Source of the DNA: Bacteroidales bacterium
GTDB taxonomy: Bacteria; Bacteroidota; Bacteroidia; Bacteroidales; Muribaculaceae
DNA: 64,000 nt
Reading direction: 5' to 3'
NCBI GenBank assembly: GCA_014800535.1
Contig: JAAVFW010000011.1
Location: forward strand, 43,808-107,807
Made by a program: the position numbers and the translations under genes. Shown in pieces: positions 1-64,000 of this stretch. Every line of letters begins with the position of its first letter. Position 1 is the first letter of the stretch. Below the pieces are notes generated by a model that saw only the letters and a program-made list of their open reading frames with translations, was not told the origin of the DNA and ran no database searches.

Positions 1-1377
1 CTTTACACTGATGGTCTGAAAATCTTCACAACCATCGACGTCAGGATGCAGCAATATGCCGAAGAGGCAGTTAATGAACATCTCGGAGGAACTCTCCAGC
101 CTGCTTTTGAGCAGGAGAAACGCGGGTCGTCTTTAGGTCCCTACACCACAAATGCAGAAGAGTTGAGTGCTAATGGCGTGCGTAACCTGATCCGCAATGC
201 CATCCGTCAGACTGAGCGTTATCGTGTGATGAAGAAAGCCGGACATTCCGATGAGGAGATTGACCGTGCATTTCATACTCCCCACACGATGGATATATTC
301 GCTTACGTTCGTTCGCAGACTCCTTCGGGAAGCAAGATAGTGCCTGGCACGAAGACTGTGACCATCACTCCTTACGACTCGTTGCTCTATATGAAGTCAA
401 TTCTTCGTACCGGACTTATCAGTATGGACCCATCCACGGGTTATGTGAAGGCTTACGTCGGTGGCCCTGACTTTAACTTTTTCCAGTATGATATGGTTTC
501 GCGAGGTAAACGGCAGATTGGTTCAACTGCAAAACCATTTCTTTACACATTGGCAATGGAGCAGGATTACACCCCTTGCTCAAGAGTATTGAACGAGCAA
601 CCCGTGTTCGGAAACTGGGCTCCGCGAAACTCTTCAAAGAGCAGGGTGGGAGAGATGGTGGATCTCCGCTGGGCATTGACAACTTCAAACAACTGGATTT
701 CGGCTCGATTGATTAATGAGTTGAAGCCGATCAATCTTGCCAATAAGATGAGGATGTTCGGCATCACAGGTTATATCGAACCGACATTACCGTTGTGTCT
801 TGGCACAGTCGATGTGCCCATCAGAGAGATGGCAGCCGCCTACACAACTTTCTGTAATGGTGGCATCCGTGTCGACCCTGTCTATGTGACGAGAATTGAG
901 GATAATCAGGGTAATGTGATTTATTCCGGCACGACACATCGAACTGAAGTCACCGGAGAGACTGCTTCTTACAGAGTGTTGTCGATTCTTCTGAATGTTG
1001 TCGACAGTGGTACAGGTGCGAGTCTTCGCTCACGCTATGGCATTTCAGCTCAGACAGGAGGTAAGACAGGTACAACCAATTCAAACTCCGACTCCTGGTT
1101 TATGGGTTTTGTGCCTAACCTTGTGACCGGAGTGTGGGTCGGAGGTGAAGAACGCTATATCCACTTCAACTCTATGGCATTTGGTCAAGGTGCGCGAGCC
1201 GCATTGCCGATTTATGGCATATTTATGAAAAAGGTCTATGCAGATAAGAAACTGCCTTATTCACAAGATGCCAAATTCGCTTTCCCCGACGACTTCTCGG
1301 CATGTGGAGGTGAGGAATATTCCGGACCTTCTGGCGAGGTTGAAGAGGAAGAAACGGTTGAAGGAATTTTCGATTAA
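1..1377 (+). CDS. mrcA: class A penicillin-binding protein (PBP1A type), C-terminal part
   Basis: The reading frame is open from base 1, so the 5' end, including the glycosyltransferase domain, lies outside the window. What remains is the transpeptidase half that cross-links peptidoglycan in the periplasm. It opens with the family hallmark DGLKIFTTID just before the domain. The serine-acylation motif STAK starts at base 523, an SNN motif follows at TTSNNWIS, and KTGT is at 1063-1074, so all three catalytic motifs are intact. The C-terminus ends in an acidic tail (EVEEEETVEG). The following gene has its own promoter-like sequence, so an operon is not indicated. The family call is firm; the exact paralogue (1A against other class A enzymes) is less certain. 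Confidence 0.93.
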   Translation, partial: LYTDGLKIFTTIDVRMQQYAEEAVNEHLGGTLQPAFEQEKRGSSLGPYTTNAEELSANGVRNLIRNAIRQTERYRVMKKAGHSDEEIDRAFHTPHTMDIFAYVRSQTPSGSKIVPGTKTVTITPYDSLLYMKSILRTGLISMDPSTGYVKAYVGGPDFNFFQYDMVSRGKRQIGSTAKPFLYTLAMEQDYTPCSRVLNEQPVFGNWAPRNSSKSRVGEMVDLRWALTTSNNWISARLINELKPINLANKMRMFGITGYIEPTLPLCLGTVDVPIREMAAAYTTFCNGGIRVDPVYVTRIEDNQGNVIYSGTTHRTEVTGETASYRVLSILLNVVDSGTGASLRSRYGISAQTGGKTGTTNSNSDSWFMGFVPNLVTGVWVGGEERYIHFNSMAFGQGARAALPIYGIFMKKVYADKKLPYSQDAKFAFPDDFSACGGEEYSGPSGEVEEEETVEGIFD

Positions 1378-1429
1378 GGAAAGGTAGAGATCGCAATCGA
1401 AAATTCAACTATATAAAAAATCAAAAGAA

Positions 1430-1470
1430 TTTAGGGAATATTTTTTGTAAACCGAAAAATATTCCCTAAA
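1430..1470. repeat. perfect 16-bp inverted repeat over a predicted promoter
   Basis: Arms 1430-1445 and 1455-1470 are exact reverse complements around a 9-nt loop. The arms read TTTAGGGAATATTTTT and its complement. The repeat overlaps the -33 box and the first bases of the -7 box predicted for the next gene, which suits an operator. It could instead be an A+T-rich terminator of the penicillin-binding protein gene, but no clean T-run follows. Confidence 0.75.
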
Positions 1471-1474
1471 TTTA
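1444..1474 (+). promoter_or_regulatory. predicted Bacteroidota-type promoter for the carboxyltransferase gene
   Basis: TTTG at 1444-1447 is followed after 19 nt by TAAATTTA at 1467-1474, one base off the TAnnTTTG consensus. Transcription would begin near 1481, giving a leader of about 85 nt. Confidence 0.5.
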
Positions 1475-1565
1475 CGCTCAAAATAAATGAGACGCTTCTC
1501 TAAGTGAAGAAGACGTTTATAGCTTATCTTCAAAAATACAAATACCTTAAGATAAAATACGCAAA

Positions 1566-3479
1566 ATGACAAAAGTCCTTAAAGTAAGAGACCTTACCCT
1601 TCGTGACGGTCAGCAGTCACTTTTCGCTACTCGCCTTAAGCAGGAGAATATTGATGTGCTTCTTCCTCTTTATCGCGACGCAAAGTTCTATATCATGGAA
1701 GTATGGGGCGGTGCGGTGCCCGACTCTGTAATGCGCTACCTCGGCGAATCTCCCTGGGATCGTCTTCGTGCATGTTCTAAGGAAATGAAGGGAATCTCAC
1801 TCCTTTCAGCTCTCTCTCGCGGACGTAACCTTTTCGGCTATGTTCCTTATCCCGATTATGTGCTTGAAGGTTTCTACAAAGAAGCAATCAAGAACGGTCT
1901 GAATGTTATGCGTATCTTCGACGCGCTTAACGATATCAACAATATTAAAGAATCAATCCGTCTTGTCAACGAACTTGGTGGCATCGCCGACGCTGCAGTT
2001 TGCTACACTGTTGACCCCAAGGACGAACCGAAAGCCCCTGCTAAGAAGAAAGGTTTCTTCGCACGCCTCTTCGGTGGTTCTGATCCCGAACCCGCAGCTC
2101 CTGAAAAGATTTTCACCGACGAATATTTCGTAGAGAAAGCTAAAGAAATGGAGGCTTGCGGTGCTAAGATGATTACTCTTAAAGATATGGCAGGTCTGGT
2201 TAACCCGGCTCGTATCTTTACTTTGATGCCGAAACTGAAACAGGCTGTCAAAGTGCCCGTTGATTTCCACACTCACTGTACTCCCGGTTATGGTCTTGCA
2301 GCTGTGCTTACTGCAATCATGAAGGGTGTAGACATTGTCGACACTAACATCTGGTGGTTTGGCGGTGGCTCTGCAGCTCCTGCAATCGAACTTATCTGGA
2401 TCTTCTGCCAGCGTCTCGGAATCACTCTTGATGTCAATATGGATGCTGTTGCCAAGATTCGTAAGGAGCTTGTCAACGCTCGTAAGGCACTCGTTGACTT
2501 CGACCTCAACAAAGACAAATGGCCTAACGATTTCGATGAATATTATGCAAACATGCCTAAGGAAATCAGCAACGAATTTGACCGTGCAATTGCAGCTGCA
2601 GGTGAAAATCGTGAGGCAGATCTTCTTGACGCATGTCATAAGATTGAAGCCTACTTCGGATTCCCGAAACCTAACGAACTCGTTAAGAACGCAGAGGTGC
2701 CGGGTGGTATGTACTCTAACATGGTGGCTAACCTGAGAGCACTTAAGGCTGAAGACGTGCTTGAAGAAGCAATGGCTCTTATCCCGAAGGTTAGACGTGA
2801 TGCAGGTCTTGTGCCTCTCGTTACTCCCACAAGCCAGATCGTAGGTTCTCAGGCTGTGGCTGTCGCTCTTGACCGTCGTAAAGGTCAGCCCGACTACTCT
2901 AACAAGAATAACCAGTTCGTTGGTCTTGTAAAGGGTGAGTATGGTAAGACTCCTGTGCCCGTTGATCCTGCTTTCCGCGAGAAAATCACAGGTTCTCCCA
3001 TTGAGAAACCTTACGATGTCAGCAGCTATAAAGAACCGGCTAATCCTGAACTTCCTGAGTTTGGCGGTGTGAAATTGGCAGCTAACGAAGAAGAATACCT
3101 CCTTCTCGAACTTCTCCCGGCAGTTGCAACCGGCTTCTTGAAAAACAAACGTAAGGCTGAATTCGAGGCTGCACAAAGTGCAAAGGCTGCTGAAGCTCCT
3201 AAGGCTGAAGCTCCCAAAGCTGAGGCTCCCAAGGCAGAAGCACCCAAGGCAGCGGCTCCGACAGGTCCTGTATTCAAGGCTCCGATGGGTGGCACTGTGC
3301 TTGAAATCAAGGTTAAGGCAGGTGACGAAGTTAAGCCCGGCGACATCGTGATGGTTTACGAAGCGATGAAGATGGAAAATGACCTTAACGTCGACATGGG
3401 TGGTAAGGTTAAGCGTGTCCTCGTCAACGAAAACGACGTTATCGCAACTGACCAGCCCCTGATTGAATTTGAAGGCTAA
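1566..3479 (+). CDS. biotin-dependent carboxyltransferase (pyruvate carboxylase subunit B / oxaloacetate decarboxylase alpha type)
   Basis: This is a 637-residue protein with an HMGL-like carboxyltransferase barrel at the N-terminus (TLRDGQQSLFATR, residues 11-23), the carbamylated-lysine motif TLKDMAG with K206, and the metal histidines in FHTHCTPG. A biotinyl domain closes the protein, with the lysine of EAMKMEN at K602. A hinge of repeated EAPKA units joins the two parts. Such proteins move CO2 between biotin and pyruvate/oxaloacetate. No biotin carboxylase or membrane decarboxylase subunit is adjacent, so direction and partners cannot be read from context. Odd points are an insert at about residues 151-181 (basic, then acidic/proline-rich) and THCTPG where the family usually has a THDT-like sequence. 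Confidence 0.85.
   Translation: MTKVLKVRDLTLRDGQQSLFATRLKQENIDVLLPLYRDAKFYIMEVWGGAVPDSVMRYLGESPWDRLRACSKEMKGISLLSALSRGRNLFGYVPYPDYVLEGFYKEAIKNGLNVMRIFDALNDINNIKESIRLVNELGGIADAAVCYTVDPKDEPKAPAKKKGFFARLFGGSDPEPAAPEKIFTDEYFVEKAKEMEACGAKMITLKDMAGLVNPARIFTLMPKLKQAVKVPVDFHTHCTPGYGLAAVLTAIMKGVDIVDTNIWWFGGGSAAPAIELIWIFCQRLGITLDVNMDAVAKIRKELVNARKALVDFDLNKDKWPNDFDEYYANMPKEISNEFDRAIAAAGENREADLLDACHKIEAYFGFPKPNELVKNAEVPGGMYSNMVANLRALKAEDVLEEAMALIPKVRRDAGLVPLVTPTSQIVGSQAVAVALDRRKGQPDYSNKNNQFVGLVKGEYGKTPVPVDPAFREKITGSPIEKPYDVSSYKEPANPELPEFGGVKLAANEEEYLLLELLPAVATGFLKNKRKAEFEAAQSAKAAEAPKAEAPKAEAPKAEAPKAAAPTGPVFKAPMGGTVLEIKVKAGDEVKPGDIVMVYEAMKMENDLNVDMGGKVKRVLVNENDVIATDQPLIEFEG
3189..3248 (+). repeat. in-frame 15-nt tandem repeat (EAPKA hinge)
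   Basis: Four imperfect 15-nt units encode repeated EAPKA. This is the flexible Ala/Pro/Lys linker that lets the biotinyl domain swing, and a site prone to length variation. Confidence 0.8.
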
Positions 3480-3492
3480 GAACTAAAGTAAT

Positions 3493-3634
3493 GACGCGAT
3501 TAATCGCGTCGCTGATAAAATAAAGCTTGTCCGGACAGGTTCCGGGCAAGCTTTTTTCATCGATCTATATGCCGAGATAAATCTCGGCCACAGAACCAAA
3601 AAATCTGGGGCGCACAGCCAAAAAATCTGGGCCG
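3493..3634. repeat. cluster of small palindromes and a tandem repeat in a non-coding gap
   Basis: The gap between the carboxyltransferase gene and rpmE holds an 18-bp perfect palindrome at 3493-3510 (GACGCGATT and its complement). A second palindrome lies at 3571-3588 (GCCGAGAT-AA-ATCTCGGC). A two-unit tandem repeat of about 23 nt (3589-3612, 3613-3634) carries CCAAAAAATCTGGG in each unit. No coding potential was seen between 3480 and 3731. Confidence 0.7.
3522..3557 (+). terminator. Rho-independent terminator of the carboxyltransferase gene
   Basis: A hairpin with arms around 3522-3534 and 3542-3555 (AAGCTTG.CCGG against CCGGGCAAGCTT) is followed by a run of T. It sits 43 nt after the stop codon. 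Confidence 0.85.
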
Positions 3635-3731
3635 GATTGCAGATAGTCTGTATTAGATGTCTTGACCTATACACCTGTTTATTTGACATCGGAAGTCACG
3701 ATTCATCGCGCGTTTGCGAGTGTCAGGAAAT

Positions 3732-3767
3732 AAAACGAGGTGTGTTCATCAGAACACACCTCGTTTT
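3732..3767. terminator. bidirectional terminator downstream of rpmE
   Basis: Arms 3732-3747 and 3752-3767 are exact complements over 16 bp with a 4-nt loop, flanked by A on one side and T on the other. It can stop transcripts from both convergent genes. Confidence 0.85.
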
Positions 3768-3792
3768 ATTGAATCCGCAGGATTGCTGCGAA

Positions 3793-4047
3793 TTATTTTT
3801 TTGAACGGTTTCCGTAGCGGCTGCGGAATTTGTCGACACGACCAGCGGTATCGACGAGTTTTTGCTTACCGGTGAAGAAGGGATGTGAAGAGCTGGTGAT
3901 TTCAAGCTTTACCAAAGGATACTCTTTGCCATCAACTTCGATTGTTTCACGAGAAGCTACGGTTGAACGAGTGATGAAAATCTCGTCGTTCGACATGTCC
4001 TTAAAAACTACTTCACGGTAGTTAGCAGGATGAAGATCTTTTTTCAT
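3793..4047 (-). CDS. rpmE2: 50S ribosomal protein L31, type B
   Basis: This 84-residue protein has the L31 pattern: [13 protein letters not shown] at the start, [12 protein letters not shown] in the middle and DKFRSRYG near the end. It contains no cysteine, so it is the zinc-free (C-minus) type B form, which in many bacteria replaces the zinc form when zinc is scarce. It is a single gene with its own leader and a strong terminator. A -7-like TAATTTTG reads on the minus strand at 4128-4121, giving a leader of about 65 nt. No zinc-binding paralogue is visible in this window, so whether it is conditional here cannot be told. Confidence 0.95.
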
Positions 4048-4188
4048 TGTTACTTACTGCAGTTTTAAGTTAATTTTATAAAATTGGCTCAGCAGGTCGC
4101 GATCCCACTGAATTGGCTCGCAAAATTAATAAAAATCTCTGACATGCACAAGTCAACTTCCTCTAAATACCTCTAAAATGTCGTGGAA

Positions 4189-5535
4189 TTATTTGCCGGT
4201 TGTCAATACAAAATCAACAAAATTGAAACGGACATAGGAGTAAAGCATCAGACCTCGAAGACCTAATACTCCTCCTTCTGATTCACTGCCGGCTCCTTCT
4301 TCCTTCGTTATTCTTACGTCAATGTTCGGAATTTCAACGGTATTCCCTCCTAATGACATTTTTATATTGGAAAGCAAGTATCGTTCATTAAATTTAACTC
4401 CACCAATACCTGCCTGTCTAACGGTGTCCTTGTTTCCGTTATCCAACACAAACTGCTTGTTATTTTCAAAGAACTTTTCGCCAAGTGTTCCGTATGATGT
4501 GTCTCCTGTGTCAATAAGCATCAGCAGAGGATCATTATGAACTTCACATTTGCAAAGTAAATTCCTTGAGTCTGCGAAACACATATTTGGTTTGGCATCT
4601 GTTCTAACGGGGTTTAATATAACTTCTGATGGTATGGTCAAATTATTCTTGACGAAGTCAAAGGTTATATCTTTAAGCTGAAGCATCAAATCATTACCTA
4701 ATATGATATTGATTGCGTCGGCATACTGTGCTGCCTCCTCATTAATAGACGATAAAGACATAGAAACTACAGTAAAGAGAACTTCCTTGATGGTGATATT
4801 ACCTAATTGAAGTTCCTTGGCGATAGCTAAATATCCATCTTTGTTGCCTACTCCGGCAACAGAAACTTTACTACCATCAACAGGAATAAGACCATATTTT
4901 TCTGCCATTTCGGGAGAGATGATGCTGGAAGCACATCCTGTGTCAAACATAATATCTGCCGACATTCCGTTTATTGTGCTCTCTTTAAGTTGCATAATAA
5001 CTCCACCCTTTTCTTTCGGACCCATAGGAACAATGTCAAAGGGTATAGTTCCGACGTTTTCACCTGCAAATTGAATCTGATAAGGATTGTAGGATGCAAG
5101 AGAAGAATACCAGTTGGCCATTGAGGAAAGGTTAGAAACCGAAGCAGAATCCAGATATTGACCTGTTTCATCTATGACCTGTTTTATCACTGTTGCGGCA
5201 AACTCGTTTTGTCCGGTGCGGTTTAAGTCTTTACCAAACATAACAGCCATTGAAATGAAATTATCCAGCTCAAGATTTCCTGATTGAGTGCTGAAAAGTT
5301 CTTGAAATGCCGGGATTGAGACGTCCGGACGATTTAATTGGTGACCAATGAAACAGCGAGAGGATATTTCAAGAAAAGGATGAATTGAGTCTTTGGGCAC
5401 TGAATTATAGATTGAGTCGAGCCCAAACCAATCGGAATGGTTTATGGCATTGAGAATCTTGTCGTTGATTGACTGCGAATAGCCAATTAACGAAGTAATG
5501 CCGATAAAAGCATATAGAAGAAATTTTCTTAACAT
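4189..5535 (-). CDS. exported retropepsin-like aspartyl protease with two DTG motifs
   Basis: This 448-residue protein begins with a signal peptide (MLRKFLLYAFIGITSLIGYS) and should act in the periplasm or envelope. Two aspartyl-protease motifs are visible: FDTGCASSI near residue 200 and LIDTGDTSYG near residue 340. Each is followed by a hydrophobic strand, as in the two lobes of pepsin-like folds or two fused retropepsin domains. A helical region with TPR-like character precedes the first lobe. Bacterial members are mostly uncharacterised, so substrate and role are unknown. The gene stands alone on the minus strand and looks somewhat more A+T-rich than the housekeeping genes nearby. The second motif could be structural rather than catalytic. 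Confidence 0.8.
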   Translation of the reverse strand: MLRKFLLYAFIGITSLIGYSQSINDKILNAINHSDWFGLDSIYNSVPKDSIHPFLEISSRCFIGHQLNRPDVSIPAFQELFSTQSGNLELDNFISMAVMFGKDLNRTGQNEFAATVIKQVIDETGQYLDSASVSNLSSMANWYSSLASYNPYQIQFAGENVGTIPFDIVPMGPKEKGGVIMQLKESTINGMSADIMFDTGCASSIISPEMAEKYGLIPVDGSKVSVAGVGNKDGYLAIAKELQLGNITIKEVLFTVVSMSLSSINEEAAQYADAINIILGNDLMLQLKDITFDFVKNNLTIPSEVILNPVRTDAKPNMCFADSRNLLCKCEVHNDPLLMLIDTGDTSYGTLGEKFFENNKQFVLDNGNKDTVRQAGIGGVKFNERYLLSNIKMSLGGNTVEIPNIDVRITKEEGAGSESEGGVLGLRGLMLYSYVRFNFVDFVLTTGK

Positions 5536-5660
5536 ATAGGTTTTGTGTTAAATTTCTGTAAAGTTAAGAATAATCTGCGAAATTTCATCCATACTTTTCT
5601 TACGAATATGCGTTGCTCAAGGTTTTATTGTAGCGGCCACGGAGAATCGGCAAATAAAGA

Positions 5661-5700
5661 AGACTGCTTCCGCGGGTGTGAAAACCCGTGGAAGCAGTCT
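5661..5700 (-). terminator. terminator of the outer-membrane-type protein gene
   Basis: Arms 5661-5677 and 5684-5700 pair over 17 bp with one G-U position. On the minus strand the hairpin is followed by a T-rich stretch, 34 nt after the stop codon. Confidence 0.75.
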
Positions 5701-5733
5701 CTTAGAATACGTTTATATATTATTAGGAGGGTG

Positions 5734-6351
5734 TTATAGCACTACACCTATCTTTGCTCCGAAGAATGCTTTTCCTGCGGTTTGGTAGACGTTATAATCG
5801 CCAGGTGTGCAATTAAGCTTGTAAACACCATAGACACCCACACGCAATATTATATTTCCAACCGGGATGTTACCACCAAATTCAAGCTGAGGTTCAATCA
5901 TGAATCCGGTGTCTTTCGGGTCGTTTACACGTTCGCCAAGGGTATTGTTCCAGCTGCTTGATGAGATGGTGGTGTAGACAGTGGGCATGACACCGACGAT
6001 GCCGTACAATCCGGCTTTTTTATGAGATAATCTTCCCCATTCAAGTTGGATTGGAATGCCGGCTTCAAAGAGGTCTCTCTGTCGACCTCTTTTTCCTGCG
6101 TTTGTTAAATCAAAGTCGACGTTGGCACCTGTGTTGAAGTATAGATTTTTCCCAATGTTACGTTTCCACAAGACTTCTGCACCAATCTCTTTCGGTGCGT
6201 CGAGATTAGTGGCTACTTTTCCTGAGAACTGGACAGTGTTGATTATAGGGCTGCACGCTTTGCTTTCACATTGTGAGGGCTGATTATGACATTGAGCGGT
6301 CGCTGTGAAAACTCCGGCAATAGCTGCCATAAATAATAAAATCTTTTTCAT
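5734..6351 (-). CDS. small exported beta-barrel-like protein of unknown function
   Basis: The start is placed at the methionine of MKKILLFMAAIAGVFTATAQ because this gives a standard signal peptide; an upstream methionine would add 16 hydrophilic residues in front of it. The mature part of about 185 residues has alternating hydrophobic stretches typical of small outer-membrane barrels (for example VQFSGKVATNL, LYFNTGANVDFDL, PIQLEWGRL, NIILRVGVYGVYKLN) and ends in GAKIGVVL, a barrel-like final strand. Cysteines cluster just after the cleavage site (CHNQPSQCESKAC). No named family is recognised. It has its own terminator and no clear operon partner. Confidence 0.7.
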   Translation of the reverse strand: MKKILLFMAAIAGVFTATAQCHNQPSQCESKACSPIINTVQFSGKVATNLDAPKEIGAEVLWKRNIGKNLYFNTGANVDFDLTNAGKRGRQRDLFEAGIPIQLEWGRLSHKKAGLYGIVGVMPTVYTTISSSSWNNTLGERVNDPKDTGFMIEPQLEFGGNIPVGNIILRVGVYGVYKLNCTPGDYNVYQTAGKAFFGAKIGVVL

Positions 6352-6453
6352 AGGTTGGAATATTTGTGAGTGATATTTCGGATATAATGAAGTTGTCATG
6401 ACTCTTCACAGTCCGTGACTCTCCTCGGTCCGAAATAGAATCGAAGATTAAGA

Positions 6454-6750
6454 TCACTTCGCTCTTTCAATCATTTTTTCAAGGTCGCCAAGAGTTTTAT
6501 GACCGCTTTCGCGCATGAGTTCTTCACCTTTCTTAAAGAGAATCCATGTGGGGTAGGTCTTGATGTCATACTGGCGTTTAAGGCGATGGTCGTAAGATGC
6601 GTCTACACGCATGATGTTTACCTTATCGCCGTATTTGTTGCGGAGTCCTTCAACAAGATACTTGAGGTCGACAGCATCCTGATGACCTGCATGGATAAAT
6701 ACTGCCAAAGAGGGGATTCCTTCGTTGATTCTATCTTCGAATGTTTTCAT
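6454..6750 (-). CDS. thioredoxin-fold protein lacking the CxxC motif
   Basis: The start is placed at MKTFEDRINEG, giving 98 residues and the usual thioredoxin spacing; an upstream start would add an Asn/Lys-rich stretch of 18 residues. The fold is suggested by the strand LAVFIHAG, a central helix, the strand VNIMRVDAS and the cis-proline segment TYPTWILFKKGEEL. Where thioredoxins carry WCGPC this protein has HAGHQDAV, so there is no cysteine pair and it cannot act as a dithiol oxidoreductase. No signal peptide is present, so it is cytoplasmic. A chaperone-like or binding role is possible but unproven. Confidence 0.75.
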   Translation of the reverse strand: MKTFEDRINEGIPSLAVFIHAGHQDAVDLKYLVEGLRNKYGDKVNIMRVDASYDHRLKRQYDIKTYPTWILFKKGEELMRESGHKTLGDLEKMIERAK

Positions 6751-6881
6751 AGTTATGTAGTTTTTTTGGTTTTTCCTATTATTATTAATTCTATTGTATA
6801 ACACAATTTGAGTGTTTAAGGTTTATAAAACAGCATTTAAACAGCATTAACAAATATTGGAGAACGAGGTCTTAAACGAAG

Positions 6882-6919
6882 CGAGGAGATATACCGTCTT
6901 AGTCCGGTATATCTCCTCG
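6882..6919 (-). terminator. hairpin terminator of the AspT/YidE-type transporter gene
   Basis: Arms 6882-6896 and 6905-6919 (CGAGGAGATATACCG and its complement) form a perfect 15-bp stem, 25 nt after the stop of the minus-strand gene. Confidence 0.75.
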
Positions 6920-6943
6920 TTTTAAACTGGTTGATCTGATTAT

Positions 6944-8635
6944 TTAAATAAAGCAGAGAATGATGACCTGAGCCACAATTACTCGCATAAACATTGTCAG
7001 AGGATAGACGGTTGAATATGCAACCGCGGGAGAATCGTTGTTGGCAACTTTGTTTGCGTAGGCGAGTGCCGGGGGATCGGTGTAGTTACCACTCATCATA
7101 CCGATGATTGAGAGATAATTCATCTTATATTTCCAGCGTGCAATAATGCCTGTAACAATGAGAGGTATCACTGTAATTGCGAAACCGTAGCCAACCCATG
7201 TCGCGCCGCGAAGATTGAAAACTGTTGCGGCGAAGTCTTTTCCGGCCGCGATTCCGACGGAGGCAAGGAAGAGGCAGATGCCTATTTCTCTCAGCAGGAG
7301 GTTGGCGGAGGAGTTGGTGTAGGTTACAAGGTGGAATTTGGTTCCGTAGGCACTGATAAGGATTGCCACAACAAGCGGACCTCCGGCCAGACCGAGACGC
7401 ATGGGGACTGACATTCCGGGGAATTGCAAGGGGATGCTTCCGACAATGATTCCAAGGAAGATGCCGATAAACATTGTGATGAGGTTAGGCTCGTTGAGAC
7501 GTTTCATAGAGTTGCCGAGTTTGTCGGCAAGACGGTTGATGTCTTCAAGTTTACCGACAACGGTCAGACGGTCGCCCATCTGAAGGCGGAGGTTGGCAGT
7601 GGCGAGAAGGTCAACACCGGCACGGTTGACGCGTGTGACGTTGAGCTTATAACCCATTCTAAGGCGGAGTGAGCCAAGTTTAGCGCCGTTATATTCTGTT
7701 TTGGTAACAAGAATTCTTCTTGAAACAACAGGACCCTGCACCATTTCCCATTTCTTATCGACGATAGGACCGAGGAATTTGGTGAAGACCTCTTCGTCTT
7801 GAATTGAGCAGACAACAAGGACGAGGTCGTTTATTTCAAGAATGTCAGACGAAGTCGGGATGATGACTCTGCCGTCGGGTTTCTCTATGCGTGATATGAC
7901 ATAGTTCTGAGGAATCAGAGTGTGGGTTTTTGCGATTGAAAGACCGTTGATAAGTTCGTTGGTCACACGAAGAGTCACAATGTGGGGTGCAAGCTGCGAA
8001 TCATTCTTGTCTTCTTCAACTTCTCTGATTTCCTTGTCGACATCAATGCGGAAAATCTTCTTAATGATAATCATTGTAATAATGATGCCGATAACGCCCA
8101 GAGGGTAGGCTGCTGCGTAACCCATCGACATCTGCTGACTGACATCGTAGGCTTCCGGATTGACTTGAAGCACAGTCTGTTGTCCGGCACCGAGACCGGG
8201 GGTGTTGGTGACTGCACCACTCATTATGCCCACAAGCTGTTCGATTGTTGTCTCGCCTTCAGCTCCTCCCTGAAGGAAGTAGATTGCAAACATAATGACT
8301 ACGTTAAGACCGATTCCCACCATGGCAAGGGCATTCATGCGGATGCCTCCGTCTTTAAATGATGAGAAGAATCCCGGACCGACCTGCATACCGATTGAGA
8401 ATATAAACAGAATCAATCCGAACTCTCGTAAGAAATGAAGAGTCTCTCCTTCGACAATATATCCGAGGTGGCCCATCAGAATGCCGACGAAGAGAACAAA
8501 CGTAACGCCTAATGATACTCCGAAAATCTTTATCTTTCCCAGATAGATACCGGCAAAGATAACGAAGGAGTAGAGCAGAATCGTACTCGCAAGCGTTAAG
8601 TTGTTGGGTGATAGAAGTTCAATTAACCATTCCAT
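6944..8635 (-). CDS. AspT/YidE-type putative transporter with two RCK_C domains
   Basis: This 563-residue inner-membrane protein has the duplicated layout of the aspartate:alanine antiporter (AspT) and YidE/YbjL family. Five or so membrane helices come first (LLYSFVIFAGIYLGKI, VTFVLFVGILMGHLGYI), then a cytoplasmic middle of about 200 residues, then another helical bundle. The middle carries two TrkA_C/RCK_C-like repeats (TLIPQNYVISRI..., LLATANLRLQMGDRLTVVG). The motifs SGAVTNTPGLGAG in the first half and SGNYTDPPALAYA in the second are the paired family signatures. The substrate is unknown; exchange of small carboxylates or amino acids is an inference from AspT. A minus-strand TAATTTTG lies at 8675-8668. 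Confidence 0.88.
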   Translation of the reverse strand: MEWLIELLSPNNLTLASTILLYSFVIFAGIYLGKIKIFGVSLGVTFVLFVGILMGHLGYIVEGETLHFLREFGLILFIFSIGMQVGPGFFSSFKDGGIRMNALAMVGIGLNVVIMFAIYFLQGGAEGETTIEQLVGIMSGAVTNTPGLGAGQQTVLQVNPEAYDVSQQMSMGYAAAYPLGVIGIIITMIIIKKIFRIDVDKEIREVEEDKNDSQLAPHIVTLRVTNELINGLSIAKTHTLIPQNYVISRIEKPDGRVIIPTSSDILEINDLVLVVCSIQDEEVFTKFLGPIVDKKWEMVQGPVVSRRILVTKTEYNGAKLGSLRLRMGYKLNVTRVNRAGVDLLATANLRLQMGDRLTVVGKLEDINRLADKLGNSMKRLNEPNLITMFIGIFLGIIVGSIPLQFPGMSVPMRLGLAGGPLVVAILISAYGTKFHLVTYTNSSANLLLREIGICLFLASVGIAAGKDFAATVFNLRGATWVGYGFAITVIPLIVTGIIARWKYKMNYLSIIGMMSGNYTDPPALAYANKVANNDSPAVAYSTVYPLTMFMRVIVAQVIILCFI

Positions 8636-8777
8636 GTTGTAGCTTGGTTTAGCTTAATAATTTTTTGCAAAATTACACCTTTTTTTTGTAATAGAGGGTG
8701 TGATACGGAATCTTTTTTAGGCTGTCGGTTGTTTAATTTTTTATAGTGTAAAAATAATTAATGGTAAATCTCCTGTT

Positions 8778-9674
8778 ATGAAAAAAATTCGAGCAGCAGT
8801 TGTCGGCTATGGTAATATTGGACGTTTCACTCTTGAAGCACTTGCAGCCGCACCTGATTTTGAGTGTGTCGGTGTGGTGCGTCGCAATCCCTCTGACCGT
8901 GCTGATATTCCTGCTGAAATACCGGTTGTCGGTAGTATTTCCGATCTGAAAGATGTTGATGTTGCCATCCTTGCCACTCCGACGCGCGAGGTTGAGAAGC
9001 ACGCTTGTGAGATTCTTTCAATGGGAATCAACACAGTCGACAGTTTTGATATTCACGGTTTGATTCCGGAATTACGTAAGAATCTGTCGGCGGTAGCGAA
9101 AGAACACAACGCAGTTTCAGTCATTTCTGCCGGTTGGGATCCGGGGTCAGATTCAGTCGTGCGCACTCTTATGGAGGCAATTGCACCCAAAGGATTGACT
9201 TATACTAATTTCGGTCCGGGCATGTCGATGGGTCACACCGTTTGTGTCAAGTCGAAGGAGGGTGTGAAAGACGCATTGTCAATGACCATCCCCGTCGGCA
9301 CAGGAATTCATCGCCGCATGGTGTATGTTGAGTTGCTCCCCGGCTATGACATTGAGTCGGTTGCGGCAGCTGTGAAGGCAGACCCTTATTTTTCGTCGGA
9401 TGAAACACATGTTATGGCTGTTGATTCTGTCGATGCGCTTAAGGATATGGGTCATGGAGTGAATCTCGTTAGAAAAGGTGTTTCAGGCAAGACTCAGAAT
9501 CAGCTTTTCGAATTTGATATGAAGATTAATAATCCTGCTCTGACAGGTCAGGTGCTTGTCTGCTGTGCGCGTGCTTCGTTCCGTATGCAGCCGGGATGCT
9601 ACACGATGATTGAGATTCCGGTTGTCAATCTCCTTCCCGGCGATGCTGACTATTGGGTGTCAAAACTTGTGTGA
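8778..9674 (+). CDS. ddh: meso-diaminopimelate D-dehydrogenase
   Basis: This 298-residue enzyme makes meso-diaminopimelate in one NADPH-dependent step from tetrahydrodipicolinate, feeding peptidoglycan and lysine synthesis. The N-terminal dinucleotide-binding motif VVGYGNIGRFTLEAL is at residues 8-22. The substrate region AGWDPGSDSVVRTL and the following FGPGMSMGHTVCVKS match the family, and the length is typical. It stands alone on the plus strand and ends 6 nt before the convergent nadD. Its presence means that the organism need not use the succinylase or acetylase routes, or uses a parallel one. No other lysine-pathway gene is nearby. Confidence 0.96.
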   Translation: MKKIRAAVVGYGNIGRFTLEALAAAPDFECVGVVRRNPSDRADIPAEIPVVGSISDLKDVDVAILATPTREVEKHACEILSMGINTVDSFDIHGLIPELRKNLSAVAKEHNAVSVISAGWDPGSDSVVRTLMEAIAPKGLTYTNFGPGMSMGHTVCVKSKEGVKDALSMTIPVGTGIHRRMVYVELLPGYDIESVAAAVKADPYFSSDETHVMAVDSVDALKDMGHGVNLVRKGVSGKTQNQLFEFDMKINNPALTGQVLVCCARASFRMQPGCYTMIEIPVVNLLPGDADYWVSKLV

Positions 9675-9680
9675 GACAAT

Positions 9681-10292
9681 TCATCCGGGGAAACGATAAA
9701 GTTTCCTCTCATTGATATATCGGGCCACTTCGGGCGTAACAAGATACGTCACGTCGTGGCCTCTGCTTATTTCATCTCTTATGTAGGTTGATGAAATTTC
9801 AAAAGTCGGTATATTTTTTAAGACAGTCACATTTTCGGGCAACGTTTCGTCAGATTTGATTTCGTAGCCCGGGCGAGGATAGATTATCACACCAAATTCG
9901 CTGATTATCCTTTCGGCATCGCGCCATCGGGAGAATAGTTGCCAGTTGTCGGCACCAATCAGCAGCCGGAAGTCGGTGTCAGGATTCGCGTTGCGTAATG
10001 CTTCGAGAGTGTTGATTGTGAACGAAGGGCGGGGGAGTGAAAATTCAAAGTCGGAGGCTTCGACATTCGGAAGATTGGCCGCCACAAGACGAGCCATTTC
10101 CAATCGGTCGCTCTCCGAGGCATCACGTTCCCCGGCTTTCAAAGGATTGGCAGGGCTGACGAGAATTTTCACACCATCGACTCCGGGAAGCCGGGATACA
10201 ATTCCGGCAAGGGCGGCATGACCGATGTGAATGGGGTCGAAGCTTCCGCCGTAGACAACAATTGTTTTTCTGTTATCGGAGCAGGTGGTCAT
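9681..10292 (-). CDS. nadD: nicotinate-nucleotide adenylyltransferase
   Basis: This is a 203-residue cytoplasmic enzyme of NAD synthesis that adenylates nicotinate mononucleotide. The nucleotidyltransferase motif GGSFDPIHIGH is at residues 15-25 and the C-terminal ISSTYIRDEISRG carries the second ATP-binding signature. It is the last gene of the minus-strand yicC-gmk-nadD operon, and its start overlaps the end of gmk by 4 nt, implying coupled translation. The stop faces the ddh stop across 6 nt with no hairpin between them, so transcripts of the two genes probably overlap. Confidence 0.96.
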   Translation of the reverse strand: MTTCSDNRKTIVVYGGSFDPIHIGHAALAGIVSRLPGVDGVKILVSPANPLKAGERDASESDRLEMARLVAANLPNVEASDFEFSLPRPSFTINTLEALRNANPDTDFRLLIGADNWQLFSRWRDAERIISEFGVIIYPRPGYEIKSDETLPENVTVLKNIPTFEISSTYIRDEISRGHDVTYLVTPEVARYINERKLYRFPG

Positions 10293-10864
10293 TTTGAGAA
10301 GTCGCTTATCAGGCGTCTCACTTCTTCTGTGGCCTGATGTAGGTCGTCGTTGACGACACGAGTGTCGAACTTATCGGCGAAGCTGAGTTCATAATCAGCT
10401 TTTGCAAGACGTTTGGCAATCGTTTCGTCGGAATCGGTTGCCCGACCGCGCAGGCGACGTTCAAGTTCCTCTTTCGAGGGGGGAAGTACGAATATGGACA
10501 AGGCGCGGTTGCCGAATCTCTTTTTGACATTTAATGCTCCTTTGACATCAATATCCATTATAAGGTTATTGCCGGCAGATGTAATGCGCTTGACTTCACT
10601 CTCCAGAGTGCCGTAGCATGTGCCTGCATAGACCTCCTCCCATTCCACAAACTCACCGAGTGACACTTTCTCTTTAAACTCTTCGTTTGAGAGAAAGTAA
10701 TAGTCAACACCATCTTTTTCTTCCCCGCGAGGCTTACGCGAGGTTGCAGAAATAGAGAAACAGAGTCGGAGAGTGGCGTCGGTGATAAGATTTTTGATAA
10801 TCGACGACTTCCCGGTGCCCGATGGAGCGGAGAGGATTATGATTTTTCCTTCTTTGAGAGCCAT
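10289..10864 (-). CDS. gmk: guanylate kinase
   Basis: This 191-residue enzyme phosphorylates GMP to GDP. The P-loop SAPSGTGKSSII is at residues 12-23, followed by the GMP-binding stretch SATSRKPRGEEKDGVDYYFLS and later residues such as EWEEVYAGTCYG. Length and motif order are normal. It lies 10 nt after yicC and overlaps nadD by 4 nt, so it is the middle gene of a three-gene operon; this order is common in Bacteroidota. Confidence 0.97.
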   Translation of the reverse strand: MALKEGKIIILSAPSGTGKSSIIKNLITDATLRLCFSISATSRKPRGEEKDGVDYYFLSNEEFKEKVSLGEFVEWEEVYAGTCYGTLESEVKRITSAGNNLIMDIDVKGALNVKKRFGNRALSIFVLPPSKEELERRLRGRATDSDETIAKRLAKADYELSFADKFDTRVVNDDLHQATEEVRRLISDFSK

Positions 10865-10874
10865 GTCAAAGAGT

Positions 10875-11762
10875 TTAGAGTACGTTTAGAACCTGTTCTT
10901 TAATCTGTTCGAGGGCATCTTTCATTTTGACAACGATGCGCTGCATGTCGGCGTCATTGGATTTAGAGCCGAGAGTGTTTATTTCACGTCCGATTTCCTG
11001 GGCTATAAATCCGAGTTTCTTTCCCTGACCGCACTCCGGAATCTGATTGCGTTCTCCCATTGTTTCGAGGAAGTAATTGAGATGGGCAGCCAGACGTGTT
11101 TTCTCTTCGGTGACGTCGAGTTTCTCAATATAGAAAATCAGTTCCTGCTCCAGGCGTCCTTTGTCATATTCGATTGAGTTGAGTTTTTCGAGCTGCTCTT
11201 CAAGACGTGCCCGGATTTTGACTATGCGGTTTTCTTCAAAAGGAGCTACGCTTTGAAGAAGACTCTTCAGCTCGTCGATTTTTCCAATGAAGAAATCGTA
11301 AAGTTTCTCACCCTCATGAAGGCGGAATTTTCTCAACTCCTCTGCGGCTGCTACGGCAGCTTCAAAAAGAGCTTTTTTATCTGCCTCGGTCAGTTGGCTT
11401 GCTTCTGTCTTCAGTGTGTCGGGCAGGCGGAGGAGAGTCTGATACCAGTCGGCAGGTTCAGGAAGGTTGAGCTCGCTGCGCATCTGTTCCAACTGCATCT
11501 TATACCCCTTCATCGCTTCAATATTAATTGTGGCAGGAGCATGAACAGCGATTTGTTCGATTTGAACAACCATGTCGACTTTTCCTCTTTCCAGCATGGG
11601 TGTCAGGCGGTTGCGCAGTTCAACTTCCAGTTCGCGGAAATATCCCGGCACACGCATGAATAAATCAAGCTGTTTGCTATTGAGAGATTTAATGTCGACG
11701 GTTATCTTATGGTTGTCTGACGAGCTTGTGCCACGTCCGAAACCTGTCATTGAATATATCAT
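10875..11762 (-). CDS. yicC: YicC family endoribonuclease-like protein
   Basis: This 295-residue protein starts with the signature MIYSMTGFGRG and ends with the conserved DUF1732-type block (ETMGERNQIPECGQGKKL, FIAQEIGREINTLGSK, IVVKMKDALEQIKEQVLNV). E. coli YicC has been reported to degrade RNA; the role in Bacteroidota is inferred. The centre is a long charged helical region. It is the first gene of the yicC-gmk-nadD operon. Confidence 0.93.
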   Translation of the reverse strand: MIYSMTGFGRGTSSSDNHKITVDIKSLNSKQLDLFMRVPGYFRELEVELRNRLTPMLERGKVDMVVQIEQIAVHAPATINIEAMKGYKMQLEQMRSELNLPEPADWYQTLLRLPDTLKTEASQLTEADKKALFEAAVAAAEELRKFRLHEGEKLYDFFIGKIDELKSLLQSVAPFEENRIVKIRARLEEQLEKLNSIEYDKGRLEQELIFYIEKLDVTEEKTRLAAHLNYFLETMGERNQIPECGQGKKLGFIAQEIGREINTLGSKSNDADMQRIVVKMKDALEQIKEQVLNVL

Positions 11763-11796
11763 AGGAATGAAGGGCGTTCTGTTACAGATTATTGCG

Positions 11797-11826
11797 CAAA
11801 GTTACAAAAAAAAGTTGATAATCAAA
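11797..11826 (-). promoter_or_regulatory. predicted promoter of the yicC-gmk-nadD operon
   Basis: Read on the minus strand, TTTG (11826-11823), an 18-nt spacer and TAACTTTG (11804-11797) match the Bacteroidota -33/-7 pattern. The start point would be near 11790, about 28 nt before yicC. Confidence 0.65.
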
Positions 11827-11947
11827 GTTGATTCCATTTTTCAGGGACCTTTATGATTGATTTAAAGTATGTTTTTGGAAAATGCTTCAAACTTTTTTCT
11901 TTGCCACAATGTTATCCTTTTATAAGAAGTAAAAAATATATATTACT

Positions 11948-13696
11948 ATGGATAATACAGAACTGTTGAAGGCAGTTGAGGCAAAAGCTCAGAAGTGGCT
12001 CGGTCCGGAGTATGACGAGGAAACACGTCTTGAAGTGAAGAAAATGCTTGACTCCGACGATAAGACAGAGCTTATCGAGTCTTTCTATAAGGATCTTGAA
12101 TTTGGAACAGGCGGTCTGCGCGGCATCATGGGTGCAGGCTCAAACCGCATGAATATCTACACCGTGGGCGCTGCCACACAGGGTCTTGCAAACTATCTTA
12201 ACGATGTTTTCAAGGAAGAACCTCAGATCAGTGTGGCTATCGGTCATGACGTGCGTCATAATTCGCGTAAATTTGCGGAACTTGCCGCCGACATTTTTTC
12301 AGCCAACGGAATTAAGGTTTATCTTTTTGATGCTTGTCGTCCGACTCCGGAGGTTAGCTTCGCAATCCGCACGCTCGGATGCCAGAGCGGTGTGATGGTT
12401 ACGGCTTCTCACAATCCGAAGGAATATAACGGCTACAAGGCATACTGGAGTGACGGCGCGCAGATGATTGCTCCTCATGACGTAAAAACAATTGAATATG
12501 TCAATGCAATCACTTCTGTAGACCAGATTAAGTTTACACCCAACAAGGAGTTGATTCAGATTATCGGCAAGGATATTGACGAGAAGTATCTTAACGAGAT
12601 TCATTCTCTCTCATTGAGTCCTGAAGCAATCAAACGTCATCACGACATGAAGATTGTCTACACTCCGATTCACGGCACAGGCTCAATGCTGATGTATGAT
12701 TCACTGAAACTATGGGGCTTTGACAATGTGATACATGTGCCCGAACAGGATGTGCAGAGTGGTGATTTCCCGACCGTGGTATCACCTAATCCTGAGAACC
12801 CTGAAGCTATGGCAATGGCAATTGCCAAGGCAAAAGAAACAGGCGCAAGTGTTGTTGTGGCTTCCGACCCGGATGCCGACCGTATCGGTCTCGTCGTGCG
12901 AGATAAGGAAGGAAACTATCAGTTGGTTAACGGCAACCAGATTGTGATGTTGTTCCTTTATTACCTCATCACCCGCAATGTTGAGTTGGGACTGATCAAG
13001 GGGAACGAATATTGTGTGAAGACAATCGTTACCACAGAGACAATCAAGCGTATCGCCGACAAGAATAATGTGAAATGTTTCGATTGCTACACCGGTTTCA
13101 AATGGATTGCAGATGTGATGCGAAACATGGAAGGTGAAGGACGTTACCTCGGAGGTGGCGAAGAGAGCTATGGCTTCCTCGCTGAGACTTTCTGTCGCGA
13201 CAAAGACTCCGTTTCAGCAATCTCACTGATGTGTGAAATTGCAGCGTGGGCTGCCGACAAGGGTATGAACCTTTACGAATTGCTGATTGACATCTATATG
13301 GAATACGGTTTCTCACGCGAACGTGGAGTGAGCGTTGTTCGTCCCGGAAAGACCGGTGCCGAGGAAATCGTTGAGATGATGAAGAATTTCCGTGCTAATC
13401 CTCCCAAGGAACTTGCAGGCAGCAAGATTGTCGTTGTTAAGGATTATGCCGACTTGAATTGTCGTAACCTTGTAACGGGCGAGGTTGAAAAGATGAACTT
13501 CCCGACAACAAGCAATGTGCTTCAGTTCTATACAGAGGCAGGCGACAAGGTTTCTATCCGTCCGTCGGGTACTGAGCCAAAAATTAAATTCTACATCGAG
13601 GTTCGTGAAGACCTTAAAAATAAGGATGACTATGAGGCTAAGGTTAAGGAAGCGGAAGAGCACATCGACCGTATTCTGAAAGACCTCGGTATCTGA
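11948..13696 (+). CDS. pgm: phosphohexomutase (phosphoglucomutase/phosphomannomutase family)
   Basis: This is a 582-residue alpha-D-phosphohexomutase that interconverts hexose 1- and 6-phosphates. All four domain signatures are visible: the phosphoserine loop TASHNPKEYNGYK, the metal loop DPDADRIG, the sugar loop GGGEESYGF and the phosphate-binding RPSGTEPKIKFY near the end. The length fits the long Bacteroidota/Firmicutes 'phospho-sugar mutase' type. It is monocistronic, with a hairpin terminator after the stop. Substrate choice (glucose against mannose phosphate, or deoxyribose phosphate) cannot be decided from sequence alone. Confidence 0.94.
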   Translation: MDNTELLKAVEAKAQKWLGPEYDEETRLEVKKMLDSDDKTELIESFYKDLEFGTGGLRGIMGAGSNRMNIYTVGAATQGLANYLNDVFKEEPQISVAIGHDVRHNSRKFAELAADIFSANGIKVYLFDACRPTPEVSFAIRTLGCQSGVMVTASHNPKEYNGYKAYWSDGAQMIAPHDVKTIEYVNAITSVDQIKFTPNKELIQIIGKDIDEKYLNEIHSLSLSPEAIKRHHDMKIVYTPIHGTGSMLMYDSLKLWGFDNVIHVPEQDVQSGDFPTVVSPNPENPEAMAMAIAKAKETGASVVVASDPDADRIGLVVRDKEGNYQLVNGNQIVMLFLYYLITRNVELGLIKGNEYCVKTIVTTETIKRIADKNNVKCFDCYTGFKWIADVMRNMEGEGRYLGGGEESYGFLAETFCRDKDSVSAISLMCEIAAWAADKGMNLYELLIDIYMEYGFSRERGVSVVRPGKTGAEEIVEMMKNFRANPPKELAGSKIVVVKDYADLNCRNLVTGEVEKMNFPTTSNVLQFYTEAGDKVSIRPSGTEPKIKFYIEVREDLKNKDDYEAKVKEAEEHIDRILKDLGI

Positions 13697-13751
13697 AAAG
13701 ACAATTATGACAAAAACGTTTGAATAACGTTTAGAATGGTAAAATAATGAC

Positions 13752-13797
13752 TGCGGCAGATTCATCTGACAGAGAATCTGTCGCATTTGCTTTTTTT
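13752..13797 (+). terminator. terminator of the phosphohexomutase gene
   Basis: Arms 13752-13763 and 13774-13785 pair over 12 bp (one G-U), followed by TTTGCTTTTTTT. Confidence 0.85.
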
Positions 13798-13866
13798 GCC
13801 TCTGCTGCAAAAAACATTTCACTATGATTATTTGTTAATAAGAAAATATTTATAAATAAATTAATT

Positions 13867-15381
13867 ATGGAAAGTAAGGAATTTAAGAAGGTTAATCTGC
13901 CTGAGATCTCGATGTCTCGTGTATCTCATCAAAGTATAGTACCTGGTCACATACCTTTGGTTGCAATGGGAAATATAGAGGATGAAGCAGGTGAAATTTC
14001 ATTAAAACATTTCTCTTTAATTCAAGAATGTGGATTAAATGTATTTATTCGTTCATTGCATGATCATAATATTATCAGAAAATATCTTGAAAGTGCAGAG
14101 AAAACAGGTGTAAAGGTAATTGCTGGATATGGCTTCCGCGCACCTAATATTTCAAAATTTTCATATAATCCACCTACTGAGGAAGCTATGCTAACACTGC
14201 AAGAGATAGTTCCCCAATATCCTGGATGGGTTTCTAAAATAATGACATGGAAAATTCAGCTTGAAAAGTTGTTTGAGTATTGCGAAAATCGAGTATTGGC
14301 AGGAAACCCCAATCTTTTAGATAATTTTGCAGGTTTTTTGCTTCAGGATGAACCTAAAGCTTCTCAAATGTGGCGTCTTGTATATCAGGGAAATGAATTC
14401 GAAAAAAAGTTTATTTCGCATGGAATTGGTCAGATGCCAATTTTTACTTCTACTCTTTTACCAGATTTAACGACGGGAGTTAGTTCTAAAAATGCGATCA
14501 AAGCTTGTGATCTATACTCTGGAGGATTGAATACTGCTATAAATTATCTTACAGGATACTCTAAAATAAATAATTATAATGATTACGTAAATCTTTATGA
14601 TTCAATGTTTAATCCTCCATTTATTGCATTTGATGCTTATCCTTTTCGAGAAGATAAAAATCAACAGAAATCATCTATGCGATCATTTTTTAATAGCTTA
14701 ATTTATTTTCAAAGTAGAAAGGCTGAAAATGGTAAAGATTTCTGGTCAACTGTTTTAACGCAAGAAATTACAGATAAATTAGGGAATCATTACTCAGCTC
14801 CAACTATAGGACGTATAAGATTTGGAGCATTTATATCATTATTATATGGTGCAACAGGATTGCAATTTTTTCGTTTTTTTCAGGAAGAAGATAATAATGA
14901 TGAATCGTATAATGCAGCTCCGGTTAATTCCTATGGAATTAAGACCCAGACATTTAATTATTTGAAAACGGTTGTTCAACAAATAAAAAAGATTGAGGGA
15001 ATAATATTATCGACTAAAATTGCTCTTACTGCTGTTACTAAGGCGCCTCCGTTAGCTGATCTAACAGAGATTCCTGGTATTAAGAAAATGGGAAAGTATA
15101 ATTTTGGTGTAATTAAGAAGATTTCAGAGGAAACGTCTGGTTTTATTCTTTCGCACATGTATAATAGTAAATACAATTATATTTTTGTAGTAAGTATGAA
15201 TGAAGTGAAGGTACAGACGAGTCGCTTTGAATTTCAGCAGATAGAAGATGTAGAAATTTATGAAAATATTGGTAGTATATTAGATGAAGGTTGGTGCCCT
15301 GTTTCTGATCAAAGTATTAAGAATGGTCGATATATATCTTTTGCACCGTCTGATATGGTTATATTCAGATACCCTCGTTAA
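13867..15381 (+). CDS. glycosidase-like TIM-barrel protein without signal peptide (cassette 1)
   Basis: This 504-residue protein belongs to no family I can name with certainty. It is clearly paralogous to the protein at 49805-51460. The shared landmarks, in order, are PGHIPLVAMGN with ECGLNVF (residues 26-60), GVKVIAGYG (81-89), FAGFLLQDEP (154-163), FDAYPF (255-260), DFWSTVLT (291-298) and IRFGAFISLLYGATGL (317-332). This order resembles clan-A glycoside hydrolases, with E162 of DEP as a possible acid/base. A glutamate at the usual nucleophile strand is not obvious. There is no signal peptide. The gene is visibly more A+T-rich than its neighbours, which suggests transfer. It is followed 23 nt later by an exported LRR lipoprotein gene and probably forms a pair with it. 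Confidence 0.6.
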   Translation: MESKEFKKVNLPEISMSRVSHQSIVPGHIPLVAMGNIEDEAGEISLKHFSLIQECGLNVFIRSLHDHNIIRKYLESAEKTGVKVIAGYGFRAPNISKFSYNPPTEEAMLTLQEIVPQYPGWVSKIMTWKIQLEKLFEYCENRVLAGNPNLLDNFAGFLLQDEPKASQMWRLVYQGNEFEKKFISHGIGQMPIFTSTLLPDLTTGVSSKNAIKACDLYSGGLNTAINYLTGYSKINNYNDYVNLYDSMFNPPFIAFDAYPFREDKNQQKSSMRSFFNSLIYFQSRKAENGKDFWSTVLTQEITDKLGNHYSAPTIGRIRFGAFISLLYGATGLQFFRFFQEEDNNDESYNAAPVNSYGIKTQTFNYLKTVVQQIKKIEGIILSTKIALTAVTKAPPLADLTEIPGIKKMGKYNFGVIKKISEETSGFILSHMYNSKYNYIFVVSMNEVKVQTSRFEFQQIEDVEIYENIGSILDEGWCPVSDQSIKNGRYISFAPSDMVIFRYPR

Positions 15382-15404
15382 TGAAAATATTATAATTTTG
15401 AATA

Positions 15405-16325
15405 ATGAAGATTGAGAAGTTTTGGAGTTGGATAATAGTGGCAACCATTTTTGGTATGTGTTTGCAAGGTTGTTCATCTGATGAACCGGGTAAAATAACT
15501 TATGGTAAGAGATTGCCTGTTGGAACTACCGTTGTACCTGAAAATTATTATGAAGGACAATATGCACCAATGCCACTTCCTTCTACTCTAAAAAAAATTG
15601 AGAAGGAAAGTTTCTATGCGTGTAAGAATGAATATATTGTTGTTCCTGAAGGTGTGACGGAAATCTATGAAAATGCTTTTGCAAGAGGTTCAGACGGTCA
15701 TAGTTTCGGAGGCGTGGAAGGAGAATATAATGTTGGCAATCTTGCTACCTTGTTACTTCCTTCTACTGTGAAATATATTGGAGAAAAAGCCTATAGCGGT
15801 TATTTTCATGGAGGTATGTCTACTGCGATTTACGGCACGCCGAAGGTCATAATAGAGGCTGTTACTCCTCCGACAGGAGTCTTTAACGGTTTTGGCTCGG
15901 TCGGTGAGGTGGAATCAAGGGTTAAGGGTTCGCCGTTCTTGTATGTTCCGGAGGAGGGATATGACCTGTATATACAGGCAAGAGATAAATATTTGAATTT
16001 ATCTAATATGCATGACGAGGAATCAATAGAAATCAGGAAAGGATTAGTGAGGGTGATTCCATTTAAGAAGCTATCAATTAATATCACTGAGGAAGAGGAT
16101 GGAAATAACAGAAAATTTGTAGTAATCCCTAATAGTGACAATAAGGCAGAAATCGTGTCTGTAAGTTGGGAAACTACAGATTCAAGTATCGCAACAGTCA
16201 GTCCGAGCGGAACATTGGAGGTTAAGAAAAGTGACAAAACGGTAAATATTGTCTGCATGCCTCTGATTATGCTTGAGGATGGGAAAAAGTTGAAGTTCTA
16301 CCGCTTTAAGGAGATTACCACCTGA
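15405..16325 (+). CDS. surface lipoprotein with BspA-type leucine-rich repeats and an Ig-like (Big2) domain (cassette 1)
   Basis: This 306-residue protein has a type II signal peptide ending in a lipobox (MCLQGC, cysteine at residue 23). The residues after it, CSSDEP, resemble the Bacteroidota lipoprotein export signal (acidic residues right after the cysteine), so display on the outer surface is likely. Two LRR_5-type segments follow (LPSTLKKIEKESFYAC, VPEGVTEIYENAFARG, LLPSTVKYIGEKAYSG). The C-terminal part has a Big2-like strand pattern (SVSWETTDSSIATVSPSGTL). It lies directly after the glycosidase-like gene and is A+T-rich like it. The second cassette carries the same modules in a longer protein. 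Such repeats usually bind host or glycan ligands; the ligand here is unknown. Confidence 0.75.
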   Translation: MKIEKFWSWIIVATIFGMCLQGCSSDEPGKITYGKRLPVGTTVVPENYYEGQYAPMPLPSTLKKIEKESFYACKNEYIVVPEGVTEIYENAFARGSDGHSFGGVEGEYNVGNLATLLLPSTVKYIGEKAYSGYFHGGMSTAIYGTPKVIIEAVTPPTGVFNGFGSVGEVESRVKGSPFLYVPEEGYDLYIQARDKYLNLSNMHDEESIEIRKGLVRVIPFKKLSINITEEEDGNNRKFVVIPNSDNKAEIVSVSWETTDSSIATVSPSGTLEVKKSDKTVNIVCMPLIMLEDGKKLKFYRFKEITT

Positions 16326-16332
16326 TAGAATC

Positions 16333-16363
16333 TTTGTCAGAATAATAGTTTATATTACCTTTG
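16333..16363 (+). promoter_or_regulatory. predicted promoter of the flavin reductase operon
   Basis: TTTG at 16333-16336, a 19-nt spacer and TACCTTTG at 16356-16363 fit the Bacteroidota consensus exactly. The start point near 16370 rules out the upstream start at 16361 and supports the ATG at 16391. Confidence 0.8.
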
Positions 16364-16390
16364 TGGAAGAAAAATATAAGCTATTGTGAA

Positions 16391-16960
16391 ATGGGAAAGG
16401 TATCATGGCGTCCCGGCACGATGATTTATCCGTTGCCTGCCGTACTTGTGACTTGTGGCGATAAGCCGGAGAATTGGAATATGATTACAGTTGCCTGGAC
16501 CGGAACCATCTGTTCCGATCCTGCAATGTGTTATATTTCAGTGCGTCCTGAGCGTCATTCGTTTCCGCTTATTAAGGAAACGATGGAATTTACTATTAAT
16601 CTGACAACGACAGAGATGGTTCGTGCAACCGACTGGGCCGGTGTCAGATCCGGACGCGATTATGACAAATGGAAGGAGACGGGGTTGACGCCTGTAGCAG
16701 GAGAGAAAGTAAAATCGCCGACAATCCTCGAATCGCCGCTGAGCATAGAATGTAGGGTGAAGGAAATTTTAGATCTCGGTTCGCACTCAATGTTTGTTTC
16801 TGACGTTATAAATGTGAGGGCCGACGAAAAATTTCTTGATTCAGCAACCGGAAAGTTCAAGCTTGAAGAAGCCTCGTTGCTTGCTTACTCTCACGGCGGT
16901 TATTTTGAATTAGGACAACTTCTCGGCACATTCGGATTTTCAGTAAAGAAGAATAAGTGA
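16391..16960 (+). CDS. flavin reductase family protein (FMN-binding split barrel)
   Basis: The start is the ATG of MGKVSWRPGTMIYPLPAV, chosen because the predicted promoter lies over any earlier start; this gives 189 residues. The family features are the N-terminal PLPAVLVTCG, the TVAWTGTICSDPAMCYISV strand pair and SVRPERHSFPLI, which build the flavin-binding split barrel. Relatives reduce free flavins or serve as partner proteins, and many Bacteroidota copies are uncharacterised. It is the first gene of a tight set with the DUF5063 gene (1 nt apart) and the M18 aminopeptidase. Substrate is unknown. Confidence 0.85.
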   Translation: MGKVSWRPGTMIYPLPAVLVTCGDKPENWNMITVAWTGTICSDPAMCYISVRPERHSFPLIKETMEFTINLTTTEMVRATDWAGVRSGRDYDKWKETGLTPVAGEKVKSPTILESPLSIECRVKEILDLGSHSMFVSDVINVRADEKFLDSATGKFKLEEASLLAYSHGGYFELGQLLGTFGFSVKKNK

Positions 16961-16961
16961 T

Positions 16962-17492
16962 ATGGAAGATAAAGAAATGAGGGGGCGACTGATTGCAGTG
17001 ACAGCTATTGCTGCACGGTTCTGCAATGAGCTTCAGAATGTGGCGGAGACAACAAAGAAGGATTTTGTAAATTCAATTCTTTCGCAACTTCCCCGATTAT
17101 ATTGGGAATTTTTCGATTTGTCGGTTGAGGAGAATGAAGAAACGGATTATTATCTTCAGGAATATGTCGACGAGGATTATTATGAACAGATTCGCCGGCA
17201 GGTTGAAAATCTTCTTGGAGCTGACGACATTTTCCTTGAGACTTTCGAGGAGGATATGAAATATAGCGACACTCCGATTTCAGCGTCGATAAGTGAGTGT
17301 CTTGCCGATATTTTTCAGGCATTATATAATTTTGTTTCAGCGGTCAAGGAATCTGACGGCGACTTGCTCGTAGAGGCTTATTCTCTCTGTCGTCGGAATT
17401 TTGTGATTTATTGGGCGCAGACGTTGTGTAACGTCATGCGCGCATTAAACGCCTTGTGTTTTTCTGAGGGATTTGGAGAGGAAGAAGAATAA
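16962..17492 (+). CDS. DUF5063 domain-containing protein
   Basis: This is a 176-residue acidic cytoplasmic protein. I recognise it as the DUF5063 type found throughout Bacteroidota, on the basis of overall length and the all-helical pattern, with segments such as RFCNELQNVAE, QLPRLYWEFFDL, EEDMKYSDTPISASISECL and NFVIYWAQTLCNVMRALNAL. No catalytic motif is visible. It begins 1 nt after the flavin reductase stop and ends 24 nt before the aminopeptidase start, so it is co-transcribed with both. The function is unknown. Confidence 0.75.
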   Translation: MEDKEMRGRLIAVTAIAARFCNELQNVAETTKKDFVNSILSQLPRLYWEFFDLSVEENEETDYYLQEYVDEDYYEQIRRQVENLLGADDIFLETFEEDMKYSDTPISASISECLADIFQALYNFVSAVKESDGDLLVEAYSLCRRNFVIYWAQTLCNVMRALNALCFSEGFGEEEE

Positions 17493-17516
17493 TTAAGATT
17501 GAATACATATAATAAG

Positions 17517-18827
17517 ATGAAGATAAAAAGATTGATGGAATGGATGGACCGTTCCACATGTAACTTTGCGGCAATCGGCTGCATCACATCGGAGCTTGAC
17601 AAAGCCGGATTCGTTCGACTTGACCCGACAGCGGAGTGGAAACTTGAGGAAGGTGGAAAATATTATATGGTGAAGAATGACAGCGCGGTGTTTGCCGTGG
17701 TGCCCGGTTCGGCTCCTGTCAGTGAGGCAGGATTCCGCATTATTTCTTCTCATAGCGACAGCCCCGGATTCAAGATTAAACCCAATGCCGAGATTTACGG
17801 AGAGGGAGGAGTTGTCAGTCTGAATGTGGAGAAATATGGCGGAGGTATTCTTTACACATGGTTTGACCGTCCGCTGTCGATATCCGGGCGTGTCATGACA
17901 GCTGGAGAAGACCCGCTTCATCCTGTGACACATATTATAGATTTAAAACGTGCGGTCTGTACCATCCCTCATCTTGCCATTCATTTCAACCGTGAGGTTA
18001 ATGAAGGAAACAAATTGAGTGTGCAGAAAGACATGAAGCCTGTGATGGGTTATTTCTCCGAAGAAAGAATAGCCGAATTTAAGAAACACGGAGGCGTTGT
18101 CAAGACACTTGTTGCAGAAGAACTCGGCATCGCTCCGGAGGATATTATCGATTACGAATTATGCCTTTATCCTCTTCAGAAAGCTGTCTTGACAGGGGTC
18201 AACGAAGAGTATATACAGAGCGGACGTCTCGACGACCTTTCGATGGCATACGCCTCATTGGAAGCACTGTTGAGCGCATCAGACAAAGAAGAGCGTCCGG
18301 CGTCGACAATGGTAATGGCGGTTTTTGACAACGAGGAGACCGGCTCCGGCACAAAGCAAGGTGCAGCCTCAGCCGTTTTCCGTGACTTCCTTGAGAGAAT
18401 CACACTTCTGAAGGATTCTTCAAAAGAGGGATTTTACAGAGCCGTGGCATCAAGCTTTATGATCTCTGCCGACGATGCGCATGCCTGGCATCCTAACTAC
18501 AATGAGAAGTTCGACCCCACGAATCATCCGGTGATCGGGGGAGGACCGGCAGTCAAGATAAATGCCAATTGCAAATATATGACAGATGCTGACGGGGCCG
18601 CTGTTTTCCGTGCATTATGTAGCAAGGCTGGAGTGAAATGTCAATACTTCGTAAACCATTCTGATGTGGCCGGAGGAAGCACTCTGGGTAATATTCTAAC
18701 CTCACAGCTTGATCTCAGAGGCGTTGATATGGGATGTCCGATATGGGCTATGCACTCCGCCTGTGAGACTGCAGGGGTTGAAGATCATCTCGCCACAGTT
18801 CGGGTGTTTGAAGAGTTCTGGTCCTAA
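17517..18827 (+). CDS. M18 family aminopeptidase
   Basis: This 436-residue metallo-aminopeptidase starts at MKIKRLMEWMDRS; an in-frame TTG 18 nt earlier is a less likely start. Zinc ligands and catalytic residues are in place: HSDSPGFKIKP (first His/Asp), DNEETGSGTKQGA (catalytic Glu pair), SADDAHAWHPNY and HSDVAGGSTLGN (final His). Relatives such as aspartyl aminopeptidase remove N-terminal residues in the cytoplasm. It is the last gene of the flavin reductase-DUF5063-M18 set. A new promoter follows immediately for trigger factor. Confidence 0.94.
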   Translation: MKIKRLMEWMDRSTCNFAAIGCITSELDKAGFVRLDPTAEWKLEEGGKYYMVKNDSAVFAVVPGSAPVSEAGFRIISSHSDSPGFKIKPNAEIYGEGGVVSLNVEKYGGGILYTWFDRPLSISGRVMTAGEDPLHPVTHIIDLKRAVCTIPHLAIHFNREVNEGNKLSVQKDMKPVMGYFSEERIAEFKKHGGVVKTLVAEELGIAPEDIIDYELCLYPLQKAVLTGVNEEYIQSGRLDDLSMAYASLEALLSASDKEERPASTMVMAVFDNEETGSGTKQGAASAVFRDFLERITLLKDSSKEGFYRAVASSFMISADDAHAWHPNYNEKFDPTNHPVIGGGPAVKINANCKYMTDADGAAVFRALCSKAGVKCQYFVNHSDVAGGSTLGNILTSQLDLRGVDMGCPIWAMHSACETAGVEDHLATVRVFEEFWS

Positions 18828-18831
18828 ATCG

Positions 18832-18863
18832 TTTGCTCAGTTGGCGAAAAAATGTTAAATTTG
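18832..18863 (+). promoter_or_regulatory. predicted promoter of trigger factor, with a long leader
   Basis: TTTG at 18832-18835, a 20-nt spacer and TAAATTTG at 18856-18863 match the Bacteroidota consensus. The start point near 18870 gives a leader of about 137 nt, unusually long here, which contains a possible hairpin (GGCG.GGT against ACCGCC). Confidence 0.75.
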
Positions 18864-19006
18864 CATCCGAGTGTGTGAGAAAACGTTATTTCTCGCCACT
18901 GAGATGAACATTTTGGCGCGGTTTTTGCTTTTAGAGTTGAGACCGCCCGAAAGAGGTAGTCAATAAAAGTGTTAATCAAAATCATAACAGATATATCTAA
19001 ATAAAG

Positions 19007-20365
19007 ATGAACGTAAATTTTGCCAAAATCGACGATGTGACAGGAGAACTCATTGTCACTCTCGAGGAGAAAGACTACGCAGACAAGGTAAAGAAAGAAC
19101 TGAAAGAAATCGGTAAGAAACACACAGAGCCGGGTTTCCGTCCCGGAAAGGTGCCTGCCGGTCTTATCCAGAAAAAATATGGCAACGCTGTGAAATACGA
19201 CGTTATCAACAAGACAATCGGCGACGCAGTGTTTGAATTCCTTAAGAAGGAAGATATGCGAGTTCTTGGCAACCCCATGCCGGATAAGGACAATGTGGTT
19301 GATTTCGATGCTGATAACTTCACATTCAAGTTTAAGGTGGGTCTTGCACCTGAGATTGATGTTCCCGTAAACAAGGATCTTCATGTGCCCGCCTACAACA
19401 TCCAGGTGTCAGACGAAATGCTTGAGGAGCAGGACAAAGGTCTTCGTCAGCGTTTCGGCAAGCAGATCTCAGGTGAAGTTGTAGAACCTGATGCTGTAAT
19501 CAAGGGTAGCATCACAGAGCTTAACCCCGACGGAACAGTTAAGGAAGATGGTGTTAAGGTTGAAGACGGAATCATCTCACTCCGTTACTTCAAGAGCGAC
19601 GACCAGAAGAAACTTTTCGACGGCAAGAAAGTGGGCGATGAGGTTGTGTTCAACCCCGCTGCAACATGCGATACCAACCCTGTTGAGATGAGCTCAATGC
19701 TTCAGATCAATAAGGATGATGTTGAGAATCACAAGGGCGATTTCCTTTTCAATATCAAGGATATCATCGTGGTTCGTCCCGCTGAGCTTGGCGAGGAATA
19801 CTATGAAAACCTCTTTGGAAAAGATAAGGTTCATAACGAAGAGGAGTATCGTGCCGCTCTTAAGGAGCTGATCGAAAACCAGCTTAAGGCAGATTCAGAC
19901 TTCCGCTTCACAATCGACGCAAAAGATGCAATCATCAATGCAGTTGGTGAGGTTAAGATGCCCGATGAAGTTCTGAAAGACTTCCTCATCTCTCGCAACA
20001 AGGACCTTAACGAAGAGAACATCGAAGAGGAATATGTCAAGATTCGTCCGCAGCTCGTTTGGGAGCTTCTTCGCGACGAAACAGCACGCAAGCTCGAAAT
20101 CAAGCTCGAAGAAGAGGATGTGCGTAAGATGGCTGAAAACGTTGCTCGCAGCCAGTTCGCTCAGTATGGCATTGCCAATCCTCCTGCAGAGATGCTTGAG
20201 AAATATGCAAACGACATGCTTAAGAATCAGCAGGCTCGCGAGCAGATCGCAAATCAGGCAGTCGATACAAAACTCTTCAATGCAATCCGTGCTTCAGTCA
20301 CAACTGATGAGAAATCAGTAAGTGTCGAAGAGTTCAACAAACTATTCATGCCTACCGCTGAATAA
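19007..20365 (+). CDS. tig: trigger factor, ribosome-associated chaperone
   Basis: This 452-residue protein has the ribosome-binding signature GFRPGKVP at residues 43-50 within the N-terminal domain, and the helical C-terminal chaperone arms (for example VRKMAENVARSQFAQYGI). The middle domain where a FKBP-type isomerase normally sits is present in reduced form (EVVEPDAVIKGSITELNPDG). The protein binds nascent chains at the ribosome exit. As in many genomes it lies just upstream of clpP-clpX, here separated by two hairpins. Confidence 0.95.
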   Translation: MNVNFAKIDDVTGELIVTLEEKDYADKVKKELKEIGKKHTEPGFRPGKVPAGLIQKKYGNAVKYDVINKTIGDAVFEFLKKEDMRVLGNPMPDKDNVVDFDADNFTFKFKVGLAPEIDVPVNKDLHVPAYNIQVSDEMLEEQDKGLRQRFGKQISGEVVEPDAVIKGSITELNPDGTVKEDGVKVEDGIISLRYFKSDDQKKLFDGKKVGDEVVFNPAATCDTNPVEMSSMLQINKDDVENHKGDFLFNIKDIIVVRPAELGEEYYENLFGKDKVHNEEEYRAALKELIENQLKADSDFRFTIDAKDAIINAVGEVKMPDEVLKDFLISRNKDLNEENIEEEYVKIRPQLVWELLRDETARKLEIKLEEEDVRKMAENVARSQFAQYGIANPPAEMLEKYANDMLKNQQAREQIANQAVDTKLFNAIRASVTTDEKSVSVEEFNKLFMPTAE

Positions 20366-20370
20366 GTTTT

Positions 20371-20409
20371 AGACCCCCAGGCGTCAACAAATAGAGCAGA
20401 GAGGGGTCT
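20371..20409 (+). terminator. first hairpin after trigger factor
   Basis: AGACCCC (20371-20377) pairs with GGGGTCT (20403-20409). It lies just after the stop codon and may help termination or protect the 3' end. Confidence 0.5.
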
Positions 20410-20425
20410 TCCGAAAGAATCAACT

Positions 20426-20466
20426 CAACGGTCCGGTGGTCACATAGCACTCCGGACCGTTGTTTT
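20426..20466 (+). terminator. Rho-independent terminator between tig and clpP
   Basis: CAACGGTCCGG (20426-20436) and its complement (20452-20462) form a perfect 11-bp stem followed by TTTT. Confidence 0.8.
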
Positions 20467-20491
20467 CTCAAAACAAAAATATGATATTTGT

Positions 20492-21205
20492 ATGAACAAC
20501 GATTTTAGAAATTATGCCGTCAACCATCTCGGTCTGAACGGTCATACCCTCGACGATTACACTCGTCACATCTCTAACTCCGTGCCGGCATCGGTCATTA
20601 CGCCGACTTCGGATTACATGAATCCTTACATTCTTGAGGAACGTCAGTTGAACGTCACTCAGATGGATGTTTTCTCACGCTTGATGATGGACCGTATAAT
20701 CTTCCTCGGCACCCAGGTTTCTGACCAGAGCGCCAACATCATCCAGGCTCAGTTGCTTTATCTTGATTCTGTCGACCCTGAAAAGGATATTTCTCTATAC
20801 ATCAACTCTCCCGGTGGTTCTGTTTATGCAGGACTTGGAATCTACGACACAATGCAGTATGTCAATTCAGATGTTTCCACAATCTGCACCGGCATGGCGG
20901 CGTCAATGGCAGCAGTGCTTCTTGTGGCAGGTGAGAAAGGGAAACGATTCGCTCTTCCTCATTCAAGAGTGATGATTCACCAGCCGATGGGTGGAATCCA
21001 GGGTCAGGCTTCTGATATTGAGATTACCGCACGCGAAATTCTCAAACTGAAAGAGGAACTTTACAGAATCATTTCCGACCATTCCGGACAGCCTTTTGAA
21101 AAAGTTGAGGCGGATTCCGACCGTGATTACTGGATGATTGCCAAGGAAGCCCTGGATTATGGAATGATTGATAAGATTCTCGTAAACAACAGAAAGAAAG
21201 ATTAA
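20492..21205 (+). CDS. clpP: ATP-dependent Clp protease proteolytic subunit
   Basis: This 237-residue serine protease subunit carries the catalytic serine in [12 protein letters not shown], histidine in [12 protein letters not shown] and aspartate in SDRDYWM. The start at [17 protein letters not shown] agrees with the extended N-terminus usual in Bacteroidota. It forms the barrel that degrades proteins fed by ClpX. Its TAA stop overlaps the clpX ATG by one base (TAATG), so translation of the two is coupled. Confidence 0.97.
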
Positions 21206-22461
21206 TGGCTAAGAAATCTTCAGGATTGACATGTATGATGTGTGGTGCACAGGATTGTGCCGCCACACCTGTCATACAGGTTGTCAGCGGTTTGACTCTT
21301 TGCACCGACTGTATTAAATTTATTGACGATGCGCGCGACGCTCAGTTAAAAGAGAGAAACGTCAAATCGGAAAAGAATGATAAGAAGGTTGGTGAAAAGA
21401 TTCCCAAGCCGGAGGAAATAAAGAAATATCTTGACCAATACGTGATTGGTCAGGATGAGGCAAAGAAATATCTGTCGGTGGCTGTCTATAATCACTATAA
21501 GCGTATTGCCCGCATGGGAAAGGCCACGGATGACGATGTTGAGATTGAAAAATCAAACATTATCATGGTTGGTCCGACAGGCACCGGAAAGACTTTGCTC
21601 GCCAAGTCAATTGCGCGTCTGCTTGATGTGCCTTTTGCAATTGTCGATGCCACGGTGCTGACAGAGGCAGGTTACGTCGGTGAAGACATAGAGTCGCTTC
21701 TGACCCGTCTGTTGCAGGCATGTGATTATGATGTCGAGAAGGCTGAGAAGGGAATTGTCTTTATAGATGAGATTGACAAGATTGCCCGTAAGAGCGATAA
21801 CCCCTCGATTACGCGTGATGTGAGCGGTGAGGGAGTGCAGCAGGGTCTTCTCAAATTGCTTGAAGGCTCGACTGTGCTTGTTCCGCCCAACGGAGGACGT
21901 AAGCATCCCGACCAGAAGATGATTGCAGTCGACACTAAAAATATTCTCTTTGTGTGTGGTGGAGCCTTTGACGGTATAGAACGTAAGATTGCCGCTCGCA
22001 TGAACACGCATATTGTCGGCTATGGTCATAACTCCGCCTCAAAGAAGGAGCAGCGCGAAAATCTGATGAGATATGTCATGCCTCAGGATTTGAAATCGTT
22101 TGGTCTTATCCCTGAGATTATCGGTCGACTCCCGGTTCTGACAAGCCTTGAGCACCTTGACCGTGATGCACTGCGACGTATTCTCACTGAACCGAAGAAT
22201 GCCATTGTGCGCCAATATGAAAAACTTTTCGAGATTGACGGTGTCAAACTGACGTTTGACGAATCGGCTCTTGATGCTATTGTCGACAAGGCAATCGAAT
22301 ATAAGCTCGGAGCGCGAGGTTTGCGCTCGATTGTCGAGACTGTGATGGTTGATGCGATGTTTGAAATCCCGTCGTCTGACATAAAGGAATTTGTGGTGAC
22401 GGATTCATACGTGCTTGAGAAACTTGACAAAGCTCATTTTGATAAGACACATGCCGTTTGA
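21205..22461 (+). CDS. clpX: ATP-dependent Clp protease ATP-binding subunit ClpX
   Basis: This is a 418-residue AAA+ unfoldase. The N-terminal zinc-binding domain has its four cysteines (CMMCG and LCTDC), Walker A is GPTGTGKT, Walker B is VFIDEIDKI, and the sensor-2 region ends in [10 protein letters not shown]. It unfolds tagged substrates for ClpP. It overlaps clpP by one base and is followed by a strong terminator, so clpP-clpX is a two-gene operon. Confidence 0.98.
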
Positions 22462-22486
22462 CGGCAATGGAAAGGATAAAAATCCG

Positions 22487-22536
22487 ACCGTTTCAGAAAA
22501 CCTGTAGTCAGCAGGACTTCTGAAACGGTTTTTTTA
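22487..22536 (+). terminator. Rho-independent terminator of clpP-clpX
   Basis: ACCGTTTCAGAA (22487-22498) pairs with TTCTGAAACGGT (22518-22529) and is followed by seven T. Confidence 0.9.
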
Positions 22537-22567
22537 TGGGCTGACTGAAAAAACGAATGGCTAAGAA

Positions 22568-22599
22568 TTTGTGATTGTCAGAAAAAATGTTTAATTTTG
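22568..22599 (+). promoter_or_regulatory. predicted promoter of the first recQ gene
   Basis: TTTG at 22568-22571, a 20-nt spacer and TAATTTTG at 22592-22599 match the Bacteroidota consensus; the start point would be near 22606, about 40 nt before the ATG. Confidence 0.8.
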
Positions 22600-22646
22600 A
22601 ATAGCGGAAATAACCGCCTACCACGGTTTATTATTAAACATTCTGT

Positions 22647-24830
22647 ATGGCAGATGAAAAATTAATTCACGAAGCCCTAAACTATCATTTCGGATTTGAA
22701 AAGTTTAAGGGTCAGCAGCTTCAGATTATCAGTAGCCTACTCGACGGAAAGGATGTCTTTGTGTTGATGCCTACCGGCGGAGGCAAGTCGTTGTGTTATC
22801 AGCTTCCGGCCATGATGATGGAAGGCACTGCCATCATTATATCTCCACTCATAGCCCTGATGAAAAATCAGGTGGATGCCATGCGTCACTACGGAGAGGA
22901 AGACGGAATCGCTCATTTCCTTAACTCCTCGCTGACAAAAAGCGCAGCCGAAAAGGTGCGACGCGATGTGACTTCAGGAAAGACGAAATTATTGTTTTTT
23001 GCACCTGAGTCGCTGACTAAGCAGGAGAATGTGGATTTTCTGAAGGGTGTCAATATATCGTTCTACGCAATTGATGAGGCGCATTGCATTTCGGAATGGG
23101 GTCACGACTTCCGCCCGGAGTATAGAAAAATCCGCCCGATGATAAATTCCATCGGACAGCGTCCCGTCATCGCATTGACGGCCACAGCCACTCAGAAGGT
23201 GCAGTATGACATACAGAAAAATCTCGGAATGCTTGAAGCCGAAGTTTTTAAATCGAGCTTTAACCGCCCGAATCTCTATTATGAGGTGCGTCCTAAGACA
23301 AAAGATACAGACCGTGATATAGTGCGCTTCATAAAAAATAACCGTGGAAAGTCAGGCATTATCTATTGTCTTTCGAGAAAGAAGGTGGAGGAAGTTGCCG
23401 AGATGTTGAAGATAAACAACATATCAGCTCTTCCTTACCACGCCGGCATGGATGCCCACACACGCGCTGCAAATCAAGATGCGTTTCTGCTTGAGAAGGT
23501 GGAGGTGATTGTGGCGACAATCGCGTTCGGCATGGGCATTGACAAGCCGGATGTGCGTTATGTGATTCACTATGACATCCCGAAAAGCCTTGAAGGTTAC
23601 TATCAGGAAACCGGGCGTGCCGGAAGAGACGGAGGAGAGGGTGTCTGCATCACATTCTATTCTCATAAGGATTTGCTGAAGCTTGAGAAACTGATTCAAA
23701 GCAAGTCGATCACCGAGCAGGAAATCTCACGCCAGTTGCTGATTGAAACTTCCCACTATGCTGAGTCGTCAGTTTGTCGCCGTAAAATTCTTCTTCATTA
23801 TTTCGGAGAACAATATGAAGGGGAGAATTGTGGAAATTGCGACAATTGTCTTCATCCGAAGACAAAGGTTGACGCAACCGACGAGCTTCAGAATGTCATC
23901 GAATCAGTGCTTTCGATCGGCGAGCAATATAAGATGGAATATCTGGTGCAATTTCTTGTTGGACGCAAGACCGACGAGATACGTTCAAACGGACATGACC
24001 AGATGGAATTTTTCGGCTGTTGCAGTCATCATGAAGATAAATTCCTGACAACAGTGATGCGACAGGCAGTCATAGCCGGTTATCTTGTCAGGGATATAGA
24101 GAACTACGGCATAATAAAGATAACACCGGAAGGACGTGAATATGTGAAGAATCCGGTGCCCTTTACAGTGGTTGAGGATTGTGATTATTCAGAACTTGAA
24201 GCCGAGGCAGCCGGGATGCACGACAGCAGTGCCTGCACAGCAGACCCTGAGCTGTTTGCTATACTGAAGGATTTGAGAAAGGATGTGGCGCGCCGACATA
24301 ATCTTCCCGCCTATGTCGTTTTTCAAGACCCGTCGCTTGAGGCGATGTCAACAACCTATCCTGTGACGGAAGAAGAGCTTGCCGGAATCCCCGGTGTCGG
24401 AATCGGAAAGGTGAAAAGATTCGGCAAGGAGTTTATCGAACTCATAGCCAAATATGTAAAGGAAAATGAGATTGTCCGTCCGGAAGATCTGAGAGTGCGT
24501 ACACTCGCCAATAAAAGTAAAATAAAGATCTATATAATCCAGGGCATCGACCGCAAGATTCCTCTTGATGAGCTTGCGGCAAGCAAAGGTCTTGATTTCT
24601 TTGAGTTGCTTGATGGCATAGAATCAATTGTCGATGGTGGCACACGTCTCAATATAGACTATTATATGGACGAGATTCTTGAACCTGACCAGCAGCAGGA
24701 TTTGCTTGACTATTTCCTGGATACACCGGAAGATAATCTTGAAGAGGCGATTCAGGAGCTTGGAGATGAGTACACTGAAGATGAAATAAGGCTGATGAGA
24801 GTAAAATTCCTTTCGGAATATGGCAATTGA
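22647..24830 (+). CDS. recQ: RecQ family ATP-dependent DNA helicase (copy 1)
   Basis: This 727-residue helicase has Walker A in PTGGGKSLCYQLPA, the DEAH box DEAHCISEWGHDFRPEYR, motif III LTATAT and motif VI QETGRAGRDGG. The RecQ zinc site follows in VCRRKILLHYF and CGNCDNC, then a winged-helix (RQC) region and an HRDC domain (YVVFQDPSLEAMSTTYPV). The C-terminal 120 residues are acidic with a helix-turn-helix-like segment. RecQ unwinds DNA in recombination repair. It has its own promoter. A second, different recQ lies 8 kb downstream. Confidence 0.95.
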   Translation: MADEKLIHEALNYHFGFEKFKGQQLQIISSLLDGKDVFVLMPTGGGKSLCYQLPAMMMEGTAIIISPLIALMKNQVDAMRHYGEEDGIAHFLNSSLTKSAAEKVRRDVTSGKTKLLFFAPESLTKQENVDFLKGVNISFYAIDEAHCISEWGHDFRPEYRKIRPMINSIGQRPVIALTATATQKVQYDIQKNLGMLEAEVFKSSFNRPNLYYEVRPKTKDTDRDIVRFIKNNRGKSGIIYCLSRKKVEEVAEMLKINNISALPYHAGMDAHTRAANQDAFLLEKVEVIVATIAFGMGIDKPDVRYVIHYDIPKSLEGYYQETGRAGRDGGEGVCITFYSHKDLLKLEKLIQSKSITEQEISRQLLIETSHYAESSVCRRKILLHYFGEQYEGENCGNCDNCLHPKTKVDATDELQNVIESVLSIGEQYKMEYLVQFLVGRKTDEIRSNGHDQMEFFGCCSHHEDKFLTTVMRQAVIAGYLVRDIENYGIIKITPEGREYVKNPVPFTVVEDCDYSELEAEAAGMHDSSACTADPELFAILKDLRKDVARRHNLPAYVVFQDPSLEAMSTTYPVTEEELAGIPGVGIGKVKRFGKEFIELIAKYVKENEIVRPEDLRVRTLANKSKIKIYIIQGIDRKIPLDELAASKGLDFFELLDGIESIVDGGTRLNIDYYMDEILEPDQQQDLLDYFLDTPEDNLEEAIQELGDEYTEDEIRLMRVKFLSEYGN

Positions 24831-24888
24831 TATAATTTTTTGCCCGGCTCATCGTTAAAAAGAAAAAACAGACATTAGAAACGAATAT

Positions 24889-26820
24889 ATGAAAAGTAAA
24901 ATGCTGGTTGGTGCAGGACTTGCGGTGTGTGCGATTGCATGGGCTGCCAAAGACCCTGTCATCATGACAATCAACGGTGTTGATGTCCCGAAATCAGAAT
25001 TTGAATATCTCTATCACAAGAATAGTCAGCAGCAGCTGAAGTCTCAGCCTATCGAGGAATATGCCGAGATGTTTAAGATTTACAAGCTGAAGGTTGCTGA
25101 TGCTCTTGCCAATAAGGTTGACACATTGGCTTCATTCAAACGCGATATGCAGACATATCGTAATGACCTTGCTCAGCCATATCTTGCCGATTCAGTGCTT
25201 ATCAACAAATTGGTTGATGAGGCATATCGCAGAAACGGAGAGGAAGTTTCCTTTTCTCACATAATGTTCCAGAAGAGTATGGATCCGGAAGTAAACGCCA
25301 ATGTCAGGAATATGGCAGACAGTGTGCGAAAACTTCTTGTTAACGGAGGCGATTTCACTTCTCTTGCCAAGCAATGGTCGGCCGACAGATCTGTTCAGAC
25401 AAATGGCGGAAACCTTGGATTCATCTCAGCCGGATTATTCCCTTACAGCATTGAGAAAGCTGCGTTCGACCTCAAAGAGGGGGATATATCAGATATAGTT
25501 GAGAGCCCTGTCGGTTATCACATCCTGAAAGGTGGTGCACATCGTCCCTCACGCGGTTCGGTTGCTGCGGCACACATTCTTAAGTTGGTTCCTGAAAACG
25601 CCACACCGGAGCAGGAAAAGGCAATCAAGGCTACAGTCGACAGTATCTGTGACGTCCTTAAATCCGACCCCTCGAAGTTTGAAAAACTTGCCGCTGAACT
25701 TTCCGACGATAAAGGGTCGGCACGCAGCGGAGGTCTTGTCGGATGGTTTGCTGCCGGTCGCATGGTTCCTGAATTTGACAATGCCGCTTTTGCATTGCCC
25801 CTCAATGGAATAAGCGAACCGGTGCGCTCAAAATTCGGCTGGCATATCATTAAGAAAGTTGATGAGAAAGGTCCCAAGAGCTATGCGGAGGTTCGCAATG
25901 AACAGCTTACTTTGCTTCAGAACCCGCAGGATGAACGATACACAATTCTCGCTAAAGACCGCACACGTCGACTTTCAGAAAAGCATAAAGCTTCGTTAAA
26001 CAAAGAAACAGTTGAGCGTCTTCGTGAACGTGCCCGTCTGTCAGGCATCGACTCAACTTTCTATGCTGAATTTGGGTCTGCACCCTTATGCAAACTTCCC
26101 CTTGCAACCATTGACAAGAATGTGCTCACAGTGGGCGATCTCCTTAAGGAATATCCCAACATGAAATCTGCGGAAGGTGGACGCGCAGCTCTTGTAATCG
26201 ACAATGTGACAGAGAGATATTTTGCAAAGAATGTCGATGATGCTGAGATTGACTGGTTGTTTGCCAACGAGCCCGATTTTCATAATCTTATGAATGAATA
26301 TCGTGACGGTAGTCTTCTTTATGAAATAAGCGTGCAGAAAGTGTGGGATAAGGCATCAAAAGATAAGGAAGGTCTGCAGCAATACTTTGAGGCGCATCGT
26401 GACGACTACAAATGGAATGAACCCCGCGTAAAGGGTATTCTGATTCAGACACGCAACGATTCTGTGGCTGACCTTGTGCGCAAGCGTCTTCCTGAACTTG
26501 GCAACGACACAATTGTTTCAACACTTCGCAAGGAGTTCCGTAGTGATCTCGGCATCGAACGTGTTCTCGTGACAAAGGGTGCGAATGCTATGGTCGACAA
26601 CCTTATGTTCAACGGCCTGGAGGTTAAACCTTCAATAGCAAATTTCACAACTTACTTCCTCTATAATCCTGTTATTCTTGATGCTCCGGAGGAGTACACA
26701 GATGTTCGCGGAATGGTTATCAGCGACTATCAGACTGCTCTTGAGAATGCCTGGATAAATGAATTGAGAGAGAAATATCCGGTGAAGGTTAATGAGAAAG
26801 TGCTTAAAAATGTAAAGTGA
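24889..26820 (+). CDS. periplasmic peptidylprolyl isomerase with two parvulin domains
   Basis: This 643-residue protein has a signal peptide (MLVGAGLAVCAIAWAA) and a SurA-like N-terminal helical region. Two parvulin domains follow: one at about residues 115-215 (SFSHIMFQK, GGNLGFISAG, VGYHILK), the second at about 225-335 (AAHILKLV, GGLVGWFAAGRMVPEFD, FGWHIIKKV). The last 300 residues are of unknown fold. It should assist folding of outer-membrane or exported proteins. It is the first of three consecutive SurA-like genes, a grouping typical of Bacteroidales, and ends at its own terminator. Confidence 0.9.
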   Translation: MKSKMLVGAGLAVCAIAWAAKDPVIMTINGVDVPKSEFEYLYHKNSQQQLKSQPIEEYAEMFKIYKLKVADALANKVDTLASFKRDMQTYRNDLAQPYLADSVLINKLVDEAYRRNGEEVSFSHIMFQKSMDPEVNANVRNMADSVRKLLVNGGDFTSLAKQWSADRSVQTNGGNLGFISAGLFPYSIEKAAFDLKEGDISDIVESPVGYHILKGGAHRPSRGSVAAAHILKLVPENATPEQEKAIKATVDSICDVLKSDPSKFEKLAAELSDDKGSARSGGLVGWFAAGRMVPEFDNAAFALPLNGISEPVRSKFGWHIIKKVDEKGPKSYAEVRNEQLTLLQNPQDERYTILAKDRTRRLSEKHKASLNKETVERLRERARLSGIDSTFYAEFGSAPLCKLPLATIDKNVLTVGDLLKEYPNMKSAEGGRAALVIDNVTERYFAKNVDDAEIDWLFANEPDFHNLMNEYRDGSLLYEISVQKVWDKASKDKEGLQQYFEAHRDDYKWNEPRVKGILIQTRNDSVADLVRKRLPELGNDTIVSTLRKEFRSDLGIERVLVTKGANAMVDNLMFNGLEVKPSIANFTTYFLYNPVILDAPEEYTDVRGMVISDYQTALENAWINELREKYPVKVNEKVLKNVK

Positions 26821-26841
26821 CAACTCCCAAATAAAGGTCTT

Positions 26842-26877
26842 GGGGCTGCGTAGTTGAACTCTATGCAGCCCCTTTTT
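26842..26877 (+). terminator. terminator of the first SurA-like gene
   Basis: GGGGCTGCGTA (26842-26852) pairs with TATGCAGCCCC (26862-26872; one G-U) and is followed by TTTTT. Confidence 0.88.
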
Positions 26878-26926
26878 ATATAGGTGTATTTGTTTTCCAT
26901 TTCGACAGTTGCGAGACAAGCCGATA

Positions 26927-26962
26927 AAAGTTATTGTTTTTTTGTGTAAAAACAATAACTTT
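26927..26962. repeat. perfect 15-bp A+T-rich inverted repeat upstream of a promoter
   Basis: Arms 26927-26941 and 26948-26962 (AAAGTTATTGTTTTT and its complement) are exact, with a 6-nt loop. The repeat ends about 20 nt before the -33 position of the next promoter, where an operator or activator site would lie. Confidence 0.75.
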
Positions 26963-26998
26963 AAAAGAACAGTAGATTAGGTTGTCGGAATTATTTAT

Positions 26999-27006
26999 TA
27001 ACTTTG
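26999..27006 (+). promoter_or_regulatory. predicted -7 box of the SurA-like lipoprotein gene
   Basis: TAACTTTG matches TAnnTTTG; a TTG lies upstream at 26982-26984 with a short 14-nt spacer. Transcription would begin near 27013, so any start codon before that point is excluded. Confidence 0.55.
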
Positions 27007-27041
27007 TGGGTTGTAACAAAGTCAGATTCGGAAAAGTGGCA

Positions 27042-27965
27042 ATGACAGGAACGATGAGATCCGGAAAAATCGTATTTCGGAAGAGATTAACTTCCGGAGT
27101 GGTTCTTTTGTTAATGTTTGCGTCGCATGCGGGGTTTTCTTCCTGTTCGCGAGATGAGGATCGGACAGTTGGAATAGATGAAGATATTCTTGTATCGGTC
27201 GGAGATTCAAGTCTGACGAAACAAGATGTTCTTGTAAGGATTCCCGGTGGTCTGGAATCGCAAGACAGTGCGGCATTGTTTCATTCGATTGTGAGCAACT
27301 GGGTGGAGAGCATGCTCCTTGAAGAGATAGCCCTGAAGAATCTGGATGATGCGGAAATTATTGACAAGTTGGTTGAGGATTATCGCAGAAAGCTGATAGT
27401 TTCATCATATATCCGTCAGCTGTCTCAAAGAGAAGGGGAGAAGGCGGTTTCATCATCAAGGATAAGAAAATATTATCTTACACATTCTGATGAGATGAAG
27501 ACAACGGAACCACTTGTCAAGGGGATATATCTGAAAGTGACAGAGGGGAGTTCAAACCTCAATGAGATAAGGCGCAGAATGAAAGGAGCAACCGCTGAAG
27601 ATATTGACTATCTTGAGAAATATTTTCTGGGAGATGCCGTTCAATATGATAATCTTAACAACCGTTGGGTAGAATTCCGGGAAATAGCGGAACGTATTCC
27701 ATACAGAATGGACAATAGAGACAATTTTGTCAAGACAACAAAAGATTTTGAGACAAGCCACAATGGATTTGTCTATTTGTTGCATATATCCGATTATCTT
27801 CCCGCCGGTTCGGAAATGCCATACGAATATGCTGCGGAGCAGATAGCCCCGATTCTGGAGGATGAAACTGTTGCTGAGCGCAAGAATAAGATTATCAAGA
27901 CGCTTTACGACAGAGCTGTCAATGAGGGTGTGCTCCGTGCGCCCGGATATGATCTTTTTAATTAA
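27042..27965 (+). CDS. SurA-like lipoprotein lacking a recognisable isomerase domain
   Basis: The start is placed at 27042 (MTGTMRSGKIVF), with 27054 as an alternative, because the predicted transcript begins near 27013. The product of about 307 residues has a lipobox (GFSSC) followed by SRDED. The mature protein resembles the SurA/PrsA N-terminal chaperone module: an early strand (ILVSVGDSSLTKQDVLVRI) and helices (SIVSNWVESMLLEEIA, VEDYRRKLIVSSYIRQL). The glycine-rich parvulin core is not visible. It lies between two true parvulin proteins and likely works with them in folding exported proteins; that role is inferred from position. Confidence 0.7.
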   Translation: MTGTMRSGKIVFRKRLTSGVVLLLMFASHAGFSSCSRDEDRTVGIDEDILVSVGDSSLTKQDVLVRIPGGLESQDSAALFHSIVSNWVESMLLEEIALKNLDDAEIIDKLVEDYRRKLIVSSYIRQLSQREGEKAVSSSRIRKYYLTHSDEMKTTEPLVKGIYLKVTEGSSNLNEIRRRMKGATAEDIDYLEKYFLGDAVQYDNLNNRWVEFREIAERIPYRMDNRDNFVKTTKDFETSHNGFVYLLHISDYLPAGSEMPYEYAAEQIAPILEDETVAERKNKIIKTLYDRAVNEGVLRAPGYDLFN

Positions 27966-28020
27966 AGATTAATTGAAGTTGATTTAAATAAATGTTAATC
28001 TCGATAACAACGATATAAAA

Positions 28021-29379
28021 GTGAATATAAAACAAATTTTATCAGTATCAGCAATTTGTGCAGTTGCACTTGCCTCAATTGCAGGGCCGAAAAAGAATGT
28101 AATCGACGAGGTTGCATGGGTCATCGGTGATGAAGCAATTTTCCGTTCGGATGTTGAAGATATGTATTCCTCAATGCGTTCGGAGGGTGTTTCACTTCCC
28201 GGCGATCCGTATTGTACGCTTCCTGAGCGGATGGCAGTTGAAAAACTTTATCTTCATCAGGCAAAGATAGACACCATCGAGGCTCCTGAAAGTCAGGTTT
28301 CATCGGCAGTCGAACGTCGAATTGATTTCTTTGTCCAGAATCTTGGAAGCCGTGAGAAGGTTGAAGAATACTTCCGCAAATCGATGCCGGCTCTCAAGGA
28401 ACAGCTGACTGAGGTTATGCGCAATAATTATATCGTTGACCAGGTGCAGACATCACTGACCAAGAATGTAAAGGCAACCCCCAATGAAGTGCGAAAATAT
28501 TTCGATGCGCTTCCGGAAGACAGTATCCCTTACATCCCCTTGCAGGTTGAGACTCAAATTGTGCGTATCAATCCTGTCATCCCCCGTCAGGAAATTGAAG
28601 ATATAAAAGCGCGCCTTAGAGATTATGCCGATAGGGTTAACAAAGGAGAGTCAGAATTTTCAACTCTTGCCATCATGTATAGTGATGACGACGGTTCGTC
28701 AGTGCAGGGTGGAGAACTCGGTTTTCATGGCAAGGCCGATTTTGTGCCTGAGTTTTCGGCAGTAGCATTCAACCTGAGCGACCCTAAGAAGGTGTCGAGA
28801 ATTGTGGAGACCGAATATGGTTATCATATCATTCAGCTCATAGAGAAGAGGGGAGACCAAGCAAACTTCCGTCACATTCTGTTACGTCCGAAGGTGAGCA
28901 GCACAGAATTGAAAAATTCAGTGAGTCGACTCGACTCTATCCGTAAGGAAATCGTTGCAGGCGCCATCACTTTCGATGAGGCTGCCCGCTTTATCTCACA
29001 GGATAAGGACTCTCGAAATAACCGCGGAATCATGATGAACAACCAGACCGGCAGCTCTCGGTTCGAGATGCAGGAATTGCCTGTCGAGATTGCGCGTCAG
29101 GTGGAGAAGATGGAGCCGGGAGATGTTTCGGAGGCGTTTATTATGATGGATCCGAAACGTAACACAGAGGTTGCCGCTATCGTGCGTCTGACTTCCAGAA
29201 TTCCGGGTCATCGCGCTAATCTGAGCGATGATTACAACATGATCAAGGAAATGTATCTGGCACACCGAAAGCAGGAAATTTTGAAGGATTGGGTTGAAAA
29301 GAAGATTAAGGAAACATACGTCCACATTGAAGACGGCTGGGATAAGTGTGACTTTGAATATGAAGGTTGGATAAAATAG
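28021..29379 (+). CDS. SurA-like periplasmic peptidylprolyl isomerase
   Basis: The gene starts with GTG, giving MNIKQILSVSAICAVALASIA as the signal peptide, and encodes 452 residues. A SurA-type N-domain is followed by a parvulin domain at about 180-285 (VETQIVRINPVI, GGELGFHGKADFVPEFS, EYGYHIIQLIE). A second, more divergent domain comes after it (ANFRHILLRP). The protein should assist insertion of outer-membrane proteins. It follows the lipoprotein gene by 55 nt and precedes the OstA-like gene by 34 nt, so it is probably part of an envelope-assembly operon. Confidence 0.9.
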   Translation: MNIKQILSVSAICAVALASIAGPKKNVIDEVAWVIGDEAIFRSDVEDMYSSMRSEGVSLPGDPYCTLPERMAVEKLYLHQAKIDTIEAPESQVSSAVERRIDFFVQNLGSREKVEEYFRKSMPALKEQLTEVMRNNYIVDQVQTSLTKNVKATPNEVRKYFDALPEDSIPYIPLQVETQIVRINPVIPRQEIEDIKARLRDYADRVNKGESEFSTLAIMYSDDDGSSVQGGELGFHGKADFVPEFSAVAFNLSDPKKVSRIVETEYGYHIIQLIEKRGDQANFRHILLRPKVSSTELKNSVSRLDSIRKEIVAGAITFDEAARFISQDKDSRNNRGIMMNNQTGSSRFEMQELPVEIARQVEKMEPGDVSEAFIMMDPKRNTEVAAIVRLTSRIPGHRANLSDDYNMIKEMYLAHRKQEILKDWVEKKIKETYVHIEDGWDKCDFEYEGWIK

Positions 29380-29413
29380 AAAAACCGAATACAGATTGTA
29401 ATATCACACGACT

Positions 29414-31192
29414 ATGAGGAGAAATCCTGCTGTCATCATGCTCACAATCCTGTTCCTGCTTGCAGGAATAGGATTTGTGCGTCAGGTGCGGGCTGCATCG
29501 GGCGCAATGTCTGTCGTGCCTAAAGAAATATACACCCGTCCCAAACCGCGCAAGCCAATCAAACCGACCATTCCCAAAGAAAACCGTTATCGCACTGACA
29601 GGGTCTTTCTTGAGCATGCCGATTCCCTCATACGGCGGTCGGTGTTTTTCGACAGTATTGCCCCACAGATTGTTGTGGGAAATGTGAAGTTCCGTCAGGG
29701 CAATATGTGGATGTTTTGCGACTCCGCCTATTACTTTGCCGGCAACAATTCAATGGATGCGTTTGGAAATGTACGGATGGAGGAGGGCGACACTCTTTTT
29801 GTGTATGCCGACAAGATGTTTTATAACGGCGACTTCCGGGAAGCCGTGCTGGAACATGGTCCGACCCGTAATAAAGTGATGCTGAAAGACCCGCAGGGCA
29901 CATTGATTACAGACACTCTTCATTATGATGTCGGGCAGGGAGCGGGACGATATTACTGCGGAGGTGAACTGAACGATGGTGTCAATACCCTCACTTCTGT
30001 CTATGGTGAATATCTGACGCGTTCGCATGATGCTTTTTTTTGTGATGGAGTTGAACTTGTCAATGAAAAAGATGGTTTCAGACTGCTCACCGACACTCTG
30101 TTTTACAACACAAACACTCACATTGCGAGAATTGTAAGTCCCACGCGCATATTCGGGCGTAATGACACTGTCTACACCTCATCCGGATGGTATAACACGC
30201 TCAATGATTCTCTTGAGCTTACTTCACGTTCAACCATCATTCATAATGATTCGACAGGAAGAGTGACAACGCTCGTCGGCGATTCGATAATATATGACCA
30301 TAAAAGCCGGACAAGCCGGGCCTATTCATTTGCCGCTCCCGACAAAATTTCGCGGCCGGTCGTGCTGACCGACACTGCACGCAAGGCTGTGCTTTATGGA
30401 GGAATGTGTTATTATAATGATTCGACACGCACGGCGTATGCAGCTGATTATCCTCTGCTGATTGAATATTCACGACCCGATTCGCTATTTTTGCGCGCTG
30501 ACACTGTCTGGAGTTTTGTGAGAAATGACATCAAGGCTCCGACAGATTCCACTCCGGGTTATAACAAGGAGTATCATCTTGCCAGAGCTGAAGGGAAGAG
30601 TCGTTTCTTTAATGTTGATGTGCAGGGTGTTGCCGACACTATTATTTTTTCGGAATTGGATTCGTTGTTGCATCTCGTCAGGAAACCTGTTGTGTGGAGC
30701 GACAACCGGCAGATAACCGGAGGCAGAATAATTGTTCACCTCAACGACTCGACAGCCGATTGGGCTGATTTGCCTGAGGAGGGGCTGATGGTGGAACACG
30801 TCGAAGATGACTTTTACAATCAGCTGACAGGAAAAAAGATACATGCTGTTTTTGAAGACGGTTCTTTGTCCAATCTGAGAGTGGAGGGAAATGTCATGAC
30901 TATTTTCCTTCCGATGGAAGATGACTCCACTTACAACCGGCTTGTCTATGCCGAGGCGCCCAATCTCGATGTGGAGATGGACAAGAAGGAGATGAAGAAA
31001 CTAAAGATGTGGGAGGAAGTCAGCGGAGATGTCACACCTTTGTTTCTTGTGAAGAATGATAAGAAATTTTTGAGAAATTTTGTCTGGCTTGAGGCAATTC
31101 GTCCCCGAAGAGAATGGTATGGTGACAGATTCCGGTGGGAGGATGAACTTGGTGAAGTGCCTGATGAACTAATAAATTATTTTGGTCAATAA
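29414..31192 (+). CDS. OstA-like outer-membrane assembly protein
   Basis: This 592-residue protein has an N-terminal signal peptide/anchor (IMLTILFLLAGIGFVRQVRA). Repeated OstA/LptA-type strands follow, for example VVGNVKFRQGNMWMFCDSAYYF, MDAFGNVRMEEGDTLFVYADK and ADTIIFSELDSLLHLV. The pattern (a repeated DTLFY- or ADT-like turn in each repeat) is the OstA_2 type of Bacteroidota, which is related to the lipopolysaccharide bridge protein LptA. It likely acts in the periplasm in lipopolysaccharide transport. Its place between SurA-like genes and mutL supports an envelope role. Confidence 0.85.
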   Translation: MRRNPAVIMLTILFLLAGIGFVRQVRAASGAMSVVPKEIYTRPKPRKPIKPTIPKENRYRTDRVFLEHADSLIRRSVFFDSIAPQIVVGNVKFRQGNMWMFCDSAYYFAGNNSMDAFGNVRMEEGDTLFVYADKMFYNGDFREAVLEHGPTRNKVMLKDPQGTLITDTLHYDVGQGAGRYYCGGELNDGVNTLTSVYGEYLTRSHDAFFCDGVELVNEKDGFRLLTDTLFYNTNTHIARIVSPTRIFGRNDTVYTSSGWYNTLNDSLELTSRSTIIHNDSTGRVTTLVGDSIIYDHKSRTSRAYSFAAPDKISRPVVLTDTARKAVLYGGMCYYNDSTRTAYAADYPLLIEYSRPDSLFLRADTVWSFVRNDIKAPTDSTPGYNKEYHLARAEGKSRFFNVDVQGVADTIIFSELDSLLHLVRKPVVWSDNRQITGGRIIVHLNDSTADWADLPEEGLMVEHVEDDFYNQLTGKKIHAVFEDGSLSNLRVEGNVMTIFLPMEDDSTYNRLVYAEAPNLDVEMDKKEMKKLKMWEEVSGDVTPLFLVKNDKKFLRNFVWLEAIRPRREWYGDRFRWEDELGEVPDELINYFGQ

Positions 31193-31201
31193 CAGAAGCT
31201 G

Positions 31202-33130
31202 ATGAGTGATATCATAAGACTCTTGCCCGACTCGGTGGCAAACCAGATTGCTGCGGGCGAGGTGATTCAACGACCCTCGGCTGTCGTAAAGGAGCTTGTT
31301 GAAAATGCTGTTGATGCCGGAGCCGGACATATTCAGATTTTTATTCAGGATGCCGGACGGACATTGATTCAGGTGATTGACGATGGTAAAGGGATGTCGC
31401 CGACGGATGCAAGAATGGCATTTGAGCGTCATGCCACATCCAAGATCCGTAAGGCCGACGATCTTTTCGCACTTAACACAATGGGATTCAGAGGGGAAGC
31501 ACTCCCCTCAATATGCGCCATATCTCAGGTGGAACTTAAAACGCAGGCTAAGGGCGACACGATTGGTACGGAGTTGACAATCAGTGCTTCAAAAGTGGAA
31601 TCACAGACTGCATGGGTCAATTCAACCTCCGGCAGTTCATTCTCTGTCAGGAATTTATTTTTCAATGCTCCCGCCCGCCGGAAGTTTATGAAGTCTGACA
31701 ATGTCGAGAGGTCAAACATCATGAAGGAATTTGAGCGGCTGGCTCTTGTTAATAATAACTTACGGCTTAGTCTGACGATGGACGGGAAGGTTATCGACCT
31801 GATGCCCGGTTCTTTTAAACAGCGCATTTCCGATCTTTGGAAAAATGACCGTAAGCTGCACCTGATGCCGGTTGATGTCGACACTTCTCTTGTGAAGATA
31901 ACCGGTTTTGTCGGTCGTCCTGAAAGTGCGCGTAAGTATAGTCCGCTTCAATTTCTGTTTGTCAACGGACGTAACTTCCGTCACCCATATTTTCACAAGG
32001 CTGTGATGTCATGTTTCGAGAAGTTGATAGCTCCCGGCACACATCCAAGCTATTTCCTTAAGTTTGAGGTTGACCCGGCGTCGGTCGATGTGAATATCTC
32101 ACCGACAAAGAATGAGATAAAATTTGAATATGAGCAGCAGATATGGCCAATCCTTGTGGCAACCATACGGTCTGCTCTCGGAAAATATGCCGCCGTTCCA
32201 TCTATAGATTTCAGTTCTGATCTTGTGCCGGCAGCCACACTTCAGGAGGGTGAGGTTCCGAAGGCTCCCACAATAGATATGCCGGAAGGTTATAATCCGT
32301 TTGAAGGTGTCACTGATTCATTTGGAGGTGTTGCGGGCGGTGGTGGTGAGACTCCGGAGAGAACTGTCAGACGTCACTCTTCAATGTCAAATTATCATTC
32401 CCGCCGGGTTTCGTCAAACTGGGAGAAGCTCTATTCCGGATTTATGAACGGAACGGAAAATGACGGAGGAGACGGAAGTATTCCCAATACATCTCCCGAA
32501 CAGCAGCCGCTTCCCGGATTAGAGGAGAACATGGGCGATTGTGGAATCGGACCTCTTTGTCTGCAATATGCTCTGAAATATATCATCACACCGACCAGAG
32601 AGGGTTTGCTGCTGATCGACCAGCACCGTGCCCATGTGAGAATATTGTATGAGCGCTTCCTGAAGGAAGTCGGAAAAATGGAGAAACTGACTCAACATCT
32701 GATGTTTCCTGAGGTGCTGGTTCTCGACGGAGTGCAGCAGGCAGCCCTTGCCATTGTTGAAGATGAATTGGCAAAGTTCGGATTCTTGATAGAATATGAC
32801 GAAGAAAACAAATGGCGTATCACCGGAGTTCCTGTAATGCTTCGAAAGGAAACGTATAGCGACATAGTGCTAAGTATCCTCGAATCTGTCAGCGAGACTT
32901 CGGAAAACTATGGAAAAGATTTGAAAGTCAGTCCGGAAGCATTGATGGAAAAAGTTGCTTTGTCAATGGCGCGAAGTGCTGCTATGGTGAGAGGATGTAA
33001 GCTCAGCGCAGCCGAGATGGAGCAGCTGACCGGTGAATTATTCTCACTGCCGGACTCTTCGGTCACTCCCGACGGAAAGAGAATTTATGCTGTGATGTCA
33101 GAGGAACATATCAGTGCGCTGATACATTGA
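31202..33130 (+). CDS. mutL: DNA mismatch repair protein MutL
   Basis: This 642-residue protein has the N-terminal GHKL ATPase motifs ENAVDAGA, DDGKGM and GFRGEAL, and the transducer block FVNGRNFRHPYF. A linker rich in Gly/Pro/Ser spans about residues 340-450. The C-terminal dimerisation domain carries DQHRAHVRILYE starting at D473, where endonuclease-type MutL has DQHA(X)2E(X)4E; the first Glu is Val here. The usual CPHGRP motif is replaced by TPDGKRI. It follows the OstA-like gene by 9 nt and precedes the second recQ by 17 nt. Confidence 0.95.
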   Translation: MSDIIRLLPDSVANQIAAGEVIQRPSAVVKELVENAVDAGAGHIQIFIQDAGRTLIQVIDDGKGMSPTDARMAFERHATSKIRKADDLFALNTMGFRGEALPSICAISQVELKTQAKGDTIGTELTISASKVESQTAWVNSTSGSSFSVRNLFFNAPARRKFMKSDNVERSNIMKEFERLALVNNNLRLSLTMDGKVIDLMPGSFKQRISDLWKNDRKLHLMPVDVDTSLVKITGFVGRPESARKYSPLQFLFVNGRNFRHPYFHKAVMSCFEKLIAPGTHPSYFLKFEVDPASVDVNISPTKNEIKFEYEQQIWPILVATIRSALGKYAAVPSIDFSSDLVPAATLQEGEVPKAPTIDMPEGYNPFEGVTDSFGGVAGGGGETPERTVRRHSSMSNYHSRRVSSNWEKLYSGFMNGTENDGGDGSIPNTSPEQQPLPGLEENMGDCGIGPLCLQYALKYIITPTREGLLLIDQHRAHVRILYERFLKEVGKMEKLTQHLMFPEVLVLDGVQQAALAIVEDELAKFGFLIEYDEENKWRITGVPVMLRKETYSDIVLSILESVSETSENYGKDLKVSPEALMEKVALSMARSAAMVRGCKLSAAEMEQLTGELFSLPDSSVTPDGKRIYAVMSEEHISALIH

Positions 33131-33147
33131 AAAGGGAATTTTCAATA

Positions 33148-35367
33148 ATGAGTGAAACTTTAAGAGATAGAGCCCTTCAGACGCTCCGTCAGCGTTTTGG
33201 TTACAACGATTTTAGAGAAGGACAGTGGGAGGTTATTGAAAATATCCTGTCACATAGAGATACCATGGTGCTGTTGCCCACGGGTGGCGGAAAGTCTCTC
33301 TGCTATCAGATTCCGGCTCTTATCTCCGAGGGGTGCTGCATTGTGGTCTCACCTTTGATTTCGTTGATGGACGACCAGGTGACGGCCTTGAAGGCAAATG
33401 GGATAGAGGCGGCTGCCGTCAACTCCATGAACGCGGAAGGTGAGAATAGGTTGGCTTTTGAGGATGCTATTGCAGGAAGGATAAAACTTCTTTACATCTC
33501 GCCTGAACGTCTCTTGTCAGATCTTGACGGAATAATGATGAATCTGCCGGTCTCCTTTATCGCAGTCGATGAGGCTCATTGCATTTCTCAGTGGGGACAT
33601 GATTTTCGTCCTGACTATAAGATTCTTGGAGAGATTAAACGTAAATGGCCGGCTATACCGGTTATCGCGTTGACCGCCACTGCCGACAGGCTGACTCGCG
33701 ATGATATTGTTTCATCCTTAAACCTGCATGATCCATACGTCTATATCGGTTCGTTCGATCGCCCTAATCTTTCGCTGACAGTGATTTCGGGTGCTACCCG
33801 TTCGGAACGTCTGCATACGATCGGGAGGATGATTCGAAAATATCCGATGGATTGCGGAATTGTCTATTGCCTGAGCCGAAACAAAACGGAAGCTATGTGG
33901 AAGGCTTTGACGGAGGCAGGTTTCAGGGCGGGATGTTATCACGCCGGGATGACAGCCGACGAAAGAGATGCCGTGCAGAGAGAATTTGTAAATGGCGAAT
34001 TGCAGGTTATGTGCGCCACGGTAGCTTTCGGAATGGGTATTGATAAGAGTAATATCCGCTGGGTGGTTCATAATAACCTTCCCGGAAATATTGAAAGCTA
34101 TTACCAGGAAATAGGTAGAGCCGGTCGCGATGGAATGGCTGCTGAAACCATACTTTTTTATTCTTATTCCGACGTTATACTCCGACGCACCTTTGTGGAA
34201 GAGTCTGCACTTAAAGACGTAAACCAAAGTAAGCTTGACTTCATGCAGCATTATGCGGAAGCATCGGTTTGCCGACGCCGGATTCTTCTTAGTTATTTCA
34301 GCGAAGAGACTGAGAAGGATTGTGGCAACTGCGATAATTGCCTTAATCCCCCTCCACGGTTTGATGGCACCCGTGTTTCTCAGATGGCCCTCAGTTGTAT
34401 TGTTAGAGTAAAGTCGTCAGAGGGAATGTATGTCATTACCGACCTGCTTCGGGGAGTTGCCAAACGGGATTATGTCGAAAAGGGGTATGACCGATTATCG
34501 ACTTTTGGTATTGGTAAAGATTTAAGTGCAGCTGCATGGCAGAGTTATATCTTGCAGATGATTCAATTGGGATTGGTGGAGGTGGCCTACGAGGAGAACT
34601 TTCATCTCCGACCGACACAAGCCGGATGGCGTGTGCTGCGAGGGGAAAGACAGGTCGAACTTGCAAGGTTTATTCCTCGTGTCTACACCGATCAACGCCG
34701 GAATCAAAACCACTATCGACGTCCAGAGCCGCCCAGGGTTATGACTCTCGAAGAAAGAATTGATGTTCAACTCCGCGAACTGCGTAAAAAATTGGCTGCC
34801 AAAATCGGAATTGCCGATTATATGGTTTTCTCCGATGCCACAATTGCCGATATTGTTGACAAGAAGCCAAAGACACTTCGTCAGTTCCTCGCCATTGAGG
34901 GTATCAGTCTCTCAAAATTTGCGGCCTACTATAAACCTGTGTTGAGCGAGGTAAGAAGTATCTTGGGAGAGGGTCGTACCCTTCCGAAAGGGATCAGTAA
35001 TGGAGTGACCTATATACTTTTTCAGCGAGGTGTCAATCTGAAGAAAATATCGGAAATGCGAGGATACACATTAGCGACGGTCTTAAATCATCTCGTCGAA
35101 ATGGCTAACAATGGTTATGAGGTCGACACTTCTGCAATGCTTCCTGCCGATGTTTTGAAGCGGATAGAAGAGTTATATATACCTGTTGAGAAGGCTCGCA
35201 AGGATATGTCGTCGGTTTCATCAGATAATGATATTTTTATTGCCGCTTATCAAAAGGCAAAGTCAGAATTCGAGAGTGAGCTGGAAAATGAGAACCTGAC
35301 TCTTGATGACTTTAATATCGCAATGGCAGTCAGAAGAATCCTTAACTCGTCAGACAACGCCACATAG
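33148..35367 (+). CDS. recQ: RecQ family ATP-dependent DNA helicase (copy 2)
   Basis: The start is the ATG at 33148 (MSETLRDRALQTLRQRFGY), giving 739 residues; an in-frame TTG overlapping the mutL stop is less likely. Helicase motifs are LLPTGGGKSLCYQIPA, DEAHCISQWGHDFRPDYK, LTATAD and QEIGRAGRDGM. The zinc site is in VCRRRILLSYF and CGNCDNC, then RQC and HRDC domains (IADYMVFSDATIADIV). A C-terminal helix-turn-helix domain follows (ISEMRGYTLATVLNHLVEM). It is adjacent to mutL, which suits a joint repair operon. It is a paralogue, not a copy, of the recQ at 22.6 kb. Confidence 0.95.
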   Translation: MSETLRDRALQTLRQRFGYNDFREGQWEVIENILSHRDTMVLLPTGGGKSLCYQIPALISEGCCIVVSPLISLMDDQVTALKANGIEAAAVNSMNAEGENRLAFEDAIAGRIKLLYISPERLLSDLDGIMMNLPVSFIAVDEAHCISQWGHDFRPDYKILGEIKRKWPAIPVIALTATADRLTRDDIVSSLNLHDPYVYIGSFDRPNLSLTVISGATRSERLHTIGRMIRKYPMDCGIVYCLSRNKTEAMWKALTEAGFRAGCYHAGMTADERDAVQREFVNGELQVMCATVAFGMGIDKSNIRWVVHNNLPGNIESYYQEIGRAGRDGMAAETILFYSYSDVILRRTFVEESALKDVNQSKLDFMQHYAEASVCRRRILLSYFSEETEKDCGNCDNCLNPPPRFDGTRVSQMALSCIVRVKSSEGMYVITDLLRGVAKRDYVEKGYDRLSTFGIGKDLSAAAWQSYILQMIQLGLVEVAYEENFHLRPTQAGWRVLRGERQVELARFIPRVYTDQRRNQNHYRRPEPPRVMTLEERIDVQLRELRKKLAAKIGIADYMVFSDATIADIVDKKPKTLRQFLAIEGISLSKFAAYYKPVLSEVRSILGEGRTLPKGISNGVTYILFQRGVNLKKISEMRGYTLATVLNHLVEMANNGYEVDTSAMLPADVLKRIEELYIPVEKARKDMSSVSSDNDIFIAAYQKAKSEFESELENENLTLDDFNIAMAVRRILNSSDNAT

Positions 35368-35390
35368 AAAATCAGCTAAAGCCACATATA

Positions 35391-35430
35391 AAAAGAGTCG
35401 GACATCACTGCGTTGTCCGACTCTTTTTTT
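35391..35430. terminator. bidirectional terminator between recQ and malQ
   Basis: AAAAGAGTCGGACA (35391-35404) and its complement (35414-35427) form a 14-bp stem, with T on the right and A on the left, between convergent genes. Confidence 0.88.
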
Positions 35431-35444
35431 AAAAGGTGTTCTTA

Positions 35445-38129
35445 TTATCTGTGGCTTCCTATGATTCGGTTGCGAAGTTCCGCATTGAAATTATCGGCTT
35501 TACGAAGCTTTTCGATTGTGAGGTGCATACGGTAACGCCAGTAATGGTTAGGATTTGCCGGAACGTTTATCTGTTCCTCAGCGGGCATTTTTCTACGAAG
35601 GTTCCCATCGATGCTGAGCCAGTCCTGAAGAGGAATGATGCAAAGCATAGAGGGCGAGGCGAGCTGGAGGTCGAGTATTTTCGAGCAAACCCAAGGTTCA
35701 GCGAAGTAGGGTGCCTCACCGTTCTCATGCAGAATTTCGTTGAAGTAACGTTGAGTGGTCTGACGATCTTCTTCCCACCAGGCACGAATACCACCCATGT
35801 CATGTGTAGAGGTTGTGCACACACTGTAATAAGGGTAATTCCAGGTGTCGCCGAACTCACGTTTGGGGTCTTTAGGCATGCGCTGAATTTCGAGAGAAAG
35901 AATCTGGAGACGATCCATAACTTCCGGCACACAATCGGGAATCATGCCGAGGTCTTCCGCACAGCAAAGCATTCCGGTGCTGTCGATGAGAGGGGGAAGT
36001 TTCCACATTGCCTTACCATACCAGAAGTCATTGTGTCTGTGATAGAAAAAGTCGTTATACAGACGATTGAAGCACCACTTTTCATAGTCGGTCAGCACGC
36101 GGAACTGATAGGTGAACTGAGCTGAGATGCGAGGATGATAGTGTCCCTTGTTGAAGGGGTCTTCGATAAACAGCACATCATCAATAAGACCGATAAGGCC
36201 ATCGCGCAGCTTGTTATTTCGTTCGTTTTCGGGGATTGAATCAAAATGATTCTTTACTTTTAGCTGAGTGTCAAACTCAGGCTTCAGGCGATAACGTTCG
36301 GCATCGATTCGATCCATAAACAGATTACGGGCTTCGTCGGCATATTGTCCGAAGAAGTCGCCAAGCATCCAGTCGAGAATCAGGGGTTTTGTCTGAACGT
36401 CAGGATTAATCCAGAAGTCATAACTATTGCGCATCTCCTCGGCTGAGAAGGGGAGTGCAGGATTGAAGTATCCCAACAATCCGTGGACTGCATCGAGAGG
36501 AATCTGCCAGATACGGAAGAAACCGAGGATATGGTCAACACGATAGGCATCGAAATATTCCGCCATTTTGCGGAAACGGGCTTTCCACCAAGAGAACCCA
36601 TCTTTAGCCATCTCCTCCCAATTATAGGTTGGGAATCCCCAGTTCTGTCCGAGCACAGAGAAATCGTCAGGCGGTGCGCCGGCTGAAACGTTCATATTGA
36701 AAAGTTCAGGCGATTTCCAGGCATCGACACTGTGACGTCCGATACCGATTGGGATGTCACCCTTCAGCACCACGCGATTCTGATGGGCATAATCACGCAC
36801 TTCACGCAATTGTTTGTCAAGATGATACTGTGTGAAGCAGAAGAATCCGATCTCTTCTTTATTGTCGGCAATAAGTTTTTTAATCTTATCGTCGTCGTAA
36901 TGAGCATACTCTCCCCAAAGGGTATTGTCGGGAGTGTGGTGCATATCGCGAAGAAGACACCACGCGGCGTAGGGAAGAAGCCACTCCTTGTTTCTTTCCT
37001 CGAAATCGCGATACTCTTTCGTGTCAAGAAGCCGTTTCCCTTCTTCGGCATAAATCTCTTTGAGGAACTCGTGTTTGAGATTATTGACCGCCTCATAGTC
37101 AACTTCAGGGAGATTGTTAAGTCGTTCCCCTTCGCGTGCGAAATAATCCCGGCGTTTCTTGTCGGGCAGGGTACCGACAGATTCCGGATGAATATACATC
37201 GGATGGAGCGCGAACGTTGAGTTGGCGCTATAAGGATATGAATCAGTCCAGTTGCCGGTCTTTATAGTATCATTGATCGGAAGCAACTGAAGCACACTTT
37301 GGTGAGTGTCGGCACACCAGTCGACCATCTGCTTGAGATCAATGAACTCACCCACGCCCCAATCATTCTCAGAGCGTAATGAAAAGACAGGGATAGCCGT
37401 TCCGGCACCCTTCCAGTTCATTCTCGGATTAGCGAAACGCAAACCGTTTATCTCTATGCGTTCTCCCTGCTGTGTCGGATGAATATCATAACGGCGGTTT
37501 TCAGAGGCTTCCCATTCAACAACCTCAAGAGAATCTTTTTTTAGAATCAGAAACTTGTAGTCGAACGGCATTTCAATTCCACGCAAAGGGATGTTGCCTT
37601 TCCAACGTGGATAATCGGAATCGTTGAGAATCATCGCCTGAGCCGGATTCCAGTTTCCTAAAGCCGGGATGCTTCCTGCAACTGCAAGCACTTCGTCGGG
37701 AAGAATCATCGGAGCCTCAACTGTCAGTCCGATTGTGTTGGCAGGCGCTTTCAGCGGTTGGTCAGGACATGTTCTTGACAACATTCCTCTGACAAAGGCT
37801 GAGGAGAAATATGGTTTGTCGGAAGGCTCGTTCTGCCACGATGCGAAGATATTGCAGAACGTCACATCGCTTTCAGCCTTAAACCGATGGGGAAGCCCCC
37901 ACTCGAAACGCCATGCGTGGTCGTCTGACTTGATTATAAATGTATAGCAGAATCCGGCAGCTGCATCTTCTTTATCAATCTCGGTTGTCAGAACCCATAA
38001 ATCGGGACCTTCCAATTGCATCGCAACCGATTTCATGACGTCGCCGTTTCCTAATGAGGCGGTGTTGCCGCTGATATGAACCGTCTCACCCCACACCGTG
38101 TGGTAGTTTATGTGAAATCTTATCTTCAT
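35445..38129 (-). CDS. malQ: 4-alpha-glucanotransferase (GH77) with N-terminal starch-binding modules
   Basis: This 894-residue amylomaltase transfers alpha-1,4-glucan segments in maltodextrin and glycogen metabolism. Two CBM20-like starch-binding modules come first (MKIRFHINYHTVWGETVHIS; a second near residue 130 with LAVAGSIPALGNWNPAQA). The GH77 barrel follows, with the nucleophile Asp in YRVDHILGFFR, the acid/base Glu in CCAEDLGMIP and the third acid in STHDMGG. There is no signal peptide, so it is cytoplasmic. It lies 43 nt after nrdJ on the same strand and ends at a shared terminator. The double CBM20 architecture is common in Bacteroidales. Confidence 0.95.
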   Translation of the reverse strand: MKIRFHINYHTVWGETVHISGNTASLGNGDVMKSVAMQLEGPDLWVLTTEIDKEDAAAGFCYTFIIKSDDHAWRFEWGLPHRFKAESDVTFCNIFASWQNEPSDKPYFSSAFVRGMLSRTCPDQPLKAPANTIGLTVEAPMILPDEVLAVAGSIPALGNWNPAQAMILNDSDYPRWKGNIPLRGIEMPFDYKFLILKKDSLEVVEWEASENRRYDIHPTQQGERIEINGLRFANPRMNWKGAGTAIPVFSLRSENDWGVGEFIDLKQMVDWCADTHQSVLQLLPINDTIKTGNWTDSYPYSANSTFALHPMYIHPESVGTLPDKKRRDYFAREGERLNNLPEVDYEAVNNLKHEFLKEIYAEEGKRLLDTKEYRDFEERNKEWLLPYAAWCLLRDMHHTPDNTLWGEYAHYDDDKIKKLIADNKEEIGFFCFTQYHLDKQLREVRDYAHQNRVVLKGDIPIGIGRHSVDAWKSPELFNMNVSAGAPPDDFSVLGQNWGFPTYNWEEMAKDGFSWWKARFRKMAEYFDAYRVDHILGFFRIWQIPLDAVHGLLGYFNPALPFSAEEMRNSYDFWINPDVQTKPLILDWMLGDFFGQYADEARNLFMDRIDAERYRLKPEFDTQLKVKNHFDSIPENERNNKLRDGLIGLIDDVLFIEDPFNKGHYHPRISAQFTYQFRVLTDYEKWCFNRLYNDFFYHRHNDFWYGKAMWKLPPLIDSTGMLCCAEDLGMIPDCVPEVMDRLQILSLEIQRMPKDPKREFGDTWNYPYYSVCTTSTHDMGGIRAWWEEDRQTTQRYFNEILHENGEAPYFAEPWVCSKILDLQLASPSMLCIIPLQDWLSIDGNLRRKMPAEEQINVPANPNHYWRYRMHLTIEKLRKADNFNAELRNRIIGSHR

Positions 38130-38172
38130 CCGATAGCAGTTTAAAAGTTAATAAATCAGGAAGCCGAAAGGT

Positions 38173-40710
38173 CTATCCGCATTTCGATGTTCCACATGTG
38201 GTGCAGATAAGACATCCTTCTTGATAAACAAGCGTTTCCGCTCCACAGTTCGGACATTTCTCTCCTGTCGCACTCATTCCGTTAGGAATATACTTTTTCA
38301 GGGCTCTTTCAACACCGTTTTTCCAGGTGTTGATGCTTGTAGAGTCAAGTTCGAGTCCGCTGACGAGTTTCAGAACCTGGTCAATCGGCATGCCGTAGCG
38401 CAGCACTCCTGAAATCAGCTTCGCGTAGTTCCAGAACTCCGGGTTGAATTTGTCGCTCAATCCCTCGATTGTTGTTTTGTGACCGCGCTTATTGATAAAC
38501 TGGAAGTCATATCGTTTGCGTCCGGCATCATCCACAGCTTTGATTATCTTGCCGTGGCTGACACTTTTCGGGCAGAATAAGCCGTCTTCATCGTCGGCAA
38601 GGCCGGTGAAAATCTCGTAGGGGCGACCGTCGACGAGTCCGACAAAAGCAATCCACTTCTCTTTGTTGTTCTGGAATCTGACAACGTCTGCCTCAAGCTC
38701 ATTGGGACGTTTTGCCACATGTTCCGGAGTGAGAATGAGCGGACCGTTGTTATGGTGTTTCTTTTTGACAGATTCAAGCACATTGTTTCTTGAGCCGTCG
38801 CGATAGACGGTGCATCCTTTGCATCCTGCTTTCCATGCTTCAACATATAGTTCGCCGACGAGCTCTTCCGAAACGTCTGCCGGAAGGTTTATGGTTACAG
38901 AAATGGAATGGTCAACCCATTTCTGCACTGCCCCCTGCATGCGCACCTTCTCCAGCCAGTCGACATCATTGCTTGTCGCCTTATAATAAGGAGAGATCTT
39001 GACGAGTTCGTCAAGTTCTTCAGCCGACATGTTTTTCTTCGGCTCGATGCCGCGTGAACGCATCCAGTCAAGAAATTTATGATGATAGACGATATACTCT
39101 TCAAAGGCATCTCCAACGTCGTCAATAAAGTCGATTGTGACGTTTTCATCATTAGGATTGACTTTGCGGCGACGTTTGTAGACGGGCAGGAAGACCGGTT
39201 CGATGCCGGAGGTCGTTTGTGTCATCAGAGATGTTGTGCCGGTCGGTGCAATCGTCAGGCAAGCGATGTTACGACGTCCATGTCGCACCATGCGCTGATA
39301 TAACTCCGGGTCGGCTTCTTTCAGACGAAGGATAAAGGGATTGTTCTTTTCCCGTTCGGCATCATAAATGGGGAAGGCTCCTCGTTCGGCTGCAGTGTCG
39401 ACAGATGCCCTGTAATATGCCAGTGCAAGCTGTTTGTGAACCTCTGTCGAGAATTGTGTGGCTTCAGACGTGCCGTAGCGGAGTCCCAGAGATGCAAGCA
39501 TATCTCCTTCGCCGGTTGTTCCGCACCCTGTTCTTCTTCCAAGAAGAGTTTTATCGCGAATTTTTTCCCAAAGGTGAAGTTCAGACTGACGCACTTCAGG
39601 AGTTTCGGGGTCATTTTTGATCTTTTCAATGATGTTTTCGATTTTTTCCATTTCAAGATCAATGATGTCATCCATTATTCGCTGTGCAATCCGCAGATGT
39701 TTTCTGAACAGTTCAAAGTCAAATTCAGCACTGTCGGTAAACGGATTCTTCACATAGCTGAACAGATTTATTGCCACGAGCCTGCAACTGTCGTAGGGAC
39801 AGAGTGGAATCTCACCGCAGGGATTGGTGGAGATTGTTTCAAACCCAAGGTCTGAGTAGCAATCCGGAATTGCTTCGCGTGAGATAGTATCCCAAAACAA
39901 GACTCCTGGTTCAGCACTTTTCCACGCATTGTGCACAATCTTTTTCCAGAGTTTGGAAGCGTCTATTTCTTTTGAGACAATCGGGGCTTCAGATTTTACT
40001 GGGAATTGCTGGTGATAGGGTGTGTTTTCAGTGGCAGCCTTCATAAAGGCATCGTCAATCCTCACCGAAACATTGGCACCGGTGACCTTCCCTTCTTCCA
40101 TCTTCGCGTCGATGAAGCTTTCGGAATCGGGATGTTTTATGCTGACAGTCATCATCAGGGCGCCGCGACGTCCATCTTGAGCAACTTCTCGGGTTGAATT
40201 GCTGTAACGTTCCATGAACGGAACCAACCCTGTCGAGGTCAGCGCACTGTTTTTTACGGGACATCCCTTGGGGCGGATGTGACTCAGGTCGTGACCCACA
40301 CCTCCGCGTCGTTTCATGAGTTGCACCTGCTCCTCATCAATCCGGATAATGCCACCGTAGGAGTCAGGCTGACCGTCAAGTCCGATTACAAAGCAGTTTG
40401 ACAATGAGCCGACTTGAAAATTATTTCCGATGCCTGCCATTGGAGAGCCTTGAGGCACGATATATCGGAAATTTTTCAGCACATTGAATATCTCTTCCTC
40501 TGAGAGAGGGTTAGGATATTTATTTTCAATACGGGCTATTTCGCGGGCAATTCGATGATGCATATCATCGGGTGTCAGTTCATAGATATTTCCAAAGGAA
40601 TCTTTAAGGGCATATTTCCCGGCCCAGACTCGGGCGGCGAGTTCATCACCGTTGAAATATTTCAGTGAAGCTTCAAAGGCTTCGTCGAACGAGTATTTTT
40701 GTTGTGCCAT
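38173..40710 (-). CDS. nrdJ: adenosylcobalamin-dependent ribonucleotide reductase (class II)
   Basis: The start is the ATG of MAQQKYSFDEAFEASLKYF, giving 845 residues; an upstream ATG would add eight residues but overlaps the predicted promoter. The protein reduces ribonucleotides with B12 chemistry and no oxygen. Visible motifs are GSLSNCFVIG (first redox Cys), NPCGEIPLCPYDSCRLV (radical and redox Cys), TGCGTTGEGDMLAS and APTGTTSLM. A C-terminal zinc ribbon closes it (CPNCG, CTTCG). No cobalamin riboswitch is seen upstream. malQ follows 43 nt downstream. Confidence 0.96.
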   Translation of the reverse strand: MAQQKYSFDEAFEASLKYFNGDELAARVWAGKYALKDSFGNIYELTPDDMHHRIAREIARIENKYPNPLSEEEIFNVLKNFRYIVPQGSPMAGIGNNFQVGSLSNCFVIGLDGQPDSYGGIIRIDEEQVQLMKRRGGVGHDLSHIRPKGCPVKNSALTSTGLVPFMERYSNSTREVAQDGRRGALMMTVSIKHPDSESFIDAKMEEGKVTGANVSVRIDDAFMKAATENTPYHQQFPVKSEAPIVSKEIDASKLWKKIVHNAWKSAEPGVLFWDTISREAIPDCYSDLGFETISTNPCGEIPLCPYDSCRLVAINLFSYVKNPFTDSAEFDFELFRKHLRIAQRIMDDIIDLEMEKIENIIEKIKNDPETPEVRQSELHLWEKIRDKTLLGRRTGCGTTGEGDMLASLGLRYGTSEATQFSTEVHKQLALAYYRASVDTAAERGAFPIYDAEREKNNPFILRLKEADPELYQRMVRHGRRNIACLTIAPTGTTSLMTQTTSGIEPVFLPVYKRRRKVNPNDENVTIDFIDDVGDAFEEYIVYHHKFLDWMRSRGIEPKKNMSAEELDELVKISPYYKATSNDVDWLEKVRMQGAVQKWVDHSISVTINLPADVSEELVGELYVEAWKAGCKGCTVYRDGSRNNVLESVKKKHHNNGPLILTPEHVAKRPNELEADVVRFQNNKEKWIAFVGLVDGRPYEIFTGLADDEDGLFCPKSVSHGKIIKAVDDAGRKRYDFQFINKRGHKTTIEGLSDKFNPEFWNYAKLISGVLRYGMPIDQVLKLVSGLELDSTSINTWKNGVERALKKYIPNGMSATGEKCPNCGAETLVYQEGCLICTTCGTSKCG

Positions 40711-40718
40711 GATGACAA

Positions 40719-40726
40719 CAAAGTTA
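40719..40726 (-). promoter_or_regulatory. predicted -7 box of nrdJ, nearly leaderless
   Basis: On the minus strand TAACTTTG reads 40726-40719. Transcription would begin about 40713, only a few bases before the ATG at 40710. No clear -33 TTTG was found. Confidence 0.5.
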
Positions 40727-40901
40727 GAAAACATTTTGCATATAGCGGCTATATATCCGTTATTTTTTTATTAAAATTTTATCGAATTTTTTATCCGATT
40801 TTTGTTGGTTATTTGCTGTTTTTTTGATATGAAACAGAGGAGAAAACGAAGATGATTGGAGCCGGGAAAAATGGTGCAGGGTCATTCTTTTACCGGGGGT
40901 G

Positions 40902-40932
40902 TTGCTGTGTCGGTGAAAATGTTGTAACTTCG
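40902..40932 (+). promoter_or_regulatory. predicted promoter of the nitroreductase gene
   Basis: TTG at 40902-40904, a 20-nt spacer and TAACTTCG at 40925-40932 (one base off consensus) give a start near 40939, about 32 nt before the ATG. Confidence 0.5.
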
Positions 40933-40970
40933 CGCAAAACTTATCTATAAAGAAAGAAAAAGAAGAGATA

Positions 40971-41714
40971 ATGGACGATAAATATTTCATCACCCGACGC
41001 AGTGTGCGCCGATATTCAGACAAGAAAGTGAGTCGCGAACTGCTTGATTCAATTCTGCGGGAAGCCATGAAAGCTCCGACATGCGGCAATATGCAGCTTT
41101 ACAGTGTGATTGTGACTCGCGATGAAGAGAAGAAGAAAGAGCTTGCCGCGCTCCATTTCAACCAGCCGGCAGCCACAGGTGCCGATGTCTTGCTCACTAT
41201 TTGTGCGGACTATCATCGGTTTACACGTTGGTGTGAAATAAACGGAGGCTACCCTGCCTACGATAATTTCCTCTCGTTTACATCAGCTGTAACCGATGCT
41301 GTTATTCTGGCTCAGCAGATTGTGACCATAGCAGAAATGCGGGGTCTGGGAACTTGTTATCTCGGCACGGTCACTTACAATGCACCCAAGATTTCCGAAC
41401 TTCTCCATTTGCCGGAAATGACTTTCCCGATTGCAGCCATCTCAATCGGATATCCGGCTGAGGAAGGGGAGGAAACTGAGCGTCTGGATCTGTCGGGGGT
41501 TGTATATGATGAAGAATATCCGGAATTGTCGGATGACATGATTCGCAACATATATAAGGTCAAGGAAGAATTTGCCCCCAACAAGAAATTCGTTGAGGAG
41601 AATGGAAAGGAAAACCTGGCACAGGTCTTTTCCGACATCCGTTATCCCCGTTCACTCAACGAGCCGGTGACAGCCGATCTTCTTGAATTTATGAAAAAGC
41701 AGCGTTTCTTGTAA
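40971..41714 (+). CDS. nitroreductase family protein (NfsA-like)
   Basis: This is a 247-residue flavoprotein of the FMN-dependent nitroreductase family. The N-terminal phosphate-binding motif RRSVRRYSDKKVS and the stretch EAMKAPTCGNMQLYSV match the NfsA/Frp type, as does GLGTCYLGTVTYN in the middle. The C-terminal tail of about 50 residues (KVKEEFAPNKKFVEENGKEN) is also of this type. It would reduce nitro or quinone compounds with NAD(P)H in the cytoplasm; the natural substrate is unknown. It is a single gene with its own promoter; its stop codon lies inside a copy of the dispersed repeat described at 41711. Confidence 0.9.
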   Translation: MDDKYFITRRSVRRYSDKKVSRELLDSILREAMKAPTCGNMQLYSVIVTRDEEKKKELAALHFNQPAATGADVLLTICADYHRFTRWCEINGGYPAYDNFLSFTSAVTDAVILAQQIVTIAEMRGLGTCYLGTVTYNAPKISELLHLPEMTFPIAAISIGYPAEEGEETERLDLSGVVYDEEYPELSDDMIRNIYKVKEEFAPNKKFVEENGKENLAQVFSDIRYPRSLNEPVTADLLEFMKKQRFL

Positions 41715-41732
41715 GTAATTATTGAAACTTAC
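41711..41732 (+). repeat. dispersed palindromic motif, copy A
   Basis: This 22-nt sequence (GTAAGT...ACTTAC arms) matches the motif TAATTATnGAAACTTAC found at 43783, 43924, 44300 and 46386. It overlaps the nitroreductase stop codon. Confidence 0.6.
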
Positions 41733-41760
41733 AGAGGAATCCCTGGTTTAAGGATAAATA

Positions 41761-41799
41761 AAAGCGAGGTGTGCTGATTGAATTGCACACCTCGCTTTT
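41761..41799. terminator. bidirectional terminator between nitroreductase and DUF1015
   Basis: AAAGCGAGGTGTGC (41761-41774) pairs with its complement (41785-41798) between convergent genes, flanked by A and T runs. Confidence 0.88.
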
Positions 41800-41822
41800 A
41801 AAGTTATGTTCAGACTGATTGA

Positions 41823-43070
41823 TTAGTCTTCGAGTTTGTGGATAACAAGACCTGAACGAAGTTTAGGCTCGAACCAAGTAGTCTTGGGAGGCATGATGTT
41901 GCCGGTGTCAGCGATGTTGATGAGCTGATCCATAGTAACAGGGTAGAGCGCAAGAGCCATCTTCATTTCGCCGCTGTCAACACGACGTTTCAGTTCGCCA
42001 AGGCCACGGATACCGCCAACGAAGTCGATACGTTTGTCAGAGCGGAGGTCGGTGATTCCGAGGATGTCACGGAGGATGAGGTCAGAAGAAACTGTCACAT
42101 CAAGCACACCGATAGGATCCTGGTCGTTGAAAGTGCCGGGTTTAGCAGTCAGAGAGTACCATTTTCCGTCGAGGTAAAGAGCGAAGTTGTGAAGAGCAGC
42201 GGGTTTGTAGATTTCAGTGCCCTTTTCTTCCACTTCAAAGTTTTCGCGGAGTTTGTTGAGGAACTCTTCGGGAGTCAGACCATTGAGGTCGCGCACCACG
42301 CGGTTGTAGTCAATGATTTTGAGGTGAGAAGCGGGGAACGCAACAGCGAGGAAATAGTTGTATTCCTCATCGCCCTTGTGGTTGGGGTTGTTCTGAGCTT
42401 TTTCGTTGCCGACGAGAGCGGCAGCAGCAGAACGGTGATGACCGTCGGCGATATAGAGGTTGGGGATCTTAGCAAATTCCTCGGTGATTGTGCGGATCAT
42501 GTCTTCGTCATCGATCACCCAAAGAGTGTGGCCGAAGGTATCGTTAGCGACAAAGTCATATTCGGGTTCGCCGGCAGTAACGGTCTTGATGATGTTTTCA
42601 AGAGCTTCATTGTCGGGGAAAGCGAAGAATACAGGTTCGATGTTAGCGTTGTTGCAACGAACGTGTTTCATGCGGTCTTCCTCTTTGTCACGGCGGGTAA
42701 GCTCATGCTTTTTGATTCGACCTTCCATGTAGTCGTTCACCCATGCAGCGACAACGAAACCGTACTGAGTGCGGCCGTCCATTGTCTGAGCGTAGATGTA
42801 ATATTTCTCTTTGTCGTCCTGAACGAGCCATCCCTTGTCCTGGAACATCTTGAAGTTTTCAACCGCTTTGTCATAGACTTTGGGGTCATGTTCGTCTGTG
42901 CCGGGTTCAAACTCGATTTCGGGTTTGATGATACGGTAGAGAGACTTTTCGTTACCTTCAGCTTCTTTGCGGGCTTCTTCGCTGTTGAGAACGTCGTAGG
43001 GACGAGAGTTTACCTCTTCGACCAGAGCTTTCGGAGGGCGTACACCCTTAAAAGGCTTAACTTTTGCCAT
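41823..43070 (-). CDS. DUF1015 family protein
   Basis: This 415-residue acidic cytoplasmic protein is of the DUF1015 family. The N-terminal KPFKGVRPPKALVEEVNSRPYDVL, the central YIADGHHRSAAA and the C-terminal RIDFVGGIRGLGEL, TMDQLINIADTGNIMPPKTTWFEPKL are its landmarks. The GHHR element resembles a ParB-type nucleotide-binding site, but the biochemical role is unknown. It lies 72 nt after the Fur-family gene on the same strand and has its own minus-strand -7 box TAAATTTG (43123-43116), so it may be transcribed both alone and with fur. Confidence 0.9.
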   Translation of the reverse strand: MAKVKPFKGVRPPKALVEEVNSRPYDVLNSEEARKEAEGNEKSLYRIIKPEIEFEPGTDEHDPKVYDKAVENFKMFQDKGWLVQDDKEKYYIYAQTMDGRTQYGFVVAAWVNDYMEGRIKKHELTRRDKEEDRMKHVRCNNANIEPVFFAFPDNEALENIIKTVTAGEPEYDFVANDTFGHTLWVIDDEDMIRTITEEFAKIPNLYIADGHHRSAAAALVGNEKAQNNPNHKGDEEYNYFLAVAFPASHLKIIDYNRVVRDLNGLTPEEFLNKLRENFEVEEKGTEIYKPAALHNFALYLDGKWYSLTAKPGTFNDQDPIGVLDVTVSSDLILRDILGITDLRSDKRIDFVGGIRGLGELKRRVDSGEMKMALALYPVTMDQLINIADTGNIMPPKTTWFEPKLRSGLVIHKLED

Positions 43071-43115
43071 GGTATGGTTGGTTTATATTTTAAGATAAAT
43101 ATTGTTTTGGTTATT

Positions 43116-43123
43116 CAAATTTA
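43116..43123 (-). promoter_or_regulatory. predicted -7 box of the DUF1015 gene
   Basis: TAAATTTG reads on the minus strand about 46 nt before the ATG and matches TAnnTTTG. No clear -33 TTTG was found. Confidence 0.45.
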
Positions 43124-43142
43124 AGATTCTTTTCAGGAAACG

Positions 43143-43613
43143 TCAGATAGTCTTCCGACTTCGGAGTTTCCTGCGGGCGCATGCGTCGCATGTCCCATAG
43201 ATTGTTGCGGAGAAATAAGAGGGAGTGAATCTGTCAAATTCCATCGACATGATGTTATGGGTTTGCTCAGGGTCGTTTACCTCCTTGATTTTTCCACATT
43301 CGGTGCAGACAAGGTGCAGGTGGTTTCCCCCTGCCACTTCATATCGCGCCTGATTCGACTCGAAATGGTGACGTCTCAGGATGCCGCTGTCACACAGAAT
43401 TTCAAGAGTGTTGAAAATCGTCGCACGGCTTATGTGATAATCACCCTTGTCGAAAGCCTTTACAAGATCTCCCGAACCGAAATGTGCTTTCAGCTCAAGA
43501 GCTTTCTTGAGAATCGCAAAACGCTCCGGTGTCTTTCTGAGACTCTTGGAATCAAGATATTCCTGAAGTCGTTTTTCGGGCGACGGACGCGGATTTTTGT
43601 CTGAATCAGCCAT
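43143..43613 (-). CDS. Fur/PerR family transcriptional regulator
   Basis: This is a 156-residue metal- or peroxide-sensing repressor. The winged-helix DNA-binding domain spans about residues 10-90 (LRKTPERFAILKKAL, HISRATIFNTLEIL). The regulatory part has the metal-site segment GGNHLHLVCTECGKIKEV and a second cysteine pair CDACARRK, so the structural zinc site is complete. PerR against Fur cannot be settled by eye. The neighbouring rubredoxin and nearby nitroreductase favour an oxidative-stress role. It has a clear own promoter and faces rubredoxin across a palindrome-containing gap. Confidence 0.92.
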   Translation of the reverse strand: MADSDKNPRPSPEKRLQEYLDSKSLRKTPERFAILKKALELKAHFGSGDLVKAFDKGDYHISRATIFNTLEILCDSGILRRHHFESNQARYEVAGGNHLHLVCTECGKIKEVNDPEQTHNIMSMEFDRFTPSYFSATIYGTCDACARRKLRSRKTI

Positions 43614-43671
43614 AGCTCAATTTATGCGTAAACCATTGTCCGCTCTTCCGGGCGTTTCGGTCTTCCTTTTG

Positions 43672-43703
43672 CAAAGTTAATATTTAGTGTCCGAATTGAC
43701 AAA
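43672..43703 (-). promoter_or_regulatory. predicted promoter of the Fur/PerR gene
   Basis: On the minus strand TTTG (43703-43700), a 20-nt spacer and TAACTTTG (43679-43672) fit the Bacteroidota consensus. The start near 43664 gives a leader of about 50 nt. Confidence 0.8.
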
Positions 43704-43782
43704 AGATTTTAAATAAACTTTTCTATCGGTGTGAATGTTTAAAAGAAAAGGTTCCACGACATGATATGGTTGTGAGAAGCTG

Positions 43783-43949
43783 ATAAGTAATTTTCAATAA
43801 TTAGCTTATATCAATCTTCGGATTAATATTGTAATCTTCAAACTTGCGCATCAGTTATTATGGAACCCCATAACTCCATCTTCGCAAGTTCAAATCTTAC
43901 TAAGATTAATTTCGAATCTTAATATAAACTAATTATCGAAACTTACTTG
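43783..43949. repeat. large imperfect palindromic element (about 167 bp) between fur and rubredoxin
   Basis: The left part (43783 to about 43866), read as reverse complement, aligns with the right part (about 43866 to 43949) along its whole length, with only small gaps. The identical anchors are CGCAAGTT, TATTAAT/GATTAAT and TATAA.CTAATTAT.GAAA. The outer ends form a motif of about 25 nt in inverted orientation (43783-43809 and 43924-43948). The gap of 368 bp between the fur start and rubredoxin holds no other gene. Such a palindrome suits a miniature inverted-repeat element or a long RNA hairpin. Confidence 0.7.
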
Positions 43950-43981
43950 GAAAATAAACTTACTTAAAAATTGAAAATACT

Positions 43982-44158
43982 ATGAAGAAGTACAGATGTG
44001 AAGTATGCGATTGGATTTATGATCCCGCAAAAGGTGACCCTGATGGAGGCATCGCTCCCGGAACTGCGTTTGAAGATATTCCCGATGATTGGGTTTGTCC
44101 TGTCTGTGGCGTGGGTAAAGATGACTTTGTTGTAGAACCAGAGACAGAAGAAGTCTAA
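43982..44158 (+). CDS. rd: rubredoxin
   Basis: This 58-residue protein begins [19 protein letters not shown] and ends with an acidic tail (VEPETEEV). The four iron ligands are C6 and C9 (CEVC) and C39 and C42 (CPVC), and the family signature DDWVCPVCG is complete. Rubredoxin is a one-electron carrier, which in anaerobes often feeds peroxide- or oxygen-reducing enzymes. It lies divergent from the Fur/PerR gene, so control by that regulator is plausible. A strong hairpin follows the stop. Confidence 0.97.
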
Positions 44159-44182
44159 GAAAAGCTTATCATAAATTAAGGG

Positions 44183-44214
44183 GGGGATGTCAAAACATTA
44201 TTTTTGACATCCCC
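44183..44214 (+). terminator. strong hairpin after rubredoxin
   Basis: GGGGATGTCAAAA (44183-44195) pairs exactly with its complement (44202-44214). No T-run follows, so termination is likely but not certain. Confidence 0.65.
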
Positions 44215-44299
44215 TCCGTCATGTTATTCCGGAGGGATTGGAATGATATGATTAGGCCTACGTTTTCCGGAGTTGGTAAATATTGAGAAACTTTTGGGT

Positions 44300-44326
44300 A
44301 TAAGCTAATTATAGAAACTCGCTTAT
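44300..44326 (+). repeat. dispersed palindromic motif, copy D, upstream of the EamA promoter
   Basis: ATAAGCTAATT and AACTCGCTTAT form an imperfect palindrome that matches the ends of the 43783-43949 element. It stops 5 nt before the -33 box of the next gene. Confidence 0.65.
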
Positions 44327-44331
44327 AATTT

Positions 44332-44363
44332 TTTGTTGAGTTAGGAAAAAATGTTTAATTTTG
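44332..44363 (+). promoter_or_regulatory. predicted promoter of the EamA transporter gene
   Basis: TTTG at 44332-44335, a 20-nt spacer and TAATTTTG at 44356-44363 fit the Bacteroidota consensus; the start would be near 44370, about 32 nt before the ATG. Confidence 0.8.
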
Positions 44364-44401
44364 TGGTACAATAAAAAATGGCTAATTAACCTGACCATAT
44401 C

Positions 44402-45376
44402 ATGAAAACTATCATAGCCCGAAAGGGAAAAGGCTCAAAGGCGGTATTGGGACATCTCGCTGCCTTGATTACTGCAATCGCGTGGGGTTGCTCATTTATC
44501 TCGACAAAAGTTTTGATGGAAGACGGCGGTCTGACGCCTGTTGAGGTTTACGTCTATCGTTTTTCGTTGGCTTACATATTGATGCTTCTCATAACATTCA
44601 AGAAGATTCTGGCCAATAACTGGCGTGATGAGATTCAGTTCGCTTTGTGTGGAGTGTGCGCCGGCACCCTCTATTTCCTTACCGAGAATTATGCCTTGAA
44701 GTACACCACCACGGGCAACGTCTCTCTGTTATCGGGCATTTCGCCGATTTTCACTACGATTCTGATGGCGATTGTCTATAAAGTGCGAATAAAAAACGGT
44801 GAGATAATCGGTTCAGCGGCTGCATTTGTCGGAGTGGCATGTGTGATTTTTTCGCCATCAATTGCTCAAGGTTTAGGATTTGAAATTAATCCGTTTGGCG
44901 ACCTTCTGGCTCTCTCCTGTGCGGTGAGCTGGGCAATCTACAGTATTGCAATCAAACGTCTGATACCTCTTTATTCAACGCTTTTCATAACCCGTAAGCT
45001 GTTCTTCTACGGCGTTATAACTGCTTTGCCGCTCCTTTTTGTGCAGGAAGCGCCGACACATTTCGCTGCTGTGTTTGATTTGTCACATCCTCAGCTGTTG
45101 ATAAATCTTCTCTTCTTGTCGTTGATGTGCTCGGTAATGGCTTATCTGTTCTGGAACGGTTCTATGAAGCTTATCGGAGCGGTGGCTACAAATAATTATC
45201 TCTATCTTCAGCCGTTAGTGACAATGGTTGCCGGATATATTTTCTTCGATGAGAAAATCTACCTTTTGGGTTATATAGGTTGCGCATTGATTATCGGAGG
45301 TCTTGTAATGGCAGATAAGCTGAACATCGGTAAGGATAAGGAATACATTCAAAATGCTATTAATTTGAAGAAGTAA
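44402..45376 (+). CDS. EamA/DMT superfamily exporter
   Basis: This is a 324-residue inner-membrane protein with about ten predicted helices in two EamA repeats. The first opens with HLAALITAIAWGCSFISTKVLM and the second with LALSCAVSWAIYSIAIKRLI. Family features include the GNVSLLSGISPIFTTILMA segment and the final YLQPLVTMVAGYIFFDEKI. Relatives export amino acids or other metabolites; the substrate here is unknown. The AraC-type regulator gene follows 30 nt downstream and probably forms an operon with it. A motif copy lies directly upstream of the promoter. Confidence 0.9.
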   Translation: MKTIIARKGKGSKAVLGHLAALITAIAWGCSFISTKVLMEDGGLTPVEVYVYRFSLAYILMLLITFKKILANNWRDEIQFALCGVCAGTLYFLTENYALKYTTTGNVSLLSGISPIFTTILMAIVYKVRIKNGEIIGSAAAFVGVACVIFSPSIAQGLGFEINPFGDLLALSCAVSWAIYSIAIKRLIPLYSTLFITRKLFFYGVITALPLLFVQEAPTHFAAVFDLSHPQLLINLLFLSLMCSVMAYLFWNGSMKLIGAVATNNYLYLQPLVTMVAGYIFFDEKIYLLGYIGCALIIGGLVMADKLNIGKDKEYIQNAINLKK

Positions 45377-45406
45377 TCACTCTTCATAGGGGGGAAGGAT
45401 AGTGAT

Positions 45407-46300
45407 ATGGAAGGCGAAAACGAAAAACTTAGACTTCAATATTCTCTGGATTTACCCAAACCGGTCTACGAGATTCTGGAGAATGACTTCTGGGTGTTGG
45501 AGAACGTACTCCCTTTCATGCTTACCGGAATTGAGGAAGGGGAGCCGCTGAAGTTTTCTGCATCCACATCAATCTATGTACGTTCCGGAAGAGGAAGAGC
45601 AGAAATAAATTTGCGATCATACGAATTTGTCGCACCATGCATCGTCAACATCCGGGCAGGTGAGATATTGGTAAACATGGAAATATCCGATGATTTTGCC
45701 GGATCGTTTATGGTTTTTTCAGAAGGATTCAGCACTCAGCTTGTCACTCTTTTAGGTGGAGTGACGCATCTGTGGAAGTATCGGAATCTTCGCCTCTTCA
45801 AAATTCCGGGTGAATTGATTGGAGAGTTCAACGCTTTCTATGACTTGATGAACCGCATACAGCAAAATCCAAAGCTGCAAAACAAGGATAGAATATATTT
45901 TCATCAGACGGCAGCGTTCTTTTATATGACTGTCGCTCGGTGTATAAGTATGGAGAGCGAGAGCGAACAAGATGAAGCGAAGGAATCCAATTGGTTGTCA
46001 GATCGGTTCCTGATACTTGTTCAGAAGTATTATAAGAAAGAACGTTTCCTGAAATTCTATGCCGATAAATTGAATGTCAGCACAAAATATCTGTCAAAAA
46101 CAGTGAAACAACAGACCGGAGTCTCGGCTGCCGAATTGATTACGCGTCATGTTATTCTTGAAGCTAAAGTTCTTCTGAAGTCTTCCAATCTGAATGTGCA
46201 GCAAATCTCTGTGTTGCTGAATTTCCAATCGCAATCACTGTTTGGCAAATACTTCAAGACGGCCACAGGAATCTCTCCCAAGGATTTTCGCAATTCCTGA
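45407..46300 (+). CDS. AraC family transcriptional regulator
   Basis: This 297-residue protein has an N-terminal cupin-like sensor region (about 1-170, with ASTSIYVRSGRGRAEINL) and a C-terminal AraC DNA-binding domain with two helix-turn-helix units (FYADKLNVSTKYLSKTVKQ and QQISVLLNFQSQSLFGKYFK) ending in TGISPKDFRNS. It follows the EamA exporter gene by 30 nt and likely regulates it, possibly in response to the exported compound; this is an inference from position. Confidence 0.9.
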   Translation: MEGENEKLRLQYSLDLPKPVYEILENDFWVLENVLPFMLTGIEEGEPLKFSASTSIYVRSGRGRAEINLRSYEFVAPCIVNIRAGEILVNMEISDDFAGSFMVFSEGFSTQLVTLLGGVTHLWKYRNLRLFKIPGELIGEFNAFYDLMNRIQQNPKLQNKDRIYFHQTAAFFYMTVARCISMESESEQDEAKESNWLSDRFLILVQKYYKKERFLKFYADKLNVSTKYLSKTVKQQTGVSAAELITRHVILEAKVLLKSSNLNVQQISVLLNFQSQSLFGKYFKTATGISPKDFRNS

Positions 46301-46312
46301 TTATACTCTCCG

Positions 46313-46410
46313 GGTTGGCTCATACATTATAGGTGCCACCAAAAACCTCTATCTTTGCAGGTTTAAATCTTGCTAAGATTATTATATAGACTAATTATCG
46401 AAACTTACAT
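46313..46410 (+). repeat. half copy of the palindromic element (copy E) in the DAHP synthase leader
   Basis: The stretch from about 46350 to 46410 follows the right arm of the 43783-43949 element: ATCTT.GCA.G, AAATCTT.CTAAGATTA (hairpin AATCTT-N3-AAGATT at 46366-46380) and CTAATTATCGAAACTTAC. Similarity further left, to about 46313, is weaker, so the left arm looks truncated near the AraC gene's 3' end. Confidence 0.55.
46350..46357 (+). promoter_or_regulatory. predicted upstream -7 box of DAHP synthase
   Basis: TATCTTTG matches TAnnTTTG. A transcript from here would carry the repeat in its leader of about 80 nt. A second match, TAAATTTG, lies at 46420-46427 and would give a very short leader. 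Confidence 0.5.
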
Positions 46411-46443
46411 GTAAATGATTAAATTTGCATAAATTCGGGCGAG

Positions 46444-47526
46444 ATGAAAATTAAATTACCTTTATTTGAGGATGAGAAGGCATGGTGCAGATTGCCGGTA
46501 ATAGCCGGGCCATGCAGCGCGGAAAGTCGTGAACAGGTTGTTCAGACAGCTGTCGACCTGTCTCAAAAGGGTGTAGGTTTTTATCGTGCCGGGTTGTGGA
46601 AGCCACGCACTCATCCCGGCAACTTTGAGGGAGTAGGCGATAGGGGATTAGACTGGCTTCTTGAAGTCAAGGAAAAGACAGGTATGAAGGTCGGCACGGA
46701 GGTGGCGACACCGTCGCATGTAAAGTCTGCCCTCAGTGCCGGCATCGATTTTATCTGGATTGGAGCACGCACGAGTGTCAATCCTTTTGCCGTCACAGAG
46801 ATTGCCGATGCTGTCGCAAGAATTTATCCTGACATAACGGTGCTGATAAAGAATCCTGTCAACCCCGATATTGAGCTTTGGATTGGTGCTCTGCAAAGGT
46901 TTGAAAAAGCAGGAGTAAGAAGAATAGGTGCTGTCCACCGAGGGTTCTCCGGTTATGGCACGACCGATTATCGAAACAATCCCTTATGGACCATCCCGAT
47001 TGAGCTGCGCCGGCGTTATCCGGATCTGCCGATCTTGTGTGATCCGAGTCATATTGGCGGAAAACGGGAATTGATTGACTCCTTGAGTCAGCGCGCTTTG
47101 TCAATCGGCTTTGACGGATTGATTATCGAATCTCATTGTAATCCTGACGAAGCATTGAGCGATTCGGCTCAACAAATAACTCCCGATGTGCTCGGAGATC
47201 TGATGAACAATTGGAGTTTCCGACAACTCGAAGGGAATCATGAAACCGGACTTGAGGAGTTCCGCAGGGAGATAGATGAAATAGATAACGAACTGATTCA
47301 ACTCCTTGCCCGCAGAATGGCGGTTTCCCGGCAGATTGGCGATTATAAACAGAAAAACGGTCTGTCGGTTGTTCAGATAGGTCGTCACGACCAGGTTGTC
47401 AGGACAAGAACAAATCTTGGTATGGCAAAAGGTATGAGCGGTGAGTTTATGGAAAAGCTTTTCAGGCTGATTCATGAAGAATCCGTCGACCAGCAGATAA
47501 AGCCACCGCTGCCCGATAATTGTTGA
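46444..47526 (+). CDS. bifunctional 3-deoxy-7-phosphoheptulonate synthase/chorismate mutase
   Basis: This is a 360-residue fusion. Residues 1-260 form a KDPS/aroF-type DAHP synthase barrel (IAGPCSAESREQ, GLWKPRTHPGNFEG, GTEVATPSHV, IGARTSVNPFAV, CDPSHIGGKRELI). The last 90 residues are an AroQ-type chorismate mutase (FRREIDEIDNELIQLLARRM). It makes DAHP, the first shikimate intermediate, and prephenate for Phe/Tyr; chorismate mutase fused to DAHP synthase often allows feedback control by prephenate. No other aromatic-pathway gene is adjacent, which is unusual. The leader holds the half palindromic element. Confidence 0.95.
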   Translation: MKIKLPLFEDEKAWCRLPVIAGPCSAESREQVVQTAVDLSQKGVGFYRAGLWKPRTHPGNFEGVGDRGLDWLLEVKEKTGMKVGTEVATPSHVKSALSAGIDFIWIGARTSVNPFAVTEIADAVARIYPDITVLIKNPVNPDIELWIGALQRFEKAGVRRIGAVHRGFSGYGTTDYRNNPLWTIPIELRRRYPDLPILCDPSHIGGKRELIDSLSQRALSIGFDGLIIESHCNPDEALSDSAQQITPDVLGDLMNNWSFRQLEGNHETGLEEFRREIDEIDNELIQLLARRMAVSRQIGDYKQKNGLSVVQIGRHDQVVRTRTNLGMAKGMSGEFMEKLFRLIHEESVDQQIKPPLPDNC

Positions 47527-47599
47527 CGTCGGCAACCGGTTCGAACTTAAGTTTGGCTTATTATCGAATTAATAAAAATTGCATATTTTTTTTTATTTC

Positions 47600-48994
47600 A
47601 TGAAAAAACGATTACTTACATTGACTGTTGTGGCAGCAGCTTTCGCAGTCAATATCGCAGCTGAGGTCGGAGGAATTGATGCCGACATGCTCGGCAGATT
47701 GAAGGCTTCATTTGTTAATTCTCCTCAGGACAAGGCGCTTCGCAACGCCATGAACGGGATTGAGATTGATAAACTTGCAGCTAATGCTGATGCTCCAAAC
47801 TCCTTTTCAACCGATTTTTCAGATCGAGTTGAAAGTAAAGGAATCACAAATCAAAAGAATTCAGGACGTTGTTGGCTTTTTACCGGTCAGAATGTGCTCC
47901 GCTCACAAATGATGAAAAAACATGACCTGCCTGAACTTTATCTCTCACAAAACTATAACTTCTTCTTCGACCAGCTCGAAAAAGCAAACCTGTTCCTTCA
48001 GGCAATAATCAACACTGCCGACCGTGAGGAATCAGACCGCACTGTCGACTGGCTTTTCCAGCACCCTCTGAGCGATGGCGGACAATACACCGGTGTTTCG
48101 GAAAACTTTATGAAATATGGAGTTATTCCGGCCGAGGTTATGCGCGAGACAAACTCAAGCAACAACACGACACGCATCAACAGTCTTATTTCTCTTCGAC
48201 TGCGCGAAGACGGACTGAAACTTCGTAGAATGAAAGCAGAGGGGATGTCGCAGGAAGCACTCATGAAGGAGAAAGAGGAGATGTTGAAAACTGTCTATCG
48301 AATGCTTGCCTTGACAATGGGAGAGCCGCCGACAGAATTTACATGGACACGTAAAAACAGCAAGGGAGAGGTGGTCAGCACCAAGACCTATACACCGCAA
48401 TCGTTCTATAAGGAATTTGCAGGTCAAGACCTTAAGAACGATTACGTCATGCTGATGAATGACCCCTCCCGAGAGTTTTACAAACTTTATGAGATAGACC
48501 TTGACCGTCATGCTTTCGATGCCGGCAACTGGAAGTTCATCAATCTTCCGGTGGAGGATATAAAGAAAATGGCTATCAGCTCGATTAAGGATGGAAAGAT
48601 GATGTATTTCTCATGCGACGTCGGTAAATTCCTTGACCGTGAAAGAGGAGTTCTGGATGTAGATAACTACGACTATGAATCACTGTTTGGCACAACCTTC
48701 GGAATGGATAAAGCAGAGCGAATCCGCACACATGCCAGTGCGTCATCACATGCCATGACCCTCGTAGCGGTTGATATTGACAAGGATGGCAAGCCGACAA
48801 AATGGATGGTTGAAAACAGCTGGGGACCCGGAGCTAATGACGGACATCTTATCATGACCGACAAATGGTTTGACGAATATATGTTCCGCCTTGTGGTTGA
48901 TAAAAAATATGTTCCGGCAGAGATTCTGAAGATATTGAATCAGACTCCGACATTACTCCCCGCATGGGATCCCTTATACCTCGACAAGGACTAA
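47600..48994 (+). CDS. pepC: exported C1 family cysteine peptidase (PepC/bleomycin hydrolase type)
   Basis: The start is the ATG of MKKRLLTLTVVAAAFAVNIAA, which gives a clean signal peptide, so the enzyme is periplasmic or membrane-attached rather than cytoplasmic like most PepC. The 464-residue protein has the catalytic Cys in SGRCWLFTGQNVL, His in SSHAMTLVAVD and Asn in VENSWGPGANDGH. It is expected to be an aminopeptidase that trims peptides. It stands alone and ends at a hairpin terminator. Confidence 0.92.
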   Translation: MKKRLLTLTVVAAAFAVNIAAEVGGIDADMLGRLKASFVNSPQDKALRNAMNGIEIDKLAANADAPNSFSTDFSDRVESKGITNQKNSGRCWLFTGQNVLRSQMMKKHDLPELYLSQNYNFFFDQLEKANLFLQAIINTADREESDRTVDWLFQHPLSDGGQYTGVSENFMKYGVIPAEVMRETNSSNNTTRINSLISLRLREDGLKLRRMKAEGMSQEALMKEKEEMLKTVYRMLALTMGEPPTEFTWTRKNSKGEVVSTKTYTPQSFYKEFAGQDLKNDYVMLMNDPSREFYKLYEIDLDRHAFDAGNWKFINLPVEDIKKMAISSIKDGKMMYFSCDVGKFLDRERGVLDVDNYDYESLFGTTFGMDKAERIRTHASASSHAMTLVAVDIDKDGKPTKWMVENSWGPGANDGHLIMTDKWFDEYMFRLVVDKKYVPAEILKILNQTPTLLPAWDPLYLDKD

Positions 48995-49000
48995 ATAAGT

Positions 49001-49051
49001 GAATCTTGACAAGCGCAGAAAAAAGCGAATCTTGACAAACGCAGAAAAAGC
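49001..49051 (+). repeat. two-unit direct repeat after the C1 peptidase gene
   Basis: Two copies of a 25-26-nt unit beginning GAATCTTGACAA and ending CGCAGAAAAA(A)GC lie head to tail (49001-49026, 49027-49051). They were probably produced by a local duplication. Confidence 0.7.
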
Positions 49052-49067
49052 GAAATTACAAAATAAA

Positions 49068-49103
49068 CAGGTCGATGCAGATTCTTTCCGCATCGATCTG
49101 TTT
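49068..49103 (+). terminator. terminator of the C1 peptidase gene
   Basis: CAGGTCGATGC (49068-49078) pairs with GCATCGATCTG (49090-49100; one G-U) and is followed by TTT. Confidence 0.7.
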
Positions 49104-49197
49104 CATTATAATATCGTTAACATTATTTCTGACTTTTGAAGAAATATCTCATTCGTTACCGCCACAAAAAATGTTAAGGCCTCATTTTGAAGCATAG

Positions 49198-49401
49198 CTT
49201 AATTGCGAAGCAATCGCGAGAGGATTTGCACCTGTAATGGGCTATATTCAATGGCGAAACTTTCAATCAATCATAGAAAAAGCTAAAGACTCGGCTGATA
49301 ATGCAGGTGAGAAAATCTACGACCATTTTGCTAACGTCAGCAAAATGGTACCTCTATTTACGGATGAGTTTTGGCTGGCACATTTACAAAGTCAAGAATA
49401 A
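49198..49401 (+). pseudogene. remnant of a DinD-like gene (N-terminal BRO/DinD fragment)
   Basis: The frame reads ARGFAPVMGYIQWRNFQSII, then EKAKDSADNAGEKIYDHFAN and VSKMV, before a stop at 49399-49401. It resembles the N-terminal conserved block of DNA-damage-inducible protein D (pattern ARDL..VLGY..WRNF...IEKAK...NSG....DHF.....M). A TAG stop lies just upstream in frame and the rest of a roughly 280-residue protein is absent, so the gene is broken. DinD-like genes are often found in mobile regions, so this marks a site of past insertion next to the second cassette. Confidence 0.65.
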
Positions 49402-49745
49402 TGCCAATTTTGACTCTCTCAAATCACAATTTTACAGCACATCTCGCGTTTTATCTTCCTGCTTGGGCTGGAAATCCTAAAAATAACAATCTTATTAAAT
49501 CGGTTTCTGTAAAGAACAACGATTGAGGGGTGTTCATATACCCATGAGGAATAATCCCTTACTTACATCGTATTTCTGAAATACTGTACCGCCAATCTAC
49601 TTACACTATTTTAGATGTCTTATGATTTGTAAATGCTAATAATAAATTCTCAATTTAATTTTTCTACTTTAGTTTTAGATTTATTAGTCAGAAATATTTC
49701 AAATTGTTAAATAATGTTAAAAATAATATATATGTATAGATTGTA
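49402..49745. other. non-coding A+T-rich gap with no recognised gene
   Basis: After the dinD remnant the sequence is A+T-rich. One 41-codon frame (49401-49526) contains the peptide FTAHLAFYLPAWAGNP, which I could not assign; it may be random. Nothing else interpretable was seen before the cassette promoter. Confidence 0.5.
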
Positions 49746-49777
49746 TTTGGAGATTATAATTGCAGTATATAAATTTG
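49746..49777 (+). promoter_or_regulatory. predicted promoter of cassette 2
   Basis: TTTG at 49746-49749, a 20-nt spacer and TAAATTTG at 49770-49777 match the Bacteroidota consensus; the start would be near 49784, 20 nt before the ATG. Cassette 1 lacks so clear a promoter. Confidence 0.75.
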
Positions 49778-49804
49778 TAAAATAATATTAAATATATTTA
49801 GGTT

Positions 49805-51460
49805 ATGGAAAATATTAAAAAAGAAAACGAATCTAAGATTAACTTGCCGATCATGGTTGTTCCTTTTACTCCACAATATGTAAATCCGACTCCAGGGGAA
49901 CTTCCTTTAATGGCAATTGGAACACCATCCGGAAAGCAGGAATTCGATGCTGAGACATTGGCTAAAATGAAGAATTGCGGTATGAATATTGCGGAGAATA
50001 TATTGTCAAATAACGCTGATGTCATAACGCAGTCTATATTAAATGGAGATGCCGTAGGTGTTAAGATAATGGTTAGGCTTTCTATAAATAAGATCTCTGT
50101 ATGTTCTGGAACATGGGATAACGTTAGTCTTAAAGAAAATAATTTGCCTTTAGTATCTCCCTCAGATACTTCGTGGAGTTCTTTTTATTTAAAGTGGAAT
50201 AATGTTGTAACCAAATTCAAGAATCATTCGGCTGTAGCGGGATGGATGATTGTTGATGAGCCGACTGTATCTGATTTTTGGGTTGTAGCAGAATGTACCA
50301 AAAGAATTTATGAAAACGTAATGAACGGAGATTACTCGACTGCTAAAAAAATGTTGGTTTTTAACAATCTGCTTAAAAATAATATCGATTTAGTTACCGG
50401 TTCACCTTCTGCCGATGAGAAAAATAAGAATACAAGATTATTTACTCTTTCCGGTGGGTTCAGCACTGAAAAGGTAGTTTCGTGTTATACGGGAGTATCT
50501 CAGATAAAATCTTATAGTGATTATCTGAATTTATATTGTCGTTTGAACGGTCCTTCTGTCTTATCGGTCGATGCGTATCCGTTTTCAGGTTTGAAATATC
50601 ACTATGAAAATTCAGGTATCGCTGTGGATATTTCTGAAACCAATAAAAAACGGGATGAAAATCTACAGTCATATTATCTTACTCTTATGTCTTTTAGAGA
50701 TCAAAATATTCCATTTTGGTCGACTGTGCAGACTACAGTAGAATCTACTTTGGAATCCATAGAATCTCTGACTCAATGGGTTGATAAGTATCCAAAACCC
50801 TCATTAGCAACCATCCGTTATCAGGCGTTTACCGCACTCTCCTTTGGAGCAGTTGGATTGTCATTTTGGCGTTTCAGTGATGATAAGGCGAGGGAAAATA
50901 TTAAATGGACAGAATCTCCTCTAAATGCGAGTGGTATAAATACTCCGACCTTCGATTATCTGAAAACTGTGGTAGATCAGATTAAGGAATTTCAACATAT
51001 CTTCCTAAATGCAACAAGTGTTAATCCTGCCCTTACAGAGGTTAAAGAGTTGTCTGAGAGTGTTGCTGGAGGGGATAAAAGTGAAGAAAATTATATCGTC
51101 CAGCCTCAGAAAACGCCGGGGATAAATATTATTAAACTTAAGGATGGCGCACCAACAACCACTTTTAGTTTTATCAAATCAATAAAGTGTAGCATTTTTT
51201 TAGATGAAACTGAGGAAGTAGATGGTGTTACAGTTGTAAAGAAAACAGATTCTCCTTATGGAGTGTTGCTGTCGCAGATACACACAGATAAATATGAATA
51301 TCTCATTGTGGTTAATCTGAACCCAGAGGAGGATTGTTTTTTGGAAATGTCATTTACGACTTTTGTAAATGATGAGATGAAACCATCTCCAGGTGGAAGT
51401 AATCGGTATATTGGTATGATAGAACCCGGAGATTGGCATATTTTCAGTCGAAAAAAATAA
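49805..51460 (+). CDS. glycosidase-like TIM-barrel protein without signal peptide (cassette 2)
   Basis: This 551-residue paralogue of the protein at 13867-15381 shares landmarks in the same order: PGELPLMAIG with NCGMNI (residues 30-62), GVKIMVRLS (85-93), VAGWMIVDEP (144-153), SVDAYPF (254-260), PFWSTVQT (303-310) and IRYQAFTALSFGAVGL (337-352). The pattern resembles clan-A glycoside hydrolases; E152 is a candidate acid/base. The nucleophile is not obvious. It has an extra segment at about 415-485 (with EEVDGVTVVKK) not seen in the first paralogue. There is no signal peptide. The gene is A+T-rich. An LRR protein gene follows 88 nt later. Sequence identity between the two is low overall, so the duplication is old or they arrived separately. 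Confidence 0.6.
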   Translation: MENIKKENESKINLPIMVVPFTPQYVNPTPGELPLMAIGTPSGKQEFDAETLAKMKNCGMNIAENILSNNADVITQSILNGDAVGVKIMVRLSINKISVCSGTWDNVSLKENNLPLVSPSDTSWSSFYLKWNNVVTKFKNHSAVAGWMIVDEPTVSDFWVVAECTKRIYENVMNGDYSTAKKMLVFNNLLKNNIDLVTGSPSADEKNKNTRLFTLSGGFSTEKVVSCYTGVSQIKSYSDYLNLYCRLNGPSVLSVDAYPFSGLKYHYENSGIAVDISETNKKRDENLQSYYLTLMSFRDQNIPFWSTVQTTVESTLESIESLTQWVDKYPKPSLATIRYQAFTALSFGAVGLSFWRFSDDKARENIKWTESPLNASGINTPTFDYLKTVVDQIKEFQHIFLNATSVNPALTEVKELSESVAGGDKSEENYIVQPQKTPGINIIKLKDGAPTTTFSFIKSIKCSIFLDETEEVDGVTVVKKTDSPYGVLLSQIHTDKYEYLIVVNLNPEEDCFLEMSFTTFVNDEMKPSPGGSNRYIGMIEPGDWHIFSRKK

Positions 51461-51473
51461 CTTATTTTGACGG

Positions 51474-51521
51474 AATGAATCTTTTCAGCGAAATGGAGAT
51501 GTGAATAGAGTAAGATTCATT
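51474..51521. repeat. 10-bp inverted repeat between the two genes of cassette 2
   Basis: AATGAATCTT (51474-51483) and its exact complement (51512-51521) flank a 28-nt loop in the 88-nt gap. It may be a processing or partial-termination hairpin that sets the ratio of the two products. Confidence 0.45.
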
Positions 51522-51548
51522 TTATCATATAGAAATAGAAATTAGGTG

Positions 51549-53219
51549 ATGACGAAAAATGTGAAAATAATGGTACAGAAGTTAAGCATGATTTTACTGA
51601 TGGTTCTTTTGGGAGGTGTTTCTGCATATTCCTTTAGAACGTATCCTCAAGTGGGAGATACCCTGGTGTTTAATAATGATCAGTTTAGGGGGAGTTTAAA
51701 AGTTCTGTCGTTAAATCCATGCGAAGTCGCAGTGTTGAAAGATGATAATAAAAGAATTGAGCCGGATAGATTTGATAAAATCCCTGAAGATGTGATATAT
51801 AGTTATGGAGTGTCTGCTGATTTTGCTTCAGGCTATAACAAGTTTATCAAATTCAAGATTGTGTCACTTGGGTTGCCGGAAGATAAAGATAATCAAAACA
51901 TATCTTATATAAATTATATATATCATGAACATAATAGGTATTCGACGGTAACGATTCCTTCAGGTGTTAGATTTATCTCAAATTATTTTTTCTCAGGTGT
52001 CTTGTGTGAAAGGTTTGAGATGGATGAAAATGACTATTTTGACACCACTGACGGCTGTTTGATTGAAAAATCAACGTCGACACTGATAAAATTTCCTGCG
52101 CTCGCGCCGATGATGTCATATAAATTGCCGGAGTCGATAAAGCAGATAGCCCCATTCAGTTTTTATGGCTCTTTTGTCGAGGTGAGTTTGCATGATGAGA
52201 TTACGGAGATTCCGGATTTTTCATTCTGTTTTTATTCGTCCAAAAGTTTCAGTTTCCCTAAGCATGTAAAAAAGATAGGGACGTATGCTTTCGCTTTTTC
52301 AAATTTGGGAGCAATCAGAATTCCCGATGGAGTTGAGCAGATCAATGAGGGGGCATTTGCGGAAGGTTTTTCCGATATGGTTAAATATCAAGACGACCTT
52401 TATTACGGAGCAATACGGTTTGCAGTAATACCGGCTCTGAATCATCCTGTCAGAGATACTTGTTTTGATATCAAGGTTTATGTAAGGTTTGAGGAAATTT
52501 ATAGTAATACCGTGCATTATATTTACCCTTATTACTGTTGGGATATACCAGACTATGATAAAGAGGCAGTGTTTAATTATGTCTTTTTATCAGAAAGTCA
52601 GGAGATAGAGAAGTCTGCGTTTCCCGATAATCCTGATATGGAAATTTACGGCAGAAATCAGAGAGTTTATAGAAAGCACTACGATAACTTGTATGACGGA
52701 TGGTGTAATGTTTATGTTCCGGCCGGCAGCGAAAGTTATTATTCGCAATGTTTGAAGGATAATCTACTTCCGCAGGAATCGAAGATAATGACTTTTACCG
52801 GCGATTATTTCTTCTTAGACAGTTATCTTGGTGCAGGAATGTGGGTAAACGGCAGACGCAAGATGTCATACGCATTGGTTTATGGAGGCGACATAAAGCC
52901 TGTATCGTTTGAATGGAGCGTTGACGACCCCGATATTCTATCAGTTGATAAAGAAGGGATTATAAGCGTGCTTAAGGAGGGTGACACAACGGTATGGCTG
53001 ACTGTTGAAGACAGCACAGGCAAAATATGGAAGAGCAGTAAGTCGATACATGTAGGAGAGGAGCAGACAGGGATAATTGCTCCGGCTGACGAAACTCATG
53101 ATGCCTTCATGAAAGATTCGGGTGTTTATACCTTACAGGGAATCAGGGTAGGGGATAATATCGATGAACTTCCGGCCGGACTATATATCTGTGGCGGAAA
53201 GAAGATTCTGAAAAGATAG
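51549..53219 (+). CDS. exported BspA-type leucine-rich-repeat protein with Big2 domain and C-terminal sorting-like tail (cassette 2)
   Basis: This 556-residue protein has a signal peptide (MVQKLSMILLMVLLGGVSAYS) and no lipobox. LRR_5-type segments follow (VTIPSGVRFISNYFFSGV, LPESIKQIAPFSFYGS, FPKHVKKIGTYAFAFS, IPDGVEQINEGAFAEG). A Big2-like domain comes next (FEWSVDDPDILSVDKEGII), then a tail reading VYTLQGIRVGDNIDELPAG and ending in GGKKILKR. That tail resembles the C-terminal sorting domains of Bacteroidota secretion (Por/T9SS-like), so the protein is probably secreted and surface-held by a different route from the lipoprotein of cassette 1. The start is placed at 51549; 51570 is an alternative. 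A ligand is unknown. Confidence 0.75.
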   Translation: MTKNVKIMVQKLSMILLMVLLGGVSAYSFRTYPQVGDTLVFNNDQFRGSLKVLSLNPCEVAVLKDDNKRIEPDRFDKIPEDVIYSYGVSADFASGYNKFIKFKIVSLGLPEDKDNQNISYINYIYHEHNRYSTVTIPSGVRFISNYFFSGVLCERFEMDENDYFDTTDGCLIEKSTSTLIKFPALAPMMSYKLPESIKQIAPFSFYGSFVEVSLHDEITEIPDFSFCFYSSKSFSFPKHVKKIGTYAFAFSNLGAIRIPDGVEQINEGAFAEGFSDMVKYQDDLYYGAIRFAVIPALNHPVRDTCFDIKVYVRFEEIYSNTVHYIYPYYCWDIPDYDKEAVFNYVFLSESQEIEKSAFPDNPDMEIYGRNQRVYRKHYDNLYDGWCNVYVPAGSESYYSQCLKDNLLPQESKIMTFTGDYFFLDSYLGAGMWVNGRRKMSYALVYGGDIKPVSFEWSVDDPDILSVDKEGIISVLKEGDTTVWLTVEDSTGKIWKSSKSIHVGEEQTGIIAPADETHDAFMKDSGVYTLQGIRVGDNIDELPAGLYICGGKKILKR

Positions 53220-53330
53220 TAAGCCCCCTCTTCCAAATATTTGTAGTGAACTCCAAAAGTCAAACACAAAACTTTTGGGGTTCACTTCATTCTAAATGTT
53301 GATTTTAGAGATTGTCGGATGCTCGACATC

Positions 53331-53361
53331 TTGTGGAATTGAAAAAAAAATAGTATCTTTG
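53331..53361 (+). promoter_or_regulatory. predicted promoter of the thrS-infC-rpmI-rplT operon
   Basis: TTG at 53331-53333, a 20-nt spacer and TATCTTTG at 53354-53361 fit the consensus; the start near 53368 gives a leader of about 99 nt. Confidence 0.7.
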
Positions 53362-53381
53362 CAGTTGATAGGCATATAATT

Positions 53382-53418
53382 GCTGTGAGGAAACGCTGTC
53401 AGGATGTTTCTTTACAGC
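53382..53418 (+). promoter_or_regulatory. hairpin in the thrS leader
   Basis: GCTGTGAGGAAAC (53382-53394) pairs with GTTTCTTTACAGC (53406-53418; two G-U) around an 11-nt loop. It lies in the predicted leader and could be an autoregulatory site, as is known for E. coli thrS; the loop contains TGT. No T-box features are present. Confidence 0.45.
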
Positions 53419-53466
53419 TTATATGTGTGTGAATCAAAGGTTTAAGAAAGAAAGACAAAACAAGAT

Positions 53467-55407
53467 ATGATTAATATAACTTTTCCGGACGGAAGTGTTC
53501 GTCAATATGAATCGGGAGTAACCCCTTTTCAGGTTGCAGAAAGTATCAGTCCACGTTTTGCGGCAGATGTGCTTGCTGCAAAGATAAACGGTGCTGACTG
53601 GGATATCTCTCGTCCTGTCACAGAGGATGCTTCAATTGAGCTCTTCAAGTGGGATGATGAAGAAGGTAAGCATGCGTTCTGGCATAGTTCTGCCCATCTT
53701 CTTGCTGAGGCGTTGCAGGAGCTTTATCCCGGAGTGAAATTCGGCATCGGTCCGGCAATCGAAAATGGTTTCTATTATGATATAGACCCGGGAGAACATA
53801 AGATTACTTCTGAAGATTTCCCGAAGATCGAGAAGAAAATGCAGGAGCTTGTGGCTCGCAAAGAATCAATCGTTCGCTCTGACATATCCAAAGCAGACGC
53901 TCTGAAGATGTTTGGCGATAGAGGCGAGACATATAAGTGCGAATTGATTAGCGAACTTGAAGACGGACATATCACCACCTATACTCAAGGTTCATTTACC
54001 GACTTGTGCCGCGGTCCGCACATCGCTACCACAGCGCCGATTAAGGCTGTTAAGATTCTTTCTCTCGCAGGTGCTTACTGGCGCGGCGATGAAAAACGCA
54101 ATCAGCTGGTGCGTGTCTATGGCATTTCATTCCCCAAAAAGAAGATGCTTGACGAATATCTCGCCCTCCTTGAAGAAGCGAAGAAGCGTGACCATCGCAA
54201 ACTCGGCAAAGAGATGGAACTTTTTGCCTTTTCAAGCACTGTTGGACAAGGTCTTCCGTTATGGCTTCCGAAGGGAGCTGCCCTGCGTGACCGTCTGGAA
54301 CAATTCCTTCGTAAGATTCAGAAAGAATACGGCTATCTTCAGGTTATTACTCCCCACATCGGTAATAAAGCTCTCTATGTGACTTCAGGACACTGGGCTA
54401 AGTATGGAAAGGATTCTTTCCAGCCGATTCATACACCGGAGGAGGGAGAAGAATATCTGCTTAAGCCGATGAACTGTCCTCACCACTGTGAGATATACAA
54501 AACTTATCCCCGCTCATATCGAGACCTTCCCATGCGTCTTGCTGAGTTCGGCACAGTCTATCGTTACGAACAGAGCGGCGAGCTTCATGGTCTGACAAGA
54601 GTCAGAGGCTTCACTCAGGATGATGCTCACATTTTCTGTGCTCCCGAGCAGATTAAAGATGAGTTCCTTAAGGTGATGGATATTATCCTTTATATCTTCA
54701 AGGCACTCGATTTCCAGAACTTTGAAGCTCAGATCTCACTCCGCGATCCGAATAATAAAGAGAAATATATCGGTAGTGATGAGAACTGGCATCTTGCTGA
54801 GAATGCCATTATTGAGGCATGTGCTGAGAAAGGACTGAAAGCAAAGCAGGTTGAAGGAGAGGCTGCCTTCTATGGTCCTAAACTCGACTTCATGGTTAAG
54901 GATGCAATCGGACGTCGCTGGCAGCTTGGAACAATTCAGGTTGACTATAACCTTCCGGAGCGTTTCGGCCTTGAATATACCGGTCGAGATAATGGCAAGC
55001 ATCGTCCTGTCATGATTCATCGTGCGCCGTTCGGATCAATGGAACGTTTCGTTGCAGTGCTTCTTGAGCATACAGCCGGAAAGCTTCCTTTGTGGCTTAT
55101 CCCCGACCAGTGTGTCGTTCTTCCCATCAGTGAGAAGTTCAACGACTATGCCTATAAGGTTGTGAAGGAGCTCGACAAAGAGGGAGTGAGAGCCATCGTC
55201 GACGACCGCAACGAGAAGATCGGCAAGAAAATTCGCGACAACGAACTTAAAAAAATACCTTATTTGCTCATCGTCGGAGAAAAAGAAGCAGAAAATGATG
55301 AAGTTTCTGTAAGAAAACAGGGCGAAGGTGATAAAGGTACGATGAAAATTATTAACTTTGCAGCCGCATTGAACTCTGAAGTGGAGTTAATGACAAAAAA
55401 AGACTGA
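53467..55407 (+). CDS. thrS: threonine-tRNA ligase
   Basis: This 646-residue class II synthetase has the N-terminal TGS domain ([15 protein letters not shown]), the SAD editing domain with [11 protein letters not shown], and the catalytic core with the zinc and active-site region [13 protein letters not shown], motif 2 [14 protein letters not shown] and motif 3 [11 protein letters not shown]. The anticodon-binding domain ends it ([14 protein letters not shown]). It charges tRNA-Thr and clears misacylated Ser. It is the first gene of the conserved thrS-infC-rpmI-rplT operon. Confidence 0.98.
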
Positions 55408-55466
55408 ATAAAAACATAAAATTATAAAAGAACCCCACCGTGTGCAAGCACGGACAGACCATCTGA

Positions 55467-56144
55467 ATGGAGAAAAAACCGCAATTCACCGGTCCGCGTC
55501 GCCCTGTTGGCGGCGGAGCCCGTCCTCGTCCCGGACAGCGTCCTCGTCCCGGCGACAAGAACAAAGATCCGTATGTAATCAACGAATATATCCGTGCGCG
55601 TGAAGTGCGCCTTGTCGGAGATAACGTTGAACAGGGAATTTATCCGATCGAAAAGGCACGAAAGATTGCCGCGGATCTTGAGCTTGACCTCGTTGAGATT
55701 TCACCAAATGCCGAACCCCCCGTTTGTCGTGTCATCGACTATCAGAAGTTTCTTTATCAGCAGAAAAAGAGACTGAAGGAGCAAAAGGCAAAGGCGGCTA
55801 AGGTTGTGGTGAAGGAGATTCGATTCGGTCCGCAGACCGATGAGCATGACTATAACTTTAAGCTTAAGCATGCTGTCGGATTCCTGAAGGAAGGCTCCAA
55901 GGTCAAGGCTTACGTCTTCTTCCGCGGTCGCTCAATACTTTTTAAAGAGCAGGGAGAGGTTCTTTTGTTGAGATTTGCCAATGACCTTGAGGAGTATGGT
56001 AAACTCGAATCAATGCCGGTTCTTGAAGGGAAGCGCATGACAATCATGATGGCTCCTCTGAAAAATCCGAAAAAAGAGGCGAAAGAAGCTAAGGAACCCC
56101 GCAAATCTCAGGCTGATGAGCAAGCGGGAGACTCCGAGGATTAA
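55467..56144 (+). CDS. infC: translation initiation factor IF-3
   Basis: This is a 225-residue protein. The IF-3 N-domain begins at [15 protein letters not shown] and carries [20 protein letters not shown]; the C-domain has [19 protein letters not shown] and [14 protein letters not shown]. Extra pieces are a Pro/Arg/Gly-rich N-terminal arm ([18 protein letters not shown]) and an acidic/lysine-rich C-terminal tail. It starts with ATG rather than the rare AUU used in some bacteria, so the classical start-codon autoregulation is not evident. It lies 59 nt after thrS. Confidence 0.97.
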
Positions 56145-56279
56145 ACGATAAGTTTTTTCCGGAAGCAACAAAGAAAACTTAAAAATGTATTTCTTCCGAA
56201 AGGGAGTGCATTATAAAAATTAACAGAGACCGTAGGCACCTTGTGCCGAGGTGAAGTCAAACAACTAATTTTTAAACAA

Positions 56280-56477
56280 ATGCCAAAGATGAAAACAAAT
56301 GCCGCGTCTAAAAAGCGCTTCGCGCTGACCGGCACAGGCAAGATCAAAAGAAAACATGCCTATCACAGTCACATCCTGACTAAGAAGAGCACTAAGCGTA
56401 AACGCAACCTTGACCACACTGCTCTGGTTAACGGTGCAAACGCACGCCAGGTGAAAGATCTTCTGAACCTCCGTTAA
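56280..56477 (+). CDS. rpmI: 50S ribosomal protein L35
   Basis: This 65-residue basic protein starts at [20 protein letters not shown], which is the normal L35 start; an in-frame TTG 39 nt upstream is spurious. The stretch [20 protein letters not shown] is typical. It lies between infC and rplT as in most bacteria. A small hairpin (GGCAC-N3-GTGCC, 56235-56247) precedes it. Confidence 0.97.
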
Positions 56478-56532
56478 TCCGTTGTTTCAGTTAGAATCAC
56501 CAAAAATTTTTTCAACACTTTTTTTATTAACC

Positions 56533-56578
56533 GAATGGACAGCACCCGCAAAGAGCGTTACTACAGCCGCTGCCATTC
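56533..56578 (+). promoter_or_regulatory. hairpin in the rpmI-rplT gap, possible L20 control site
   Basis: GAATGGACAGC (56533-56543) pairs with GCTGCCATTC (56569-56578) with one bulged base, ending 15 nt before the rplT start. L20 is known to repress its own operon in E. coli through leader RNA; the role here is inference. Confidence 0.35.
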
Positions 56579-56593
56579 AAAAACAAAGAAAAA

Positions 56594-56938
56594 ATGCCAA
56601 GATCAGTAAATCACGTAGCATCACGTGCTAAACGCAAAAAAATCCTTAAACTGACTCGCGGTTACTATGGTAGCCGTCGTAACGTGTGGACCGTTGCCAA
56701 GAACACCTGGGAAAAAGGTCTTACCTACGCTTATCGTGACCGCAAGCAGAAAAAACGCAACTTCCGTGCGCTTTGGATTCAGCGTATCAATGCTGCTGCA
56801 CGTCTTGAAGATCTGTCTTACTCTAAGCTCATGGGTCTTATCCACAAGGCTGGTATCGAGATTAACCGCAAGGTGCTCGCTGACCTCGCTATGAATAACC
56901 CCGCTGCTTTCAAGGCAATCTGCGATAAGGTAAAATAA
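56594..56938 (+). CDS. rplT: 50S ribosomal protein L20
   Basis: This 114-residue protein has the L20 signatures [35 protein letters not shown] and [20 protein letters not shown]. It is the last gene of the operon and is followed by two hairpins. Confidence 0.98.
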
Positions 56939-56942
56939 ATTT

Positions 56943-56966
56943 ATTCGCCTCCCCGGTGAGGTGAAT
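56943..56966 (+). terminator. first hairpin after rplT
   Basis: ATTCGCCTC and GAGGTGAAT pair around CCCCGGT just after the rplT stop codon (one G-U). It may protect the 3' end. Confidence 0.5.
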
Positions 56967-56980
56967 AGAAGAAAAAAGAG

Positions 56981-57018
56981 AGAGACTGTGTCGAGAGTAA
57001 TCCGACACAGTCTCTTTC
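56981..57018 (+). terminator. terminator of the thrS operon
   Basis: AGAGACTGTGTCG (56981-56993) and its complement (57003-57015) form a 13-bp stem followed by TTT. Confidence 0.85.
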
Positions 57019-57056
57019 TCTTCGTTTCAAAAGTAATTATTTCGTTTCATTGATAT

Positions 57057-57146
57057 TTATTCATTCTCTTCCAACTTTTCCTTGAGATAAAAAATTGCCT
57101 TCTGACGTTCGATCTCAGCACGAAGCTGATCAGGCGATGACACCAT
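57057..57146 (-). CDS. possible 29-residue small protein or gene remnant
   Basis: A minus-strand frame reads MVSSPDQLRAEIERQ followed by KAIFYLKEKLEENE and a stop. Its composition (charged amphipathic helix) looks coding rather than random, and the frame stays open some 17 codons upstream of the ATG. No family is recognised and no promoter was seen, so it may be a remnant. Confidence 0.3.
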   Translation of the reverse strand: MVSSPDQLRAEIERQKAIFYLKEKLEENE

Positions 57147-57336
57147 ATTTACCGAAGCCGGGTAGTTGTGAAGAAGTGTTAACAGAATGAAAAATTCTCA
57201 AAAAGTGAAATTTGAATTTAAACTTAACAGTCAAGGGGGTGTCTATAAGTTGTAGGTCGTATGAAACGAGGATGAAAAATCTGACATACTTCTTACATGA
57301 AAAAATAATTACTAACGAATAAAACATTTAAAAGAT
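57147..57336. other. non-coding gap before the Cys/Lys-rich protein gene
   Basis: No gene, repeat or clear promoter was recognised here apart from A+T-rich sequence just before the ATG at 57337. Confidence 0.5.
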
Positions 57337-57984
57337 ATGAAGAAAATTTTTGTTATTTGCGCATCAGCTTTTATGGCGTTGTCAATGTCGTCTGTATTTG
57401 CTCAGAACCCTGAGGGTAAGGAGTGTAAAAATGCTTGTAAGACAGAGCAGGTCTGCAACAAGGATGGTAAATGTAAGGATGCCAAGAGTGATTGCAAAAA
57501 GGTGACTGACGGCAAGAAATGTTGCAAGGGAAAGGACGGTAAGAAAGGTCCTTTCGGCAAGAACGGTAAGAAGTATAAGAAAGGTGGCCCGGATGCTCGT
57601 ATGCAGGGACATAAAGGTGACAAGAGAGGTAATCGAAAACTGATGGAAGGTATCGAGCTTACTGAAAATCAGAAAAGCCAGGTCGCAGAGCTCCGCGGAA
57701 AACTTCGCAATGATAAATCAAAACTTCGTGGAGAGTTTAAGCTTAAGAATGATGCTCTGAAGGAAGGTTTTCATAATGATATGAAGAAAATCCTTACCAA
57801 AGAGCAGATTGTAACCTACGATGCAAACTTGGAAAAGATGAAAGTTCGCTCGGCAGAAAAGCAGGCACGCAAGGAGATGCGTAAGGCGGAAAAGAAAGTT
57901 CGTAGAGAAAAAGGATTCAGCAACGATTCCACCTGCTGCAAGCGTAAAGGTCCCGCTCCCAAGCTTATGACTGAAAGCAACTAA
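57337..57984 (+). CDS. exported Cys/Lys-rich protein with a Spy/CpxP-like helical domain
   Basis: This 215-residue protein has a signal peptide (MKKIFVICASAFMALSMSSVFA). A segment of about 45 residues carries seven cysteines among lysines (ECKNACK, VCNKDGKCK, DCKK, KCCKGKDG). A Gly/Lys-rich stretch follows (GPFGKNGKKYKKGGP). The rest is helical with the pattern LTENQKSQVAELRGKLR ... ILTKEQIVTYDANLEKM seen in Spy/CpxP or DUF4890-type periplasmic proteins. The cysteine block suggests metal binding or disulfides; a periplasmic stress or metal-sensing role is inference. It is a single gene with a strong terminator. Confidence 0.65.
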   Translation: MKKIFVICASAFMALSMSSVFAQNPEGKECKNACKTEQVCNKDGKCKDAKSDCKKVTDGKKCCKGKDGKKGPFGKNGKKYKKGGPDARMQGHKGDKRGNRKLMEGIELTENQKSQVAELRGKLRNDKSKLRGEFKLKNDALKEGFHNDMKKILTKEQIVTYDANLEKMKVRSAEKQARKEMRKAEKKVRREKGFSNDSTCCKRKGPAPKLMTESN

Positions 57985-58033
57985 TCGTTTTATAAAAACA
58001 TAATCTACCTAATCCTAAAATGTTTATATGTTG

Positions 58034-58074
58034 CAGATGCGTCGGAAGAGATTCCGGCGCATCTGTGTTTTTTT
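58034..58074 (+). terminator. terminator of the Cys/Lys-rich protein gene
   Basis: CAGATGCGTCGGA (58034-58046) pairs with TCCGGCGCATCTG (58053-58065; one G-U), followed by TGTTTTTTTT. Confidence 0.88.
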
Positions 58075-58124
58075 TAAGGATAAGACCCGGTGAGTCGACT
58101 CGAAGATAATTAAGATTCCGTTAA

Positions 58125-58132
58125 CAAAGATA
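58125..58132 (-). promoter_or_regulatory. possible minus-strand -7 box in the gap
   Basis: TATCTTTG reads on the minus strand and fits TAnnTTTG, but no -33 partner was found. A transcript from about 58118 would run leftwards into the hairpin at 58034-58065 and be a short RNA of about 85 nt. Confidence 0.25.
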
Positions 58133-58162
58133 AGGGAACAGGGTATGAGAATGGGTATATAT

Positions 58163-58210
58163 ACACGCGACGCAGACCACTTTCACAAGCAGTCTGCGTC
58201 ACGTGTTTTT
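58163..58210 (+). terminator. second, orphan terminator hairpin
   Basis: ACACGCGACGCAGAC (58163-58177) pairs with GTCTGCGTCACGTGT (58192-58206; one mismatch) and is followed by TTTTT. No gene lies between it and the previous terminator, so it may end a small RNA. Confidence 0.7.
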
Positions 58211-58256
58211 CATAGTATTAAATAATTAAGGCTTAATATTGAACTAACCTAACATC

Positions 58257-58307
58257 ATGAAACGATTATTTTATCTTGTTTTCATAAGTAAAACATCCTT
58301 TGAATAG
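58257..58307 (+). pseudogene. possible truncated signal-peptide start
   Basis: ATG at 58257 opens MKRLFYLVFISKTSFE and then a stop. The first residues look like an export signal cut short. It may be chance in A+T-rich DNA; no continuation was found. Confidence 0.2.
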
Positions 58308-58327
58308 AAATGGTTCAAAGAAGTTGA

Positions 58328-59638
58328 TTAATTTTTTTTAAGGGAGTTTAAAAACGGTCGTGATAAAGCGACTGCAATAAAGGTAACGAGGGAAGATAAA
58401 AGGACAAACCAGAAGAAGAGTACATAACCTTCCGGGTGGTTATATCCGAAGAATGAAATTTCATCAAGTCGTTCGTAGATCCATCCGGCAGCCATTCCCG
58501 GCAGCATCATGCCGAGTGCCATGAATGCAGTGCAGAAAGCATAATGAGAGGTGCTGTTCTCGCCCTGGCTGAAGTAGATAAGATACATCATGAAGGCAGT
58601 AAATCCGAATCCGTAGCCGAATTGTTCGACTCCGACTGCCGTGCATATCCAGAAGAAATTTTCAGTGAGTGTCATTGAAAGTAGACAATACAAAGCGCAG
58701 GGAAGGGTCAGCGACGCAGCCATTGGCCAAATCCAGTTTTTCAACCCTCCGCGGGCAATTGCCAGACCTCCGATGATTCCTCCGGCGAGAAGAGCAATCA
58801 CCCCGACAGTTCCATTGACGAATCCAACTCCGGCAGTTGTAAGACCTAATCCGCCCACTGCCCTCGAATCGACAAGAAATGGCTGAACCATCTTGATGCA
58901 GAGAGCCTCCGGAAACCGATAGAGGAGCATAAAGAGAAGGGCACTCAGAATATACCGCTTTTTAAAGAATGTGACAAAGGTCATGAAGAAGTTTCGGATA
59001 ATGCTCTTTACCGAGTTTTCAACAACAGGTTTATCGTGAGCCGACCGTGGCATAAAGAAAAGGTGATAGATCGTTATGGCAAAGAAAAATGCAGAAAGCA
59101 AAAGGAAAGTCAGGCTCCATGCTTTTGGAATATTTCCCAGACGCGTCTCCAATTCTCCGGCAAGAATAACGAGTCCTCCCTGACCAAGTATGCTCGCAAG
59201 ACGATAGAATGTAGAGCGCACCCCGACAAAGGCTGCCTGTTGTGTTGAGTTCAGCTCAAGCATATAATAACCATCGGCTGCAATGTCATGGGTGGCTGAA
59301 AAGAATGCCATGAGCCAGAACACAACCAATGTTGTTGAAAAGAAAGTTGAAGTGGGAAGTAAAAATCCCACGGCACCCATCGACAAGGCGATGAGGAGCT
59401 GCATGACTATTGTCCAACCGCGTTTTGAACCGAAAATGTCGACAAACGGACTCCAAAACGGTTTGATAACCCACGGAAGATAGAGCCATCCGGTGAAGAA
59501 TGTCATCTCAGATTTCGAAATTCCGAGATTTACATACATTAGAACTGTCAGAGTGTTGACAGCAAAATAGGGGAGACCCTCTGCGACATACAGGGTAGGA
59601 ATCCACCACCAGGGAGAACGTTTAGATAACTTTTGCAT
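58328..59638 (-). CDS. AmpG-like MFS transporter (muropeptide permease type)
   Basis: This 436-residue protein has about twelve membrane helices. It begins PWWWIPTLYVAEGLPYFAVN and carries ISKSEMTFFTGWLYLPWVIK, WSPFVDIFGSKRGW and HDIAADGYYMLELNSTQQ, which match the AmpG family that imports muropeptides for recycling. Proteins of this family are often found with wall-degrading or recycling enzymes, and here a SpoIID/LytB gene (133 nt upstream on the same strand) and a wall amidase-type gene lie next to it. The transported substrate is inferred, not shown. Confidence 0.85.
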   Translation of the reverse strand: MQKLSKRSPWWWIPTLYVAEGLPYFAVNTLTVLMYVNLGISKSEMTFFTGWLYLPWVIKPFWSPFVDIFGSKRGWTIVMQLLIALSMGAVGFLLPTSTFFSTTLVVFWLMAFFSATHDIAADGYYMLELNSTQQAAFVGVRSTFYRLASILGQGGLVILAGELETRLGNIPKAWSLTFLLLSAFFFAITIYHLFFMPRSAHDKPVVENSVKSIIRNFFMTFVTFFKKRYILSALLFMLLYRFPEALCIKMVQPFLVDSRAVGGLGLTTAGVGFVNGTVGVIALLAGGIIGGLAIARGGLKNWIWPMAASLTLPCALYCLLSMTLTENFFWICTAVGVEQFGYGFGFTAFMMYLIYFSQGENSTSHYAFCTAFMALGMMLPGMAAGWIYERLDEISFFGYNHPEGYVLFFWFVLLSSLVTFIAVALSRPFLNSLKKN

Positions 59639-59771
59639 CTGGATAATTGAAAAAACGGTAAGTAATTTAAGTTTTGCAAACTAAACTTAAAGTTTATGAG
59701 TAAATCAGTTTACTGTATTCAATAGTCAGGCATGTCTCACGAATTAATGAGCAATGCCGGTGAAGAATCGT

Positions 59772-60908
59772 TTAATAGAGTTTCTTAATAGTTGCTCCGG
59801 GATAATAGAAACTTAGAATCTCTTCGGCAGTGTAACCTTTAGCGGCACAATGAGCCGCCCCAATCTGACACATTCCCACGCCATGTCCCCACCCCTTGCC
59901 GGAAAGGAAGAATGAATCGGGCGTTGAAGAGATTTCAAAGGCGGAAGAATATAGATGATTTCGGCTTAAAAGGCGTCTGATTGCAAGTTCCTTCCCTAAT
60001 ATCAGACTCCCTTTCTCTCCGTTAATTCTAAGACGGATAATTCTACCTGACGGACCTCTTTCAATCGGCTCAAGACTCAAGATTTTTCCTATGTCACGAT
60101 TGAATTTTGTTTTCAGATTAGCAGCTACTTCCGACCTTGTGATAGATGATGACCATCGGTAACCTCCTTCTGTCTGACGGTCATAATCTTTCAGAATGGA
60201 ATCGAGAAGTTTCGGGCGCTCGTTATCCTTCATGGAAGAGAGGTCACACCAAGGGTCAGGAAATGACTTAAGAGACGATGGCTCTGATTGTTGCCAGCAC
60301 GAAGAGAAAAGCTCAGTCCGCCCACCACAACATTTGGAAAATCTGGCATCGACAATTTCATCGTTACTATCGACAAGAACCATCCCTGATGTGGAGTCGA
60401 TTGCCTCGGCAGCCTCAGCCGATATTTTCTGAAGACCCTGATATCGCTGGCAATGGTCGTCGGAACATACGTCAAACCCGGAATGATCACCCGTGTCATT
60501 CCAAGTGATTATTTCGTCATTATTTGATATTTTTCCCTCATCATCATGACGATGACAACCAAGAATTTTTCCGACGGCCCAGCTTCTTGACACAATTGAA
60601 TGACATTTCAGAAATTCGGCCGGCGCGGCAGGATTCATTTCGCTCCCTACCACACATTTCAGATATATCTCCAGAGGGAGAGTATTTACCGTAAGTTGAG
60701 AATTATCTGACAGATGAATTTCACCGGGAAAGATTCCGTTGATTTCCGATTCCCAATGGAAAGATTGTCCAATCAGCAGATTCTCAACCTTATTGAGAGG
60801 GATATTGTCAGGAATTGAATACTCGCCACGAAGAGCCTGCTCCTCGTTTATATCTAATTTTTTAATCACGGGCGAGCCGGAGAAAATAAGACCGACGTTG
60901 ATATTCAT
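59772..60908 (-). CDS. SpoIID/LytB domain-containing protein
   Basis: The start is the ATG at 60908 (MNINVGLIFSGSPVIKKLDI), because a -7 box TAATTTTG reads on the minus strand at 60943-60936 and an upstream start would lie inside it. The product has 378 residues. The SpoIID core is clear: LPLEIYLKCVVGSEMNPAAP, KCHSIVSRSWAVGKI and, near the end, GKGWGHGVGMCQIGAAHCAAKGYTAEEI (20 residues of it suffice for the family). Relatives are lytic transglycosylases or amidase enhancers acting on peptidoglycan. No signal peptide is visible, so a cytoplasmic role on imported muropeptides with the AmpG-like neighbour is possible. Confidence 0.88.
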   Translation of the reverse strand: MNINVGLIFSGSPVIKKLDINEEQALRGEYSIPDNIPLNKVENLLIGQSFHWESEINGIFPGEIHLSDNSQLTVNTLPLEIYLKCVVGSEMNPAAPAEFLKCHSIVSRSWAVGKILGCHRHDDEGKISNNDEIITWNDTGDHSGFDVCSDDHCQRYQGLQKISAEAAEAIDSTSGMVLVDSNDEIVDARFSKCCGGRTELFSSCWQQSEPSSLKSFPDPWCDLSSMKDNERPKLLDSILKDYDRQTEGGYRWSSSITRSEVAANLKTKFNRDIGKILSLEPIERGPSGRIIRLRINGEKGSLILGKELAIRRLLSRNHLYSSAFEISSTPDSFFLSGKGWGHGVGMCQIGAAHCAAKGYTAEEILSFYYPGATIKKLY

Positions 60909-60935
60909 GAGAAAAATAGCAAAGAGATTGAGATG

Positions 60936-60943
60936 CAAAATTA
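60936..60943 (-). promoter_or_regulatory. predicted -7 box of the SpoIID/LytB gene
   Basis: TAATTTTG on the minus strand fits TAnnTTTG and gives a start near 60928, about 20 nt before the chosen ATG. No -33 TTTG was found. Confidence 0.5.
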
Positions 60944-61008
60944 GTTAAAAAATGTTATTATGGCCGTTCAGACGAGTTAAAATCCCTGTAAATATGTAAA
61001 ATATTTAG

Positions 61009-61016
61009 TAATTTTG
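61009..61016 (+). promoter_or_regulatory. predicted -7 box of the amidase-type gene
   Basis: TAATTTTG fits TAnnTTTG and would give a leader of about 105 nt to the ATG at 61129. It lies divergent from the SpoIID promoter. Confidence 0.45.
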
Positions 61017-61128
61017 TAGGATAGTGGGGAGATGGGATTTATGCCGTAATGACCTTGATAAATTCTATTTGGAGAATAGGTTGATAACGGCAAGTATATG
61101 GGGGAATATCACACCATAGAATTTCAAG

Positions 61129-64000
61129 ATGAAGATAAAAAATAGCAAAACAGCTCTAAAACTGGTGGTAGTATTTCTACTGACCATACTCGGTTTTTCT
61201 GAGGAAAGCGTATCGGCTGCAGTCTCAGCCGTATCGAACTCTTCTTTCTCGACGTCATTAATGGTCAATGCCTCATCGTCGGCACGAAAGAAATCGTCAG
61301 GACGTCGCTCAAAAAGCAGTCGCAACAAAAGCGGAAACCGTAGGAAATCGACAGGAAAGAGGAGTTCATCGGCTCAAAAAAAGAGCTCTACCCGCACAAC
61401 AGTCAAAAAGGCTGCGCCCGCACCGGTGGTGGAATATCCTCAGAATGACTCTCTGACTTTGCGTATTAATCAGGCTGTAATTGCCGGGATTCCGCAAAAT
61501 CAGAATCCCGGCGGACTTCGTGTCAATAGTGTTCGGCCGGATGCCCGGCTGAAGACAGCGAAGGTGAGTCTTAACGAAAACTTCACATACCTCCCCGTCA
61601 CTCAGGAGCTGATTAACGAAATGACACGCACTGTCAGAAGGGCTTTGCCGGACTCTATTTCAGACTATGGAGTGATGCTGAGTGTCGGAAATAAGAATCT
61701 TGCTTATTATATCAACCGTATTGATAAACTTCCTGCGGCAGCCCGTGTCAATGTTCCGTTTGTAGTAGAGACAGACCCTCTTACCGACCCTCATAAGGGG
61801 ATGAAAAATGACATTGTAGCTCTGTGGCACAGCCACGGCCGATATTATAAACCGTCGGCAGCAGGCTGGATGTGGCAACGTCCTCTCTTGTTTGAGACTA
61901 TTGAGGATATTTACACAATGGGATATATTCTCCCATACGTTGTGCCGATGCTTGAGAATGCCGGTGCATACGTGCTGTTGCCCCGCGAAAGAGACATAAA
62001 TAAAAACGAAATTATCATCGACAACGACACCAACGAAGGTGGACAACTGTTCTCGCAAACCACTTATCGGGAAATGAACGGTACGAATAAGTGGCAGACC
62101 GGCGAGGGTGAGGGTTTCATCTATGACCTTCCTGACTTTCGCGACACAGAGAATCCATTTGAAAACGGAACTTATCGTCAGGCGGTGACGGTGAAGGATA
62201 ATAACGGCAAATCGGTGGCAGGATGGTATGGCGACATACCTGAAGAGGGTGAATATGCCGTTTATGTCAGTTATAAGACTCTCCCTAACTCGACAGATGA
62301 TGCCCGTTATACTGTTTATTATTCCGGTGGCTCAAAGGAGTTTAAGGTTAATCAGACAATGGGTGGTGGAACATGGATTTATCTTGGGACTTTCCCCTTT
62401 GAAGCCGGTTACAGTGATTCAGAGCCTCTTGTAACGCTGACTAATCAGAGTCACACGGCAGGAAAGGTGGTGACGGCTGATGCTGTGAAGATAGGTGGAG
62501 GTATGGGTAATATTGCCAGATCTCCCCGTCGCTCCGATATTTATTATGACCCCTCCACACCTGATTCCGCTCCGTCTTACGCATCCTCATCAAATGCAAA
62601 AGTCATGGCGTCGGCCGATGATGAGGATAATGATGAAGATGATGAGGATGAAGATGGTGATGATGAAGGCACAGATGACACCGGCACGACTCCCGCTTCT
62701 GACTTTTATAAGGTCTCGGAGCCGCAGCGACACGGTCCTGCTCCTGTTTTCAAAACCTCCGGTTACCCGCGTTATCTCGAAGGAGCCCGCTATTGGCTTC
62801 ACTGGGCAGGCTTCCCGGAAGATGTTTATTCACCTTATCATGGCTCCGACGACTATAAGGATGACTATACTTCAAGAGGAAAATGGGTGAATTATCTTGC
62901 AGGCGGTTCAAGAGTTTTACCCGGACGAAAGGGGTTGAATATCCCTGTCGATGTTGCAATGGCTCTTCACAGTGATGCCGGAAAGAAGAGCGACGACAGT
63001 TTTGTGGGTACACTCGGAATCTATTTCACAAATAACGGCGATTCCTATACCGACGGAACAGCACGCATAAATTCACGAATGTTGGCCGACCTCCTTCTTC
63101 GACAGATTACGGGAGACATCCGACAGACCTACGAGCCGCGATGGACCCGCCGCTCAATGTGGGATAAGAGTTATGTGGAGGCCCGTGTGCCGGAAGTGCC
63201 CACTGCGCTTATCGAACTTTTGAGCCATCAGAATTTTGCAGATATGCAATATGGACTTGACCCCGGATTCAGATTCACTGTCGGCAGAGCTATCTATAAA
63301 GCTCTTGCGCGCTTTGTTGCTCAACGAAAGGATCGCGAGGTGGTCATTCAGCCTCTTCCCGTCAAGGATTTCATGATTGAACGCGAGAAGAAGAATCACT
63401 ATAAACTCAGTTGGAGTCCGACGCCTGACCCTCTGGAGCCAACTGCCATGCCCACGAAGTATATTATAATGGAGAGAAGTGGTGATGAACTCGGATTCCA
63501 CAAAATCGGAGAGACTCATTCAACCCATTATAATGTGAAGACAACCGACCATGATATCCACAGTTTCCGTGTGATAGCAGTCAACGACGGGGGCATATCG
63601 TTCCCATCGGAAACGCTCGCTTTCAGAGAAGGAGAAAACGACCGGAAGCAGGTGCTCGTCATCAACGGGTTTGACAGAGTCAGCGGTCCGGGTCATTTCA
63701 GCGACGACGGACGTGCCGGGTTCGATTCGGAGAATGATTTCGGAGTGCCCTACATACGCGACATCTCTTTCTCCGGTCATCAGACGGAATTCCGTCGTGG
63801 CGCAGGTGAAAGTTTCGGACGCAGCTCAAGCAGCTATGCCGACAAGGTGATTGCCGGAAACACATTCGACTATCCTGCTATCCACGGCCGTTCGATTGCA
63901 GCCTCAGGATATGGTTTCGTATCTGCCTCGGCCTCGGCTGTCGAAAAAGGTGAAGTGAAATTGTCGGATTTCAAAAACATCGACCTCATACTCGGCAAAC
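61129..64000 (+). CDS. large exported Golvesin/amidase-type cell-wall protein, 3' end outside the window
   Basis: The frame is open from 61129 to the window end (957 codons), so the C-terminus is missing. A signal peptide (ALKLVVVFLLTILGFSEE) is followed by a strongly basic Ser/Lys/Arg stretch at about residues 50-95. Next comes VALWHSHGRYY, which looks like the first zinc-ligand site of an N-acetylmuramoyl-L-alanine amidase. A Golvesin-like beta domain follows (AGWYGDIPEEGEYAVYVSYK), then an acidic Asp/Glu linker at about residue 500. The amidase continues with VAMALHSDAG and ALIELLSHQNFADM, and a fibronectin-like region ends the visible part. It probably cleaves or remodels peptidoglycan in the periplasm; the AmpG and SpoIID neighbours support that. 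Confidence 0.8.
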   Translation, partial: MKIKNSKTALKLVVVFLLTILGFSEESVSAAVSAVSNSSFSTSLMVNASSSARKKSSGRRSKSSRNKSGNRRKSTGKRSSSAQKKSSTRTTVKKAAPAPVVEYPQNDSLTLRINQAVIAGIPQNQNPGGLRVNSVRPDARLKTAKVSLNENFTYLPVTQELINEMTRTVRRALPDSISDYGVMLSVGNKNLAYYINRIDKLPAAARVNVPFVVETDPLTDPHKGMKNDIVALWHSHGRYYKPSAAGWMWQRPLLFETIEDIYTMGYILPYVVPMLENAGAYVLLPRERDINKNEIIIDNDTNEGGQLFSQTTYREMNGTNKWQTGEGEGFIYDLPDFRDTENPFENGTYRQAVTVKDNNGKSVAGWYGDIPEEGEYAVYVSYKTLPNSTDDARYTVYYSGGSKEFKVNQTMGGGTWIYLGTFPFEAGYSDSEPLVTLTNQSHTAGKVVTADAVKIGGGMGNIARSPRRSDIYYDPSTPDSAPSYASSSNAKVMASADDEDNDEDDEDEDGDDEGTDDTGTTPASDFYKVSEPQRHGPAPVFKTSGYPRYLEGARYWLHWAGFPEDVYSPYHGSDDYKDDYTSRGKWVNYLAGGSRVLPGRKGLNIPVDVAMALHSDAGKKSDDSFVGTLGIYFTNNGDSYTDGTARINSRMLADLLLRQITGDIRQTYEPRWTRRSMWDKSYVEARVPEVPTALIELLSHQNFADMQYGLDPGFRFTVGRAIYKALARFVAQRKDREVVIQPLPVKDFMIEREKKNHYKLSWSPTPDPLEPTAMPTKYIIMERSGDELGFHKIGETHSTHYNVKTTDHDIHSFRVIAVNDGGISFPSETLAFREGENDRKQVLVINGFDRVSGPGHFSDDGRAGFDSENDFGVPYIRDISFSGHQTEFRRGAGESFGRSSSSYADKVIAGNTFDYPAIHGRSIAASGYGFVSASASAVEKGEVKLSDFKNIDLILGK

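What the first reader, a model, noticed from the sequence alone, without database searches (positions are those of the whole stretch)
13867..16325. A two-gene cassette, present twice, pairs a TIM-barrel protein with an LRR/Ig-like surface protein
The glycosidase-like gene at 13867 and the LRR lipoprotein gene at 15405 recur as paralogues in the same order at 49805 and 51549. Both pairs have the same gene order and strand, and at least eight matching landmarks run through the TIM-barrel proteins. Neither pair lies in a known polysaccharide-utilisation cluster with SusC/SusD. Inference: the pair is a functional unit, for example a surface ligand-binding protein with a partner enzyme or toxin-like protein. 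I know of no described system with this composition.
Basis: partly seen in the sequence, partly recalled or inferred. Interest (0 to 1): 0.75.

Follow-up and report, generated by a model that had tools for sequence, protein, structure and literature searches.

The report
Leaderless barrel enzyme–LRR surface protein cassette
Some bacteria carry several copies of a small gene set that pairs a sugar-enzyme-like protein, which unlike many of its relatives has no export signal, with an exported repeat protein; the pairing is real and recurrent, but what it does is not known.

Summary
The window's genome has seven paralogues of the barrel protein; six are directly followed, on the same strand, by an exported surface-type protein, five of these with LRR_5. 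Of full-length homologues in the fetched stretches, 30 of 43 leaderless ones have an LRR neighbour, against 1 of 39 exported ones. Leaderless proteins do not form one clade. Exported relatives keep a D-E-N-D-Y signature (38 of 39 complete). Leaderless ones split into an intact kind (29 of 43) and a degenerate kind (14); all 13 leaderless tandems pair the two kinds, 8 of them beside an LRR gene. The degenerate copy seems to be under purifying selection. The window's genome has the two-gene form, without degenerate copy. Best mechanism, unproven: a cytoplasmic enzyme acting on, or escorting, its co-encoded LRR protein before export, as GtfA/GtfB do for serine-rich adhesins.

The parts
13867..15381 (+). 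leaderless barrel protein 1 (504 aa), intact kind (D-E-T-D-Y; N replaced by T)
15405..16325 (+). partner 1 (306 aa): lipoprotein-type signal (LQGC, by eye), LRR_5, Big_2 below cut-off, no C-terminal tail
49705..49777 (+). upstream pattern TGTTAAWW (twice, 10 bp apart) then TANNTTTG; a like pattern lies upstream of the barrels in L009, L011 and L013; weak evidence (17 matches against 8 in the control, genome-wide)
49805..51460 (+). leaderless barrel protein 2 (551 aa), intact kind (D-E-N-D-Y)
51546..53219 (+). partner 2 (557 aa; ATG at 51549): signal peptide, LRR_5, Big_2 just under cut-off, C-terminal tail GVYTLQGIRVG...GLYICGGKKILKR

Best explanation
Shown: a recurrent cassette of a leaderless clan-A-like barrel with intact conserved residues and an exported LRR_5 surface-type protein, joined in several relatives by a second, degenerate leaderless barrel. 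Inferred: the barrels act in the cytoplasm on the co-encoded LRR protein before it is exported. The intact barrel would add, remove or trim a sugar (or otherwise modify it), and the degenerate barrel would be the substrate-holding or regulatory subunit. The LRR protein then leaves by Sec and, in relatives with the type IX machinery, may be sorted by its C-terminal tail. In the window's genome the intact barrel would do both jobs. Steps not shown: enzymatic activity, cytoplasmic location, any contact between barrel and LRR protein.
For: Leaderless barrels: LRR neighbour 30 of 43 against 1 of 39 exported (Fisher p 5e-11; p 9e-9 to 1e-10 at most other thresholds, 8e-8 at 2.5). Leaderless state not one clade (AU p 2.7e-12; at least 6 changes forced by starred branches). 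All 13 leaderless tandems = one intact + one degenerate; no degenerate member in the 3 tandem pairs of exported fused proteins, though one member there is cut off. Degenerate copies dN/dS 0.16-0.21 (2 of 4 pairs gave a value) against 0.14-0.20 for intact ones (3 of 5). Barrel and LRR similarity correlate. 18 of 43 leaderless barrels have an LRR gene directly downstream on the same strand; 4 overlap by 4 bases at an ATG start, a fifth (L011) only if its first GTG is the start, and one by 1 base. Analogue: GtfA transfers the sugar and GtfB interacts with the adhesin as a chaperone (PMC6973325, passages seen).
Against: Nine other LRR_5 genes of the genome have no barrel neighbour, 5 of them with the same signal peptide + LRR + tail build, so LRR export does not need a barrel. 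G016's four full-length leaderless barrels and G101's one have no LRR neighbour; 5 of 13 tandems have none either (one of these lies at a contig edge). The relatives are hydrolase-like, not transferases. The independent-pairs test on the tree was not significant (6 pairs, median p 0.25). Mirror-tree p within single genomes was 0.10 and 0.08. The window's genome has no degenerate copy. No structure could be predicted.
Confidence: 0.3

Rival explanations
1. Small scavenging unit: the LRR protein binds a host or dietary glycan at the surface; the cytoplasmic barrel, a glycosidase, hydrolyses imported oligosaccharides. The degenerate copy is a binding or regulatory paralogue.
For: Profile kinship with GH42 and other clan-A glycosidases; exported relatives include modular proteins with extra regions; the D-E-N-D-Y signature is kept at 4 or 5 of 5 in 29 of 43 leaderless proteins.
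Against: No SusC or SusD in the flanking proteins scanned (an EamA-type transporter lies four genes before barrel 2); GH42 nucleophile position not Glu; overlap with the LRR gene is not needed for this.
Confidence: 0.28
2. The leaderless barrel is exported by an unknown route, or released by lysis or vesicles, and works outside together with the LRR protein.
For: The related forms without LRR link are exported (39 of 82 non-fused full-length proteins, 8 fused ones, and 12 of 12 at order level); the partner is exported.
Against: Repeated change of the leader is odd for a protein needed outside; no route identified; T6SS TssC not found in the 10 genomes tested.
Confidence: 0.12
3. Co-inherited, AT-rich surface-gene islands: barrel and LRR gene travel and are expressed together without direct cooperation.
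For: Leaderless barrels are AT-rich against neighbours (median difference -0.095 in 40, against -0.004 in 39 exported), though not in G016 and G009; partner-type LRR genes also occur without a barrel (L178).
Against: The LRR neighbour is frequent (30 of 43) and seen in 9 genomes; unit-wise similarity.
Confidence: 0.2
4. Antagonism pair: one protein is a toxin or effector, the other protects.
For: A leaderless and an exported protein in one operon resemble some effector-immunity pairs (recalled).
Against: No PADLOC hit; TssC in 4 of 111 genus genomes, none of the 10 with leaderless barrels; sizes unusual for immunity (recalled).
Confidence: 0.05

Closest known systems
GtfA/GtfB with serine-rich repeat adhesins (Gram-positive accessory Sec loci; PMC6973325, passages seen)
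   Same: Two-protein complex, one member the transferase and one interacting with the substrate as a chaperone, encoded in loci that can hold the exported surface protein
   Different: Barrels related to glycoside hydrolases rather than glycosyltransferases; LRR_5 rather than serine-rich partner; no modification shown; accessory Sec not looked for
Glycoside hydrolase family 42 (Pfam PF02449) and clan GH-A
   Same: Weak profile match in 27 of 58 members at E 0.01; the DEP Glu aligns with the Glu that I recall as the GH42 acid/base
   Different: The position of the recalled nucleophile Glu holds C, V, A or other residues; extra conserved D and Y; leaderless and LRR-linked members
BspA-type LRR surface proteins (PF13306)
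   Same: 28 of 32 partner proteins match LRR_5 (the set includes 3 tail-bearing neighbours chosen although they had no LRR label); C-terminal tails that look like T9SS type A
   Different: Linked to a leaderless barrel; only 1 of 32 matches Por_Secre_tail at E 0.01
Exported relatives of the same barrel family
   Same: Same domain; D-E-N-D-Y complete in 38 of 39
   Different: Signal peptide; mostly single genes or about 915-aa modular proteins; no LRR neighbour in 38 of 39 and in 8 of 8 fused

Membership tests
GH42 | Whole-protein Pfam score over cut-off | tested here: not met
   window barrel 1: 16.4 bits against 21; barrel 2: no match. Among the paralogues L010 passes (23.7 bits)
GH42 | Acid/base Glu at end of strand 4 (role recalled) | tested here: met
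   DEP Glu aligns with the Glu of two beta-galactosidases in the profile alignment; present in both window proteins
GH42 | Nucleophile Glu at end of strand 7 (role recalled) | tested here: not met
   aligned position holds C, V, A and others in the family
GtfA/GtfB adhesin glycosylation | Glycosyltransferases with DUF1975 (paper) | tested here: not met
   only Glyco_hydro_42 and DUF4434 matched among 58 barrel members at E 0.01
GtfA/GtfB adhesin glycosylation | Active + chaperone partner encoded with a surface protein | tested here: inconclusive
   13 of 13 leaderless tandems intact + degenerate by residues only, 8 of 13 beside an LRR gene; window genome has no degenerate copy
Polysaccharide utilisation locus | SusC/SusD pair | tested here: not met
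   none in 20 window proteins scanned, including both flanks; not every window ORF was scanned
T9SS cargo (partner) | Recognised type A sorting domain | tested here: not met
   1 of 32 partners at E 0.01; neither window partner matched; tails look alike by eye
T9SS cargo (partner) | T9SS present in the genome | tested here: inconclusive
   SprA in 9 of 11 genomes tested; not in the window's 68%-complete genome nor in G251
T6SS effector-immunity | T6SS in the same genome | tested here: not met
   TssC (PF17541) in 4 of 111 genus genomes, none of the 10 with leaderless barrels; several genomes are incomplete, G250 not tested
BspA-type LRR | LRR_5 over cut-off | tested here: met
   34.6 and 59.7 bits against 27.7

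The most novel reading that the evidence does not exclude
A cytoplasmic enzyme–pseudoenzyme pair of glycosidase-fold barrels that modifies its own co-encoded LRR surface protein before export: a Gram-negative counterpart of GtfA/GtfB built from a different fold, arisen by repeated loss of the signal peptide from an exported enzyme and multiplied into many cognate cassettes per genome.
Probability: 0.22. Interest if true: 0.85.

Novelty: new variant of a known kind. Interest (0 to 1): 0.6.

Why it matters
In one barrel family, export signal present or absent changed several times, and the leaderless members mostly sit beside an exported LRR protein, often in tandem with a conserved sister that has lost the signature residues. 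That is a testable sign of a new cytoplasmic job tied to a surface protein. If the job is modification before export, it would be a new way for such bacteria to tailor surface proteins; if not, it still marks an uncharacterised surface-gene family that Pfam and NCBIfam do not name.

Tried and rejected
Toxin or defence reading: no PADLOC match; TssC not found in the 10 leaderless genomes tested. Mobile element: no match to window barrel 2 in the plasmid or phage collections by tblastn. RNA element: no Rfam match in the window at gathering threshold. Phase variation: only short repeats near the pairs. Shared promoter pattern: upstream of 4 of 6 paired barrels, but 17 matches against 8 for the control and several before unrelated genes, so weak. 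Rosetta-stone fusion of barrel and LRR: none of the 8 fused proteins matches the local LRR model, and Pfam showed none in the 3 scanned. Insertion site: barrel 2 and its LRR gene were not found within about 1,500 bases of ThrRS in the 29 relatives whose loci were returned, of 51 genomes with a match; of those 29 only G016 has leaderless barrels, so this says little. Novelty: seven text searches listed no paper that by title or abstract start describes such a cassette; only listings were seen. One search asked about T9SS in Muribaculaceae (listing only). For GtfA/GtfB the listing and the passages were seen.

Rows dropped and choices: of 107 barrel hits in the script gene table, 90 were kept as full-length (at least 380 aa, closed, score over 150) and 17 pieces dropped from counts; two degenerate tandem members (L063_0, L063_9) are among the dropped pieces but are counted in the tandem table. 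Tandems needed the same strand, a gap under 300 bases and at least 180 aa each, so split genes (L053, L064) and a 181-aa fragment at gap 302 (L047_7) were left out, as were units in which an LRR gene lies between the barrels (L058, L068). Signal peptides were called by my own hydrophobicity rule, not a trained predictor; the threshold was set after seeing the scores, and one protein (L081_7) was moved to exported by eye; one search gives other thresholds (27 of 38 against 4 of 44 at 1.7; 31 of 55 against 0 of 27 at 2.5). The local LRR model was grown from one seed (L009_4) and missed L012's partner, which has Big_2 and a tail. Paralogues are not independent, so the Fisher p is too small. The family and order searches scored only the best 4-5 candidates per genome, so copy numbers there are lower bounds; at order level the 7 weakest genomes (E about 1e-8 to 1e-12) were not fetched.

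Full report
1. Observation. The barrel proteins are homologous (26% identity, E 3e-39). The LRR proteins share LRR_5 and sub-threshold Big_2 matches but align only over short stretches. Both pairs lie among housekeeping-type genes: phosphoglucomutase and a flavin reductase around pair 1, a C1-like peptidase and threonyl-tRNA synthetase around pair 2. No SusC/SusD was found in the 20 window proteins scanned.

2. Own genome. The genome (1.6 Mb, 68% complete) has seven barrel paralogues. Six have an exported surface-type protein directly downstream on the same strand: five with LRR_5, the sixth (L012) with Big_2 and a like tail. The seventh (L010) has an N-terminal hydrophobic export signal, follows an 809-aa exported protein, and has no such partner. 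Nine further LRR_5 genes that I fetched have no barrel next to them; five of the nine have signal peptide, repeats and tail. By chance, five of seven has p about 2e-9 with 14 LRR genes among about 1,400 assumed genes, or 3e-7 with 37.

3. Relatives. With a 58-member profile, 29 of 111 genomes of the genus, 25 of 347 drawn from the family and 21 of 393 drawn from the order have the barrel family at E 1e-8 (the draws overlap). Among 82 full-length non-fused proteins in the fetched stretches, 43 were judged leaderless and 39 exported. An LRR gene lies next to 30 of 43 leaderless and 1 of 39 exported ones (p 5e-11), and 0 of 8 fused ones. Of the 13 leaderless ones without LRR, 5 have a tail-bearing neighbour, 4 lie at an edge and 4 have neither. 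By genome, 9 of 11 with leaderless barrels have the LRR link, against 1 of 32 with exported barrels. Leaderless cassettes were seen only in the window's genus and in one genome of another genus on a 3.1-kb contig (G250), which may be contamination. The 12 further full-length exported proteins fetched at order level have the full signature and no LRR neighbour. Each ORF was taken from its first possible ATG, GTG or TTG after the preceding stop, so no upstream in-frame leader with such a start is missed.

4. Active and degenerate copies. A profile built from exported members alone shows six highly conserved polar positions, of which five (D, E, N, D, Y) were used for counting. They are complete in 38 of 39 exported and 8 of 8 fused proteins. 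Leaderless proteins fall into two groups: 29 of 43 with at least 4 of 5, and 14 with at most 3. Thirteen leaderless tandems were found and each pairs one intact with one degenerate member; one degenerate member (L063_0) is cut by the end of the stretch, and its other piece, L062_17, is degenerate too. Eight of the 13 lie beside an LRR gene. The three tandem pairs of exported fused proteins (five proteins) have no degenerate member, though one is cut off. If 13 intact and 13 degenerate proteins were paired at random, all-mixed would have p 8e-4 (shared ancestry makes it optimistic). Degenerate copies show dN/dS 0.16 and 0.21, like intact ones (0.14-0.20), with LRR partners at 0.19-0.36; synonymous sites are near saturation, and 2 of 4 degenerate, 2 of 5 intact and all 3 exported pairs gave no value. 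So the degenerate copy looks kept, not decaying. Eleven of the 14 form a supported group in the quick tree (SH-aLRT 99), with the caution that degenerate proteins have long branches.

5. History. Holding all leaderless proteins together as one clade is rejected (AU p 2.7e-12, quick tree, group named after the data were seen). On the tree the exported L010 is sister to the leaderless, LRR-linked L009 of the same genome (98). The tree is unrooted, so loss of the leader, rather than gain, is inferred from the exported forms outside the genus. The independent-pairs test of leader against LRR was not significant (six pairs). Leaderless barrel genes are AT-rich against their neighbours (median -0.095 in 40 against -0.004 in 39). 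Barrel and LRR similarity correlate over 21 cassettes (rho 0.69; within-genome permutation p 0.009 around a permuted mean of 0.63; single genomes 0.10 and 0.08). The cassette thus seems to duplicate or travel as a unit, with modest statistical weight.

6. What the barrel is. Pfam gives a sub-threshold GH42 match for window barrel 1 and none for barrel 2; the exported L010 passes the cut-off; 27 of 58 members match GH42 at E 0.01. The family profile finds beta-galactosidases (best E 4e-11), a GH158 protein and weaker GH5 and GH2 proteins in the PDB. The DEP Glu aligns with the Glu that I recall as the GH42 acid/base, but the position of the recalled nucleophile is not Glu. It is therefore clan-A-like, not filed as GH42, and its activity is unknown. 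Structure prediction could not be obtained.

7. What the partner is. Of 32 partners scanned (29 LRR-type or own-genome partners and 3 tail-bearing neighbours), 28 match LRR_5 and 5 match Big_2 at E 0.01. Most end in a tail that by eye resembles the T9SS type A signal, though only 1 of 32 is recognised. SprA of the T9SS is present in 9 of 11 genomes tested, not in the window's incomplete genome.

8. Mechanism. The link to an exported protein, the missing leader, an intact and a conserved degenerate copy, and stop-start overlaps (4 of 4 bases at an ATG start, a fifth that depends on a GTG start, 1 of 1 base, among 18 direct same-strand pairs) are best read as a cytoplasmic partner acting on the LRR protein before export, as GtfA/GtfB do for serine-rich adhesins (PMC6973325, passages). 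This is an inference at about 0.3. A glycan-scavenging enzyme, an unusual export route, and mere co-inheritance remain open.

9. Verdict.

Noticed in passing
L054:4743-6437, L058:4573-6366, L061:108-1958: Intact leaderless barrels of G038 and G006 have, by eye, cysteine-rich N-terminal extensions (14-15 Cys per whole protein), which may mean metal binding.
   Followed up: no
L099, L100, L102-L104: About 915-aa exported proteins of other genera: signal peptide, N-terminal region without Pfam match in the 3 scanned, barrel, C-terminal region, mostly a tail; three in tandem in L104.
   Followed up: partly
L137:3807-6692: Order-level 961-aa exported protein whose N-terminus looks by eye like a hexosaminidase N-domain, with the barrel in the same frame.
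   Followed up: no
L178:3584-7377 (G000:C19): Two adjacent exported proteins (GC 0.39 and 0.42) with partner-type tails, one LRR_5, without a barrel gene; the first looks by eye like the partner in L009.
   Followed up: partly
L070-L076, L083, L087, L093, L096: Many single exported barrels lie beside what look by eye like glycosyltransferase or polysaccharide-export genes.
   Followed up: no
window 48994-49805: 800-bp gap before barrel 2 with a 26-bp tandem direct repeat (48993-49044, 88% alike) and a hairpin with 14-nt arms (49322-49349, 93% complementary).
   Followed up: no
G037, L047 and L053: Barrel fragments beside or in place of intact copies, a sign of gene birth and decay in the expanded family.
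   Followed up: no
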